This document shows positions 1 through 58,412 of a stretch of 58,412 nucleotides of DNA, in pieces; within the stretch, counting starts at the first letter, position 1; each line of letters opens with the position of its first letter. The stretch is from Crenobacter intestini (GTDB lineage: Bacteria > Pseudomonadota > Gammaproteobacteria > Burkholderiales > Chromobacteriaceae). The translations under genes were made by a program, and so were the position numbers. The DNA lies in the NCBI RefSeq assembly GCF_004919095.1, contig NZ_STGJ01000020.1:1-58412 (forward strand). Direction: 5' to 3'. A model generated the notes under the pieces. It ran no database searches. It had not been told where the DNA came from and saw only the letters and a list, made by a program, of their open reading frames with translations.

Positions 1-75
1 ATCCGGGCATGAGCAAACCTGCCTCAGCCCGCTACAAGACAACAAACTGGGCGAGTATGATGCCGCGCTCAAAGC
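1..75 (+). mobile_element. Relic of an IS5-family element (5' end of transposase)
   Basis: Bases 1 to about 75 match the start of the intact IS transposase at 49807-49885: both begin with the same residues (MSKPAxARYKTTNWA) and share the nucleotides after it. This copy has scattered substitutions and a one-base deletion near base 52 that shifts the frame, and similarity stops near base 75. The left end of the element would lie outside the window. It is a decayed fragment and cannot encode transposase. It lies in the same orientation as the complete copy. Confidence 0.8.
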
Positions 76-197
76 AGTATTCTGATGGCGTGAATAGTTC
101 AGACGGCGCAGATGCAAACGCTGCATGTCCCTTCCAACACGCTGCTCTCAGCGTATTTCAGACAAAAGCATCAGGCACGCTAGAAACGAAAATCGGC

Positions 198-785
198 CTA
201 GCATTCCAATGCTGCGAAGTGCTGCCGTACCCATTGCTCACAGCGTTCCCATAGCGCAGGTGCCCCCCGCTGGATGGTGGGGCCGTAGCGTTCCAGTACC
301 TGCTCCAGAGTGACGTTATTTTCTGTCCAGGTTCCCCCGCCGGTGCGGACATTGATCAATAGTGGCTGCACCCGATCCAGTGCCTTGGCAAATTTCGCAT
401 CGGCAGAGATGCCTTGCTCGAACTCCCGCCACAGTGCCAACAGCTCAGGTCCCTGCGCCCCCGGGATCATGCCGAACAGCCGCTTGGCCGCCAGCTCTTC
501 CTGCGCGGCCTGTAACGTAGCCGAAGGCATCTGGTGGATAGGCATGTCGCCAACGTCAACCTCGACAATGTCGTGGATCAACAGCATCTGGATCACCCGC
601 GACAGGTCGGCCTGCTCGTCTGCATAGTCCTTCAACAGCAAGGCATACATCGCCAGGTGCCAGGAGTGCTCGGCACTGTTCTCCTTGCGGCGACCATCCA
701 GCAGCGGCGACTGGCGGATCACGTTCTTCAGTTGATCAATCTCGCACAGGAAGGCGAGTTGCTGGTCCAAGCGGCTGGTGGGCAT
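198..785 (-). CDS. YfbR-like HD-domain phosphohydrolase
   Basis: A soluble protein of about 195 aa with a complete HD metal-binding set. Numbered from the ATG at 785: H40 in a SAEHSWH motif, H71-D72 in LLIHDIVEVD, then E75, D80 and a late D137. This order and spacing resemble YfbR, a 5'-deoxynucleotidase that removes phosphate from dNMPs; activity here is inferred. An in-frame TTG at 797 is an alternative start, and neither start has a good ribosome binding site. It is the last gene of the hsdR-hsdS-hsdM-small ORF run, 37 bases after its neighbour, so it is probably cotranscribed with the restriction system. Nucleotide metabolism or an accessory defence role are both possible. Confidence 0.85.
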   Translation of the reverse strand: MPTSRLDQQLAFLCEIDQLKNVIRQSPLLDGRRKENSAEHSWHLAMYALLLKDYADEQADLSRVIQMLLIHDIVEVDVGDMPIHQMPSATLQAAQEELAAKRLFGMIPGAQGPELLALWREFEQGISADAKFAKALDRVQPLLINVRTGGGTWTENNVTLEQVLERYGPTIQRGAPALWERCEQWVRQHFAALEC

Positions 786-822
786 GTGTGGTTTCAAGTT
801 ATTGAGATGAAAACGGACAGCC

Positions 823-1122
823 CTATGCCTTCAACCTCTGGCTAACCGGCAGGTCATCGTGCGAGGCGCGGTCGTATCGCTCCACGCGAACAACCTCAAG
901 CTCGGTGGCGGCCCCGTGGCGCTTTTGCATGATGGGTGCCATCGCCTTGGCGAAGCGATGGGCTAGCAACTCGTTGGACAGAAATGCTCCCTTCTCGCAG
1001 CCACAGATCCGCGTCGACGCCGACAGGTACGCCGCTCCTTGCATCAGCAGGGCGGCGGCAGGGCCACGTGGGTTCGGCGTATGGATGGCGACCATCCAAC
1101 CAAGCAGACGGCGGGTCGGCAT
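823..1122 (-). CDS. Small hypothetical protein between hsdM and the HD gene
   Basis: A 99-aa frame starts five bases beyond the hsdM stop (ATG at 1122) and ends 37 bases before the HD gene, which fits an operon position. The product has no signal peptide or membrane segment. It contains two cysteines in an ICGCEKGAF stretch and a helical middle (AHRFAKAMAPIMQKRHG). I do not recognise a family. The alternative start is the ATG at 1095. Amino acid composition and the tight spacing argue for a real gene, but no known domain confirms it. Confidence 0.5.
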   Translation of the reverse strand: MPTRRLLGWMVAIHTPNPRGPAAALLMQGAAYLSASTRICGCEKGAFLSNELLAHRFAKAMAPIMQKRHGAATELEVVRVERYDRASHDDLPVSQRLKA

Positions 1123-1126
1123 CCGT

Positions 1127-2587
1127 CTAGCGCCCCGGCAGCGCGGCGGCCACGTCGCGAAAGGCAGCCAGCGCGGCCTCCAGGTGTTCGATGATTTCCT
1201 GCTGCAACACGTCGGGCGGCGGCAGGTCATCGAGGTTGTCCAGGCTATCATCCTTCAGCCAGAAGACATCCAGGCTCGCCTTGTCGCGGGCAACCAGCTC
1301 ATCGTAGCTGTAGTACTTGAAGCGCTCGGTCTCGTGACGCTCATGGCGGTTGGCCGGGTGGTAGCACGCGATGAAGTCCTGCAGGTCGTCAAACTTGAGC
1401 GGACGCGTCTTCAGCGTGAAGTGCTTGTTGGTGCGCAGGTCGTAGAACCAGACCCCCTTGGTGTGCACATGGCCATCCTTGGGCGCGTTGTCGAAGAACA
1501 CCACATTGGCCTTGACCCCTTGCGCGTAGAAGATGCCGGTCGGCAGGCGCAAGATGGTGTGCACATCGCAGGTTTCCAGCAGCTTGCGGCGGATCTTCTC
1601 GCCGGCCCCCCCTTCAAACAGCACGTTGTCGGGCAACACCACGGCTGCCTGGCCGTTCACCTTCAGCATGCTGACGATGTGCTGCAGGAAGTTAAGCTGC
1701 TTGTTTGACGTGGTCTCCCAGAAGTCCTGCCGCTGGTAGACCAGTGCTTCTTTGTCCTCTTCACCCTCTTCGTTGGTGATGAGCATGCTGCTTTTCTTGC
1801 CGAAAGGCGGGTTGGCCAGCACGTAATCGACCTTGCGCGCAGGCTCGGCAATCAACGCGTCCGAACGCTCCACCGAAGGCTCGCCCTCCAGTTCTCCGAT
1901 GTTGTGCAGGAACAGGTTCATCAGGCACAGCCGGCGCGTATTGGGAACGATCTCGTTGCCGTAGAAGGTCTGGTCGCGCAGGAATTCCTTCTGCCGTTTG
2001 TCGAGGCGGGTACCGGGGCGGGTCAGCCAGTGGTACGCCCCCAGGAAAAAGCCGCCGGTCCCGCAAGCCGGGTCGGCGATGGTCTTCATCGGCTCGGGCT
2101 GTACGCAGGTTACCATCGCCTCGATCAGCGGACGCGGGGTGAAGTACTGGCCGGCGCCGCTCTTGGTGTCTTCGGCGTTCTTCTGCAGCAGCCCCTCGTA
2201 CAGGTCGCCCTTGGTGTCCGCGTCCAGGCTGATCCAGTTTTCGGCGTCGATCATCTGCACCAGCCGGTGCAGCTTGGCCGGGTCCTGGATCTTGTTCTGC
2301 GCCTTGAAGAAGATCGCGCCCAGCATGCCATCCTGCTGGCCGAGCTGATAGAGGGTCGCCAGGTAGTGCGCCTCCAGCGGCTCACCGGAGCGGGCCACCA
2401 GGTTGGGCCAATCGTAGCCGGCCGGAATGCGGGTATTGCGGCTGTACGGCGGCTGGGCGTATTCGTGCGCCAGCTTCAGGAACAGCAGGTAGGTCAGCTG
2501 CTCCAGATAGTCGCCGTAACCGACACCGTCGTCGCGCAGGGTGTGGCAGAAGTTCCAGACTTTCTGGACCAGGGAAGAGGTATTCAT
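1127..2587 (-). CDS. hsdM: Type I restriction-modification system, methyltransferase subunit HsdM
   Basis: A 486-aa N6-adenine methyltransferase subunit. An N-terminal helical region (residues 1-130, as in HsdM_N) precedes the S-adenosylmethionine-binding core. Visible motifs are GAGQYFTPRPLIEAM (about 144-158), the SAM loop DPACGTGGF (172-180) and the catalytic NPPFG (259-263). With HsdS it would methylate the host recognition site, and with HsdR as well it forms the cleaving complex. It lies 78 bases after hsdS in the unusual order R-S-M. Length and motifs look intact. Confidence 0.97.
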   Translation of the reverse strand: MNTSSLVQKVWNFCHTLRDDGVGYGDYLEQLTYLLFLKLAHEYAQPPYSRNTRIPAGYDWPNLVARSGEPLEAHYLATLYQLGQQDGMLGAIFFKAQNKIQDPAKLHRLVQMIDAENWISLDADTKGDLYEGLLQKNAEDTKSGAGQYFTPRPLIEAMVTCVQPEPMKTIADPACGTGGFFLGAYHWLTRPGTRLDKRQKEFLRDQTFYGNEIVPNTRRLCLMNLFLHNIGELEGEPSVERSDALIAEPARKVDYVLANPPFGKKSSMLITNEEGEEDKEALVYQRQDFWETTSNKQLNFLQHIVSMLKVNGQAAVVLPDNVLFEGGAGEKIRRKLLETCDVHTILRLPTGIFYAQGVKANVVFFDNAPKDGHVHTKGVWFYDLRTNKHFTLKTRPLKFDDLQDFIACYHPANRHERHETERFKYYSYDELVARDKASLDVFWLKDDSLDNLDDLPPPDVLQQEIIEHLEAALAAFRDVAAALPGR

Positions 2588-2665
2588 GGGGTCATCCTGA
2601 ATTTTGGGTGAACGCGGTCACCTGCTTGCCCGTCACCGGCCGGCGACGGACACACGCAGCAATTT

Positions 2666-4234
2666 TTAGGCGGTCTTGGCCCTGCGCCCGCGCGGCTTCT
2701 TCACTGCCGCCTGTTCGGCGCGCACGGCACGGATGCGCGCCAACAACACGCTGGCAGGCTCGTCGTTCGGGTCCTGCGGCACCAGTTCGCCGGCGAAGGC
2801 AGCACGCAGGATGTTTTGGCGTTGGGCGGAGGCTTGCTTGATGGAAATCTCCGCCGCCTGAACTTGATCCGCTGCCGCGCTAAGTTGCTCCTCCAGCAAC
2901 TCAGAAATGACATGTTGTTCAGCTTCTGGAGGTAGGGGAACTGGAGTCCGTTTAACGTCCTGTTGATTAATGCTGGCTTGATTAACAGCCCATTTGGAAT
3001 CACGAATTAGCCTGTTACGCCCAACATCTGATCCTAAGTAGTGAGAAACGTAACCTCCAGAGACTGAGCTAGCCAAGCTAAATCGCATCATATTAGACTC
3101 AAAAAGAACACCATTAAGAACCTTCCCAACCAGCAAAGATTTACCAAGGTGCGTCATGCTGTTCACACGGTTGATGACTAGATCGCCAGCAACTAGTGAG
3201 TAAGTATTTTTTGTTTCTTCATCGGCATCAACGAGATTCAGATCAGATTTATTGCGACACCAACCTATCTGGTAATCGTCGATACGTAGGATTGGCACTC
3301 CAAAACCATAGCGGCTTGCGGGTAAGTACAAACCATTTTGAGGACCATCACTGATCAAAGAATCTAAGCTCGCCCACACCCACCCTTCCGGCAGCGCCGG
3401 CAGGCCGGTGGTGTCCGGGGTGACGGGTTCGGGGTACTTCTGTTGCCAGTTCTTGGGTGGGGTCTTGCCTTGCTCGGCAAACTTGGCCAATTGCCTGGCT
3501 TCCCAACGGGCGCGGCGCTCGCTGAGGATGCGCGCCAGCAGTTGCTCGCCGCTCTCGCTGACCGTGTGCTGCGCTCGCCAGTCGGCGGTGAGCGCCCCTT
3601 CGACGGCCGCCTTGAGCAGCGACTGGCGGTATTGCGCCAACTTCTGCTGCGCGGCCTTGAGCTCGGCCACGCCGGCGTCGAGGTCGGACAGCAGCTCTTC
3701 GAGCTTGGCGACGATGCGGGTTTGTTCTGGCAAGGGACACAGTCGCGCCTTGAGAGTTCGTATCTTCGTGAGATTGACGCGAGGTCGTGTCGTGCCTTTG
3801 GTTTGCCCCTTAAACTGTTCAACCATGTATTCGGCATTGATCTGATAGCAAAGGTAATCACGATCAATCCACGGATGCGTCAGGCGGGCACGAACAACGT
3901 CTGCAACCAGAACGCCTCTCGGAATGCTACTCGGAGCAAGGCACGCTTTTCCAAGTGGGTCGCCCAGCTTCGTGATGAGGATGTCGCCCGGTGCAAATGT
4001 ATGGCGAGCCAACTCCTCAGCCTTGTGGTCGGTTACATACTGAATGTTTTTGGCGATGAACCGATTCCGATCAATGTTTTGCAGCCGCGCAATTGGAATA
4101 CCCGCAGAGACATACTCGCTTGCCTTGAGGTTCGAGCCAAATGGGCCATCAACGATGTCGTCGCCGGGCTGCGAGAACAAATCCCCGAACTCCAGCTCAA
4201 TCCATCCGTGTGGCAATTCTTGATTCTCACTCAC
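2666..4234 (-). CDS. hsdS: Type I restriction-modification system, specificity subunit HsdS
   Basis: A 522-aa DNA-recognition subunit. It has two target recognition domains (roughly residues 10-165 and 285-435), each followed by a helical spacer: the first after PLPEQTRIVAKLEELLSDLD, the second after PLPPEAEQHVISELLEEQL. A basic tail (KKPRGRRAKTA) closes the protein. The start codon overlaps the hsdR stop as ATGA, so translation is coupled. Recognition domain 2 (about 2880-3370) is visibly AT-richer than its surroundings, as expected when these domains are exchanged between strains. The target sequence cannot be read from the protein. Confidence 0.95.
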   Translation of the reverse strand: MSENQELPHGWIELEFGDLFSQPGDDIVDGPFGSNLKASEYVSAGIPIARLQNIDRNRFIAKNIQYVTDHKAEELARHTFAPGDILITKLGDPLGKACLAPSSIPRGVLVADVVRARLTHPWIDRDYLCYQINAEYMVEQFKGQTKGTTRPRVNLTKIRTLKARLCPLPEQTRIVAKLEELLSDLDAGVAELKAAQQKLAQYRQSLLKAAVEGALTADWRAQHTVSESGEQLLARILSERRARWEARQLAKFAEQGKTPPKNWQQKYPEPVTPDTTGLPALPEGWVWASLDSLISDGPQNGLYLPASRYGFGVPILRIDDYQIGWCRNKSDLNLVDADEETKNTYSLVAGDLVINRVNSMTHLGKSLLVGKVLNGVLFESNMMRFSLASSVSGGYVSHYLGSDVGRNRLIRDSKWAVNQASINQQDVKRTPVPLPPEAEQHVISELLEEQLSAAADQVQAAEISIKQASAQRQNILRAAFAGELVPQDPNDEPASVLLARIRAVRAEQAAVKKPRGRRAKTA

Positions 4235-7011
4235 GCGACCAACTCCATATTCATTTCATTCATTAGCGTATCCAGTTCTGTGCCGAACAGTCCCCACGCC
4301 TTCTGCAAGCCGCCCTTGTCCGCCAGTTCGGCGTAATCAAAATCGTCTCGGCTGATGCTGCAACTGCTGGCGATATGGTCTTTCATGCTGCGCAGCCAGT
4401 CGGTCTGCTCCGGTGTGAACGAAGTGCCGCGCTGCGCGTTGTGGCGGAAGATCCACGCCTGGAAGCGGCGGTCTACCTCGTCGGCAAACGGTTTCAATTC
4501 GCCGTCAAGCCCTAGCGCGAAGCGCACCAGCGACACCAGGTCGGTCAGCTGGCGCTTGCGGTCGGCGCCTTTCACCTGCGCGGCCTGCACCCGGGCGTAC
4601 GCGCTCCACAGCCGTTCGCTGGTGAGCATCAGCGGGGGTTTGCTCAGGTGTTCGTGCAGCGCTTCGAGCATGTCGAAGGTGAGTGCACGGCGCTGGTAGG
4701 GCTGCTGGTAGAAAAAGCCGAGTGCGGCGATTTCGTCCTTGTGCTGTTGCAGAGTGTCGGCGAACTGCTGGATCGTGGCGCGGGCCTGCGCTTCGGCCTG
4801 CTGGGAGAACCCCGAGAAGGTTAACGTATCGGGGTTGGTATGGTCGATGATCTGCTCGCGCTCACGGCGAGCATTTTCAATCTCTTCACGCAGTTGCGGC
4901 GCGTCGAACGGCTCGCATGCCGCCGCGACCCGCTCGGCACGGGCGGTGGCAATTTCTTCCGGCAACAAGGTGTCTTCGCTGCGGCTGATGCCCTGCGCTT
5001 TGGCGGTGGCCAGCGCAGTCTCAATGATGGCGTCCGGGTTGAGCGCGCTGATCAGCCCCTTGCCCAGTTCGGCAACCGGAATGCCCTGGCTCGCCTGTGC
5101 GATCCGGGCCTGCGCCTTGGCGTCCAACTGCTTGGCCAGCCTGATCAAGCGGTTGCCCAGGCTCAGCACAGTGTCGTCGTCGCGGCTGCCCATGGCGACG
5201 CCTTGCAGAAGGTCTTTCAGCGCCACGCCAGGTTTTTTCTCCAGCGGGCGACTTTCGGTCTTCAGCGATTTCTCCACACCTACCGCGTCAATCAGCACGA
5301 AACGGGTCTTGGCACCGTCCGCCTTGCCGCTGACACGCTTCAAGCCATCTGCGTCCAGGCTGCGCACTCCGCGCCCCTTCATCTGTTCGTAGTAGCCCCT
5401 GGAGCGCACGTCGCGCATGAACAGCAGCACTTCCAGCGGTTTGACGTCGGTGCCAGTGGCGATCATGTCCACCGTCACCGCGATGCGCGGGTGGTAGTCG
5501 TTACGGAAACTGGCCAGCACGCCGTCGGCGTCTTTTTCGCTGTACGTCACCTTGCGGCAGAAGGCGTTACCCTGGCTGTAGACCTCGCGCACGATGTTGA
5601 TGATGTCGTCTGCGTGACTATCTGTCTTGGCGAAGATCAGGGTCTTGGGTACTTCGTTGTCGCGTGCCGGGAAGATCTGCGTTTCCACCGCCGTTTTCAT
5701 GGCCTGGATCACCTGCCGGATCTGGCTTGGGTTGACCACCGAACGGTCCAGCTCCTTGCCGCTGTAGACGACGTCTTCGTCGACTTCTGCCCAGCGCTTC
5801 TTGCGGGTAGCGCGGTCGCGATGATCCACCCATTCGCGGGCCTTGAGTTCGGCGCCCTTACGGGTGACCTCGGTTTCGATCTCCCACACGTCGTAACCGA
5901 CGTTGACACCATCCACCACCGATTGCTCGTAGGTGTATTCAGCGACGATGTTTTCGTTGAAGAAGCCGTAGGTGCGCTTGTCCGGCGTTGCCGTCAGCCC
6001 GATCAGCTTGGCGTCGAAGTAGTCGAGCACCTGCTTCCACAGGTTGTAAATGCTGCGGTGGCACTCGTCGATCACGATGAAGTCGAATGTCTCCACCGGT
6101 ACCGCCGGGTTGTATCGGACGAACTTTTCCTGCTTGGCTGTTTGCTGCACTTCGTTGAGCGACATATCTTCGGCCGACTCGTCGATCGGCTCGCCACTCA
6201 GAATGGCGTACATACGCTGGATGGTGCTGATGCACACTTGCGCGTGTGGGTCGATGTTGGGGGAAGCCAGTTGCTGCACGGCGTAGAGCTCGGTGAACTT
6301 GCGATGGTCGTCCGGTGGGGTGTACGCCATGAACTCCTGATGCGCCTGCTTGCCCAGGTTGCGGGTATCGACCAGGAACAGGATGCGCTTGGCACCGGCG
6401 AACTTGAGTAGGCGGTACACCGCGGTGATGGCGGTGAAGGTCTTGCCGGCCCCCGTGGCCATATGCACCAACGCGCGGGGCTTGTTCTGCGCCAGCGATT
6501 TCTCCAGGCCGGTGACCGCGCTGATCTGGCAATCGCGCAGCTTGCTGGTGGGCAAGGCCGGCATCTGCTCGGCCAAGCGGCGACGCAAGGTTTGAGCTTG
6601 CCGTAGCCACCCCTGTAGCGTTTCAGGCTTGAAGAAATGAAACAGCTCGCGTGAGCGCGGGAGCGGGTCGGCGTTATCGGTAAAGCGAATGACCTGGCCC
6701 GTTGCCTCGAACAGGAAGCGCAAAGGGGTATCGTCCTTGCGCCATTTCAGGCTGGACGCCGCGTAGCGCTCTGTCTGGCTCTCGGTCGCCGTCAGGTTCT
6801 CGCCAGCCGTATCCTTCTTGGCCTCGATGACCCCCACGGCTTCACGGCCCACAAACAGCACGTAGTCAGCCGGCCCGCTGTCGGTCGGGTACTCGCGAAT
6901 GGCGACGCCTACACCGGCAGACAGGTTGAATTCCTTCATGTCCTGGATGACCCAGCCGGCTTGTTGCAGCCGCTCGTCAATGTACTGCCGTGCTTTGGCT
7001 TCAGGCGTCAC
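4231..7011 (-). CDS. hsdR: Type I restriction enzyme, translocase/endonuclease subunit HsdR (EcoEI-like)
   Basis: A 926-aa restriction subunit. Numbered from the GTG start, the nuclease motif is GPADYVLF (46-53) plus VIEAKK (61-66). The SF2 motor follows with Walker A ATGAGKT (185-191), DECH (315-318), GLTATP, and a TGTDVKPLEVLLF/GRGVR helicase C part; the C-terminal third resembles the EcoEI_R_C region. I chose GTG at 7011 because homologues begin near VTPEAKARQYIDERL and a GGAAAGGT ribosome binding site lies at 7018-7025; the longer ATG frame from 7089 adds 26 atypical residues. It is first in the operon and overlaps hsdS by four bases. Confidence 0.95.
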   Translation of the reverse strand: MTPEAKARQYIDERLQQAGWVIQDMKEFNLSAGVGVAIREYPTDSGPADYVLFVGREAVGVIEAKKDTAGENLTATESQTERYAASSLKWRKDDTPLRFLFEATGQVIRFTDNADPLPRSRELFHFFKPETLQGWLRQAQTLRRRLAEQMPALPTSKLRDCQISAVTGLEKSLAQNKPRALVHMATGAGKTFTAITAVYRLLKFAGAKRILFLVDTRNLGKQAHQEFMAYTPPDDHRKFTELYAVQQLASPNIDPHAQVCISTIQRMYAILSGEPIDESAEDMSLNEVQQTAKQEKFVRYNPAVPVETFDFIVIDECHRSIYNLWKQVLDYFDAKLIGLTATPDKRTYGFFNENIVAEYTYEQSVVDGVNVGYDVWEIETEVTRKGAELKAREWVDHRDRATRKKRWAEVDEDVVYSGKELDRSVVNPSQIRQVIQAMKTAVETQIFPARDNEVPKTLIFAKTDSHADDIINIVREVYSQGNAFCRKVTYSEKDADGVLASFRNDYHPRIAVTVDMIATGTDVKPLEVLLFMRDVRSRGYYEQMKGRGVRSLDADGLKRVSGKADGAKTRFVLIDAVGVEKSLKTESRPLEKKPGVALKDLLQGVAMGSRDDDTVLSLGNRLIRLAKQLDAKAQARIAQASQGIPVAELGKGLISALNPDAIIETALATAKAQGISRSEDTLLPEEIATARAERVAAACEPFDAPQLREEIENARREREQIIDHTNPDTLTFSGFSQQAEAQARATIQQFADTLQQHKDEIAALGFFYQQPYQRRALTFDMLEALHEHLSKPPLMLTSERLWSAYARVQAAQVKGADRKRQLTDLVSLVRFALGLDGELKPFADEVDRRFQAWIFRHNAQRGTSFTPEQTDWLRSMKDHIASSCSISRDDFDYAELADKGGLQKAWGLFGTELDTLMNEMNMELVA

Positions 7012-7166
7012 GCGATGACCTTTCCGTGCTGAATGCCACACAGTCAGAGTGAACGGGTGGCCGCGATGATGTAACCAATCTAGGGTCATAGATGGTACCT
7101 CAAGATGGACATCATCAATAATGACATTGGTTTTTTCGTCGTCGACTTAACGCAAGGAAAATCCAC

Positions 7167-7397
7167 ATGAGGGCAGTGATACTCAGCCTGTGCACCGAAC
7201 TGGCCTGGCTGCTGCTCGGCGCGCTTCCATTCCTGCTGACTGCCTGGTGGATCTACGGGCCAGACCCGCTCGACGTTCTGCTGGGCAGCTTTGTGCTGAT
7301 GATGTTGCTCTTAATGCCATTGCTGGCGCTGCTCGCCCTCAGCAGTCTGCTGGGCTGCATCTTTGCACGGCAGGTGCACGGGTTAGGGCAGTGGTGA
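7167..7397 (+). CDS. Small hydrophobic membrane protein, unknown function
   Basis: A 76-aa protein, transcribed divergently from hsdR. It is almost wholly hydrophobic, with about two membrane segments (ILSLCTELAWLLLGALPFLL and VLLGSFVLMMLLLMPLLALL). An AAGGAAAA ribosome binding site sits seven bases before the ATG, which supports it as real. No family recognised. Its stop overlaps the start of a 29-codon frame (TGATG). Confidence 0.55.
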   Translation: MRAVILSLCTELAWLLLGALPFLLTAWWIYGPDPLDVLLGSFVLMMLLLMPLLALLALSSLLGCIFARQVHGLGQW

Positions 7398-7486
7398 TGA
7401 AAGCCATTCTTTCCTTATTACAGTTCTGTGCAAGGCTTAAAGCCTGGGCGCTTTTAAGCGGCCGTCGTCATCGCGACACACTCTAG
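7397..7486 (+). CDS. Possible 29-aa peptide coupled to the small membrane protein
   Basis: A 29-codon frame starts within the stop of the preceding gene (TGATG overlap), so it could be translated by coupling. It begins MKAILSLLQFCARLKAW and ends in a basic tail (SGRRHRDTL), an amphipathic pattern. There is no independent ribosome binding site. It may be spurious. Confidence 0.25.
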   Translation: MKAILSLLQFCARLKAWALLSGRRHRDTL

Positions 7487-7651
7487 TCGCCACTTTGCAG
7501 AGGCAGCGCAGCCTTGATTTTTGCTACTGCGGCTAGGCTCACGCTTCGGGTGGCTTTGAGAAATTGTCGAGGTATGATGCCTATGCTGCCCCTTGTAGCG
7601 TAATGCGTTAACCTAGTGAAGTCGCCATGCAGAGTAGGAAGGAATCGATTG

Positions 7652-7990
7652 ATGTTGCCACCTGATACGCCACGAACTAACGAACAAATCGAAGTTGAGA
7701 TTGCTAAATTACAGGCCGAGTTGAGGGAGCGAAAACAAAAGGAAAGGAAAGACGCGCTTGTGATGATCAAACCGTTGATCGTCCAATACCAATTCACTCT
7801 CAAAGAGCTTGGGCTGGACTCTGGTGAAGCTCCTGCGGCCATGAAGACAAAGGCTACTCCAGGGATGACTTACCAAAACCCTAAGAATCCAGATCAAATT
7901 TGGAAAGGCCATGGTCGTCAGCCAAAGTGGATAAAAGATGAACTCTCAGCAGGCAAGACGATGAAAGATTTGGAGGCGAAGCAGTCATAA
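7652..7990 (+). CDS. H-NS-family nucleoid/silencing protein
   Basis: A 112-aa H-NS-like DNA-binding protein. Residues about 10-50 are a charged helical oligomerisation region (EQIEVEIAKLQAELRERKQK), then a linker. The C-terminal DNA-binding motif is YQNPKNPDQIWKGHGRQPKWI (about 74-94), which matches the W-x-G-x-GR-x-P loop that inserts into AT-rich minor grooves. I chose the ATG at 7652 because AGGAAGGA precedes it by seven bases; longer upstream starts lack this. It stands at the edge of the AT-rich island, so local silencing of transferred DNA is plausible. It is shorter than classical H-NS and could also act as a modulator. Confidence 0.9.
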   Translation: MLPPDTPRTNEQIEVEIAKLQAELRERKQKERKDALVMIKPLIVQYQFTLKELGLDSGEAPAAMKTKATPGMTYQNPKNPDQIWKGHGRQPKWIKDELSAGKTMKDLEAKQS

Positions 7991-8016
7991 CTGTCCACCT
8001 CTTCATCTTAGATTAG

Positions 8017-8673
8017 TTAGGCCCGGCTGGCACCAAATCCATGGCTTCCATCCCCATAGACTTTGGTGTCTGCCTTGCAGAGATAGCTGGTTCTGTAGAA
8101 AAAATCTGCCTGGCTGTCTCTATCATCACGTCGCAGCCTATAACAGGCATTACGTGGTATCTCTACCAGTCCTCTCACTTCCCCTACGTGCAAGCACAAT
8201 GCACTTGCCCAAGCCTCTTCTAGCCTATGGAACATGTTTCTGCTTTCAGAGCAGAAGTTTCCTAATGTGCAGAATGCGTCATTGTTCAGCAGAATTGCTA
8301 TGTGGTAATGCGGATTTCTCTCCTCGCTAAACTCTCTTGCCCAGACGTATCTTACGTTGCTGTCATGAGCGTATGGACGCTCCTGACGTACCTTGTGTCG
8401 ATTGTGTCGTATCTTTGCTTTGAACGATTCGATAAATCGTTCCATTACAATGTTGGTCAGAAATGAATTGTGAATTAGAATTCCTGTCGGAAGTCTTAAG
8501 TCAACCCGAAAGGCAAATGTACGAGGATGTTGATTGATAGAGTTGACCATTGTCTGGTATAGGCGTTCCAGATAGTTGCGTATGAATGGTCCTTTTTCTG
8601 TCTGGATAGGAAGTCCCTTGTAAGCGTGCTCGTAATGAAGAATCAGATTTGTGTTGTGTGGGTGGCGAATCAT
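8017..8673 (-). CDS. Inovirus Gp2 / YagK-YfjJ-type HUH protein
   Basis: A 218-aa protein of the family found in inovirus genomes (Gp2) and in the E. coli prophage genes yagK and yfjJ. The diagnostic stretch is RYVWAREFSEERNPHYHIAIL (residues about 108-127), which contains the His-hydrophobic-His pair (H122, H124) of HUH endonucleases. A role in rolling-circle replication of the element is likely by family but unproven here. A GGAG site lies about eight bases before the ATG. It is transcribed with alpA behind it, as is common in P4-like or satellite elements. Confidence 0.8.
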   Translation of the reverse strand: MIRHPHNTNLILHYEHAYKGLPIQTEKGPFIRNYLERLYQTMVNSINQHPRTFAFRVDLRLPTGILIHNSFLTNIVMERFIESFKAKIRHNRHKVRQERPYAHDSNVRYVWAREFSEERNPHYHIAILLNNDAFCTLGNFCSESRNMFHRLEEAWASALCLHVGEVRGLVEIPRNACYRLRRDDRDSQADFFYRTSYLCKADTKVYGDGSHGFGASRA

Positions 8674-8790
8674 GTTTGTACTCCAGTGGTGATGTTCATA
8701 TGTTCACCTAGCTGGGTAATTTTTGACTGATAACGATAGGTGTAGTTTTTGTTTCTAGAATGTAATCGATAATCCATTTAGTAGTGTTGT

Positions 8791-9009
8791 TTAGTGCCGT
8801 GAGTATGTCTTGTGTCTATATATTACCAATACAGAAAGAAAGCGTATTGCGGTCTTGGTTATTTGTACTTGAATAGTTCGGTAGGACTTCAGATTTTTCT
8901 GTTGTTTCTGGTCTGGAAAATTATCATTGCCGGTTGGTAATCGATCGTGACGATTAGGCAGGGTAATGGGTTGTAAATGTAATGGTGTTGTTTCATTTGT
9001 TTCTTTCAT
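8791..9009 (-). CDS. Doubtful small ORF after alpA
   Basis: A 72-codon frame begins three bases after the alpA stop and ends about 120 bases before the HUH gene. It is polar and basic, with no recognisable domain and no ribosome binding site. Its position between two cotranscribed genes is the only support. Confidence 0.3.
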   Translation of the reverse strand: MKETNETTPLHLQPITLPNRHDRLPTGNDNFPDQKQQKNLKSYRTIQVQITKTAIRFLSVLVIYRHKTYSRH

Positions 9010-9012
9010 TGG

Positions 9013-9201
9013 TTATGTGGTTGAGTCCCTTTCTTCAACTTTTCTCATGATCCAATCCAGAATTTCGCTCTCCAGCCAACCGACACAGCGATCACCTAGT
9101 GGAATTGGCTTTGGAAACGTTCCTTGTGAAATGAACTTGTAGATGGTAGATCGTGCCAGGCCTGTAGCATTCATTACCTGATCTAAGCGATAGATTTTCA
9201 T
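9013..9201 (-). CDS. alpA: AlpA-family transcriptional regulator / excisionase-like
   Basis: A 62-aa MerR-like helix-turn-helix protein: MKIYRLDQVMNATGLARST continues into IYKFISQGTFPKPI and GWLESEILDWI, the classical AlpA layout. The start at 9201 is supported by an AAGGAG site seven bases upstream. AlpA proteins activate integrase or act as directionality factors in P4-like elements. No integrase is present in this window, so its target is unknown. Predicted first gene of a unit running into the HUH protein. Confidence 0.9.
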   Translation of the reverse strand: MKIYRLDQVMNATGLARSTIYKFISQGTFPKPIPLGDRCVGWLESEILDWIMRKVEERDSTT

Positions 9202-9713
9202 GGCAAGCTCCTTACGTTGAGTCATGTAAGGTGGGGGGGTGATATTTTTTAAACTTTAATGGCTCGGAACGTTAGTCTTCTTTCATCTGGTGACAAAAAG
9301 AATAAGTGAGCAAGAGGCCTTGTGGTCTTCCGCTATTTGGTAGCTATGTGAGAGGTAAGATCACATCGTTTCTATCGAGGTGAATGATCTGTTTGAGGGG
9401 CGCTTTGGTGGCTCGGCAGCGGGAGAGCACTGCTTGAAGGTTGGCGATAGTTCACCCTGGGGTTGACTCAAGGCGGGCATCGCCTGATGGTCTGCCGTGT
9501 GTCCGCGCTGTAAACCTTGCAAGGTCATGTGGCATCGTGGGGGTTATCGCCGTGCTGAGCCTGCCACAGCGCAAATTTCCTGTACTAGGAAGCATGTAAA
9601 ACCATGTACAAATGCATCAGTATTTAGTGTAGATTTCTACTAGAAGTACTCGTGTTATCATTTGCATGTTGTGATAACTAAATGCGGAGTATGTTTAATT
9701 AACTGGGACGGGT
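9202..9713. other. 512-base intergenic region between divergent island genes
   Basis: Separates alpA (minus) from the MatP-like gene (plus), so it should hold both promoters. Its right half is AT-rich and has several short palindromes: GTAG-ATTT-CTAC near 9630-9641 and a longer inverted repeat at 9654-9678. The left half (about 9370-9590) is GC-richer and shows no gene. A replication origin for the element could lie here, but nothing proves it. Confidence 0.6.
9654..9678. promoter_or_regulatory. Inverted repeat GTTATCA-N11-TGATAAC, candidate operator
   Basis: A perfect 7-bp inverted repeat with an 11-base spacer, ending 36 bases before the start of the MatP-like gene. Half-site spacing of about 18 bases fits a dimeric DNA-binding protein contacting one helix face. 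Autoregulation by the downstream ribbon-helix-helix protein is inference. It is not the E. coli matS consensus. Confidence 0.5.
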
Positions 9714-10577
9714 ATGGCTGTTAATTTCTCTAAAGATGCGTTGTCTAAAGTCTTGCAAGAAACGGCACGTAGCAAGCGCCTTGATACGTGGTTGTGGTTC
9801 TACTTGGAATGTCGTGGTGCGAATCTAGATCAGGGCTATTTTTACGCTTCTGGAATGAGGGATTATATGGCAGCTCGCATCACTAGTATGCCAGGGATGG
9901 CTGATGAAATTAATGGTATGTTAGGTATTAATTTCTTGCCTAGAGAGATGCTGGAATGGATAGGTGAAAGTGAAAGGCAGTGTCAGTGGTTGGTGTCATT
10001 TTTGAGTAGTCATAAAAGTAATTTGTTGACGAATCCTCCTGTTCGTTTGCTAAATAGGGATTTGGTTGTAGCAATGATTGATATGTTGGGATTGGATGTT
10101 TTAAGCAAAAAAACGGTTGTTGATTTGATGAGGTGTGCTTGGGTTGAGCACATAAAAAATGATGGTGCTTTGCTTTGGTTTAAAGGTGACAGTGAAGAGG
10201 ATAAGTGTGAGTTGGCCTCGAGATGGATCATGAAAAATGATGGGGATGGCTCAGCGTTTCAGATTAATCCAATTCGAACTCATCAAGAGTTATTGATGTA
10301 TTTTGACCGGTTTAAGTTTAGCGATGATAGGAAGTTGCTTTGTCTTTCTGCAGTTAAAAAGAGTTGGAGTCAGAAGAAGTATCGAGGGAATTTAAATGGT
10401 AAAAAGCAACACAATTTTATTTTGACGGACAAGGCTATTAATCGTCTTGATAAGTTGGCAAAAAAGCATGACTTAAAGCGGGTGGATGTTCTTGAGATTC
10501 TTCTGCAAATGGAGTCTGAAAAGAATTTGTACATAGCAGAAAAGATGAAAATTTTTAAAGGGCTAGAGGAGTTGTGA
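9714..10577 (+). CDS. Unknown island protein with MatP-like C-terminal DNA-binding region
   Basis: A 287-aa soluble protein with no family match that I can name for residues 1-220. Residues about 229-287 resemble the C-terminus of MatP: a basic lead-in (KKYRGNLNGKKQ), a ribbon-helix-helix (strand HNFILT, helices AINRLDKLAKKH and KRVDVLEILLQME), then a short coiled coil (EKNLYIAEKMKIFKGLEEL). In MatP this part binds matS sites and tetramerises. The long N-terminus may be a separate helical domain. The gene is AT-rich, monocistronic and opposite in direction to alpA. A role in DNA binding or segregation of the element is inferred. Confidence 0.7.
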   Translation: MAVNFSKDALSKVLQETARSKRLDTWLWFYLECRGANLDQGYFYASGMRDYMAARITSMPGMADEINGMLGINFLPREMLEWIGESERQCQWLVSFLSSHKSNLLTNPPVRLLNRDLVVAMIDMLGLDVLSKKTVVDLMRCAWVEHIKNDGALLWFKGDSEEDKCELASRWIMKNDGDGSAFQINPIRTHQELLMYFDRFKFSDDRKLLCLSAVKKSWSQKKYRGNLNGKKQHNFILTDKAINRLDKLAKKHDLKRVDVLEILLQMESEKNLYIAEKMKIFKGLEEL

Positions 10578-11239
10578 TTATTTGTGAATAATGCCTGTAT
10601 GCTGGCTTCAAATCTTTTCGAGAACTGTAATAATGCTTGTTGGTATGTGAAGTATTGTAAATTATTGAACGATAAATTGGAGTGTGGCTCTCTCGAAAAC
10701 AATCAGACATGAAGCAATTTAAGGTGAAGTTTTTCTCATAATTTTAAGATGTTTTCAACAATTAATTGATAGATTTTAGTGTGCTGCATTGTGCTATATT
10801 GTCGATCGTTTCTGTTTTGCGTAAATAATTTTAAATCACGGTTATTGCTGGAAGATATCGGCACGGTGCAATGCGGAGTGAGGCTATTTTTTGAAAGAAT
10901 CTGAGTGGGTTTTGCGCGAAGTAATTGTGGGTTTTTGGCAGAAAGTAGAGAGGTAATTCGTGGGGCTTTGCGGCGTTAAGTTGCGGAATTAATTGGCATT
11001 TCGAAAGCCTTTTGTTGACCAGTCCTGACTGAGATGCGCTGATTGATTAGCCTGTTTTTTTCCGAAGCTTGGCGAGCTAGTTGTCCAAGATGTACGACAC
11101 AATCGGTTGCTTTTGCACGCTTTTGATAGCTGGCATTATCAATGCTGCCTTGCCTTAGGGATTGGTGCAGACGTAGTGCGAACGAGCTGAGAATGCCAGA
11201 CCATGAATGGTGCTGCAGATCCAGGGGAATTGTTAGGAA
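10578..11239. other. 660-base AT-rich stretch without a convincing gene
   Basis: No frame with a ribosome binding site or recognisable product was found on either strand. It contains a 9-bp inverted repeat at 10615/10691 and a short direct repeat (GTGCTGCATTGTGCTATATTG near 10780-10800). It probably holds degraded island DNA, and it ends in a decayed transposase. Confidence 0.6.
10615..10699. repeat. Long-spaced inverted repeat downstream of the MatP-like gene
   Basis: TTTTCGAGA at 10615-10623 pairs with TCTCGAAAA at 10691-10699, enclosing 67 AT-rich bases. It begins about 38 bases after the stop codon. It may form an extended stem in RNA or mark binding sites for a dimer. It lacks a T-run directly after the stem and so is not a classical terminator. 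Confidence 0.45.
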
Positions 11240-11580
11240 CGATGCAGGTGCATAAGGCTACCGACACCAAATGGACGAGAATGGCAAGCAGACCTTCGAC
11301 TGTAAGCATTCGGTGTTGACTAACTGCCGTTATAAGCTGATCCGCACCGTGCTTGTCAGCCCGGCCAACGAAGACGACCTGCCCTATCAACGAGTAGGGG
11401 CTCGACCGGAGCGATGCGATACCAGCCGGGATCTGTATGCGACCGTGACTACTCCACGTGGGACATCCCCAATGTGTGCGGTTGGCGGGAACACATCCAG
11501 CGCAGCGCAAAGCCGAAGCAGGCATTACTGACCTACAACCACAAGCGGATATGCAGACGGAAGGACAGTAGGGTGACCGA
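11240..11580 (+). pseudogene. Decayed IS5-family transposase fragment
   Basis: Short segments in successive frames recall the middle of IS5/ISL2-type transposases. First ATDTKWT; then, after a frameshift, DENGKQTFDCKHSVLTN and YKLIRTVLVSPANEDD; after another shift, DRDYSTWDIPNVCGW and a basic REHIQRSAKPKQ tail. Catalytic order is lost and both ends are missing. No terminal repeats were found. It marks an old insertion at the edge of the island. Confidence 0.5.
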
Positions 11581-11812
11581 TTCCTGATGCACAAAGAGTG
11601 TCCGCAGCCTGCGAAATACGGGCTTTAGAGGCAATGCTGCAGCTTCTTGGGCGATAGCGGCGTCAGATTGTTGCCTGCTGATAGAATTATTAAACCGGGT
11701 ATGTAGTCGGGTTTTTTTATGCTTTGTATAATTTAATGCATTGATAAATAAGGTAAATATCAACATTTTCCTGTTCAACGTCTAAGCCGCGCCGCTTGGC
11801 GGGCCACGCAAG

Positions 11813-11836
11813 AACCACCCTCACGGGTGGTTTTTT
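11813..11836 (+). terminator. Rho-independent terminator
   Basis: An AACCACCC stem (11813-11820) with loop TCAC, a matching GGGTGGTT and then a T-run. It has no intact gene directly upstream and may be what remains of a unit disrupted by the island. It insulates the transporter genes that start at 11951. Bases 11581-11812 show nothing else. Confidence 0.75.
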
Positions 11837-11950
11837 CGTATCTGCATGTCGCGTTTGACCGGGTTCGGGTGCTGGAGGGCGCACGGTCGTTTTGTTATAT
11901 TTCGCTTTCGCAAATATTTGCGACTGCAAATAACTAACAGATATAAAGAT

Positions 11951-12739
11951 ATGACCATGAAACGACTGATTCCCATCCTGCTCTCCGCCTTGCTGGCCGG
12001 CCAGACCCTCGCCGCCGACCTGATCGACACCGTCCGCCAGCGGGGCACGCTGAAGATCGCGCTGGAAGGTACCTACCCGCCGTTCAACTACCGCGAAGGC
12101 AAGACGCTGACCGGCTTCGAGGTCGAACTCGGCCAGGAACTCGCGCGCCGGCTCGGTGTGCGTCCCGAATTCGTCACCGGCGAATGGAGCGGCCTGCTCG
12201 CCGGCCTGCAAGGCGGCAAGTTCGACGTGGTGATGAACCAGGTCGCGGTCAACGAGGCGCGAGCGCGCGTGTTCGACTTCAGCCGCCCGTACACCATCTC
12301 CAGCGCGCAACTGGTGGTGCGTAAAAACGAAACGCGCACTCTATCGGGTGCCAACCTCAAGGGCACCAAGGTCGGCGTCGGCCAGGGCAGCAACTACGCG
12401 GACCTTGCACGCAGGCTGGACGGGGTCGAGGTCAAGGTCTACCCGGGCGCGCCCGAGTACCTGCAGGATCTGGCCAGCGGCCGCATCGACGCCGCGCTCA
12501 ACGACAGCCTGCTGATCCCGTTCGCGATCCGCGAGTCGCGCCTGCCGCTGAAGGCCGGCGCGCCGGTCGGCAGCACGGCGACGATGGCGATCCCGTTCGC
12601 CAAGGGCAACCCGGGCTTCAAGCGCGCGATCGACCAGGCGCTGTTGGCGATGCAGCAGGACGGCAGTTTCGCCCGCATCTCGAACAAGTGGTTCGGCCAG
12701 GACGTATCGCAGCCGCCGGCCGCGCGCAAGGCCGACTAA
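11951..12739 (+). CDS. Polar amino acid ABC transporter, periplasmic binding protein
   Basis: A 262-aa protein of the family 3 solute-binding type (FliY/TcyJ/GlnH-like). A signal peptide is clear (MKRLIPILLSALLAGQTLAA), then the mature start DLIDTVRQRGTLKIALEGTYPPFNYR, which is the classic first strand of these proteins. The rest (GFEVELGQELARRLGV, FDVVMNQVAVNEAR) fits a full two-lobe fold. An ATG at 11957 is an equally good start. It is followed 37 bases later by a permease. Cystine or another polar amino acid is the likely ligand; specificity cannot be read from sequence. Confidence 0.9.
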   Translation: MTMKRLIPILLSALLAGQTLAADLIDTVRQRGTLKIALEGTYPPFNYREGKTLTGFEVELGQELARRLGVRPEFVTGEWSGLLAGLQGGKFDVVMNQVAVNEARARVFDFSRPYTISSAQLVVRKNETRTLSGANLKGTKVGVGQGSNYADLARRLDGVEVKVYPGAPEYLQDLASGRIDAALNDSLLIPFAIRESRLPLKAGAPVGSTATMAIPFAKGNPGFKRAIDQALLAMQQDGSFARISNKWFGQDVSQPPAARKAD

Positions 12740-12776
12740 TCTCAAAGCGCCCGGGCCCTGACGAAAGGATGCGTGG

Positions 12777-13439
12777 ATGCCCCTGACCGAACTCATGGAA
12801 CTGGCGTGGCCGATGCTGTTGCAAGGCACGTTCTACACGCTTGTTTTCGCCTTCTCGAGCATGGTGCTCGGCCTTGCGCTGGGCTTCTTGGTCGCCTTGC
12901 TGCGCGTCGCGCGCGTGCCGGTACTGGGGGCGGTCGCGACCTTCTACGTCAGCCTGATGCGCGGCACGCCGCTCTTGGTGCAGATCTTCGTGATCTACTA
13001 CGGCCTGCCGTCGGCCGGCGTCGAGTTCGACCCGGTGACGGCGGGGGTACTGGCGCTGACGCTGAACGTCGCCGCCTACCTGTCCGAGAGCATGCGCGGC
13101 GCGATCGCCGGCGTCGGCGCCGGGCAGTGGGCGGCCGCCCGTTCGCTGGGGTTCACCTGGTGGCAGGGCATGCGCTTCATCATCGCGCCGCAGGCGCTGC
13201 GGCTGGCGGTGCCTAGCCTGTCCAACAGCCTGATCTCGCTGATCAAGGATACCTCGCTGGTCTCGGTGATCACCGTCAGCGAGCTGATGCTGTCGACCAA
13301 GGAGCTGATCGCGCAGACCTTCGAGCCGCTGCCGCTCTACCTGATGGCCGCGCTGATCTACTGGGCGCTGTGCGGCGCGTTCGAGCTGGCGCAGCGCTAC
13401 CTCGAGCGGCGGCTCGCCTTGCCCGGCCACCGTCAGTGA
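12777..13439 (+). CDS. Polar amino acid ABC transporter, permease
   Basis: A 220-aa HisMQ-type inner-membrane permease with about five membrane segments. The ATPase-docking EAA loop is seen as QWAAARSLGFTWWQGMRFIIAPQALR. An AAAGGA site precedes the start by seven bases. It forms a unit with the binding protein before it, but no ATP-binding gene follows: the next gene is an unrelated binding protein 82 bases on. The transporter must use an ATPase encoded elsewhere or be incomplete. Confidence 0.93.
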   Translation: MPLTELMELAWPMLLQGTFYTLVFAFSSMVLGLALGFLVALLRVARVPVLGAVATFYVSLMRGTPLLVQIFVIYYGLPSAGVEFDPVTAGVLALTLNVAAYLSESMRGAIAGVGAGQWAAARSLGFTWWQGMRFIIAPQALRLAVPSLSNSLISLIKDTSLVSVITVSELMLSTKELIAQTFEPLPLYLMAALIYWALCGAFELAQRYLERRLALPGHRQ

Positions 13440-13521
13440 TGGCACAGATTGGGCAATGACCATGCTATAGGCATTGTTTTTGGCGTTAGAATGTCGGCTC
13501 GAACGACTTTCTGCGCCGCCC

Positions 13522-14475
13522 ATGCGTCCGTTGACCCGCCGCGTCTTCCTGTCTGCCCCGCTCGCCCTCGCGACGGCCGCGTGCGCGCGGCCGCAACCGC
13601 CGCTGGTGGTCGCGACCAACCGCTGGATCGGCTACGAACCCTTCTACATTGCCCGCGAACTTGAAGCCTACCCTGGACGGGCGCCGCACTTGGTCGAGTA
13701 CGGCTCGGCGTCCGAGGTGGTGCGTGCGCTCGCCAGCGGGGTGATCGACGCGGGTGCGCTGACGCTGGACGAAGCGCTGCAGCTGATGCAGCACAACCCG
13801 GATTTCGCGGTCGGCCTGGTCCTCGACGAATCGTTCGGCGCCGACGCGCTGGTCGCCTCCGGCGGCCTGAAGTCGCCCGCCGCACTGCGCGGTCGGCGCG
13901 TCGGCGCCGACAGCCTGGCGCTCGGCGCCTTCATGCTGGGGCGCGCGCTGCAATACGGCGGCCTCGCGCCATCCGACGTGAAGCTCGTCCATGTCTCCTA
14001 CGAAGCACAACTCGAGGCGCTGGATGCCGGCGAGGTCGACGCGCTGGTGACTTTCGAGCCGGTGCTGGGGCAGCTGACGGCGCGCGGCGCGCGCGTGCTG
14101 TTCGACAGCAGCGACATTCCCGGCGAAGTCGTCGACGTGCTGGTGGTCCGCCAGCAGGCGCTGGCCGACCGCGACGGGCGGCTGGCCGCCTTGCTGCAGG
14201 GCTGGTTTGCCGGGCGTGACGCGCTATTGGGCAGCGAGCCTGCCGCGCTGGCGGCAGTCAGCGCGCGCCAGCAGATCGCGCCCGACGAGGTCAAGCCGGC
14301 CTTGCAGCAGTTGCGCTTTCCCAGCCTGCAAGAAAACCGGCACCGCTTCGCCGAAAAGACCACGCTGCTTGAATCGATGCGCCGCATGCACGCGCTGCTG
14401 GCAGGCTTCGGCCTGGTGGAGGGCGCGCCGCCGGGCGCTCGGCAGATCGTGTCGTTGCCGGAGGTCCTTGCATGA
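13522..14475 (+). CDS. Substrate-binding (NMT1/SsuA-like) lipoprotein coupled to a c-di-GMP enzyme
   Basis: A 317-aa periplasmic binding protein of the NrtA/SsuA/ThiY fold: TNRWIGYEPFYIARE, LASGVIDAGALTLDEALQL and VDALVTFEPVL are its hallmarks. The N-terminus has a twin-arginine-like TRRVFLSA and a lipobox ending at C21 (ATAAC), so it is probably a lipoprotein. No permease or ATPase follows. Instead its stop overlaps the next start by four bases (ATGA), and that gene is a membrane PAS-GGDEF-EAL protein. A sensory rather than transport role is therefore likely, comparable in logic to NspS-MbaA of Vibrio cholerae. Ligand unknown. Confidence 0.85.
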   Translation: MRPLTRRVFLSAPLALATAACARPQPPLVVATNRWIGYEPFYIARELEAYPGRAPHLVEYGSASEVVRALASGVIDAGALTLDEALQLMQHNPDFAVGLVLDESFGADALVASGGLKSPAALRGRRVGADSLALGAFMLGRALQYGGLAPSDVKLVHVSYEAQLEALDAGEVDALVTFEPVLGQLTARGARVLFDSSDIPGEVVDVLVVRQQALADRDGRLAALLQGWFAGRDALLGSEPAALAAVSARQQIAPDEVKPALQQLRFPSLQENRHRFAEKTTLLESMRRMHALLAGFGLVEGAPPGARQIVSLPEVLA

Positions 14476-17255
14476 GCCGCTGGCTGACCCGTTTTCCGTT
14501 GCGGCTGGCGATGCCGGTCGCGCTGCTGTTGCTCGGTACGCTGCTGCTGGGCGGCTTCTGGTGGATGCACTGGCAGCAGAGCCGTGATGACGAACTGGCG
14601 CATGCACGCACGCAGGCGGGGCGCAGCGTCGAGCAGGTGCAGGGCATCGTCGCCGAGGAGTTGGCGCGCGGCGCCTTGCCGCAGGTGCAAAGGCTGATCG
14701 CCGCGGTCAGCGTCGACCCCGGCGTGCGCCGCCTCCTGCTGGTGACCCCGCAAGGGGAGGTGCTCGCGGCCAACCGGCTCGCCTGGGTCGGCCGGCCGCT
14801 GGCCGGACTTGGCGGGATGGCCGGCGTGCTGGACTCCGCCGCGGCACGCTCGGCGCTCAGCGCGCAGCGCCTGGAATATGGCCAGGCAGGGGACGGGGTG
14901 ATCCGCGTGCTCGCCGGCGTGCTGCAGAGCGCGACCCCCGGGCAGCTACGCTCGGCCAAACCTGCCTTGCTAGTCTACGAACTGGACATCTCCGACCGCC
15001 TTGCGGCGTCCCGCGCGCTGGCGTTTGAGCGTGCGCTGGAGAGCTTCCTGTTGTTGGCCTTGGCGGCAGCGGCACTCCATTACGCATTTTTCCGTACGCT
15101 GGCGCGGCGCAGCCACGCGCTGGACCGGGTGCTGCAGCGCATCGCGGACGGCGAATTCGGCTTGCAGCCCGAGCTTTCCGGCCGCGACGAGTTTGCCACG
15201 TTGGCGCGTCGCGTCGGCTGGCTGTCGACCCGGCTCGCCACGATGCGCGACGCGGTGGATGAGCGCGAGCAGGCGCTACGCGCAGCATCGGCCAGCTACC
15301 GCGCGCTGTTCGACAACAGCCCGGACGGGCTGGTCGCCTTCAGGCGTGACGGCAGCGCGGTACTGGCCAACCAGGTTGCGACCCGCCTGCTGGGCGGCAT
15401 GGCGGCGCCGGCGATCCGGTTTGACGCGCTTGGCTTGCCGGGCGAGGTGTGGGACGCGTTCTGTGCCGGGCCCGGCGGTGTCCGCGAGTTGGAGAGCCGG
15501 CTTGCGACGGGTTGCGAAGTCGAGCTGACGCTGATCAACGCGCTCGCGGGCGAGGCGGCGGTGCTCTGGTGCCGCCTGCACGACTTGACCGCCGAGCGCG
15601 CCGCGCAGACCGGGCAGCGCCTGGCGCGGCGGGTGTTCGAGGACGCGGGAGAGGGCATCTTCATCGCCGACGCGACCGGGCAGCTGATCGACGCCAACCC
15701 CTCGTTCGCGGCGATGGCCGGCTGCGCGCCCGCCTTGCTGCACGGGGAGATGCTGGATGCGCTGTTCGACCCGGCCGGCCTGGCCGCGCGCGTCGACGGC
15801 AGCGGGCATTGGCACGGCCAGGTCTCACTCAGGCACGGCGGCGGCCGGCCGACGCCTCCCTTGCACCTGTCGCTGGCGGCAAGCCTGGACGCGCAGGGGC
15901 GGCTGACCCACTACATCGGCCTCGCCAGCGACATCACCGAGCAGGTGGCGGCCGAGCGGCGATTGCAGCAGATCGCCGACCACGACGCGCTGACCGGCCT
16001 GCTCAGCCGCCCGGCGTTCAAGCGCGAGCTCGACCTGCGCCTCGCCCGTTCCGCGCACGGGCGGATCGCCTTTGTCGACCTCAACCGCTTCAAGCAGATC
16101 AACGACGCGCTCGGCCACTCGGTCGGCGACGCGGTGTTGCGCGAAGTCGCGCAGCGCCTGCGCGACGCCTTGCCCGCCGGTGGGCTGGCCGCACGGCAGG
16201 GCGGTGACGAGTTCCTGCTCGCCCTGCCCGAGTTCGACGACGAGGACGGCAGCCGCTGGGCCGGAGCGCTCGCGCATGCGCTGGAGGCGGTCATCCACGT
16301 CGAGGGGCGTTACCACCTGAACCTGTCGTGCAGCGTCGGCTTCGCGCGCTGGCCGGAAGACGGCACCGACGCCGATACGCTGATCCGCCACGCCGACATC
16401 ACCATGTATTTCGCCAAGGCGGCCGGCCCCGGCCGTTACGAGGTGTTCGCGCCAGAGATGCGCGCGCAGATGGAACGCCGCGCGCGGGTCGAGGCCGCCC
16501 TGCACGAGGCGCTGGCTGCCGGCCAGTTCTCGCTGTTCGTGCAGCCGCAGCGCGCGCTGGGCAGCGGACGCACCTGCGGGGCCGAGCTGTTGCTGCGCTG
16601 GCAGCACCCCGAGCTCGGGCAGGTCAGCCCGGCGGAGTTCATCCCGCTGGCCGAGGACAGCGGCCTGATCACGGTGATCGGCGCGTGGGTGCTGCAGCAG
16701 GGCTGCCAGCTGGCGGCCGCCTGGCGCGAGCAGGGCTGGCGCGGCAGCGTGTCGGTCAACGTGTCGGCCCTGCAGCTGCGCAGCGCGCCGCTGATCGAGC
16801 AGGTCGACCGTGCGCTGCTCGCCAGCGCCCTGCCGGCCGAGGCGCTGACCATCGAGCTGACCGAATCGGTGCTGATGGACGACGTCGACGCGACGGCCGA
16901 CGTGCTCGCCGCGCTGGCGCGCCGCGGCGTGCGCATCGCGATCGACGACTTCGGCACCGGCTACTCCAGCCTCGCCTACCTGCAGCGGCTGCCCTTGCAC
17001 GAACTGAAGATCGACCGGGCCTTCGTCTGTGGCATCGGCGTCGACGGGCACAGCGAGGCGATCATCGAGACGGTGCTGGCGATGGCCGGCACGCTGGGAA
17101 TGGAGACGGTCGCGGAGGGGGTGGAAACGGCCGCGCAGGCGGCCTTCCTAGCCAAACTGGGCTGCGACGCGATCCAGGGTTACTGGCTGGCGCGGCCGAT
17201 GCCGGTCGCCGAGTTCCCGCGCTGGCTGGCTGCGGCGCCGGCATACAGCACTTAG
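14472..17255 (+). CDS. Membrane PAS-GGDEF-EAL cyclic di-GMP enzyme
   Basis: A 927-aa sensor. A membrane helix at about 12-31, a periplasmic domain of about 155 residues, a second helix at about 189-207, a HAMP-like region (208-260), two PAS-like domains (about 270-375 and 383-490), GGDEF (intact GGDEF at 577-581) and EAL. The EAL signature reads ELL (705-707), but the other catalytic residues are present: NVSALQLR, ELTES, DDFGTGYSSL (825-834), LKIDRAF and AEGVET (881-886). No RxxD inhibitory site lies before GGDEF. Both synthesis and breakdown of c-di-GMP are possible. It overlaps the binding-protein gene and probably reads its ligand state. Confidence 0.95.
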   Translation: MSRWLTRFPLRLAMPVALLLLGTLLLGGFWWMHWQQSRDDELAHARTQAGRSVEQVQGIVAEELARGALPQVQRLIAAVSVDPGVRRLLLVTPQGEVLAANRLAWVGRPLAGLGGMAGVLDSAAARSALSAQRLEYGQAGDGVIRVLAGVLQSATPGQLRSAKPALLVYELDISDRLAASRALAFERALESFLLLALAAAALHYAFFRTLARRSHALDRVLQRIADGEFGLQPELSGRDEFATLARRVGWLSTRLATMRDAVDEREQALRAASASYRALFDNSPDGLVAFRRDGSAVLANQVATRLLGGMAAPAIRFDALGLPGEVWDAFCAGPGGVRELESRLATGCEVELTLINALAGEAAVLWCRLHDLTAERAAQTGQRLARRVFEDAGEGIFIADATGQLIDANPSFAAMAGCAPALLHGEMLDALFDPAGLAARVDGSGHWHGQVSLRHGGGRPTPPLHLSLAASLDAQGRLTHYIGLASDITEQVAAERRLQQIADHDALTGLLSRPAFKRELDLRLARSAHGRIAFVDLNRFKQINDALGHSVGDAVLREVAQRLRDALPAGGLAARQGGDEFLLALPEFDDEDGSRWAGALAHALEAVIHVEGRYHLNLSCSVGFARWPEDGTDADTLIRHADITMYFAKAAGPGRYEVFAPEMRAQMERRARVEAALHEALAAGQFSLFVQPQRALGSGRTCGAELLLRWQHPELGQVSPAEFIPLAEDSGLITVIGAWVLQQGCQLAAAWREQGWRGSVSVNVSALQLRSAPLIEQVDRALLASALPAEALTIELTESVLMDDVDATADVLAALARRGVRIAIDDFGTGYSSLAYLQRLPLHELKIDRAFVCGIGVDGHSEAIIETVLAMAGTLGMETVAEGVETAAQAAFLAKLGCDAIQGYWLARPMPVAEFPRWLAAAPAYST

Positions 17256-17415
17256 ACAATCCGCCGGTTTTTTGCCATTTTTCAGACGAAAACTTGATAA
17301 TAAGCAAATTATTTAATAGCTAACTTCTGCATAGTAGGGGCCGACCCCAAGGCAGCGCACACCGTTGCGTTGCCGTGCACGTCATTCGAACCGAGTTAAC
17401 CTCATGGAGAGAAGC

Positions 17416-18510
17416 ATGCGTAAGTTGGCATTTGCAGTCAGTCTGGCCCTCGGCAGTGTTGCCGCCCACGCCGCCACCGTTTACACCGGCGACAAGGTAC
17501 AGGGCGTTCCCGTCATTTCCCAACTCGACATTGCCGACCTCGCGCCGGGCAAGACGCACCGCTTCATGTTCCAGGGCACGACCGACGGCATCGGCCAGCA
17601 CTTCTACGTGCCGGTTGTCGTCGCCAAGGGAGCCAAGGCCGGCCCCAAGCTGGTGCTCAACAGCGGCAACCACGGTGACGAAGTGAACGGCATCCGCGCC
17701 GTGCAGAAGGTGATGGCAGGCCTCGACGCCGCCAAGCTCTCCGGTACCGTCGTCGCGGTGACCGGCTCCAACCCCAACTCGATCAACCGCGTGACCCGTG
17801 AGTGGGCGACCTACAACGACGGCGGCGCGTCGACCAACTTCAACCGCGTCTTCCCAGGCAAGGAAAAGGGCACTGCGCCCGAGCAGCACGCGTGGCTGAT
17901 GTGGAACAAGCTGTGGCAGGGTAACGTCGACTACGTGCTCGACTTCCACACCCAGTCGACCGGCACCGACTTCCCGTTCTTCATCTACGCCGACTACCGC
18001 GACCCGCGCATCGAGCGCATCGCCGAGCTGTTCCCGGCCGACCAGATCAAGAAGGACCCGGGCGAGAAGGGCTCGACCGAGACGACCTTCGTCGATAACA
18101 AGATCCCGGCGGTGACGCTGGAACTGGGTTCGCCGCGCAAGTACGACAAGGACATGATCGACCGTGGCGTGGAAGGCACCCGCAACGTGATGGTCGACCT
18201 GAAGATGATCGACGGCAAGATTGGCCGCACCGCCAAGACCGCCAAGACCTTCGTCGGCAACGACATGACGACCGTCCGCGCCGAGCAGGGCGGCTACGCC
18301 GAGATCCTGGTCAAGCTGGGCGACATGGTGAAGAAGGACCAGGTGGTGGCACGCCAGCTCAACGTATTCGGCGACACCGTCAAGGAGTACAAGGCGCCGG
18401 CAGACGGCAAGGTGCTCTCCACCGGTACCGACGCGGTGCGTGAACCGCGCGCGACCCTGGTCCGCCTGCTGATCCAGAACCCGGACGCCCAGTGCGCCAA
18501 GGGCTGCTAA
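17416..18510 (+). CDS. Secreted AstE/aspartoacylase-family zinc hydrolase (M14-like)
   Basis: A 364-aa exported enzyme: signal peptide MRKLAFAVSLALGSVAAHAA, then a zinc carboxypeptidase-like core. Zinc ligands are H86 and E89 in SGNHGDE and H178 in LDFHTQS; the catalytic Glu is likely E236 in VTLELGS. The C-terminal about 90 residues resemble the beta-sandwich of succinylglutamate desuccinylase-like proteins. Export suggests action on periplasmic peptides or acylated amino acids rather than AstE function. GGAGA precedes the ATG at 17416. It stands alone and ends at a strong terminator. Confidence 0.85.
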   Translation: MRKLAFAVSLALGSVAAHAATVYTGDKVQGVPVISQLDIADLAPGKTHRFMFQGTTDGIGQHFYVPVVVAKGAKAGPKLVLNSGNHGDEVNGIRAVQKVMAGLDAAKLSGTVVAVTGSNPNSINRVTREWATYNDGGASTNFNRVFPGKEKGTAPEQHAWLMWNKLWQGNVDYVLDFHTQSTGTDFPFFIYADYRDPRIERIAELFPADQIKKDPGEKGSTETTFVDNKIPAVTLELGSPRKYDKDMIDRGVEGTRNVMVDLKMIDGKIGRTAKTAKTFVGNDMTTVRAEQGGYAEILVKLGDMVKKDQVVARQLNVFGDTVKEYKAPADGKVLSTGTDAVREPRATLVRLLIQNPDAQCAKGC

Positions 18511-18527
18511 GCCTTTACCTCTGAAAG

Positions 18528-18557
18528 AAAGCCCGCCGTCAGGCGGGCTTTTTGCTT
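18528..18557 (+). terminator. Rho-independent terminator
   Basis: A 10-bp stem AAAGCCCGCC / GGCGGGCTTT with loop GTCA, followed by T-rich sequence, 18 bases after the AstE-like gene. Confidence 0.9.
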
Positions 18558-18606
18558 TTCGGACGCGCCATCTAGACTGAAAGGACTTTCAGACAAGGAG
18601 AGGGCG

Positions 18607-19017
18607 ATGGGACTTCTGGATCAACTGGCCGGTGCGGCGGGCGCAGGCGAAGGTGAAGGTGAAGGTGGGGGGCAGGGGATGGCCGGCGTGCTCGGTTCCT
18701 TGCTCGAACAAAGCGGCGGTCTCTCCGGCCTGCTCGACAAGTTTGGCCAGCAGGGGCTGGGCGATGCGGCCGCGTCGTGGGTCTCAACCGGCGAGAACCA
18801 GCCGGTCAGCGCCGAGCAGATCGAGTCGGTGCTGGGCGGCTCCCAACTGGGCGAGTTGGCCGGGCGCTTCGGGCTCGATAGCGGTACCCTCGCTCAGGGG
18901 CTTTCTACAGCACTGCCGCTCTTGGTCGACAAGCTGACGCCCGACGGGCAGGTGCCGCAGGGCGGCGACCTGCTCTCGCAGGGCGTTGGCCTGCTCAAGG
19001 GTCTGCTCGGGCGCTAG
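18607..19017 (+). CDS. YidB/DUF937-family protein (first of pair)
   Basis: A 136-aa protein: MGLLDQLAGAAGAGEGEGEG, a Gly-rich linker, then the YidB core (LGSLLEQSGGLSGLLDKFGQQGLGDAAASWVSTGENQPVSAEQIESVLG). The family is widespread in proteobacteria and of unknown role. No signal peptide or membrane segment. The next gene, ten bases on, carries a diverged version of the same domain. Confidence 0.85.
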   Translation: MGLLDQLAGAAGAGEGEGEGGGQGMAGVLGSLLEQSGGLSGLLDKFGQQGLGDAAASWVSTGENQPVSAEQIESVLGGSQLGELAGRFGLDSGTLAQGLSTALPLLVDKLTPDGQVPQGGDLLSQGVGLLKGLLGR

Positions 19018-19026
19018 GAGGACGCG

Positions 19027-19422
19027 ATGAAGTGCTTCGACCGTTTGGGAGAACTGAGCAACGGCGAGCCGCGCCACGACGCGGCGATGCGCGCGCTGGC
19101 GGCGCTGGTCGACGACCACGGGGGGCTGGCCGGCCTCGGCCAGCGCTTTCGCGATATCGGCCTGGGTACCGAGCTTGACTCGTGGCTCGCCAGCGGCGAG
19201 AACCTGCCGATCACCGCTGCCGACGTCTATGTCGCGCTGGGCGAGGGCGCGGTCGAACAGTTTGCAGACATGACCGAGACCACCTCGCTGGCTGCGGCGC
19301 GGCTGATGGCCGAGTCGCTGCCCGAGCTCTTCGACCGGCTGACGCCGGGCGGTGTGCTACCGGACTCGGACGACGCGATCACCCGCTGGTTTTCCGCGCT
19401 GGGCGTACTGTTCGAGCGCTAG
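19027..19422 (+). CDS. YidB/DUF937-family protein (second, diverged)
   Basis: A 131-aa paralogue of the preceding gene. It keeps the signature order: LVDDHGGLAGLGQRF, then SWLASGENLPITAADVYVALG, and a C-terminal FDRLTPGGVLPDSDD matching the neighbour's VDKLTPDGQVPQGGD. An AGGAGG-type site precedes it. Cotranscribed with the first copy, presumably by tandem duplication. Function unknown. Confidence 0.85.
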   Translation: MKCFDRLGELSNGEPRHDAAMRALAALVDDHGGLAGLGQRFRDIGLGTELDSWLASGENLPITAADVYVALGEGAVEQFADMTETTSLAAARLMAESLPELFDRLTPGGVLPDSDDAITRWFSALGVLFER

Positions 19423-19450
19423 GCGGGGTTACAATCTCAGCAGGACCCGA

Positions 19451-19478
19451 CACGGCCCATCCGGGCCGTGTTTTTATT
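19451..19478 (+). terminator. Rho-independent terminator
   Basis: Stem CACGGCCC / GGGCCGTG with loop ATCC and a T-run, 29 bases after the second YidB-like gene and 15 bases before the flavoprotein start. The next gene therefore probably relies on readthrough or on a promoter inside this short gap. Confidence 0.85.
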
Positions 19479-19492
19479 TTCGGAAAGATTGC

Positions 19493-20734
19493 ATGACTTC
19501 CAGCAGCAGACCCCGAGCGGTGGTGATCGGCGGCGGCCCGGCCGGGCTGATGGCCGCCGAGCGCATCGCCGCGGCCGGTTTCGAGTGCGCGGTGTACGAC
19601 GCGATGCCGTCGGTCGGCCGCAAGTTCCTGCTCGCCGGCGTCGGCGGGCTCAACATCACCCACAGCGAGCCGTGGCCGGCCTTCGTCGCGCGCTACGGCG
19701 AGCGTGCCGGCGTGCTGCGGCCCTGGCTGGACGCCTTCGACAACCGGATGCTCTGCGACTGGGTGCACGGGCTGGGCGTCGACACCTTCGTCGGCAGCTC
19801 GGGCAAGGTGTTCCCCAGCCAGATGAAGGCGGCGCCGCTGTTGCGCGCGTGGCTCGCCCGCCTGCGCGGCGCCGGGGTGACCTTCCACCCGCGCGCGCGC
19901 TGGCAGGGCTGGGCGGACGACGGCACATTGCTCTTTGATGCGCCGGATGGCCGGCAGACGGTGGTGGCCGACGCGGTGGTGCTGGCGCTGGGCGGCGGCA
20001 GCTGGAAGAAGCTGGGTTCGGACGGCGCGTGGGTGGGGCTGCTCGAGCAGGCCGGCGTCGCGGTGGCACCGCTTGCGCCGGCCAACTGCGGCTTCGAGCG
20101 GCGCTGGTCGGACTTCCTGCTCGAGCGTTTCGCCGGCGAGGCGGTCAAGTCGGTCGGCTTGGCGGTGGCTGACGCGGACGGCAAGCTGGCGTTCCGCCGC
20201 GCGGGCTTCGTGATCAGCCGCTACGGGGTCGAGGGCGGCGGCGTGTACGCGCTGTCGGCGCGCCTGCGCGACGCGATCGCGCGGGACGGCCACGCGACGC
20301 TGTGGGTCGACTTGCTGCCCGACTTTTTGCCCGAGCGGGTGGCGGCCGAGGTGGCGCGCCCGCGTGGCGCGCGTTCGCTCGCCAGCCACCTGCAAAGCAG
20401 GCTGGGCCTCAAGGGCGCACGCATGGCGCTGGTGCACGAGTGTCTGGACAAGGCGGCCATCGCCGACCCGGCGAGGCTCGCCGCCGCGCTCAAGGCGCTG
20501 CCCGTTACCCTTGACGCACCGCGTCCGCTGGACGAGGCGATCAGCAGCGCGGGTGGCGTGCGTTTTGAGGAGCTTGACGGACAGTTGATGCTGAGAAAGC
20601 GCCCCGGCGTGTTCTGCGCGGGCGAGATGCTCGACTGGGAAGCGCCGACCGGCGGCTATTTGCTCACCGCTTGCTTTGCCACCGGCCGCGCCGCCGGCGA
20701 TGGCGCCGCGCGTTATCTTGAGGGGCAGGCCTAG
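19493..20734 (+). CDS. BaiN/RdsA-like NAD(P)/FAD-dependent oxidoreductase (TIGR03862 type)
   Basis: A 413-aa HI0933-family flavoprotein. The FAD Rossmann motif is at the N-terminus (VVIGGGPAGLMAAE), followed by GRKFLLAGVGGLNITHSE, the family signature. C-terminal FAD contacts are seen in GVFCAGEMLDWEAPTGGYLL. The ATG at 19493 is chosen because the longer frame runs through the terminator. Members reduce small organic substrates, but the physiological substrate is unknown. It converges on the LysM gene with a four-base overlap. Confidence 0.9.
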   Translation: MTSSSRPRAVVIGGGPAGLMAAERIAAAGFECAVYDAMPSVGRKFLLAGVGGLNITHSEPWPAFVARYGERAGVLRPWLDAFDNRMLCDWVHGLGVDTFVGSSGKVFPSQMKAAPLLRAWLARLRGAGVTFHPRARWQGWADDGTLLFDAPDGRQTVVADAVVLALGGGSWKKLGSDGAWVGLLEQAGVAVAPLAPANCGFERRWSDFLLERFAGEAVKSVGLAVADADGKLAFRRAGFVISRYGVEGGGVYALSARLRDAIARDGHATLWVDLLPDFLPERVAAEVARPRGARSLASHLQSRLGLKGARMALVHECLDKAAIADPARLAAALKALPVTLDAPRPLDEAISSAGGVRFEELDGQLMLRKRPGVFCAGEMLDWEAPTGGYLLTACFATGRAAGDGAARYLEGQA

Positions 20735-21438
20735 TTCAGGTAGCGCAGCGGGTCGACCGCTTGGCCACGCACGCGCACTTCGAAGTGCAGCTTGACGCGG
20801 TCGGCGCCGCTCGAACCCGCGGTCGCGATCTGCTGGCCGCGGCGCACCGTCTGCCCTTCGCCGACCAGTAGGCGTTGGTTGTGCGCGTATGCAGTCAGGT
20901 GGTGTTCGTCGTGCTTGATGATCAGCAGGTTGCCGTAGGCGCGGATGCCTTGCCCCGCGTAGACGACCTTGCCTGGTGCCGCCACGCGCACCGGCTCGCC
21001 GAGCTTGGCGCCGATGTCGACCCCCTTGTTGCGTCCCGAGAAGCGGGCAAGCAAGGGCCCTTTCAGCGGCCAGTCGAGCCTGATGGCCGGGCGTGCCGGG
21101 GCGGGCTTGGCGGGCGGCTTGGGCGGGGCCACCGGGCGGCTGGTGTTTGGGTGCTTGGGCGGGGTGGTGGCTGACGGTGTGCCCGCGTAGGTCGGCGGCG
21201 GGATCACCCGCAGCACCTGGCCCGCGTTCAGCGCCGCCGGGTTGGCGATGCGGTTCCAGCGGGTGAGTTCGGCGACGCTGCGCCCGTGGCGGCGTGCGAT
21301 GCTGTACAAGGTGTCGCCGGGCTGCACCCGGTAATGGCCGGCGCTGATGGGCGGGTACGCGCTCGTGCCCGCGCAGGCGGTGAGCAGTGCAGCGAGCGAG
21401 AGCGGGACGAGGCGAAGCAGGGCAGGACGGAACAGCAT
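20731..21438 (-). CDS. LysM/LytM lipoprotein, NlpD-like, catalytically degenerate
   Basis: A 235-aa lipoprotein: signal with lipobox LLTAC at C22, a LysM domain (YRVQPGDTLYSIARRHG, about 36-80), a Pro/Ala-rich linker, and a C-terminal M23 fold (about 120-235). Zinc ligands of active LytM enzymes are missing: the HxxxD site reads NKGVDIG and the HxH site reads KLHFE. It therefore resembles NlpD, which activates amidases rather than cutting peptidoglycan. It is not next to surE/pcm/rpoS, so it may be an additional paralogue. Confidence 0.85.
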   Translation of the reverse strand: MLFRPALLRLVPLSLAALLTACAGTSAYPPISAGHYRVQPGDTLYSIARRHGRSVAELTRWNRIANPAALNAGQVLRVIPPPTYAGTPSATTPPKHPNTSRPVAPPKPPAKPAPARPAIRLDWPLKGPLLARFSGRNKGVDIGAKLGEPVRVAAPGKVVYAGQGIRAYGNLLIIKHDEHHLTAYAHNQRLLVGEGQTVRRGQQIATAGSSGADRVKLHFEVRVRGQAVDPLRYLN

Positions 21439-21473
21439 TGGCCGATTCTACACTGAGCCACCTTCCAAACGGA

Positions 21474-21500
21474 CAAGGCGCCGGGGAAACCGGCGCCTTG
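21474..21500 (-). terminator. Hairpin after gltD
   Basis: A perfect 11-bp stem (CAAGGCGCCGG / CCGGCGCCTTG, 5-base loop) about 50 bases beyond the gltD stop and before the LysM gene. There is only a weak T-run on the minus strand. Likely the gltBD terminator. Confidence 0.6.
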
Positions 21501-21549
21501 CTTGCTCAGGATCAAGCCAGCGGGCGAAGGCCCGCCAGCCCGTCCGGTC

Positions 21550-27460
<5,911 letters not shown>

Positions 27461-27709
27461 GTGGTTTGCCTGCTATTAATGTGAAACGAATGACTTGATT
27501 CTAAAGTCATAAGTGGCAAGGCCGCAACACGTATTTGTGCGGTGCGAAACCCAATATAAAACAAATACTTGTGCGTGTTTTACGGGGTTTCCCTAGGGCG
27601 CGTTGCCGCAGTTGCATTTGTGTTTTTGAGACGCCAGATTTAATTAAGGCGACGGTTTGACCGGGCGCAGTGACGCCTGTCATCAATTGTGTTTTGCATA
27701 TTGTTCGAC

Positions 27710-29293
27710 ATGAAAACTCCCGATCCCGCCGTGGGCATGGCCGGCCGCGCACTCGCCGAGCAGGCGCTGTCGCGCGCAGCCGGCACGCCTCTGCTCGGCG
27801 GTAACCAGGCGCGCCTGCTGTACGACAGCGGCGAGAACTTCCCGGCCTGGCTCGCGGCGATCCGCGAGGCCCGCGCGAGCGTCTACATCGAGATGTATTT
27901 GTTCGCCGACGACGCGTTCGGGCGTACCCTGCGCGACGCGCTGGCCGAGCGCGCGCGCGCCGGCGTCGACGTGCGCCTGCTGGTCGACTGGTTCGGCTGC
28001 GCGCGCGAGTGCCTGGGCGGGTTTTTCCGGCCGCTGCAGGCGGCGGGTGCTCAGGTGCGCTACTACAACCCGCCGTCCCTGTCGGTCGGGCTCGGCTTTG
28101 TCGGGCGCAACCACCGAAAGCAGATCATCGTCGACACCGATCGGGTGTTCGTCGGCGGCCTGTGCGCGAGCAGCCGCTGGGAAGGAAACCCGGACGCCGG
28201 CGTCGAGCCGTGGCGCGACACCGGCGTGGTGCTGGCAGGGCCGGTGCTCGCCGAGGCGCTCGCCGCGTTTTCGGACAGCTGGGCAAGTTGCGGCGGCGAG
28301 CCGCTACCGGCGGCCAGCGCGCCGGCGGCACAAGGCGGCGTCGCCGCGCGGCTGATCGCGACGACGCCCAGCCGCGCCAACCTGATGCGGCTCGACCTGA
28401 TGATCGCGGCGTTCGCCCGCGAGACGTTGTGGATCACCGACGCCTACTTCATGGCGACCGGCACCTACCTCTCTGCGCTGCAGAACGCCGCGCGCGACGG
28501 CGTCGACGTGCGCCTGCTGGTGCCGCGCTCGAGCGATATCGGCTGGATCGCGACGGTGTCGCGTACCCAGTACCGGCCGCTCCTGGAGGCCGGCGTGCGG
28601 GTGTTCGAGTGGAACGGCCCGATGATCCACGCCAAGACCGCCGTCGCCGACGCGCGCTGGGCCCGCATCGGCTCGAGCAACCTCAACGTGTCGAGCTGGC
28701 TGGCCAACCGCGAGCTCGACGTGTCGATCGAGGACGCGGCGCTCGCCGGCGAACTCGCCGCGCGTTTCTACCAGGACCTAGACCACGCGACCGAGGTGGT
28801 GCTCGGCGGCAAGCGCGGCCGTCCGGTGCTGTCGCAACCCAGGCGCGGTGACGGGGTGCCTTTGCTCAGCCCGGCGGCGGGTGCGGTGCGCGCGCGCGCG
28901 ACCGCCCGCGCCGCCGCGCGCCAAGCCGTGCGCATCGGCGACACGCTGGGCGCGGTGGTGCGCGGCACGCGCGAGCTGGAGGCGAGCGAGGCGTCGGCCT
29001 TGCTGACGCTGGGCGCGTCGCTCCTGCTGGTGGCGATCGCGGTCGGCTTCTTCCCCTGGCTGGCTGCCGCGCCGCTGGTGCTGCTGCTTGCTTTGGGCGG
29101 GGTGACCATTGTTGCGCGTTCGCTACAACTTTACCGGCAGCGGCGCGCGCGCGCCGACGCCGCTGCGGGCGGCAAGAATGCTGCGGTGCAGGGCGGAATG
29201 CCGGCCAAAACAGGCGGCGGGGAGACCTTCGCCGGCGAAGCTGCCGCCCCTGCTGCGGATCAGGTCTTTACACGGGACGACACGCGTCTATAA
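27710..29293 (+). CDS. Cardiolipin synthase-like phospholipase D protein
   Basis: A 527-aa protein with two HKD motifs: HRKQIIVD (H135, K137, D142) followed by VFVGG, and HAKTAVAD (H307, K309, D314) followed by GSSN. This is the double-HKD layout of cardiolipin synthases (ClsB-like). The C-terminus adds two close membrane segments ([23 protein letters not shown]). No N-terminal membrane anchor. ATG at 27710 has no clear ribosome binding site; a GTG at 27689 in frame is possible. It stands alone, ahead of the decarboxylase leader. Confidence 0.85.
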
Positions 29294-29668
29294 TGCGCGC
29301 CCACAGGGTTATTCGAAGGCGAGCCGCAAGGCCTGCCCTAAGCCGGCAGACGTGTGAGATGGCTAGCCATCCGGGGCGGACCGCGGTGCAAAGCTCCCAA
29401 ATGAACCGGCGTGGTAGCGCCGGAATTTGACGTGACAACGCGCCTCAAGGCCAGCCTTCCCGGGCGGCGGCTCCGCAAGGAGCGCTCGTACAGAACTGTG
29501 CCCCAACGCGCACCGAGTGACACTTCTGGCGTCTACGCCGAAGGCCGCAAGGCGTTACAGGTGCCCGGCCCCGACCCCGCCCGCCGGCGGGGGACGACCC
29601 CATCCTTGCCGTAGTGCGACTTCGCCCGACGCCAAGTGTCCTGGATTGACTCCCAAGGGGACCCAGGC
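29294..29668 (+). other. Structured 5' leader of the decarboxylase gene
   Basis: A 375-base stretch without a convincing gene between the cls-like gene and the decarboxylase. It is packed with hairpins: the 14-base palindrome GATGGCTAGCCATC (29358-29371), CCGGCG-TGGTAG-CGCCGG (29406-29423), GCTCC-GCAA-GGAGC with a GNRA loop (29470-29483), a CCCCGCC/GGCGGGG stem near 29577-29595, and a last one over the ribosome binding site. This looks like a regulatory RNA. I cannot match it to a named riboswitch class. Short frames inside could be leader peptides. Confidence 0.55.
29640..29667 (+). promoter_or_regulatory. Hairpin sequestering the decarboxylase ribosome binding site
   Basis: Outer stem CCTGG (29640-29644) with CCAGG (29663-29667); inner stem TCCC (29651-29654) with GGGG (29657-29660). 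The AAGGGG ribosome binding site at 29655-29660 lies in the inner stem, eight bases before the ATG at 29669. If formed, it would block translation and give the leader an on/off switch. Confidence 0.6.
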
Positions 29669-31924
29669 ATGCGTTTTCGTTTTCCCATCGTCGTCATCGA
29701 CGAAGACTTCCGTTCCGAGAACACCAGCGGTTCCGGCATCCGCGAGCTCGCCTCCGCGATTGAAGAGCGCGGCATGGAGGTGGTCGGTTACACCAGTTAC
29801 GGCGACCTGACCGCGTTTGCGCAGCAGCAAAGCCGCGCCGCCGGCTTCATCCTCTCCATCGACGACGAGGAATTCCAGACCCAGGACAGTACCGACGCCG
29901 CGCTGGGCAAGCTGTACGGCTTCGTCGCCGAGATCCGCCGCCGCAACCCGGACATCCCGCTCTACCTGTACGGCGAGACGCGTACCGCACGCCACATCCC
30001 GAACGACATCCTGCGCGAGCTGCACGGCTTCATCCACATGCACGAGGACACGCCGGACTTCGTCGCCCGCCACATCATCCGCGAGGCCAAGTCCTACCTC
30101 GATAGCCTGGCGCCGCCGTTCTTCCGCGCGCTGGTCGACTACGCGAACGACGGCTCGTACTCGTGGCACTGCCCGGGCCACTCCGGCGGCGTCGCCTTCC
30201 TGAAGAGCCCGGTCGGCCAGATGTTCCACCAGTTCTTCGGCGAGAACATGCTGCGCGCCGACGTGTGCAACGCGGTCGACGAACTGGGCCAGCTGCTCGA
30301 CCACACCGGCCCCGTGGCGGCATCCGAGCACAACGCCGCGCGCATCTTCAGCTGCGACCACCTGTTCTTCGTCACCAACGGCACCTCGACGTCGAACAAG
30401 ATCGTCTGGCACAGCACCGTCGCCGCCGGCGACATCGTGCTGGTCGACCGCAACTGCCACAAGTCCAACCTGCACGCGATCATGATGACCGGCGCGATCC
30501 CGGTGTTCCTGATGCCGACGCGCAACCACTACGGCATCATCGGCCCGATCCCGAAGAGCGAATTCTCGCTGGAGAACGTCCGCCGCAAGATCCTGGCCAA
30601 CCCGTTCGCCCGCGAGGCGCTCGAGAAGAACCCGGACGCCAAGCCGCGCATCCTGACCATCACCCAGTCGACCTACGACGGCATCCTGTACAACGTCGAG
30701 GAGATCAAGGGCCTGCTCGACGGCGAAGTCGACACCCTGCACTTCGACGAAGCCTGGCTGCCGCACGCGAGCTTCCACGACTTCTACGGCGACTTCCACG
30801 CCATCGGCGAGGACCGCCCGCGCTGCAAGGAGTCGATGATCTTCTCGACCCAGTCGACGCACAAGCTGCTGGCCGGTTTGAGCCAGGCGTCGCAGATCCT
30901 GGTGCAGGACCCGCAGAACCGCCAGCTCGACGTGCCTTCGTTCAACGAGGCCTACCTGATGCACACCTCGACCAGCCCGCAGTACGCGATCATCGCCAGC
31001 TGCGACGTCGCCGCGGCGATGATGGAGCAGCCGGGCGGGCGGGCGCTGGTGGAAGAGTCGCTGGTCGAGGCGCTCGACTTCCGCCGCGCGATGCGCAAGG
31101 TGGACGAGGAGTACGGCAGCGACTGGTGGTTCCGCGTGTGGGGGCCGCAGGCGCTGTCGGACGACGGCATCTGCGACCCGGCCGAATGGCAGCTCAAGCC
31201 CGACGAGCGCTGGCACGGCTTCGCCGGCATCGAGGAAGGCTTCAACCTGCTCGACCCGATCAAGGCGACCCTGCTCACCCCAGGCCTGGACGTCGACGGC
31301 AGCTTCGAGGAGATGGGCATCCCGGCGGCCATCGTCACCAAGTACCTGACCGAGCACGGCGTGGTGGTCGAGAAGACCGGCCTCTACAGCTTCTTCATCA
31401 TGTTCACCATCGGCATCACCAAGGGCCGCTGGAACACGCTGATCTCGCTGCTGCAGCAGTTCAAGGACGACTTCGACAAGAACCAGCCGATGTGGCGGAT
31501 CATGCCCGAGTTCGTCGCCAAGCACCCGCAGTACGAGCGGGTCGGTCTGCGCGACCTGTGCCAGAAGATCCACCAGCTGTACGCGCGCCACGACATCGCG
31601 CGGCTGACCACCGAGATCTACCTGTCCGAGATGGAGCCGGCGATGAAGCCGTCCGACGCGTTCTCGCGCATGGCGCACCGTGACATCGAACGGGTGCCGG
31701 TCGACGAACTGCTCGGCCGCGTCACCGCCGTGCTGCTGACCCCCTACCCGCCGGGCATCCCGCTCCTGATCCCGGGCGAGCGCTTCAACAGCACCATCGT
31801 CGACTACCTGAAGTTCGTGCAGGACTTCAACCACGAGCTGCCGGGCTTCGAGACCGACGTGCACGGCCTGGTGCCGACCGAGGTCGACGGGCGCAAGGTG
31901 TACTGCGTCGACTGCGTGCGCTGA
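29669..31924 (+). CDS. Arginine/lysine/ornithine decarboxylase (AdiA-like)
   Basis: A 751-aa fold-I PLP decarboxylase with the N-terminal receiver-like wing domain (1-130), the PLP core with HCPGHSGG (167-174) and the Schiff-base lysine K399 in STQSTHKLLAG, and the C-terminal domain. Length and sequence are closest to biodegradative arginine decarboxylase AdiA (about 756 aa), but lysine or ornithine as substrate cannot be excluded. The product would be agmatine, used in polyamine synthesis or acid resistance. The ATG at 29669 with AAGGGG upstream is the natural start. No antiporter gene is adjacent. Confidence 0.92.
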   Translation: MRFRFPIVVIDEDFRSENTSGSGIRELASAIEERGMEVVGYTSYGDLTAFAQQQSRAAGFILSIDDEEFQTQDSTDAALGKLYGFVAEIRRRNPDIPLYLYGETRTARHIPNDILRELHGFIHMHEDTPDFVARHIIREAKSYLDSLAPPFFRALVDYANDGSYSWHCPGHSGGVAFLKSPVGQMFHQFFGENMLRADVCNAVDELGQLLDHTGPVAASEHNAARIFSCDHLFFVTNGTSTSNKIVWHSTVAAGDIVLVDRNCHKSNLHAIMMTGAIPVFLMPTRNHYGIIGPIPKSEFSLENVRRKILANPFAREALEKNPDAKPRILTITQSTYDGILYNVEEIKGLLDGEVDTLHFDEAWLPHASFHDFYGDFHAIGEDRPRCKESMIFSTQSTHKLLAGLSQASQILVQDPQNRQLDVPSFNEAYLMHTSTSPQYAIIASCDVAAAMMEQPGGRALVEESLVEALDFRRAMRKVDEEYGSDWWFRVWGPQALSDDGICDPAEWQLKPDERWHGFAGIEEGFNLLDPIKATLLTPGLDVDGSFEEMGIPAAIVTKYLTEHGVVVEKTGLYSFFIMFTIGITKGRWNTLISLLQQFKDDFDKNQPMWRIMPEFVAKHPQYERVGLRDLCQKIHQLYARHDIARLTTEIYLSEMEPAMKPSDAFSRMAHRDIERVPVDELLGRVTAVLLTPYPPGIPLLIPGERFNSTIVDYLKFVQDFNHELPGFETDVHGLVPTEVDGRKVYCVDCVR

Positions 31925-31946
31925 GTCCGCGCTGCAAATAGCCGTT

Positions 31947-31977
31947 AAAAAGGGTGGCCGGAAGGCCACCCTTTTTT
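31947..31977 (+). terminator. Rho-independent terminator of the decarboxylase gene
   Basis: Stem GGGTGGCC / GGCCACCC extended by A:T pairs, loop GGAA, T-run of six, 23 bases after the stop. Confidence 0.95.
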
Positions 31978-32149
31978 GCGTGCGCGGCGTTGCCTTGGCA
32001 CGGCACCGGCGAAGGCGGACGTGTAGCGTCGGGCGCACGGGCATGGCCGGAAGCGGAACGTCCCGTCGGGCGGCCAGGCGTGTGGGCGGGGAGGAGGGCT
32101 CGCGATAGCCGGCAGCAGAGGGTGGCACCCGCAATGAGGACCAGCGGCG

Positions 32150-32185
32150 GAAAAAACAAAACCCCGCCAAAGTTTGGCGGGGTTT
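32150..32185 (-). terminator. Rho-independent terminator of the acyl-CoA ligase gene
   Basis: Ten-base-pair stem AAACCCCGCC / GGCGGGGTTT (32159-32168 and 32176-32185), T-rich on the minus strand just after it, 20 bases beyond the stop of the ligase gene. Bases 31980-32150 show nothing else. Confidence 0.9.
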
Positions 32186-32204
32186 GCGGGCCGGCTTGGC
32201 TGAC

Positions 32205-33965
32205 TTAGGCCGGGTGGTGCTGGAACAGGCGCTCGATCAGCGCGCTGCAGCGCTGGGCGATCACCTTGCGGCGCAGCTTGAGGGTGGGGGCCAGCTCGCC
32301 CGCGTCGACACACCAGGCGCGGTCGACCAGCGCGACCTTCTTCACATGCTCCCAGCTGCCGAAGTAGCGGTTGAAGCGCTTCACCTCGCGCTCGATCAGC
32401 GCCTGCACCTTGGGGTTGCGCGCCATCTCGGCGTCGCTGGTGTAGGCGATGCCTTGCTGGCTGCACCATTCCTTGATCTTCTCGAAGAGGGGTACGATCA
32501 GCGCGGCGGCGTACTTCTGGCCGTCGCCAACCACCATCACCTGGTCGATGAACGCCGATTCCTTCAGCTTGTTCTCGATCACCTGCGGCGCGATGTACTT
32601 GCCGTTCGACGTCTTGAACATTTCCTTCTTACGGTCGGTAATGGTCAGCACGCCGTCTTCGAGCTTGCCGATGTCTCCGGTGTGCAGCCAGCCGTCGATG
32701 ATGGTCTCGGCGGTCTGTTCGGGCTCCTTGTAGTAGCCGACCATCACGTTCGGGCCACGCACCAGGATCTCGCCGTCCTCGGCGATCTTCACTTCGCAGT
32801 GCGGCATCGGCACGCCGACCGAGCCGATGCGGACACGAGCAGGGTCGAAAAGGTCGGCGGAGATCACCGGCGAGCATTCGGTCATGCCGTAGCCTTCGGC
32901 GACCATGATGCCGGCCGCCCATAGCAGACGGGCCAGGCGAGGCTGCAACGCGGCCGAGCCGACGTTGACCCACTTGAGCTCGCCGCCCATCGCCGCGCGC
33001 CACTTGCTGAAGATCATCTTGTCGGCGAAGGCGAGCTGCGCCTTCTGCCACAGGCCAAGCTTGGCGTTCGGGTCGTAGTTTTCGGCCAGCTCCAGCGCCC
33101 ACTTGTACAGTTTCTGCTTGGAGCCGGTCAGCTCGGTGGCCTTGCCGGCCAGCTTGTCGTGCAGCTTTTCCAGCACGCGCGGTACCGCACTGAAGGTGTG
33201 CGGGCGTACTTCCTGCATCGCGCTGGAGAGCTGTTCGACGCCGGCGAAGTAGACGCCGGTGCACGAGGACATGTAGTAGTACACGCCAGCGCGCTCGAAG
33301 ATGTGCGACAGCGGCAGGAAGGACAACGCGCGCAGCGTGCCGACCGGCAGTTTGGTATGCTCGGCGATGGCAACCACGGTGCTGACCAGGTTGCGGTGCG
33401 ACAGCATCACGCCCTTGGAGCGGCCGGTGGTGCCCGAGGTGTAGATGATGGTGAACACCTCGTCGGCGCGGATGCTGTCGCGCAGCGCGGCGAGCATCAC
33501 GTCGTCGCCGCCGTCGCCCAGCAGCTCGATTTCGCGCCACGAGCGCACACCGTCGATGTCGGTGAACGAGTAGATCGGGCTGCTCATGCGGCCCAGCGCC
33601 TCGTGGACTTTGCTGTGCTGCGAGGCGTTGCCGACGAAGGCCATCTTCACGTCGGCGTGCATCAGGATGTAGCTGGCGTCCTCGACGGTGACCGTCGGGT
33701 AGATCGGCACGCTGATGGCGCCAATCTGCTGCAGGGCGAGGTCGACCAGCACCCACTCGATGCTGTTGTCGGCCATGATCGCGACGCGGTCGCCTCGGCC
33801 GATGCCGAGACGGAGGAAACCATGACTGACGCGGTTGATCGTTTCCACTACCTCTGGCGTAGACAGCTTGACCCACTGCTTGCCCTTGCGGGCGCTCAGA
33901 CAGTCGGCACGGGGATGGCTTTCCAGTTGGCGGTAGAGGATGTCAAAGGCGCGTTCAAGCTTCAT
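32205..33965 (-). CDS. Long-chain acyl-CoA synthetase (AMP-forming)
   Basis: A 586-aa ANL-superfamily enzyme activating fatty acids with ATP and CoA. The AMP-binding loop is IIYTSGTTGRSKGVMLSHRN, followed by the family motifs EGYGMTE and GWLHTGDIG; the C-terminal lysine motif is ITDRKKEMFKTSNGKYI. It resembles the FAA1-type ligases rather than E. coli FadD. Monocistronic, divergent from the trans-sulfuration gene, with a 213-base promoter region between them. Confidence 0.92.
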   Translation of the reverse strand: MKLERAFDILYRQLESHPRADCLSARKGKQWVKLSTPEVVETINRVSHGFLRLGIGRGDRVAIMADNSIEWVLVDLALQQIGAISVPIYPTVTVEDASYILMHADVKMAFVGNASQHSKVHEALGRMSSPIYSFTDIDGVRSWREIELLGDGGDDVMLAALRDSIRADEVFTIIYTSGTTGRSKGVMLSHRNLVSTVVAIAEHTKLPVGTLRALSFLPLSHIFERAGVYYYMSSCTGVYFAGVEQLSSAMQEVRPHTFSAVPRVLEKLHDKLAGKATELTGSKQKLYKWALELAENYDPNAKLGLWQKAQLAFADKMIFSKWRAAMGGELKWVNVGSAALQPRLARLLWAAGIMVAEGYGMTECSPVISADLFDPARVRIGSVGVPMPHCEVKIAEDGEILVRGPNVMVGYYKEPEQTAETIIDGWLHTGDIGKLEDGVLTITDRKKEMFKTSNGKYIAPQVIENKLKESAFIDQVMVVGDGQKYAAALIVPLFEKIKEWCSQQGIAYTSDAEMARNPKVQALIEREVKRFNRYFGSWEHVKKVALVDRAWCVDAGELAPTLKLRRKVIAQRCSALIERLFQHHPA

Positions 33966-34178
33966 GTTCTGTCGGGTTCGAATGCGAAAGGACGCACCTT
34001 AGCCCCATTCGCAGGGGCTGTAAAGCCTTGATCCGGCTTGGGTTTGTTCAATATCAACTTGGAATTAGCCGCCTGCTGGCGTTAGAAAGATACCATTGGG
34101 TATCGATTAAAAGGCGGTCTGCTGGCGGTTGCCGATTCGTCCATATCAAACGTTTGTCTTAAAAATCTGAGGCTTAAG

Positions 34179-35321
34179 ATGAAGTTTTCCACTCGTGCCG
34201 TCCACGCAGGCTATGACCTTCACGGCCACCGCAACGCGGTGATGCCGCCGATCTACCAGACTTCGGTGTTCGCCTTCGACGAGATCGGCGAGGCACGCGA
34301 TTTTTCCTACGCGCGTAGCGGAACGCCGACCCGCGCGGCGCTGGAGGGGGCGCTGGCCAGCCTGGAAAACGCCCGCCACGGCATGGCGTTTGCCAGCGGG
34401 ATGGCGGCGATCGACGCGGTGCTGCGTGCGTGCCTCAAGCCCGGCGACGAGGTGGTCGCGGTGGCCGACCTGTATGGTGGCGCCTGGCGGCTGCTGACCC
34501 GGGTGATGGTGCCGTGGGGCGTCAAGGTGAGCTTCGTCGACCTGACCGACCCGGCGCGGCTGGAGGCGGCGCTGAACCCGGCCGTGAAGCTGGTCTGGCT
34601 CGAGTCGCCAACCAACCCGCTCCTTAATCTGGTCGACATCGGCGCGTTGTCGGCGATCGCCCGCGCGCACGGCGTGCCGGTCGCCGTCGACAACACCTTC
34701 GCGACGCCCTACCTGCAGAACCCGCTCGACCTGGGCGCCGACATCGTCGTCCATTCGGCGACCAAATACCTCGGCGGCCACTCCGACGTGCTGCTGGGGC
34801 TGGTCGCGGTCAACGACGACAAGCTGTTCCAGGCGATCCGTTTCGTGCAGAACTCGGCCGGCAACGTGCCCGGCCCGCAAGATTGCTTCCTTTGCCTGCG
34901 CGGCATCAAGACGCTGGCGCTGCGCATGCAACGCCACTGCGAAAATGCGCAGCAGGCCGCGCGCTTCCTTAAAGAACATCCGGCGGTCGAGAAAGTGTTC
35001 TACCCGGGGCTCTCCGACCACCCGCAGCACGCGCTGGCGGCCCGGCAGATGCGTGCGTTCGGCGGCATCGTGTCGATCTATCTAAAGGAAGACACGCGCG
35101 AGGCGGCCAACCGTGTCGCCACATCCTTAAAGCTGTTCGCGCTGGCCGAGTCGCTGGGCGGGGTCGAGTCGCTGGTCAACCATAGCTGGACGATGTCGCA
35201 CGGCTCGCTGCCGGTGGCGGACAAACAGGCGCTGGGCCTGCGCGAAGGCGGCCTGCGCCTGTCGCTCGGCATCGAGGACATCGACGATATCCTCGCGGAC
35301 CTGGCGCGAGCTTTGGGCTGA
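34179..35321 (+). CDS. Cys/Met metabolism PLP enzyme (cystathionine gamma- or beta-lyase type)
   Basis: A 380-aa trans-sulfuration family protein. The PLP lysine is K196 in VHSATKYLGGHSD; SGTPTRAALEGALASLENA and LESPTNPLLNLVDI are family marks. Candidate activities are cystathionine gamma-lyase, beta-lyase or gamma-synthase; sequence alone does not decide. Starts directly after a short AT-rich promoter region and is followed by fpr. Confidence 0.92.
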   Translation: MKFSTRAVHAGYDLHGHRNAVMPPIYQTSVFAFDEIGEARDFSYARSGTPTRAALEGALASLENARHGMAFASGMAAIDAVLRACLKPGDEVVAVADLYGGAWRLLTRVMVPWGVKVSFVDLTDPARLEAALNPAVKLVWLESPTNPLLNLVDIGALSAIARAHGVPVAVDNTFATPYLQNPLDLGADIVVHSATKYLGGHSDVLLGLVAVNDDKLFQAIRFVQNSAGNVPGPQDCFLCLRGIKTLALRMQRHCENAQQAARFLKEHPAVEKVFYPGLSDHPQHALAARQMRAFGGIVSIYLKEDTREAANRVATSLKLFALAESLGGVESLVNHSWTMSHGSLPVADKQALGLREGGLRLSLGIEDIDDILADLARALG

Positions 35322-35331
35322 GGCGGAGAGC

Positions 35332-35364
35332 GGGGCAGGGCTTGTGCTGGCGCAAGCCTGCCCC
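35332..35364 (+). terminator. Hairpin between the trans-sulfuration gene and fpr
   Basis: GGGGCAGG...CCTGCCCC with an internal CTTG/CAAG extension, ten bases after the stop. No T-run follows, so it may be an attenuator or a weak terminator before fpr. Confidence 0.4.
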
Positions 35365-35403
35365 GACAATGGTTAAACCTGAGTAAATCACTAACGAATA
35401 GCC

Positions 35404-36180
35404 ATGAGTGCACCCGCCGCAGAATCCTTCACCCGCGAAACCGTGCTGTGGCGCCAGCGCTGGAGCGACAAGCTGTTCAGCTTCCGCATCAGCCGGCCGG
35501 ACAACTGGCGCTTCACGGCCGGCCAGTTTGCCCGCATCGGCCTGGAAGACGGCACGGGCAAGCTCTGGCGCGCGTATTCGATGGTGAATGCCGAATGGGA
35601 CGACTACCTCGAGTTCTACTCGATCGTCGTCCCCGACGGCCAGCTGACGCCGCGCCTGTCCCGGCTGGAAGTCGGCGACACGCTGCTGCTCGACGCGCGC
35701 GCCAACGGCTTCTTCACCGCCGACCGCCTGCCTGACGGTGAGGTGCTATGGCTGCTCGCCACCGGCACCGGCCTTGCACCCTACCTCTCCATCCTGCAGC
35801 AACCCGCGATCTGGCAACGCTTCGGCGCGATCCGCCTGGTGCACGGCGTGCGCGATGCGTCTGATCTTAACTATCAGGGCTTCATCGCCCAACTGCCGAA
35901 CCACCCGCTGTGGCAGGCGCACGCGTACAAGTTCGGTTACCTGCCGGTGGTCACCCGCGACGTGCCGCCGGGCGTGCTGTCGGCACGCCTGCCTGAGTTG
36001 ATCGCAAACGGTGAACTCGCCCGAGCGGCAGGTGTGCCGCTGGAGCCCGCAGGGGGCAGGGTGATGATCTGCGGCAACCCGAAGATGGTCGCCGACACCT
36101 TCCGCACGCTGGTCGGGCAGGGTTTCAAACTGTCGCGCCTGCGCGAGCCTGCGCAGGTGGTGTTGGAGAACGGGTGGTGA
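35404..36180 (+). CDS. fpr: Ferredoxin/flavodoxin--NADP+ reductase
   Basis: A 258-aa FAD enzyme exchanging electrons between NADPH and ferredoxin or flavodoxin. The FAD motif RAYSMVNAEW and the NADP motif ATGTGLAPYLSIL are visible, as is the C-terminal GNPKMV. The length matches Fpr of proteobacteria. It may serve oxidative-stress or Fe-S reactions. Confidence 0.95.
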   Translation: MSAPAAESFTRETVLWRQRWSDKLFSFRISRPDNWRFTAGQFARIGLEDGTGKLWRAYSMVNAEWDDYLEFYSIVVPDGQLTPRLSRLEVGDTLLLDARANGFFTADRLPDGEVLWLLATGTGLAPYLSILQQPAIWQRFGAIRLVHGVRDASDLNYQGFIAQLPNHPLWQAHAYKFGYLPVVTRDVPPGVLSARLPELIANGELARAAGVPLEPAGGRVMICGNPKMVADTFRTLVGQGFKLSRLREPAQVVLENGW

Positions 36181-36195
36181 GTACCTGGCTGGCAA

Positions 36196-36450
36196 TCAAT
36201 AGTGGTAGCGGCACATCAGGATATGCAGGGTGCCATCCTGCACGGCGTAAACGAGGCGATGCTCGTCGTCGATCCTGCGTGACCACAGCCCCGCGTACTG
36301 GTACTTCAGCGGTTCTGGTTTGCCGATGCCTTCAAACGGGCTGCGCTGGATGTCCTTGATCAGGGCGTTGATCCGCCTGAGTAGCGTCTTGCTGTTGGCT
36401 TGCCAGTACAAGTATTCCTCCCACGCGCCTTCATCAAACCGGATCTGCAT
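36196..36450 (-). CDS. yoeB: YoeB-family mRNA interferase toxin
   Basis: An 84-aa RelE-fold toxin that cuts mRNA in the ribosome A site. All residues known as catalytic in E. coli YoeB fall at the same numbers: E46 (KPEPL), R65 (EHRLVY), H83 and Y84 (RYHY). I chose the ATG at 36450. It overlaps the antitoxin by 17 bases, which gives coupled translation. Length is as in E. coli. Toxin looks intact. Confidence 0.96.
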   Translation of the reverse strand: MQIRFDEGAWEEYLYWQANSKTLLRRINALIKDIQRSPFEGIGKPEPLKYQYAGLWSRRIDDEHRLVYAVQDGTLHILMCRYHY

Positions 36451-36706
36451 CGCTGTCCTCGGCCAGTTCGCGGGGGACGGTCTGGCCGGTGCGCAGGTTG
36501 CGTACGGCGGCATCCAGCCGGCGGGCGTTTTCTGGCGAGCGTGTCAGGTAGGCGGTTTCTTCCAGCGCGTTGTAGTCATCGAGTGACATGATGACGACAG
36601 GCTTGCCGCGCTGGCTGGTGACAATCACCGGTGCCCGGTCATCGTTGACCTGGCGCATCAGTTCGGCCAAGTGTTGGCGGGTATAGCTGTAGGTAACGGC
36701 GTCCAT
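36434..36706 (-). CDS. yefM: YefM-family antitoxin
   Basis: A 90-aa Phd/YefM antitoxin. The N-terminal DNA-binding part (MDAVTYSYTRQHLAELMRQVNDD, then VIVTSQRGKPVVIMSLDDYN) is followed by a disordered toxin-binding tail. Start at the ATG at 36706, because the longer frame has no supported start. It binds the operator upstream and represses the pair, most strongly together with YoeB. Confidence 0.95.
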   Translation of the reverse strand: MDAVTYSYTRQHLAELMRQVNDDRAPVIVTSQRGKPVVIMSLDDYNALEETAYLTRSPENARRLDAAVRNLRTGQTVPRELAEDSDADPV

Positions 36707-36731
36707 GGTGGGCTTTCGCTGAGGATAAGAA

Positions 36732-36749
36732 TGTACAAAACATTGTACA
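36732..36749 (-). promoter_or_regulatory. YefM-YoeB operator (two TGTACA motifs)
   Basis: TGTACA at 36732-36737 and TGTACA at 36744-36749 have centres 12 bp apart, 26 bases upstream of yefM. This is the TGTACA pair and spacing described for the E. coli yefM-yoeB operator. Direct evidence for conserved autoregulation. Confidence 0.9.
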
Positions 36750-36865
36750 CATGATTGCGGTCGCCCATCTGTCAAACTGAGTCGGATCATCCGGCGAAGC
36801 AGTCCTGCTTGCCTTGTCTATAGTGCTTGGGCGGTCGATGTGACCGGTTGATAAGGAGCAGCACC

Positions 36866-37201
36866 ATGTACCAGAAACTGGCCGCTTTGCTCGGCGCACT
36901 CTTGCTGTCCGCCTCGGCGCTGGCCGCCGTCAACCTCAATAGCGCGAGCCAGGCTGAACTCGAGTCGCTCGATGGCATCGGCCCCGCCAAGGCCAAGGCC
37001 ATCGTCGACTACCGCACGAAGAACGGCCCGTTCAAGAGCGTCGACGACCTCAACAAGGTGCCGGGCATCGGCGACAAGACCATGGAAGCGCTGCGCAAGG
37101 ACGTGACGGTCGGCGGCGGGATGGCCAAACCGGCGGCCCCACCGGCCGCCAAGCCACCTGCGGCGGCGGCGGGCGGCAAACCGGCGGCGCCTAAGCCCTG
37201 A
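36866..37201 (+). CDS. Secreted helix-hairpin-helix (ComEA-like) protein
   Basis: A 111-aa protein: signal peptide MYQKLAALLGALLLSASALA, then a helix-hairpin-helix DNA-binding domain (VNLNSASQAELESLDGIGPA and VDDLNKVPGIGDKTMEALR), ending in a Pro/Ala/Lys-rich tail. Soluble periplasmic ComEA-like proteins bind incoming DNA during natural transformation. AAGGAG precedes the ATG at 36866. It stands alone and is closed by a terminator. The role in uptake is by family. Confidence 0.88.
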   Translation: MYQKLAALLGALLLSASALAAVNLNSASQAELESLDGIGPAKAKAIVDYRTKNGPFKSVDDLNKVPGIGDKTMEALRKDVTVGGGMAKPAAPPAAKPPAAAAGGKPAAPKP

Positions 37202-37206
37202 ACGCA

Positions 37207-37235
37207 AAACCGGCCCGGATGGGCCGGTTTATTAT
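37207..37235 (+). terminator. Rho-independent terminator
   Basis: Stem AAACCGGCCC / GGGCCGGTTT with loop GGAT and an AT-rich tail, six bases after the ComEA-like stop. Confidence 0.85.
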
Positions 37236-37280
37236 TACTAGTGTATTGCCGTCCTTGATGCAGGAATGAGAGTAATGCCC

Positions 37281-37305
37281 TAGAATTGTTAGGCTTTCAA
37301 TTCTA
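37281..37305. promoter_or_regulatory. Inverted repeat upstream of the WecA-like gene
   Basis: TAGAATTG (37281-37288) and CAATTCTA (37298-37305) form a perfect 8-bp inverted repeat with a 9-base spacer, about 36 bases before the start codon at 37341. It lies in the likely promoter region and could be an operator. No T-run, so not a terminator. Confidence 0.4.
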
Positions 37306-37340
37306 AATTCATATTAATTCGACTATTTTTGGATGTTTAT

Positions 37341-38489
37341 ATGCTGTTGACGATTTTCTTTTGTTCGTTGTTGGCTTCTCTGTTGGTCGGCATCCTGCTG
37401 ATCCGTACCCAGCACCTGCACGCCAAACTGTCGATGGACCACGACCTAGGCGGCGTGCAGAAATTCCACGCCACCCCCACCCCGCGCATCGGCGGCGTGC
37501 CGATGCTGGGCGGTTTGCTGGCGGGTGGCGCCGTGCTGATGTGGGTAGCGCCGGCTGAGCGCGCGCTGTTCTGGGGCGTGCTGCTGGCCGCCGCGCCGGT
37601 GTTTGTCGCCGGCCTGGTTGAAGACCTGACCAAGAAGGTGAGCCCGCTGGTACGCCTGTTGGCCGCCTTTGCATCGGCGGCGATCGCGCTGTTCAGCGTG
37701 GACGGCGTTTTGCCTGGATTTGGTGTGCCCGGCTTGGATCAATTGCTTGCCATGCTGCCTCTGCTGGCGATGGTGTTGACGGTGTTTGCCGTGGGTGGGG
37801 TGTGCCATTCGGTGAACATCATCGACGGCTACAACGGGTTGATGGGCGGCGTGGCGCTGTTGGCCTTCTCTGCGATTGCCTATGTCTCGCTGGCCGTGCA
37901 GGACTTGCCGCTCTTGGCGTTGAGCCTGTCTGCAGCGGCTGCCGTATTGGGGTTTCTGGTCTGGAATTTCCCGCGCGGGATGATTTTTGCCGGCGATGCC
38001 GGCGCGTATCTGGTCGGTTTCCTGCTGGCCGAACTGGCCGTGCTGCTGGTGGCGCGCCACCCAGGCGTGGTGTCGCCGTGGTTCCCACTGCTGCTGCTGA
38101 TCTACCCGGTGTTCGAAACGGTGTTTTCGATCTGGCGGCGCAAGAAGCGCAAGGCTGCCGCCGGCTTGCCGGACAGCATGCATTTTCACCAGATGGTGTA
38201 CAAGCGGCTGGTGCGCTGGATGGTCGGCAGCAAGGAAGCCCACCAACTGACCCGCCGCAACAGCCTGACCGCGCCTTACCTGTGGGGCGTCTCGCTGTTC
38301 TCGATCATGCCGGCCCTGCTGTTCTGGAAGGTGGAGTGGGCACTGCAGCTATGCGCGCTGCTGTTCGTGGCGGGCTACGTGTGGGCGTACCGCCGGCTGG
38401 TGACCTTCCGCGCACCGCGCGTGCTGGTGCTGCGCAAGGCCCGCCCGCACGCCAAGCCTGTGCTGGTCAAACACAACAAGGCAGCTTGA
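37341..38489 (+). CDS. WecA/WbpL-type undecaprenyl-phosphate sugar-1-phosphate transferase
   Basis: A 382-aa polytopic membrane protein with about ten helices. It matches the MraY/WecA family: VEDLTKKVSPLVRL, NIIDGYNGLMGGVA, FAGDAGAYLVGFLLAE and the cytoplasmic PVFETVFSIWRR followed by the HFHQMVYKR loop. Such enzymes start O-antigen synthesis by transferring HexNAc-1-phosphate to undecaprenyl phosphate. I prefer ATG at 37341 over a TTG at 37329. It is on the opposite strand to the polysaccharide cluster but next to it. Confidence 0.9.
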   Translation: MLLTIFFCSLLASLLVGILLIRTQHLHAKLSMDHDLGGVQKFHATPTPRIGGVPMLGGLLAGGAVLMWVAPAERALFWGVLLAAAPVFVAGLVEDLTKKVSPLVRLLAAFASAAIALFSVDGVLPGFGVPGLDQLLAMLPLLAMVLTVFAVGGVCHSVNIIDGYNGLMGGVALLAFSAIAYVSLAVQDLPLLALSLSAAAAVLGFLVWNFPRGMIFAGDAGAYLVGFLLAELAVLLVARHPGVVSPWFPLLLLIYPVFETVFSIWRRKKRKAAAGLPDSMHFHQMVYKRLVRWMVGSKEAHQLTRRNSLTAPYLWGVSLFSIMPALLFWKVEWALQLCALLFVAGYVWAYRRLVTFRAPRVLVLRKARPHAKPVLVKHNKAA

Positions 38490-38585
38490 GACCGAAGCCG
38501 TGGGATGGGATAGCCGCTGACCGAGCGCGGAAAGCGAAGCGGCGCGAGGGAATGGGCGGCGTATCCCATCATCTCGCGCAACTGT

Positions 38586-38641
38586 CGGTAATCCCTTCTC
38601 CCGCCTGCGGATCAAAGGCACCGCGCAGCGCCGGATGAGGG
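38586..38641. repeat. Dispersed extragenic repeat, degraded copy
   Basis: The phrase TCGGTAATCCCTTCTCCCGC and the end CGCCGGATGAGGGG recur at 39589-39650, where the copy is cleaner. This copy lost half of its central hairpin. Its relatives (CTTCTCC...GGAGAAGG plus GCGCCGGATGAGGG) are a common extragenic palindrome type in proteobacteria. Confidence 0.7.
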
Positions 38642-38661
38642 GCACCCGCCGGGCCGGGGTG

Positions 38662-39132
38662 TCAGTAGCCCCTGCCCTGCAGCAGTTGGCGCCAACGCCT
38701 GTACAGCACCAGCATGTCGCCGGCAGCCATCACCGCCTGCTGCAGGTTAGCCCAGCAGCCGGCGACATCATCCGGGTATTCGTGTGCAAGGCGGTTGCAC
38801 AAGTCCCACCACATCAGCCACTGGATCGCGTCCAGATAGCCCAGTTTTTCCAGCCGGCTGAGCCTGTCCTGCATCGGCCAGCCCTCGTACGGTTCGGCCA
38901 GCATGCCGAGCGTCGCCGGGATCAGCCGCAGGCCGAGTGCGTCCTGTAGGTTCATCAGGCGGAACCGGATCTGGTCCGCCAGCCGCTTGAGTGCCTTGTC
39001 GGCTGCAAGCTGCGCCAGGCTGTCCACCGGCTGGGTGGCTTGCCAGTCGGCCAACGCCTCTTCCAGTGCCGCCTGATGGGCGTCGGCCTCGTGCAGGGCC
39101 GCCCGCAGGCGGGCTTCCAGCAGTGTGCTCAT
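38662..39132 (-). CDS. HepT-like toxin (HEPN-type RNase) of a HepT-MntA pair
   Basis: A 156-aa all-helical protein. The active-site region is WWDLCNRLAHEYPDD (about 108-122), which holds R114, H117 and Y119. In HepT, the motif R-x4-6-H-x-Y gives RNase activity, and the tyrosine is modified by MntA. Here the first arginine of the usual RNRLAHEY reads Cys, leaving only R114 two residues before the His-containing motif, so activity may be altered. It overlaps the nucleotidyltransferase by four bases (ATGA). Confidence 0.75.
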   Translation of the reverse strand: MSTLLEARLRAALHEADAHQAALEEALADWQATQPVDSLAQLAADKALKRLADQIRFRLMNLQDALGLRLIPATLGMLAEPYEGWPMQDRLSRLEKLGYLDAIQWLMWWDLCNRLAHEYPDDVAGCWANLQQAVMAAGDMLVLYRRWRQLLQGRGY

Positions 39133-39437
39133 GCCAGTTTCACGCCATTGCGGCGTGCCTCCTCAATGATTAGCCGGTCGTCCGCCTCTCCCGCCGCGGA
39201 AAACACCACGTCGATGCGTTGCCTGCCAACCTGTTGCCAGATTGCCGCGACAAAACGGCTGCACAAGGCTGCCAGCGCCAATGCGTCGAGCGGGGAGGGA
39301 AGTTCCAGCCACAGGTCGATGTCGCCGCCACGCCGCGTATCGTCGACCCGCGAGCCGAACAGGTAGACATGGCTTCCTTCAGGCAGCAAGCGGGCAGCGT
39401 GGTGGATGGCGGACAGGGTGGTTTCAGGCAGGCGCAT
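39129..39437 (-). CDS. MntA-like minimal nucleotidyltransferase antitoxin
   Basis: A 102-aa polymerase-beta-type nucleotidyltransferase. Its motif GSRVDDTRRGGDIDL (28-42) holds G28, S29 and the metal-binding D39 and D41, with a third acidic residue likely in RIDVVFSA. In known pairs MntA adds AMP residues to the HepT tyrosine and so silences the toxin. The ATG at 39437 was chosen for alignment with this family. Overlaps hepT by four bases. Confidence 0.82.
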   Translation of the reverse strand: MRLPETTLSAIHHAARLLPEGSHVYLFGSRVDDTRRGGDIDLWLELPSPLDALALAALCSRFVAAIWQQVGRQRIDVVFSAAGEADDRLIIEEARRNGVKLA

Positions 39438-39588
39438 GGGGCGGATGTTCGCACGGCATGGTTGCAGGGCCGACGCCCGCACCCGTAGATGGGACACCCG
39501 CCGCCAGGCGGTGAATAGGCGAATGCCCTGGCGGCATCCACGCCACTTTGCCCACCCAATCAGTGCATCGGAAACCAGTGCTCGCTGT

Positions 39589-39650
39589 CGCCGGTAATCC
39601 CTTCTCCCCGCGGGGAGAAGGTGGCGCGAATGCGCCGGATGAGGGGGCTA
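39589..39650. repeat. Dispersed extragenic repeat, intact copy
   Basis: CTTCTCCCC-GCG-GGGAGAAGG forms a strong hairpin, followed by a GCGC-rich hairpin and CGCCGGATGAGGGGG. It is a second copy of the element at 38586. It ends at the galU stop and may serve as a bidirectional terminator. Confidence 0.75.
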
Positions 39651-40487
39651 CCCCACCAGCGCCGCGCAGCGTTTGGCCAGATAATCCTTGAAGCCCGCGC
39701 CTACTTCGTGGTGCTTGAGCGCGAAGTCGACGGTGGCCTGCAGGTAGCCAAGCTTGGAGCCGCAATCGTAGCGGCGTCCGGAGAGCGGCAGCGCCAGCAC
39801 CGGCTCTTCCTTCAGCAGCGCGGCGATGCCGTCGGTGAGCTGGATCTCGCCGCCGGCGCCGGGCTGGGTGGTCAGCAGCTTGTCGAAGATACGCGGGGTG
39901 AGGATGTAGCGGCCGATCACCGCCAGGGTGGAAGGCGCCACGTCCGGGTGCGGCTTCTCGACGATGTTGGTCACCCGCTGCTGGCCGTTATCCTCGGAGA
40001 CTTCAACAATCCCGTAGAAAGATGTCTGCGCGCGCGGCACGTCTTCCACGCCGAGCACCGACGCGCCGGTTTGCCGGTACACGTCGACCATCTGCGCGAT
40101 CGCGCCAGGCTCGCTGTCCATCAGGTCGTCCGCCAGGATCACCGCGAACGGCGCGTTGCCCACCGCCGGGCGGGCGCACAGCACTGCGTGGCCCAGCCCA
40201 AGCGCCTCGGCCTGGCGGATGTACTGGCAGCTGACCGTCGGCGGCAGGATGCCCTGCACCGATTCGAGCAGCGCCTTCTTGTTGCGGTACTCCAGTTCGG
40301 TTTCCAGCTCGTACGCCTTGTCGAAGTGGTCTTCGATCGCCCGCTTGTTGCGGCCGGTGACGAAGATCAGCTCGGTGATGCCGGCGGCGACCGCCTCTTC
40401 CACCGCGTACTGGATCAGCGGCTTGTCGACGATAGGCAGCATCTCCTTGGGGCTGGCCTTGGTGGCCGGCAGAAAACGGGTGCCCAT
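39648..40487 (-). CDS. galU: UTP--glucose-1-phosphate uridylyltransferase
   Basis: GalU makes UDP-glucose for glycans. The body is complete ([42 protein letters not shown]). The ATG at 40487 leaves out the conserved first strand: codons upstream in the same frame encode SKAVFPVAG directly before MGTRF. No ATG, GTG, TTG or CTG lies between that region and the in-frame TGA at 40545. The start is therefore probably noncanonical, for example ATC at 40517 ([16 protein letters not shown] upstream) or a GTA at 40523 that was once GTG. With it the protein would be about 289 aa. It follows wbuB closely. Confidence 0.85.
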
Positions 40488-40544
40488 CCCGGCGACCGGG
40501 AAGACGGCTTTGCTGATTCTTACCTGGTTTGTGTAACCGTTCTT

Positions 40545-41759
40545 TCAGAGGCGCTGAGGGGCTGACAGTGTATGGACGATTTGCGAGGCTGCTGATTCAA
40601 CCGAGAACTTCTCGTGCAGCAAGCGGCGGGCTTGCTCGCCCTGCCGCCTGCGCAGCTTAGGTTCTGTCATCAAGCGCGCTGCCGCAGCCAGCAGCGCATC
40701 GTCTGCGCCGTTTTCCAGTGCAGTACCGGCATCTGCAGCGTTGATGACCGCCATCAGGTCGTTGCCCGGGTTGACGCTGCCGAGGATGGGTAGGCCGTTG
40801 ACCATATACCCCAGCAGCTTGCCCGGAAAATTGTGTGCCTTGTGCGAGCGGGCGAGGCTGAACAGGCCGACGTCCACTTCGCACAGCACCTTCTTGAACG
40901 CCTCCTGTGGAATGGAAGGCAACAGGGTGGTATTGCCCAGCCCATGTTCGCGGATATAGCGCTCAACCAGCTCGTATTCGTCGCCCTGCCCGATAAACAG
41001 GAAGTGTGCGTCCGGGTGGTGCTGCATGCTCTTGGCTAGCCGCATCAGGTTGGCCATGTCCTGTGCGTGGCCGATATTGCCGCCGTAGAAATAAATCACC
41101 TTGCCCTGCAGGCCCAGTTGCTTGCGCAGGCTTTCTTTCTCGGATGGCGCAGCAGCCGGGGCAGGGCTGGCCCAGTTGTACAGAACCCCGGTCTTGGACA
41201 GATGGGGGTTCATCTGCCGGAATACGTCCAGGTTTTTTTGCGACATCAGGCCGATGTGGTCGGCCGCCCGATAGCTTTTCTGTTCGAAGTAGTGGAAGTA
41301 ACGCGCAATGGGCGAACCCTCGCGGATCATTCCTTCGTCGATCACCCATTGCGGGAACAGGTCGCGCAGGATCAGGTAGGCGGGGCAGCCCCACAGTTGC
41401 TTTATGCGGCGCACCAGCGGGCCGAAGAAAATGGATGGGGAGTAGTACACCACCCCGTCGATCTTGCGGCTGCGCAGGGTCGGCGCCAACGCCCGCCATG
41501 CGCGTGCCGAAAGCAGCGATTCGTTGATGGCCCGTTTGGCCTTGGGGATATCCTTCAGCGGGCCACTGCGAAAGCGCAGGATGGGGATGCCGTCCATCCT
41601 GTCTTCCACCAGCAACGCCTGCTGGCCATCGACGCCGGGGGTCAGCACGAAAGGTTCGTGCCCTTGCCGTTTAAGCTCGACGGCCAGTTCGTGCATCATC
41701 TTCGGACTGACGCGGGTGCTGTGCGGCAGGTAGTCGTCGATGATCAGTGCCAGACGCAT
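40545..41759 (-). CDS. wbuB: Glycosyltransferase family 4, WbuB-like (L-FucNAc transferase)
   Basis: A 404-aa GT-B enzyme, related to WbuB proteins that transfer L-FucNAc in O-antigen clusters. Visible parts are the N-terminal Rossmann start (MRLALIIDDYLPHSTRVSPKM), YLILRDLFPQWVID, and the C-terminal nucleotide-sugar site (GNIGHAQDMANL, LGYMVNGLPILG). It overlaps the upstream epimerase by one base (TGATG), so translation is coupled. Its position right after the UDP-L-FucNAc genes supports the donor sugar. Confidence 0.85.
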   Translation of the reverse strand: MRLALIIDDYLPHSTRVSPKMMHELAVELKRQGHEPFVLTPGVDGQQALLVEDRMDGIPILRFRSGPLKDIPKAKRAINESLLSARAWRALAPTLRSRKIDGVVYYSPSIFFGPLVRRIKQLWGCPAYLILRDLFPQWVIDEGMIREGSPIARYFHYFEQKSYRAADHIGLMSQKNLDVFRQMNPHLSKTGVLYNWASPAPAAAPSEKESLRKQLGLQGKVIYFYGGNIGHAQDMANLMRLAKSMQHHPDAHFLFIGQGDEYELVERYIREHGLGNTTLLPSIPQEAFKKVLCEVDVGLFSLARSHKAHNFPGKLLGYMVNGLPILGSVNPGNDLMAVINAADAGTALENGADDALLAAAARLMTEPKLRRRQGEQARRLLHEKFSVESAASQIVHTLSAPQRL

Positions 41760-42895
41760 CAGTACTGCCTCCACACCACGCGGCGCACGTAGTCGGTGTA
41801 ACTGTGGAGGATGCGTACCACCTTGTCGCTGACGTTCGGCATGCTGTAATCGGCGACTAGCCGCAGCCCCCGCGCGTCACCCCGCGGTTGCGAGGCCAGG
41901 ATGGCCAAGCCCTGACGCACCCGGTCGGCTTCCAGTCCGACCATCATCACTGCCGCTTCTTCCATGCCTTCCGGCCGCTCATGCGCTTCGCGCAGGTTGA
42001 GCGCGGGGAAGTTCAGGATCGACGATTCTTCGTTGATGGTACCGCTGTCCGAGAGGACGGCCTTGGCGTTCATCTGCAGGTTCACGTAGTCGTGAAAGCC
42101 CAGCGGCTTCATCAGGCGGACTTGCGGGTGGAAGCGGGCATCGGTCATATCGACACGCTTCTGGGTGCGCGGGTGGGTCGAGACCACCACCGGCAGCCCG
42201 TGCTCCTCGGCCACCATGTTGAGGATGCCCACCAGCTTGCCGAAGCAGCGCTCGGACTCGATGTTTTCTTCGCGGTGAGCGCTGACCACGAAGTACTGCT
42301 GTGCATTCAACTCCAGACGCGCGAGCGCGTCGCTCGCCTTGATTTGCGGCAGGTAGTGGTGCAGTACCTCAAACATCGGGCTGCCGGTCTTGATCACCTG
42401 ATCCGGCGGCAAGCCCTCGCGTAACAGGTAGTCGCGCGCGATGGTGCTGTAAGTCAGGTTGATATCCGACGTGTGGTCGACGATGCGGCGGTTGGTTTCT
42501 TCCGGCACCCGCATGTCGAAACAGCGGTTGCCCGCCTCCATGTGGAAGATCGGGATCTTGCGGCGCTTGGCGGGGATGACCGACAGGCAACTGTTGGTGT
42601 CACCCAGCACCAGCATCGCCTCCGGCTGCACTTGCGCCAGCACGCCATCGACCGCCGTGATCAGGTTGCCGATCGTATGCGCCGCGCTGCTGCTGCCTTC
42701 GGCGCTGTTCAGGAAGAAGTCAGGCTTGCGTACGCCCAGGTCGTCGAAAAAGACCTGGTTGAGTTCGTAGTCGTAGTTCTGGCCGGTGTGTACCAGCACG
42801 TGATCGCAGTGCTGATCCAGTGCGGCTAGCACGCGGGAAAGACGGATGATTTCTGGCCGTGTCCCGACCACCGACATGACTTTGAGTTTCTTCAT
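41759..42895 (-). CDS. fnlC: UDP-N-acetylglucosamine 2-epimerase-like, UDP-L-FucNAc synthesis (FnlC/WbjD/CapG)
   Basis: A 378-aa WecB-fold enzyme: VVGTRPEIIRLSRVLAAL, HTGQNYDYELNQVFF, HMEAGNRCFDMRVPEETNRRI and SDSGTINEES are family marks. In FnlABC/WbjBCD/CapEFG pathways it performs the last C2 epimerisation from UDP-L-PneNAc to UDP-L-FucNAc. Directly downstream of the other two pathway genes, which distinguishes it from WecB. ATG at 42895 preferred over TTG at 42901. Confidence 0.9.
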   Translation of the reverse strand: MKKLKVMSVVGTRPEIIRLSRVLAALDQHCDHVLVHTGQNYDYELNQVFFDDLGVRKPDFFLNSAEGSSSAAHTIGNLITAVDGVLAQVQPEAMLVLGDTNSCLSVIPAKRRKIPIFHMEAGNRCFDMRVPEETNRRIVDHTSDINLTYSTIARDYLLREGLPPDQVIKTGSPMFEVLHHYLPQIKASDALARLELNAQQYFVVSAHREENIESERCFGKLVGILNMVAEEHGLPVVVSTHPRTQKRVDMTDARFHPQVRLMKPLGFHDYVNLQMNAKAVLSDSGTINEESSILNFPALNLREAHERPEGMEEAAVMMVGLEADRVRQGLAILASQPRGDARGLRLVADYSMPNVSDKVVRILHSYTDYVRRVVWRQY

Positions 42896-42897
42896 TT

Positions 42898-44019
42898 TCA
42901 AACCTTGCTGCTGATCGTATCCGGGCGTTCCCGGTCAAAATTTTCGTTGGCCCACAGCATGACCACCATTTCGTCATCGCCGACATTGGTGATGTCGTGC
43001 GACCAGCCCGGGATGGTGTCGACTACCTGCGGCGCCTCACCGCTAGTGCGCAACTCGAACAACTCGTCAGTCAGCAAATGGCGGAAGCGGAACAGGGCCT
43101 GCCCCTTGATCACCAGGAATTTTTCCGTCTTGGTGTGGTGGTAATGGCCGCCACGGGTGATGCCGGGGTGGGCGGTAAAGTAGCTGAACTGGCCGCAGTC
43201 CGGCGTTTTCAGCATTTCGACAAACACGCCGCGCGGGTCTTCATGCTTGGTAAGCGGATAGGTAAACCGCTCGTTGGGCAGGTAGCTGACGTAAGTGGCG
43301 TAAAGCGCGCGTGTGAAGCCGGTGCCGACCCGTTCGCTCAGCAAACTGCTACGGCACGCAGCAAACGCTTCAATCTGTGCGGCCAGTTCGCCAAGCGTCG
43401 TGCTGTACTCGGGCTGCACCACGCCTTGCGCAACACCGGGCAGCGGCTTGTCCAGCGCGGCAATCAGCGCGGATACCACGTCGTCGACGTAGGCCAGTTG
43501 CAGGGTGGTAGCCGGGTTGTTGATCTGGATCGGCAAGCCGCGGGCCAGATTGTGGCAGAAGGTGGCCACCACCGAGTTGTAGTTGGGCCTGCACCACTTG
43601 CCGAACACCCCGGGTAGGCGGAACACCACCACCGGATTGCCGGTCTCTGCTGCCAGCAAACGCACCGCCTGTTCAGCCGCCAGCTTGCTGTGGCCGTAGG
43701 GGTTGTCCTGCACGGCCTGGGTAGAAGAAGCCAGCAGCAGCGGAATCGAGCGGCCAGTGGCGCGGATGGCGTTACACAGGGCGACGGTCAGCCCGGTATT
43801 GACCTCGGCAAACGCCGACACATCCTGCGGGCGGTTTTCCCCGGCCAGATGCACGACTGCGTCAACATCAGCCAATCTCTCGGGAAGGGTCGCAGGCGCG
43901 TCGTCCCGGTCAAATTCGCTCACAACAACGTTGGGCAATTCTCGCAAACGGGTGACCAAATTCTTGCCGATGAAGCCTTGTGCGCCGGTGACCAGAATAG
44001 TGCGCTGGGTTTGAGTCAT
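42898..44019 (-). CDS. fnlB: Bifunctional reductase with cupin domain, UDP-L-FucNAc synthesis (FnlB/WbjC/CapF)
   Basis: A 373-aa enzyme: N-terminal short-chain reductase domain (ILVTGAQGFIGKNLV, ASSTQAV, YGHSK) and a C-terminal cupin (GGHYHHTKTEKFLVIKGQALF). The CapF pattern is NADPH-dependent reduction at C4 and epimerisation at C3. The start is set by GGAGGAG seven bases before ATG 44019; a longer ORF to 44052 overlaps fnlA and lacks such a site. Follows fnlA by four bases. Confidence 0.92.
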   Translation of the reverse strand: MTQTQRTILVTGAQGFIGKNLVTRLRELPNVVVSEFDRDDAPATLPERLADVDAVVHLAGENRPQDVSAFAEVNTGLTVALCNAIRATGRSIPLLLASSTQAVQDNPYGHSKLAAEQAVRLLAAETGNPVVVFRLPGVFGKWCRPNYNSVVATFCHNLARGLPIQINNPATTLQLAYVDDVVSALIAALDKPLPGVAQGVVQPEYSTTLGELAAQIEAFAACRSSLLSERVGTGFTRALYATYVSYLPNERFTYPLTKHEDPRGVFVEMLKTPDCGQFSYFTAHPGITRGGHYHHTKTEKFLVIKGQALFRFRHLLTDELFELRTSGEAPQVVDTIPGWSHDITNVGDDEMVVMLWANENFDRERPDTISSKV

Positions 44020-44023
44020 CGCA

Positions 44024-45052
44024 TTACTCCTCCGCTTCCACCTGCTCGCCACGCACGATGGCCTGCATGAAGCGCAGTTTCATCAACAGGGCCTGCATGC
44101 CCGCTTTGTCCAGCCGCTCGGTATTGTGCGAGTTGTAGTCGATGGCTTCGGAGATGCCGACTTCACCCTGTTCGACGTACTTGCCGTAGTTCAGGTCGCG
44201 CAGGTCTGGCGGAACGCGGTAGTAGCCACCCAGATCCTGTGCGGCCACCATTTCCTCGCGGCTCAACAACGCCTCATACAGCTTTTCGCCATGGCGGGTG
44301 CCGATGATGTTGATCGGGTGGTCTGGGACGCCCAGCAGGTCGGTCAGCGCGCGGGCCAGCGTCTCGATGGTGGCGGCCGGCGCCTTCTGCACGAAGATGT
44401 CGCCCGGGTTGCCGTGCTCGAACGCATACAGCACCAGGTCGACCGCGTCGTCCAGCGTCATCATGAAGCGGGTCATGGCTGGGTCGGTAATAGTCAGCGC
44501 TTGGCCGGCGCGGATCTGCTGGGTAAACAGCGGAATCACCGACCCGCGCGACGCCATCACGTTGCCGTAACGCGTCGCGCAGATCACCGTATTGCTGCTG
44601 GAGCGGGATTTGGCGACCACCACCTTTTCCATCATCGCCTTGGAAATGCCCATCGCGTTGATCGGGTATACCGCCTTATCGGTACTCAGGCAGACCACGC
44701 GCGACACGCCGCAGTTGATCGCCGCTTCCAGCACGTTCTCGGTACCCAACACGTTGGTCTTGACCGCTTCCATCGGGTGAAATTCGCAGGAGGGTACCTG
44801 CTTGAGCGCGGCAGCATGGTAGATAAAGTCGACCCCACGGACAGCATTCAAGACAGACTGGTAATCGCGTACATCCCCGATATAGAACTTGAGCTTCGGG
44901 TTGTTGTAGCGCTTGCGCATGTCGTCCTGTTTCTTTTCGTCCCGGCTGAGGATGCGAATTTCAGCCAGGTCAGAATCCAGGAAGCGGCGCAGTACGGCAT
45001 TTCCGAAAGAGCCAGTCCCACCTGTAATAATTAATTTTTTATGTTCAAACAT
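44024..45052 (-). CDS. fnlA: UDP-GlcNAc 4,6-dehydratase/5-epimerase, UDP-L-FucNAc synthesis (FnlA/WbjB/CapE)
   Basis: A 342-aa SDR enzyme: ITGGTGSFGNAVL NAD-binding loop, STDKAVYPINAMGISKAMMEK with the YxxxK-like dyad replaced by the family's M-x3-K (MGISK), and FDVRDYQSV-type DVRDYQSVLNA. It is the first step of UDP-L-FucNAc formation. First gene of fnlABC here and first gene after the AT-rich glycan block. Confidence 0.92.
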   Translation of the reverse strand: MFEHKKLIITGGTGSFGNAVLRRFLDSDLAEIRILSRDEKKQDDMRKRYNNPKLKFYIGDVRDYQSVLNAVRGVDFIYHAAALKQVPSCEFHPMEAVKTNVLGTENVLEAAINCGVSRVVCLSTDKAVYPINAMGISKAMMEKVVVAKSRSSSNTVICATRYGNVMASRGSVIPLFTQQIRAGQALTITDPAMTRFMMTLDDAVDLVLYAFEHGNPGDIFVQKAPAATIETLARALTDLLGVPDHPINIIGTRHGEKLYEALLSREEMVAAQDLGGYYRVPPDLRDLNYGKYVEQGEVGISEAIDYNSHNTERLDKAGMQALLMKLRFMQAIVRGEQVEAEE

Positions 45053-45070
45053 GTAAATTTCCGATTTAAT

Positions 45071-46252
45071 TTATTTGGAGTGTTTGTTGATATTTCGTGA
45101 ACTGTTGAATATTTCAAGTATGTATGAAAAAGTCTCTTGACTGCAGCGATCCCATGAAAACCTATCCGAAATTTCTTTGGCATCCTGGGCGAGCTTTTTC
45201 CCATATGAAGGGTCTTTTAATATGCATTCGATTGCAGATGCTATTGATTTTGGATTTTCTGGATCGAAAAACACTCCTGCCGCCCCCAGTATTTCTGGCA
45301 TCGGTCCTCTATTAGAACTCACAATTGGTAGCGTCGATGCCATTCCTTCTATTAGGGTGTTCGGCATGTTTTCGCAACTGGATGCATAGATGAAAATATC
45401 TGCCTTAGCAAGGAGTTTAGGGATTTCCTCATGTGGAGTTGCTTTGATTGCGCGTGCAAAATTGCCATTTGGATCATGCCGGGCTATGGCATCGTTCATT
45501 TTTTTTAGCCCTAGACCACTCCCACCGCCTATAAAATCGATAGTTATAGGGTGTCCATTTTTTCGAAGCAATGCAATTGCCTCTGTGACATGCCACTGAT
45601 GCTTGTAAAGGTCAGCGTTAGATATGTACACACATTTTATTTTTTTTCGTGCTCCATCCCAGTATCCCGGCGCGGGTTCTTGTCTGAAATTGTCACTAAT
45701 ACCATGCGGTATTACTCTAAAATTTTTTGTACTCCCAGTAAAGGTTTGTAATGCATTTTTTGCATAATGAGTAAGAAATATAACGGCAGTAGAATTTCTT
45801 AGTGCGTATATCTGTAGGTGTTTAATTAGTAATAGTCTTAGGCGTGATTTTGAAAAAAACGGGTAGCGTTCCATCTCGCCGGGTTCAAAAGATAGCATAT
45901 CTCTACACATTGTGATGGATGGCTTGAACCTGCAAAAGGTAGCAGCTCCAGTGTTGAGTATTATGTTGCAGCCAAAATTATTAGCCTCAATGTGTAATTT
46001 ATTGAATTGCCACCAGATTTGATTGAAAATACCTAATTCAAGTTCTGGGGGGCTATGCTTTATGAGCCAAGGTTCGTCTGGAAGAGCGGAAATTAATTCC
46101 GGATAGGACCATACATGAACCTCTTTTATTCCAAATTTAGCAGGGTTAAGTGACCTTAATAGGCCAATTAAATGGGCTTTTGCGCCTCCAGATCGATTTC
46201 TAGATGCGTCAATGCCAATTGAGATCCCGTAGTAATTTTTTTTATTGGCCAT
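45071..46252 (-). CDS. Glycosyltransferase family 4 (serotype-specific)
   Basis: A 393-aa GT-B enzyme. N-terminus GISIGIDASRNRSGGAKAHLIGLL; C-terminal retaining-GT motif E-x7-E near SSCENMPNTLIEGMA. A longer frame from 46306 uses TTG and overlaps the previous gene; ATG at 46252 is preferred although its ribosome binding site is poor. AT-rich like its three neighbours. Sugar donor and linkage unknown. Confidence 0.85.
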   Translation of the reverse strand: MANKKNYYGISIGIDASRNRSGGAKAHLIGLLRSLNPAKFGIKEVHVWSYPELISALPDEPWLIKHSPPELELGIFNQIWWQFNKLHIEANNFGCNIILNTGAATFCRFKPSITMCRDMLSFEPGEMERYPFFSKSRLRLLLIKHLQIYALRNSTAVIFLTHYAKNALQTFTGSTKNFRVIPHGISDNFRQEPAPGYWDGARKKIKCVYISNADLYKHQWHVTEAIALLRKNGHPITIDFIGGGSGLGLKKMNDAIARHDPNGNFARAIKATPHEEIPKLLAKADIFIYASSCENMPNTLIEGMASTLPIVSSNRGPMPEILGAAGVFFDPENPKSIASAIECILKDPSYGKKLAQDAKEISDRFSWDRCSQETFSYILEIFNSSRNINKHSK

Positions 46253-46289
46253 GATATAAGTTATGTTGATTTGTTTGGCTTTACTGTGT

Positions 46290-47456
46290 TTAGGGGTGGT
46301 TGCCAATTCTAGAAATAAAATTTAAGAATAGTTTTTCTATGGATGGTGCGGTGAAATTGTGTTGAATTTTACTTAAACAATACATTCGCATGGATGCCAG
46401 ATGGTCGGTGTTGATGGAATCCAAGGCGCATACTAAATCTTCTTCTAGCTTGTCAATTCTAACAATAATTGAATCTTGCATGTGTGTGGCGATGTGGCCT
46501 ATGTCGCCAACCTTGTTCAAAATAATGGGACACCCCATAGACCAACTCTCGACGGCCTTGGTGGGAAATCCTGCATGCGCATAACGTTTTTCTTCTCGAA
46601 ATAAAATGGAAAAATCTGCTTTTTCATAAAGCGCCGGGATTTCGTCATTTCTTATTCGGCCGTGGCAGTGTACGTATTCTAAATATGCATCTGGATTTAA
46701 TCCGGATGACTTAATTTGCTGTGCTAGATCATCCCATGTTGAGCCAGCAATATCCAGTCTTACTTTTTTATTTAGACGATTTTGTAGTTTAGGGAGCACT
46801 CGAATAAAAGGGATTAATAAATCTTTCTTGCCCGCATTTCCAGCGTATAGGAAATTAATTTTTAAATTGTTGATCTCTGACGATGCCGAGGGGAGGGGGA
46901 AGGTTGTAAGTGGTGGAATGTTGATTGTGTTGCTGCCAGTGTAATGCTTCTCTAGGAAGCGACTGATGCAAATTATATGTTTGAAACGTGGGTATACCCA
47001 GTGCATTCGCACCCAGTTTTCGATTGCGGCGACGCTATATTTCCCTCCAGGGAGGTGTTCGCTTTCAAACCATTCGGTGCTGTCAAGGATTAATGTAAAT
47101 CCATGGAGTTTCTGCAGGACAAATAGTCCAAGACAAAATAATGCAGGAGGGTTATAGACGATAACTGTTTTGTAGGTGTTGTTGTTGTAAAGCCAGCGTA
47201 GTGTGTGGTGCCCTCTGAAAAGAAAGCCTATTGCTCTTTTATAAGGGGGGAGAGGCTTTTCCCTGAATTCAGCCATTGGGAAACAACTATGGCCGCGATA
47301 ATGGTATTTTTTTTTCCCATCCTCCGGTGATTCCCATCCTGCAAAAGAAACGTTAAAGCCTTGCTGTGCGAATAACTGCGCCACAGAATATACTCTTGAC
47401 GCTGCCGCATCTTTATTTGGGAATCGAAAAGCCCCGGTGTATAAGAGTGTGTTCAT
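46290..47456 (-). CDS. Glycosyltransferase family 4-like (serotype-specific)
   Basis: A 388-aa GT-B enzyme: MNTLLYTGAFRFPNKDAAASRVYSVA is the first Rossmann segment, FLYAGNAGKKDLLIPFIRVLP the second, and REEKRYAHAGFPTKAVESWSMG carries the donor-binding E residues. The start ATG at 47456 lies inside the end of the upstream membrane gene (44-base overlap). AT-rich. Donor unknown. Confidence 0.85.
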   Translation of the reverse strand: MNTLLYTGAFRFPNKDAAASRVYSVAQLFAQQGFNVSFAGWESPEDGKKKYHYRGHSCFPMAEFREKPLPPYKRAIGFLFRGHHTLRWLYNNNTYKTVIVYNPPALFCLGLFVLQKLHGFTLILDSTEWFESEHLPGGKYSVAAIENWVRMHWVYPRFKHIICISRFLEKHYTGSNTINIPPLTTFPLPSASSEINNLKINFLYAGNAGKKDLLIPFIRVLPKLQNRLNKKVRLDIAGSTWDDLAQQIKSSGLNPDAYLEYVHCHGRIRNDEIPALYEKADFSILFREEKRYAHAGFPTKAVESWSMGCPIILNKVGDIGHIATHMQDSIIVRIDKLEEDLVCALDSINTDHLASMRMYCLSKIQHNFTAPSIEKLFLNFISRIGNHP

Positions 47457-48531
47457 TTTTAGAAGTGGATGTTTGTATTTTTGTGTAAATCGCAAGAATG
47501 GTTATTGATGGTAAAATAAGCATTACATATCTTGCATTTATCGTTGGGTTCATTAGCCAAGTGAGTGTAAATGCTATGATTGATGAAGTTATTGCCCTGG
47601 CGCTTTTGCTTCGCCATAGGGATAGGTGCCTTTTTGTTGGTATTAGGTTTTTTGAAATGCACAATATAAATAAAACAGGGGGGGTTCTTAATATTTTTGC
47701 AAAATCAATAGAGTTTGACTCTGTGATTGGATTGAGCACTAGTAGTGCATCTTGAATGAATTGAATGATCCGAATTGGATTAAGTAGCAAGTACCCAATA
47801 TAGTATTTGTGGTTTATTTCACTTACTAGACTGCTGAATCCGTCGCCAAGAGTTTCCTGTTCGATAAATGGTATATTGATGGCAACTGCAGTAGCCAAAA
47901 GGCTTGTAATTATGTAGCACACTATTATGGTGTGCCTAGGTTGTCGAGAGAACTGTATCGCGGCGTATAGAATTATGTAAATAACAAGTTGTTGCCGTAC
48001 AAGAGCAAATAGAGGAATTAGTAAGAGTAATGTCCACTTTCTATTGGTTAGTCCGAATTGAATGGTTGTTAATATCAATAGAATGGTGAAGAGGTCTTTG
48101 TTGATAAGTTGGGTAAAATAAAGGAGGGATGTATTGATGAAGAAACTAAGTCTTCCGAACGCTCCTAAATTGAGTCTATTACATATTGATCTGTATGTTA
48201 CGTAGCAATAAATAAGAGTTGTTGTATTTACTATTGTAGCGAGAAAAGATATGTTTTTTGTTAATTCGTTAGGGAGTATTATAGAGAGGGTCTTGTAAAT
48301 TGCGGCGATGCCGATGTTGTTATCTGCAAGTGTGATTGCGGAGTTGTTGTCAATGTTTTCAAGATATGTTGTGTAAACGCTATGATCATGTAAGTTTGTG
48401 GCGTTTTCAACTCCAATCTTTGTTGAGTTGTTTGGATTCTCGACAAATATTTCAAAGTATATTAACGATGTTAATATTGTTAATATTACTAATATTATCT
48501 CGTATGGCAGTGTTTTTTTAATCGTTACCAT
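47413..48531 (-). CDS. wzy: Polytopic membrane protein, Wzy (O-antigen polymerase) candidate
   Basis: A 372-aa protein with about ten hydrophobic segments and one extended loop between residues about 28 and 75. No clear family signature; I call Wzy by elimination, because the cluster has a flippase and no other polymerase. The gene is strongly AT-rich, typical for Wzy genes. An EpsG-like polysaccharide protein would be the alternative. Confidence 0.6.
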   Translation of the reverse strand: MVTIKKTLPYEIILVILTILTSLIYFEIFVENPNNSTKIGVENATNLHDHSVYTTYLENIDNNSAITLADNNIGIAAIYKTLSIILPNELTKNISFLATIVNTTTLIYCYVTYRSICNRLNLGAFGRLSFFINTSLLYFTQLINKDLFTILLILTTIQFGLTNRKWTLLLLIPLFALVRQQLVIYIILYAAIQFSRQPRHTIIVCYIITSLLATAVAINIPFIEQETLGDGFSSLVSEINHKYYIGYLLLNPIRIIQFIQDALLVLNPITESNSIDFAKILRTPPVLFILCISKNLIPTKRHLSLWRSKSARAITSSIIAFTLTWLMNPTINARYVMLILPSITILAIYTKIQTSTSKNEHTLIHRGFSIPK

Positions 48532-48536
48532 TGAAA

Positions 48537-49739
48537 TTACTCGCGTTTTGATGGTTGCTTTAGTTTGATTTGCAATTTATTTATTTTTTTCACTATCGTG
48601 AATATTGTGATGATCTGTAGTGCTGCAGCTATGCTTGCGATGGTTGTGACTGTATTTAATGCGGAGGTTTTTGCGAGGAATGATGCAATGATGCCAGTTA
48701 ATAGTAATGAGTCAAATATTAGAAGTGTTTTTTGTAGTTTATATGTTCTGTATAAAACGCGGAAAGGGGTGGCTATTAGAAATGCTAAAGCCCATATGGA
48801 TATTATTGGGGTTATCTTTGCGGTCAGTTTCCATTCATCTCCGATAATAATTGGTATTATGTGTTCGCTACATGAGATAATAATTAAGATAATTGGTATA
48901 GCGAAAATGATTTTCCCATTTGATTTTATGTTTTTTATGCTTGGCAGATGGAAGGGCGTGGGTTGTGCTGATCTGTGATAAACGACCTGCGCGATGTTCT
49001 TAGAGATGAGGACAGTTGGTGCCCAGATCAATCGACTAGCCATCGCATATTGGCCAGTGATAGAAGAGTCGAAATAAATCCCAAACAAAATTAGCGGGGC
49101 ATAAAAGGCAGCTACGGAGACAAGTTCTTGGCTGGTCCCATACAGGCAAAATGATTTGTGTGTTCGTGCTGTATTTGCTAGATCGGGAAGGTGCATGCTG
49201 AATTTAGTTCTATGGTCAAGTCCAAATTTCATGAGAAATATGGCTGTAATAGTTTCAGCAAGCAAGGTTCCCAATACTAATCCATCTTTTACTTTGAAAA
49301 GTGCAAAAATTAGCTGTAGGAACACTACAAAACCAGCTCGCACAATGTAATATTTCGATATTTTTGCAAAGCAGCCTCTGTAAATTAGGTAACCGTTGCA
49401 GGTGTTAATAATGGCGATGGATAGTGTTAGCCAGAGTGTATAGATGCCTAGGCTGCCAATAATGAGCGATGGTACTAGAAATAAAAAGGCAAAAAATAAA
49501 GCAATGCTTTGGGTGTGGTTAGTGAGTGATCTGGCCTCATTTTCGTTGTGGCTTAGCGGGATTGCAAGGTGTAACTGCAATGTAGCAATAATAGTGCTAA
49601 AGGTTGCGAAAGCTTGAATTTGCGCTAGGAAACCGAAATCACTAGCGGAGTATATGCGAGATAGGATTAACAGGGACGATAATTGAATGGCTTGGGCGAT
49701 ACCATTGCCAAAAAGTAGTTTCTTGATGTGATTTAGCAT
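48537..49739 (-). CDS. wzx: Wzx-type oligosaccharide flippase
   Basis: A 400-aa protein with about twelve membrane helices, starting MLNHIKKLLFGNGIAQAIQLSSLLILSRIYS, which matches the opening of the MATE/PST flippases. It should translocate the undecaprenyl-linked repeat unit to the periplasm. First gene of the AT-rich block, five bases before the Wzy candidate. An IS element begins 24 bases before its start, so its own promoter context is altered. Confidence 0.85.
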   Translation of the reverse strand: MLNHIKKLLFGNGIAQAIQLSSLLILSRIYSASDFGFLAQIQAFATFSTIIATLQLHLAIPLSHNENEARSLTNHTQSIALFFAFLFLVPSLIIGSLGIYTLWLTLSIAIINTCNGYLIYRGCFAKISKYYIVRAGFVVFLQLIFALFKVKDGLVLGTLLAETITAIFLMKFGLDHRTKFSMHLPDLANTARTHKSFCLYGTSQELVSVAAFYAPLILFGIYFDSSITGQYAMASRLIWAPTVLISKNIAQVVYHRSAQPTPFHLPSIKNIKSNGKIIFAIPIILIIISCSEHIIPIIIGDEWKLTAKITPIISIWALAFLIATPFRVLYRTYKLQKTLLIFDSLLLTGIIASFLAKTSALNTVTTIASIAAALQIITIFTIVKKINKLQIKLKQPSKRE

Positions 49740-49763
49740 TTTTGATGGGGTGTGGTTGGCTTA

Positions 49764-50801
49764 GGCTTTGTTGCACAACTCCCTCATGCTGACCTTGTCG
49801 GGTAGCATCCGGGCATGAGCAAACCCGCACCAGCCCGCTACAAGACGACCAACTGGGCCAAGTATGATGCCGCGCTCAAGGCGCGCGGCTCACATCTGAT
49901 CTGGCTGGACACCAACTTGCAATGGCAAGCCGAACCTTCCGGCAAGCCCGGCCGCTCTGCAACCTTCAGCGATGCAGCCATCCAGTTCTGCCTGTCCATA
50001 AAATGCCTGTTTGGTTTGGCGTTGAGGCAGACCATCGGCTTGGTCGAAAGCCTGATCAAACTGGCGGGCCTGGACTGGCAAGTGCCGAATTTCAGCAGGC
50101 TCAGCCGTCGCCAACACTCGATCTCCGTCACAATTCTGGCTCAGAAGCACGGACGAGGACTTCAGTTGCTGATCGACAGCACAGGCATCCAATTTCTTGG
50201 CGAAGGCGAGTGGAAGCGCAAGAAACATGGCGCCGAATACCGCCGGCAGTGGCGCAAGGTCCATCTGGGAATCGATGCAGACACGCTGGAGATCCGCACG
50301 ATCGAAGTGACCGGCAATGGTGTGGGTGATGCCCCGATGTTGCCAGAGCTACTCAATCAGATCCCGCCTGACGAACCGATTGCGAGTGTCAGCGCCGACG
50401 GCGCCTACGATACCAAAGCCTGCCACGCGGCTATTGCGGCACGTCACGCCGAAGCCATCATTCCGGTTCGCAAGAATGGCCGACGGTGGAAGGAGGATGG
50501 CGCAGGGGCCAGGGCGCGGAACGAAATTCTACGTGCTGCCCGCAGGCTGGGCGCGACGATCTGGAAGAGCTGGAGTGGCTACCACCGGCGTAGCCTGGTC
50601 GAAACGAAGATGCGCTGCTTCAAACGACTGGGTGAGCGCGTCATGGCGCGGACGTTTGAACGTCAGGTGGCCGAGTTGCAGATTCGCGCAGTACTCCTCA
50701 ACCGCTTCACGCAGTTGGGCAGGCCAGTTACGGTGCGCATGGGGTAACTGCATTTGGGGAAAGGGGAAGCCTAGCCTTCAGGCGATTTGTGCAACAAAGC
50801 C
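49764..50801. mobile_element. IS5-family (IS903-group-like) insertion sequence, complete
   Basis: A 1038-bp element with perfect 15-bp terminal inverted repeats GGCTTTGTTGCACAA (49764-49778) and TTGTGCAACAAAGCC (50787-50801). It has one transposase gene. No target duplication is evident: flanks read CTTA on the left and ACGA on the right. That suggests recombination or decay after insertion. It sits between wzx and the wbpP-like gene and points opposite to the operon, so it could be polar on wzx and all later genes. Confidence 0.93.
49815..50747 (+). CDS. IS5-family transposase (DDE)
   Basis: A 310-aa transposase. The DDE residues are recognisable in LLIDSTGIQF (first D), SADGAYDTKA (second D) and RRSLVETKMRCFKRL (E). 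EWKRKKHG and WRKVHLGIDADT are marks of the IS903 group. The frame is intact, so the element may still move. A fragment of the same gene lies at 1-75. Confidence 0.95.
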   Translation: MSKPAPARYKTTNWAKYDAALKARGSHLIWLDTNLQWQAEPSGKPGRSATFSDAAIQFCLSIKCLFGLALRQTIGLVESLIKLAGLDWQVPNFSRLSRRQHSISVTILAQKHGRGLQLLIDSTGIQFLGEGEWKRKKHGAEYRRQWRKVHLGIDADTLEIRTIEVTGNGVGDAPMLPELLNQIPPDEPIASVSADGAYDTKACHAAIAARHAEAIIPVRKNGRRWKEDGAGARARNEILRAARRLGATIWKSWSGYHRRSLVETKMRCFKRLGERVMARTFERQVAELQIRAVLLNRFTQLGRPVTVRMG

Positions 50802-50889
50802 ACGAGGGCAAGCCCTTGAATTGAAGGGCTTGCAGGTCGTTGCACTTACATTTTGAATCCGCCCGACAAGTTTTGTTAGCGGCTCTAAC

Positions 50890-51924
50890 TCAGAATTTTC
50901 CAAGCATTGCAGCGTACCACGGCATAGCATCTTTAATTCCATCTGCTAGGCGGTGCGTATGAGCATAACCCAGCAGGTATTGTGCTTTTGTGATAGAAGC
51001 CTGACTGTGTCGAACGTCTCCGGATCGGAAGTCTCGATAGAGTGGTTTGGATATTGAGGGTACCCCATAGTCTTGGAGATTTTCTCGCAGAAGCTCGAAC
51101 AATATATTGAGAGAAGTTTGATCACCTGCTGCTACATTGTAAACTTGATTCTTAGCTTCTGGATTTGTGGTGGTTGCGGCGAGAATGTTAGCTTGTACCG
51201 CATTGGCTACGTAACAGAAGTCCCGACTGGTCTCTCCATCTCCATTGATGTAAACCTGCTCTCCTTTTATTAGTGCTGATGCCCACTTCGGTATAACTGC
51301 GGCATATTGGCCATCTGGGTCCTGCCTGCGTCCAAATACATTAAAATAGCGTAAGCCGATACTTTGAAAGTTGTAGTTGCGTGCAAATACATCTGAATAT
51401 AACTCGTTGACGTACTTGGTTACTGCATAGGGCGAGAGTGGCTTACCAATGCGATCCTCCACTTTGGGGAGTCCTGGATGGTCACCATAGGTGGAACTGG
51501 ATGCGGCATAAGTGAAACTTTTTACTTGTGCGTCACGTGCAGCGACCAACATATTCAGAAAGCCATCGATGTTCGTGCTGTTGCTTGTGATCGGGTCGTC
51601 GAGCGAACGTGGGACCGAACCGAGTGCCGCCTGATGGAGCACGTAGTCAATCCCGGTGCATGCTTTTCGGCAGTCCTCCAATTTCCGGATATCACCGTTG
51701 ATAAATTGAAATCGTGCCCACTGCTGTGGAGAGACCAACGATTGAACTTCGTCAAGGTTGCGCTGATGGCCCGTAGCAAAATTGTCCAGGCCGACGACCT
51801 GTTGGTCCAACCGCAGCAGGGTTTCGAGCAGGTTGCTGCCGATAAACCCTGCTACGCCGGTGATCAACCAGCATTTTGGCGATTTTGGTAGGGTGGAGCA
51901 GATAGATTCGTAAGTGGTCGTCAT
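50890..51924 (-). CDS. wbpP: UDP-GlcNAc(A)/GalNAc(A) C4-epimerase, WbpP-like
   Basis: A 344-aa SDR epimerase. NAD loop [15 protein letters not shown], catalytic [11 protein letters not shown] (YxxxK) and the SSSTYGD box are present; [13 protein letters not shown] and the long N-terminal extension match WbpP of P. aeruginosa. It would interconvert GlcNAc/GalNAc forms of UDP-sugars. It directly follows the C6 dehydrogenase by six bases, which together make UDP-GalNAcA. Confidence 0.92.
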
Positions 51925-51930
51925 GATTGA

Positions 51931-53211
51931 TCAAAGTCTAATGTCGGATTGGCTGGCATTCAGCACGTATTTCAAATCGTAAAGCACATGGTTGTCCATT
52001 TTACCGAATGTCCGAATACCTTCCGCCCCTAGTTCCTTGAATTCCCGATGTGCGACAGCAAGAACGATTGCATCGTACGTTCCGGCTTCCGGGTGGGTGA
52101 CAGGACTGATTCCGTATTCCGCCTCTGCTTCTTCCGCATTCACCCACGGGTCGAAAACATCGGCTTTTACATTGTATTCCTGTAGTTCGTGCAGGATGTC
52201 GATGATACGTGTGTTGCGAAGGTCCGGACAGTTTTCCTTGAAGGTCAGTCCCATCACCAGTACCCTTGCCCCTTCCACATGAATGCGACGCTTGGTCATG
52301 GCCTTGACCAGCTGAGATACAACGTACATGCCCATGTTGTCGTTCAGGCGACGGCCCGCAAGGATAATTTCCGGGTGGTAGCCGACAGACTGCGCCTTGT
52401 GGGTCAGGTAGTAAGGGTCAACTCCAATACAGTGACCACCGACTAGGCCAGGACGAAATGGCAGGAAGTTCCATTTTGTGCCTGCAGCCTGCAGGACTGC
52501 TTCTGTATCAATTTCCATTTTATTGAAGATCAATGCAAGCTCATTGATTAGGGCAATGTTTACATCGCGCTGCGTGTTTTCAATGACTTTTGCAGCTTCT
52601 GCGACACGAATGGATGGCGCCTTGTGCGTGCCGGCGAAAATAATTTCCTGGTACAGTGCATCAACCAGATCGGTAACTTCTGGGGTGGAACCTGAGGTTA
52701 CTTTTTTAATGGTGGTGACGCGGTGCTCCTTGTCACCTGGATTGATGCGTTCTGGGCTGTAGCCTGCATAGAAATCCTTGTTGAATTTTAGCCCGGAAAA
52801 TTTCTCTAGTATGGGTACGCAAACCTCTTCTGTTGCGCCCGGGTAGACGGTAGACTCGTAAATAACGATGTCACCCTCTTTCAGAATTTTACCGATCGTT
52901 TCCGATGCTTTTTCAAGTGGAGTAAGATCCGGCTGCTTATGCTCATCGATAGGGGTGGGTACTGTGACTATGAACACGTTGCAGTTGCGCAGAGACTCCA
53001 GGTCTGTTGTGAAACTTAGATTAAGTGCCTTCTTGAGTTCTTGTGGGTCTACTTCCAGCGTGTGATCCTGCCCAGATCGCAGTTCCGCAACACGTTTGGC
53101 GTTAATGTCAAAGCCGACTGTAGAGCGTTTTTTTCCAAACTCTACCGCCAGTGGTAACCCTACATAGCCAAGGCCGATAATTGCAAGTTTAGTGTTGTTT
53201 AAATTAAGCAT
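51931..53211 (-). CDS. UDP-HexNAc 6-dehydrogenase, TviB/WbpO-like
   Basis: A 426-aa nucleotide-sugar dehydrogenase: NAD loop [19 protein letters not shown], the catalytic cysteine in [13 protein letters not shown], and NPGDKEHR and KNCPDLRN-like ([11 protein letters not shown]) motifs. It oxidises C6 of UDP-GalNAc or UDP-GlcNAc to the uronic acid. Sequence is close to the Vi-antigen enzyme TviB and to WbpO. Its partner is the WbpP-like epimerase downstream. Confidence 0.93.
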
Positions 53212-53311
53212 TTTATGTGTAAGATTTTCTGGATTGATTTTATTGAGTTGTAAAGACTATTGGGGGCTGCACTTGCCTAAGTGCTAATCTATTGCGTAAA
53301 ATGTTTCATTT

Positions 53312-53857
53312 TTAAGCGTATTTATCACTACTTTCAAAATAATGCCCTTGTTCGTCCTTGGCTGAAACGATCGGTGTCTGGCTAAGCGGCCAGCGGATGG
53401 CGATGGCCGGGTCGTCCCAACGCAGGGTGCGTTCGCCCTGCGGGTACCAGAAATCGGTGGCCTTGTAGTGCAGGTCGGCGGTGGAGGAGAGCACGTAAAA
53501 GCCGTGGGCGAAGCCTTCCGGGATCCATAGCTGGTGATGGTTCTCGGCGGAGAGGATGCCGCCGGTCCATTGCCCGAAGGTGGGGGAGGATTCGCGCAGG
53601 TCGACCGCCACGTCGAATACCTCGCCCTGGGTTACGCGGATCAGCTTGCCTTGGGGCTTGCCAAGCTGGTAATGCAGGCCGCGCAGCACCTTATGGACCG
53701 AGTGCGAGTGGTTGTCCTGCACGAAATGCACCGGCCGGCCGAGTTGCTGTTCGAAACGGGCCTGGTTGAAGCTTTCCAGAAAGTAGCCGCGCTGGTCGTG
53801 ATAGACCTGCGGTTCGATCAGCAGTACGTCAGGGATCGACAGGGGGGTGATTTTCAT
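53312..53857 (-). CDS. rfbC: dTDP-4-dehydrorhamnose 3,5-epimerase
   Basis: A 181-aa RmlC cupin enzyme: SIPDVLLIEPQVYHDQRGYFLESFN, the catalytic H in LRGLHYQ, and IPEGFAHGF are typical. It epimerises dTDP-4-keto-6-deoxyglucose at C3 and C5. ATG at 53857 is preferred to the longer frame, which overlaps rmlA. Follows rfbA by 35 bases. Confidence 0.96.
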   Translation of the reverse strand: MKITPLSIPDVLLIEPQVYHDQRGYFLESFNQARFEQQLGRPVHFVQDNHSHSVHKVLRGLHYQLGKPQGKLIRVTQGEVFDVAVDLRESSPTFGQWTGGILSAENHHQLWIPEGFAHGFYVLSSTADLHYKATDFWYPQGERTLRWDDPAIAIRWPLSQTPIVSAKDEQGHYFESSDKYA

Positions 53858-53892
53858 CGGCTTGCCTCTCTCGACAGTGTGGGTCAGGCCAA

Positions 53893-54759
53893 TTATTGCA
53901 GCAGGTACTGGCCATAGGCGTTTTTCTTGAGCGGGGCGGCCAGTTTTTCCACCTGCGCCGCGTCGATCCAGCCGCTGAGGAAGGCGATTTCTTCCGGGCA
54001 TGCCACCTTCAGGCCTTGCCGGCTTTCGATGGTGGCGATGAACTGGCTGGCTTCCAGCATCGATTCATGGGTGCCGGTATCCAGCCAGGCGTAGCCGCGG
54101 CCCATGGTCTGCACGTCGAGTTGGCCTTGTTGCAGGTAGACGTTGTTGACGTCGGTGATTTCCAGTTCGCCACGATGCGAGGGCTGGATGGTCTTGGCGA
54201 TGTCGACCACCTGTTCATCGTAGAAATACAGGCCGGTGACGGCGTAGCTGCTTTTCGGCTGTTTGGGCTTTTCTTCTATCGACAGCGCCTTGCCGGTGGC
54301 GTCGAACTCGACCACGCCGTAACGCTCCGGGTCGTTCACGTGGTAGGCGAACACGCTGGCACCGCTTGGCTTGGCGCTGGCGTCGCGCAGCAGCGAGGCG
54401 AAGCTGTGGCCGTAGAAGATGTTGTCGCCGAGCACCAGCGCGGCAGGCGCGCCGTCGAGGAAGGTCTCACCAATCAGGAAGGCCTGGGCGAGGCCGTCCG
54501 GGCTGGGTTGTACTGCGTAGCTGAGCTGCAAGCCCCACTGGCTGCCGTCGCCCAGCAACTGCTCGAAGCGCGGGGTGTCTTGCGGGGTGGAGATGATCAG
54601 GATGTCGCGGATGCCGGCGAGCATCAGGGTGCTCAGCGGGTAGTAGATCATCGGCTTGTCGTAGATCGGCAGCAGCTGCTTGCTGACGGCGAGCGTGGCC
54701 GGGTAGAGGCGGGTGCCGGAGCCGCCGGCGAGGATGATGCCTTTGCGGGCTTTGCTCAT
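53893..54759 (-). CDS. rfbA: Glucose-1-phosphate thymidylyltransferase
   Basis: A 288-aa Rml[36 protein letters not shown] is the nucleotide-binding opening, with LGDNIFYG and [19 protein letters not shown] further on. It makes dTDP-glucose, first step of the dTDP-sugar route. Normally it lies next to rmlD; here the neighbours are rfbC and a DUF2442 gene. Start ATG at 54759. Confidence 0.96.
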
Positions 54760-54811
54760 GTTGTGCTTTCCAAGATTGGGTGTTGCTTGCGTGTTGTTGT
54801 GGGCTGCCTTC

Positions 54812-54893
54812 ATCTGGCGCTGCGCGCCAGATTCTTCCGCTGGCGGGAGATTACTGTGCTGGTGGGTTACGCCGACGGTGTCGGCTAACCCAC
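54812..54893. repeat. Two adjacent extragenic palindromes
   Basis: TCTGGCG...CGCCAGA (54813-54831) and GTGGGTTA-C-GCCGAC-GGT-GTCGGC-TAACCCAC (54862-54893). Both types are common extragenic repeats. The second contains the DUF2442 stop codon, so the repeat has landed on the end of that gene. Confidence 0.7.
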
Positions 54894-55130
54894 GCTACGA
54901 TAGGGCTGCGCGTGCTGATAAAGGGTGTCGGGTGCAATGTCCAGATCTTCGGGCCAGCATACGGTATCGAAAGCCACGTATGCTTGTCGGAATCGGGCAG
55001 GGTCTTTCAGGATTTTGAACACGCCTCGCTCAAGAAACGGGCTTGCATCAAAAATTCTTTGTTCGCCTGCATTAAAAGTCAGCAACAGTCGAGTGTTGTC
55101 TAATACAGTGAGCTGCGTCACTTTGTGCAT
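54885..55130 (-). CDS. DUF2442 protein
   Basis: An 81-aa protein of the DUF2442 family ([35 protein letters not shown]...). Such proteins occur next to DUF4160 proteins, in pairs that resemble toxin-antitoxin modules, but function is not established. It begins four bases after the DUF4160 gene, which here is interrupted. Its own frame is intact. Confidence 0.85.
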
Positions 55131-55133
55131 GGT

Positions 55134-55403
55134 TCACCTGAGCGGGTCTATCGGGAACGGGCGCTCGCCGTTGACGGCGAGTTCCCAGTCAGCCAGCAAG
55201 GCCTCTTGGTGGATTTCAATCCACGCTTGCACCATGCGCACCTTCCCAGTGGGCAGGCTGCCCGCTAGGATTTCGCCATCCAGCAAGGAAAAGGCGGCCT
55301 CCATGCCTTGGTAGCGGGCATGAATATGCGGTTACTTGTGGGTTGAGTCATCATAGAAATACATGTAGATCACGATGCCAAAAAACATGCTGATGGTTGG
55401 CAT
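55134..55403 (-). pseudogene. DUF4160 gene with an in-frame stop codon
   Basis: Read from the ATG at 55403 (AGGAAA upstream) the frame encodes MPTISMFFGIVIYMYFYDDS and THK, then TAA at 55332-55334, then PHIHARYQGMEAAF, IEIHQEALLADWELA and a stop at 55134. This is the whole length of a DUF4160 protein with a single stop after 23 codons and no frameshift. Either a true nonsense mutation, a sequencing error, or reinitiation gives a shorter product. Confidence 0.85.
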
Positions 55404-55457
55404 GGGTATTTCCTTTGTTTGTTTTCGCTTGTCGCGCTCAGTCAGCGGCTATCCACC

Positions 55458-55832
55458 CTACGTTTGGCTGCCCTGATCCGGCGGGCTGCCGTGCTGCGCC
55501 TTCACTTCCGCGCGCAGCGCCTCGATCTCGTGGCTGAGCGCTTCGTACTCTTCAAGCTTGCGTTGCAGGAAGCTCTTGGTGAGCTGCGCTTTCTCGGCGA
55601 CCCCGCTGGGCGTGAGCACGTAGACGTAACCGAACTTGTTCTTGGCGCGCGCGAAGTTCTGCATCTTGACCCAGCCCTTTTCCATCAGCGCCTTCATGCA
55701 GTAGTTGAGCCCGCCGACGCTGATGCCCAACTGGCTGGCCAGTTCGCGCTGGGTCAGGTCGGGGTTGTCCTGCAGCAGGCGCAGCACCCGGTAGTAGGTG
55801 TCTTCCTGCAATCGGCTCTGGCGGCTGGGCAT
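55458..55832 (-). CDS. MarR-family EPS-associated transcriptional regulator
   Basis: A 124-aa winged-helix protein: MPSRQSRLQEDTYYRVLRLL, QRELASQLGISVGGLNYCMKALMEKG (helix-turn-helix), ending in a coiled coil EYEALSHEIEALRAEV. This is the TIGR04176-like family found in exopolysaccharide clusters. I choose ATG at 55832 because homologues start there and because the ops element lies upstream of it; longer starts (GTG 55868, TTG 55898) fall into or before ops. First gene behind the ops promoter. Confidence 0.87.
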   Translation of the reverse strand: MPSRQSRLQEDTYYRVLRLLQDNPDLTQRELASQLGISVGGLNYCMKALMEKGWVKMQNFARAKNKFGYVYVLTPSGVAEKAQLTKSFLQRKLEEYEALSHEIEALRAEVKAQHGSPPDQGSQT

Positions 55833-55864
55833 TTGCTGAAGGGTGGGATAGGGGGTTGTTTCGG

Positions 55865-55877
55865 GCACGCTACCGCC
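55865..55877 (-). promoter_or_regulatory. ops element (RfaH recruitment site)
   Basis: The minus strand reads GGCGGTAGCGTGC, identical to the E. coli ops sequence that pauses RNA polymerase and recruits RfaH. It lies 33 bases before the MarR-type gene and about 80 bases after a promoter candidate. The rfaH gene is just upstream. It predicts antitermination for the whole downstream cluster. Confidence 0.92.
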
Positions 55878-55919
55878 CTGCCGTGTCACGTTCAGCAAGC
55901 GCGGATTGGTATAAACGGA

Positions 55920-55941
55920 CAGTGGCCGTTACCGGCCACTG
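55920..55941 (-). promoter_or_regulatory. Hairpin between promoter and ops
   Basis: CAGTGGCC-GTTACC-GGCCACTG, a perfect 8-bp stem with a 6-base loop, located between the promoter candidate and ops. No T-run follows. It may be part of a JUMPstart-like leader. Confidence 0.6.
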
Positions 55942-55955
55942 TTCAAGGTTGAACA

Positions 55956-55984
55956 AGTTTACCCCTGTACCGAGCTAGTACCAA
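55956..55984 (-). promoter_or_regulatory. Sigma-70-type promoter candidate for the polysaccharide operon
   Basis: On the minus strand: -35 TTGGTA (55979-55984), a 17-base spacer and -10 TAAACT (55956-55961). Transcription would start near 55949 and run through the hairpin and the ops element. Confidence 0.55.
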
Positions 55985-56048
55985 GCATTCCGGCTGGTTT
56001 TGTGGGCATGGTTATGCAACCTGTGGCAGGTCGGCCGTAGAGGCCGGC

Positions 56049-56564
56049 TCAAGCAGATTTGCCGAGCCGGGCGGTATCGATCCGTAGCTTCACCTGCTTG
56101 TGCAGGAGTTCCAGCAGCACCAGCGAGCGTTGCTCGGCGTCGCTGCACTGATAAACGGCGTTCAGCCCGGTAAACGGGCCTTCGGTGATGCGCACGGTTT
56201 CTCCGGGCGCAAACAGGGTGGCGGCCGGAAGCGCTGCTTCGTGTGTGCGCAGCTGTTCGATCAGCGCGTCGTCCACCTTGGCCGGTTGCCCGCCGAACTG
56301 CACCAAGGTGCTGACGCCGAGGGTGGAGCGGATCGGCGCCCAGCTGCGGCCGCCTTCGCTGCTGTCCAGATGGATGAACAGGTAGCGCGGAAACAGCGCT
56401 TCGCTCACCTGCTGCGCCTTGCCGCGGCGCAGCTTCTCCACGCTGATCAGCGGCAGGTAGCAGGTGTAGCCCTGCTGCGTAAGGTTCAGCAAAGCCTTGG
56501 CCTCCTGGCGAGGCTTGGTGTGGACCAGATACCAGGCGAGTTGCGGTGCTGGGTTTTGCGGCAT
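56049..56564 (-). CDS. rfaH: RfaH, NusG-like transcription antiterminator
   Basis: A 171-aa NusG paralogue: WYLVHTKPRQEAKALLNLTQQGYTCYLPL is the NGN domain opening, then FPRYLFIHLD, and a C-terminal KOW-like part with GETVRITEGPFTGLNAVYQC. RfaH binds ops-paused RNA polymerase and raises transcription of long polysaccharide operons. A perfect ops element lies 172 bases downstream, so target and factor are adjacent. Located 20 bases after rfbB. Confidence 0.93.
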   Translation of the reverse strand: MPQNPAPQLAWYLVHTKPRQEAKALLNLTQQGYTCYLPLISVEKLRRGKAQQVSEALFPRYLFIHLDSSEGGRSWAPIRSTLGVSTLVQFGGQPAKVDDALIEQLRTHEAALPAATLFAPGETVRITEGPFTGLNAVYQCSDAEQRSLVLLELLHKQVKLRIDTARLGKSA

Positions 56565-56584
56565 GGCGTTGCTTCAGATGCGGT

Positions 56585-57697
56585 TTAGTGCCGGGCAGGC
56601 ACCCGCCGGCAGGGGCGGGTGCCCGGTAGCTTGCAGGCGGGCTCAGCCGTACTGCTTCCCACCCAGTCGCGGTATGCGCCGCTGCTCACGTTTTCCACCC
56701 ACGGCTGGTTTGCGAGGTACCACTCAACCGTCTTGCGGATGCCGGTCTCGAAGGTTTCGGCCGGCTTCCAGCCCAGTTCCTGCTCCAGTTTGCGCGCGTC
56801 GATCGCGTAGCGGCGGTCGTGGCCGGGGCGGTCGGTGACGAAGCTGATTTGCGTGGCGTACGAGGCGCCATCCGCACGCGGGGACAGTTCGTCGAGGATC
56901 GCGCACAGGGTGCGCACCACTTCGATATTCGGCTTCTCGTTCCAGCCGCCGACGTTGTAGGTCTCGCCCAGACGGCCGGCGGCCAGCACGCGGCAGATTG
57001 CGCTGCAGTGGTCTTTAACATAGAGCCAGTCGCGCACTTGCATGCCGTCGCCGTAGATGGGCAATTCTTTACCCGCAAGCGCGTTGAGGATCACCAGCGG
57101 GATCAGTTTCTCCGGGAAGTGGTAAGGCCCGTAGTTGTTGCTGCAGTTGGTGGTGAGCACCGGCAGGCCGTAGGTGTGGTGCCACGCGCGCACCAGGTGG
57201 TCGGACGCCGCCTTGGACGCCGAGTACGGGCTGTTCGGCTCGTAGCGGTGGGTCTCGCTGAACGGCGCGTCGTCGGTGCCGAGCGAGCCGTACACCTCGT
57301 CGGTCGACACGTGCAGGAAGCGGAACGCGGTCTTTTCTGCCGCCGGCAGCGCGCTCCAGTAGCCGCGCACGCTCTCCAGCAGGTTGAAGGTGCCGACCAC
57401 GTTGGTATGGATGAAGTCGCCCGGGCCGTGGATGCTGCGGTCGATGTGGCTCTCGGCGGCAAAGTTGATGAGCGCACGTGGCCGGTGTTCGGCGAGCAGG
57501 CGCGCGAGCAGTTCGCGGTCACCGATGTCGCCGCGCACGAAGACATGCCGCGTGTCGCCTTTCAGCGATGCGAGCGTCTGCAGGTTGCCGGCGTAGGTGA
57601 GCTTGTCGAGGTTGACGATGGGCTCGTCGCATTGAGCCAGCCAGTCGAGCACGAAGTTGGCGCCGATAAAGCCGGCGCCGCCGGTGACGAGAATCAT
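56585..57697 (-). CDS. rfbB: dTDP-glucose 4,6-dehydratase
   Basis: A 370-aa RmlB: NAD loop [37 protein letters not shown] with the catalytic DE pair, and [15 protein letters not shown] with the YxxxK dyad. It makes dTDP-4-keto-6-deoxyglucose from RmlA product. The C-terminus runs about 15 residues past the usual end, with a Cys/Arg-rich tail. First gene of the unit before rfaH. Confidence 0.96.
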
Positions 57698-57918
57698 GGG
57701 TTGCTTCCTGAAGTCGGGTTGCTGCGGTGGTCGCTTGAGACTAGCTCACAAAGTGAAGCGGGCAAGCCGCCTGTTTCCAGAACGCCCTGCCCGCGGTACC
57801 GCCCGAAATGTTGGGTTGTTGCCAACCCGGTGCTGCCACTCCAAGAACTTGCAGCAATATTACGGGCGGGCGCACGCGGGCGGTATCCGTAGAACTACGT
57901 ACTGGTGCCAGATTTTAC

Positions 57919-58412
57919 TCAGGCGTAACCGTCCGGGTTGGTGCGCTGCCAGCGCCAGCTGTCCGCGCACATTTCTTCTATACCTTTCTCGGCCTGCCAA
58001 CCTAAGAGTTCGCGCGCGGCGGCCGGGTCGGCCCAGCAGGCGGCGACGTCGCCGGCGCGGCGCGGCGCGATGCGGTAGGGCAGGGTTTTGCCGCAGGCGG
58101 CCTCGAAGGCGTGCAGCACTTCGAGCACCGAGTAGCCGCGGCCGGTGCCGAGGTTGGTGGTGAGCAGCCCGCCGGTGTGCCTGAGTGCGTCGAGCGCCGC
58201 CAGGTGCCCGCGCGCCAGGTCCACCACATGGATGTAGTCGCGTACGCCGGTGCCGTCGACGGTCGGGTAGTCGTCGCCGAACACGCTAAGCGCATCGCGT
58301 TTGCCGACGGCGACCTGGCTGATGAAGGGCATCAGGTTGTTCGGGATGCCATTCGGGTCTTCGCCGATCAGCCCGGACGGGTGCGCGCCGACCGGGTTGA
58401 AGTAGCGCAGGA
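57919..58412 (-). CDS. galE: UDP-glucose 4-epimerase, C-terminal part (runs off the window)
   Basis: About 164 codons are visible, from [21 protein letters not shown] on through [22 protein letters not shown] and [11 protein letters not shown] to the stop at 57919. This is the C-terminal half of GalE; the N-terminal half lies past base 58412. It interconverts UDP-glucose and UDP-galactose (possibly HexNAc forms) and supplies the cluster. Bases 57698-57918 between it and rfbB hold no gene. Confidence 0.93.

Follow-up and report, generated by a model that had tools for sequence, protein, structure and literature searches.

The gene at positions 9714-10577 (+ strand) of a stretch of Crenobacter intestini DNA that we analysed as a whole (58,412 nucleotides, hereafter the window) is preceded by an array of degenerate 11-bp units, and among relatives the sequence type of such arrays follows the protein encoded by this gene rather than the neighbouring AlpA. 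The array is a new finding of this analysis. With a probability of roughly 0.6 we read the 287-amino-acid product, which belongs to an unnamed family, as an array-binding protein that regulates its own gene in genomic islands of the integrase/AlpA/Gp2 type, a reading drawn from sequence comparison that would have N-terminal helical repeats followed by what is probably a C-terminal ribbon-helix-helix (RHH). The open reading frame is intact, and both it and its translation are as given in an earlier note on this DNA, which took the product for a MatP-like DNA organiser carried by a mobile island. The part of that interpretation that stands is a mobile-island protein that probably binds DNA through an RHH; the MatP-like organiser does not.

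Arrays were first spotted by eye upstream of close relatives of the gene, and a matrix was then built from them (56 units from eight loci, 3-9 per locus, delimited by hand), which was used leave-one-out and judged against dinucleotide shuffles. Within the last 200 bp before the gene, these eight loci hold 8 pairs of CTAG at a spacing of 11 bp, compared with a shuffle mean of 0.05 and a maximum of 2 in 300 shuffles; the only other spacings from 4 to 35 bp that yielded pairs were 22 (3), 33 (3) and 26 bp (1). Autocorrelation over the close loci reached z values of 9.2, 6.4 and 5.6 at lags of 11, 22 and 33, the 300-shuffle maximum at any lag being 3.9, and under leave-one-out scoring none of 500 shuffles reached the score of any of the 8 defining loci. 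In the window the array of CTAGA-type units spans 9585-9661 (+): two CTAG units lie exactly 55 bp (5 x 11) from each other and enclose further units in the same register (9585-9650), and a weaker unit follows. Scored with a matrix trained without the window, it was reached by 0 of 500 shuffles, ranked first among 116,694 positions for six units and 14th among 116,760 for three, and came first solely at period 11 when periods of 8-14 were tried. It is so degenerate that autocorrelation of the window locus alone does not make it visible (z 0.1), and it also escaped simple counts of repeated k-mers. The earlier note had suggested 9602-9713 as a DNA target, and the array at about 9585-9661 supports that region as a candidate. 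In the window the DNA ahead of the gene gave no sigma-70-like promoter, and inverted repeats, as judged by eye, are apparently not common to the loci. Downstream of the gene, at 10727-10781 (-), there may be a second, weaker array of the same type on the opposite strand, whose score 8-10 of 500 shuffles reach; it might be a site close to the end of the island.

We relied on shuffles and not on ranks, since some AT-rich regions also come first with permuted matrices or at other periods. Permuted matrices placed AT-rich upstream DNA high in several loci (L017 at rank 1 with 29 of 40 matrices), L013, L015 and L017 also ranked first at one other period, and L007 ranked only third for six units. 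By the shuffle measure the array extends beyond the defining loci. It is evident at L041, where six CTA lie exactly 11 bp apart (0/500; start codon re-estimated by eye), and at the distant loci L044 and L048 (0/500 each); it is absent from the distant relatives L042, L046, L047 and L049, where 75, 258, 57 and 70 of 500 shuffles reached the score, and doubtful at the distant L094 (5/500). The distant group as a whole gave an autocorrelation of only z 2.3 at 11 bp. Apart from L041, the 500-shuffle test covered the eight defining and seven distant loci, L043, L045 and L050 not being among them, and L014 was excluded from the array counts as close to L007. Twenty-five of 29 further loci were reached by 0 of 300 shuffles, L102, L109 and L113 being counted here though their margins over the shuffles are small; L114, L118 and L121 were weaker (1, 13 and 11 of 300), and the fragment L120 carries no array (214/300). 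At L115 and L119 the array falls inside a predicted ORF whose start is uncertain. Once redundancy above 80% identity, whether with the defining loci or among the further loci themselves, had been removed, 20 of the 23 non-redundant loci outside the defining set beat all 300 shuffles. As controls we took the 300 bp upstream of mechanically called ORFs of at least 150 aa, some of which are not real genes; 2 of 120 such stretches beat all 100 shuffles, and 2 of 108 did so at a G+C below 52%.

The array lies about 30-170 bp from the predicted gene start in most of the 29 later loci, and the alpA start in the same loci varies from -29 to -1144, the smallest of these values being uncertain starts. 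Array type agreed with the type of this protein in 28 of 32 loci (the exceptions being L012, L013, L095 and L117), against 23 of 32 for agreement with the type that goes with the nearest AlpA; the boundary between types was set by hand. The clearest case is a pair of loci, L107 and L108, whose AlpA proteins are 98% alike over the aligned core and whose copies of the present protein are 34% alike; their arrays are of opposite type, and their DNA similarity spans alpA, stops about 35 bp past the alpA start and resumes only past the gene. In partial Mantel tests the array correlated with the RHH given AlpA (r 0.22, p 0.0015) more than with AlpA given the RHH (r 0.13, p 0.059), and it correlated more with N-terminal distance (0.46) than with RHH distance (0.31); this covariation test was run without L118, L120, L121, L122 and L123, and without L102, which had no AlpA hit. 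That the array type follows the protein and not AlpA, as at L107/L108 and in the Mantel tests, speaks for the array being this protein's own, and from these comparisons the protein is very probably what binds it. The agreement could partly be linkage, because array and gene travel together.

The setting in the window appears to be that of an island border. Divergent from the gene lies alpA (9013-9225, -; Phage_AlpA, PF05930, E 2.7e-21), and beyond it a gene for a Gp2/YagK-YfjJ_C protein, a relative of HUH-type replication proteins (8017-8673, -; PF11726, E 4.1e-45; the REP-type PF23343, E 2.1e-6). Both neighbours had been named in the earlier note, which placed the gene on a mobile island beside alpA and an HUH protein, and that placement is supported. 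G+C falls to 36-47% around 8500-11000, against 49-66% over 1-7500 and 66-71% over 12000-14000. From 11768 onwards the window is syntenic, at 94.7% identity, with G003, a genome from the same genus, which places the end of the island probably somewhere within 10577-11768; we infer from this synteny that alpA and the Gp2 gene mark the island end in the window. The contig begins inside or next to the island, whose other end may coincide with the first bases of the contig or fall outside it. None of the five integrase-domain matches in the Crenobacter intestini genome lies on this contig, and Rfam gave no match at gathering score over 7000-13000. Beside the island core stands a type I restriction-modification set (HsdM, HsdS and HsdR, 1127-7089), which is probably island cargo, and between it and the Gp2 gene lies an H-NS-like gene (7616-7990; Histone_HNS, E 5.4e-13), whose product is a possible island-borne silencer judging by this match. 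A stretch of about 430 bases at 11241-11673 has diverged copies (about 71-78%) on three further contigs of the source genome (C17, C19 and C44) and in G003, and its two longer ORFs belong to no Pfam family.

A survey of homologues and their neighbours placed the gene divergent from alpA and/or the Gp2 gene in 18 of 20 loci, with alpA within 2 kb upstream in 15 and a divergent Gp2 gene within about 1.2 kb in 14; L043 and L050 are the exceptions, and the count includes L006, L007 and L014, which encode the same or nearly the same protein. An additional Gp2-like ORF was seen by eye at L049, and at L041 the 4.6 kb of contig past alpA contain no gp2 gene. Among 29 later loci alpA is divergent upstream in 27. 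A convergent integrase gene lies just downstream in L012, L017, L048 and L050, and a tRNA-Ser or tRNA-Leu gene downstream in 5 of the 18 loci scanned (L009, L012, L015, L042 and L048), from which it appears that, where visible, the gene sits towards the integrase/tRNA end of AlpA/Gp2 islands. A yqaJ gene lies near the relatives in L006, L007, L017, L044 and L047. In the CP4-57 element of E. coli K-12, yfjH (L051:5145-6101, -) occupies the slot between intA and alpA that the gene fills in L012 and L017. Despite the shared slot YfjH proved unrelated (hhalign 0.05%), and the slot between integrase and alpA may host different regulators.

The full 287-aa protein matched no family in Pfam (E up to 1), NCBIfam or PADLOC, and its best PHROGs match had an E value of only 0.23, in keeping with the earlier remark that the first 220 residues are unlike known families. 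We found no publication on the protein in the open-licence literature to which our search was confined. Relatives, at about 26-39% identity, occur in 4 of 101 related genomes sampled (the source genome counted), on two Pseudomonas plasmids (three records), at five loci on Pseudomonas, Aquitalea and Neisseriaceae contigs and on a viral contig. Single-protein searches gave no relatives on genome contigs or viral contigs and only the source genome in the class sample (1 of 369), and phage records held no relatives. Profile searches matched one locus among viral contigs (L017), 12 of 398 genomes in the phylum sample (the source genome and L028 among them, the 137-aa L028 product being judged a different protein) and 53 of 298 genomes of one family, many of them over the C-terminus alone. 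In that family sample the C-terminal matches (e.g. profile positions 204-270) fall in frames of about 225-260 aa, and the RHH may be common to this protein and another kind that is shorter and has a different N-terminus. A DNA query from L045 matched 2 of 5,426 E. coli genomes, covering the whole gene in one of them (ET490); this relative and two on Klebsiella plasmids are annotated as 'hypothetical protein' and adjoin AlpA and inovirus Gp2 genes. Genome G005 carries two loci on separate contigs (L008 and L011), and the gene, alpA and gp2 are present at both in diverged copies. The family alignment was made without L028 and L050 (a 104-aa ORF), and without L006, L008, L010 and L011 as duplicates.

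The final 60 or so residues run from a basic helix through a short strand-like stretch into two successive helices, and several results, each weak on its own, suggest that the protein probably ends in an RHH (10407-10523, +; aa 232-270). When a profile of 17 relatives was searched against PDB sequences, a designed beta-alpha-alpha protein (E 0.0018) and CopG (E 0.005) were matched, and aldo-keto reductases returned by the same search at E 0.009 were taken as noise. Profile-profile comparison of the RHH part by hhalign gave 94% (score 41.3) with YbfE and 73% (score 29.2) with MatP_C, where 60 column-shuffled profiles reached at most 5% and 1.6%, respectively. Weak NCBIfam matches among the 17 relatives were to YbfE-type (9/17), RepA/CopB-type (8/17) and RepC_IncLM (6/17) models, and weak Pfam matches to RepB-RCR_reg (5/17) and RHH_1 (3/17, best 5.7e-5), none of these RHH-type matches reaching a curated cut-off where one was shown. 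AlphaFold placed helices at 239-251 and 256-270 behind an extended, low-confidence lead, in which DSSP assigned no strand, all models being monomers. In a Foldseek search with the C-terminal piece the first five ranks went to MazE-mt10 and CopG, and MatP came 11th (E 2.3), with no match at an E value below 1. By these comparisons the RHH is closer to YbfE/CopG-type proteins than to MatP. Behind it the tail is modelled as a helix at a pLDDT below 50, and a YxxE[KR] motif occurs in the tail of 7 of the 17 aligned pieces.

Ahead of the RHH, the N-terminus is built of tandem helical repeats of about 70 residues each. Repeat 1 (9957-10163, +; aa 82-150) and repeat 2 (10176-10394, +; aa 155-227), the last helix of which forms the basic lead-in to the RHH, are supported by the AlphaFold helices and by hhalign of profile residues 79-151 against 152-228 (96.8%, score 49.0; maximum of 60 column shuffles 15.9). 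Self-alignment of the N-terminus pairs residues 14-145 with 80-220, which hints at a third, decayed copy at the very N-terminus (9774-9932, +; aa 21-73); on its own this candidate matches repeat 1 weakly (22%) and repeat 2 not at all (0.5%). In the AlphaFold model, built on 7 sequences with a mean pLDDT of 78, the N-terminus is all-helical and was read as three helices per unit. A Foldseek search of the whole model against PDB and BFVD found nothing at E values up to 0.001; since the alignment behind the model is so shallow, we regard this as a hint of a new fold and not as proof of one.

Taken together, these features suggest how the protein might act. RHH dimers would bind side by side on the 11-bp repeats directly upstream of the gene, whose spacing amounts to about one helical turn and which number 3-9 units per locus, and the N-terminal helical repeats would probably join neighbouring dimers or recruit a partner. 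A filled array would cover the promoter and start region and so repress the gene, and might also set the divergent alpA and gp2 and through them excision and any Gp2-driven replication. By analogy with ParR, omega and StbA, autorepression is the expected outcome of array filling and we consider it likely, while action on alpA and gp2 is possible and stands at somewhat less than even odds. It is also possible, again by analogy, that the protein-array complex helps to retain the excised island. More tentatively, and with rather low confidence, protein and array may form a compact module that islands exchange separately from alpA. With it an island that has been excised and is replicated by Gp2 would sense its dosage and be inherited stably though no partition motor is at work, much as with StbA, but by means of an RHH joined to a new helical-repeat fold. 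To our knowledge, how integrase/AlpA/Gp2-type islands are switched on is poorly known, and a conserved, unnamed regulator with a predicted operator near alpA and gp2 offers a handle that comes down to a single gene and a single piece of DNA. L107 and L108, where protein and array have changed together next to an almost unaltered AlpA, are furthermore a ready-made specificity pair for RHH-DNA recognition.

Other explanations of the protein and its array were weighed against this one. Kinship with MatP, as the earlier note proposed from the order of the last 60 residues, would make the protein a MatP-like DNA organiser. The helix, strand-like stretch, helix, helix order did hold, and the alignment of the RHH part with MatP_C and the MatP chains in the Foldseek list speak for this idea. 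Against it, MatP_C is absent from the 16 Pfam families matched by any of the 17 relatives (E up to 10), the N-terminus scored 6% in hhalign against a profile of 19 MatP sequences (no detectable similarity), and the 20 Foldseek matches of the whole-protein model include no MatP chain. BLASTP against E. coli MatP likewise returned nothing meaningful (E 1.5, outside the RHH of MatP), and genome G615 already encodes its own MatP besides a relative of this protein. Because the profiles favour YbfE, no member matches MatP_C and the N-termini are dissimilar, membership of the MatP family does not hold, and a MatP-like organiser homologous to MatP strikes us as extremely improbable. MatP targets are spaced palindromic matS sites; the candidate target here is a single tandem 11-bp array clustered at the gene's own promoter. 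What the two proteins share is a helical N-terminal part followed by an RHH and a tail; the N-terminal domain of MatP is described as a four-helix bundle (PMC12756933), and the tail is not conserved within the present family.

The array might instead serve one of its neighbours. Phage 186 Apl and other Xis/Cox proteins fill rows of one-turn-spaced sites, and AlpA acting as an excisionase could do the same, the present protein being a separate regulator. The array does lie between the gene and an alpA that is divergent in most loci, and L046, L047 and L049, which lack a directly divergent alpA, show no clear array (L118 likewise, with a weak one). Nevertheless AlpAs that are 98% alike go with opposite arrays, L048 has an array though its alpA is on the gene's other side, L102 has one where no alpA was found, and the array keeps near the gene start as the alpA start wanders. 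The 3' side of the gene, moreover, has no array in seven close loci beyond weak signals at L015 (18/500) and L016 (17/500) and the 8-10/500 of the window, and we hold the excisionase explanation to be unlikely. We give little credence, too, to the array as origin iterons for the Gp2 HUH protein with the RHH protein as copy-number regulator of that replication. The nearby divergent Gp2 gene in 14 of 20 loci and the weak resemblance of the RHH to RepA/CopB, RepC_IncLM and RepB-RCR_reg models would fit, as would the binding of 11-bp repeats by pMV158-type RepB; L041, however, has an array and no gp2 within 4.6 kb past its alpA, and the alpA-gp2 gap, upstream of gp2, is without a significant array in 10 loci (lowest 20/500, at L009). 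A further possibility is that protein and array are a motor-less, centromere-like maintenance module for the excised island, as StbA and the stbDRs are for plasmid R388. The stbDRs, two sets of five 9-bp repeats with 2-bp spacers around the stb promoter, likewise have a period of 11, deletion of stbA leads to loss of R388, and StbB, its ParA-like partner, is not required for stability (PMC3098194, in the part available). RHH centromere proteins such as ParR and omega also bind promoter-overlapping iterons and repress (PMC5016525, in part). Integrated islands need no partition, however, and an unsystematic look at ORFs and annotations around the loci turned up neither ParA nor ParM; maintenance as the module's own role seems improbable to us. 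The self-regulating array binder remains our preferred reading.

Compared with known systems, the nearest RHH sequences by profile are YbfE (a LexA-regulated RHH protein), CopG and RepA-CopB regulators, with scores below the curated cut-off where one is shown; at 97 and 45 aa, YbfE and CopG are small proteins with no N-terminal repeats. The repeats bound by R1 ParR are 11 bp long. In organisation the present system is close to ParR/parC and omega/parS, in which an RHH protein fills tandem iterons overlapping its own promoter and represses as an assembled complex, with one ParR dimer per iteron; for ParR, 10-bp repeats are mentioned (PMC5016525). Tandem iterons at the RHH gene's own promoter are present here as well and are missing in several distant relatives. 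The present protein differs from ParR and omega in that its RHH is C-terminal, behind a long helical-repeat domain, and in that no motor gene was noticed in the same unsystematic look and the gene is instead linked to alpA and gp2. StbA and the stbDRs share with it an 11-bp period (9 + 2) around the promoter of their own operon on a mobile element (PMC3098194), a likeness of repeat period and position; the stbDR repeat sequence differs (TTGCATCAT), and R388 is a plasmid with a conjugation system. The genomic setting recalls the Pseudomonas IntY/AlpA/Gp2/YqaJ islands I23, I44 and I55, which are inserted at tmRNA genes with alpA and a Gp2-like gene at one end and yqaJ in the core. One island of this type moves with a jumbo phage, and integrase/AlpA/Gp2-type islands carry defence systems and other cargo; the available sections of that description mention neither this protein nor the array (PMC12595487). 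As in those islands, alpA and a Gp2 gene adjoin the gene described here, and yqaJ lies near five of its relatives.
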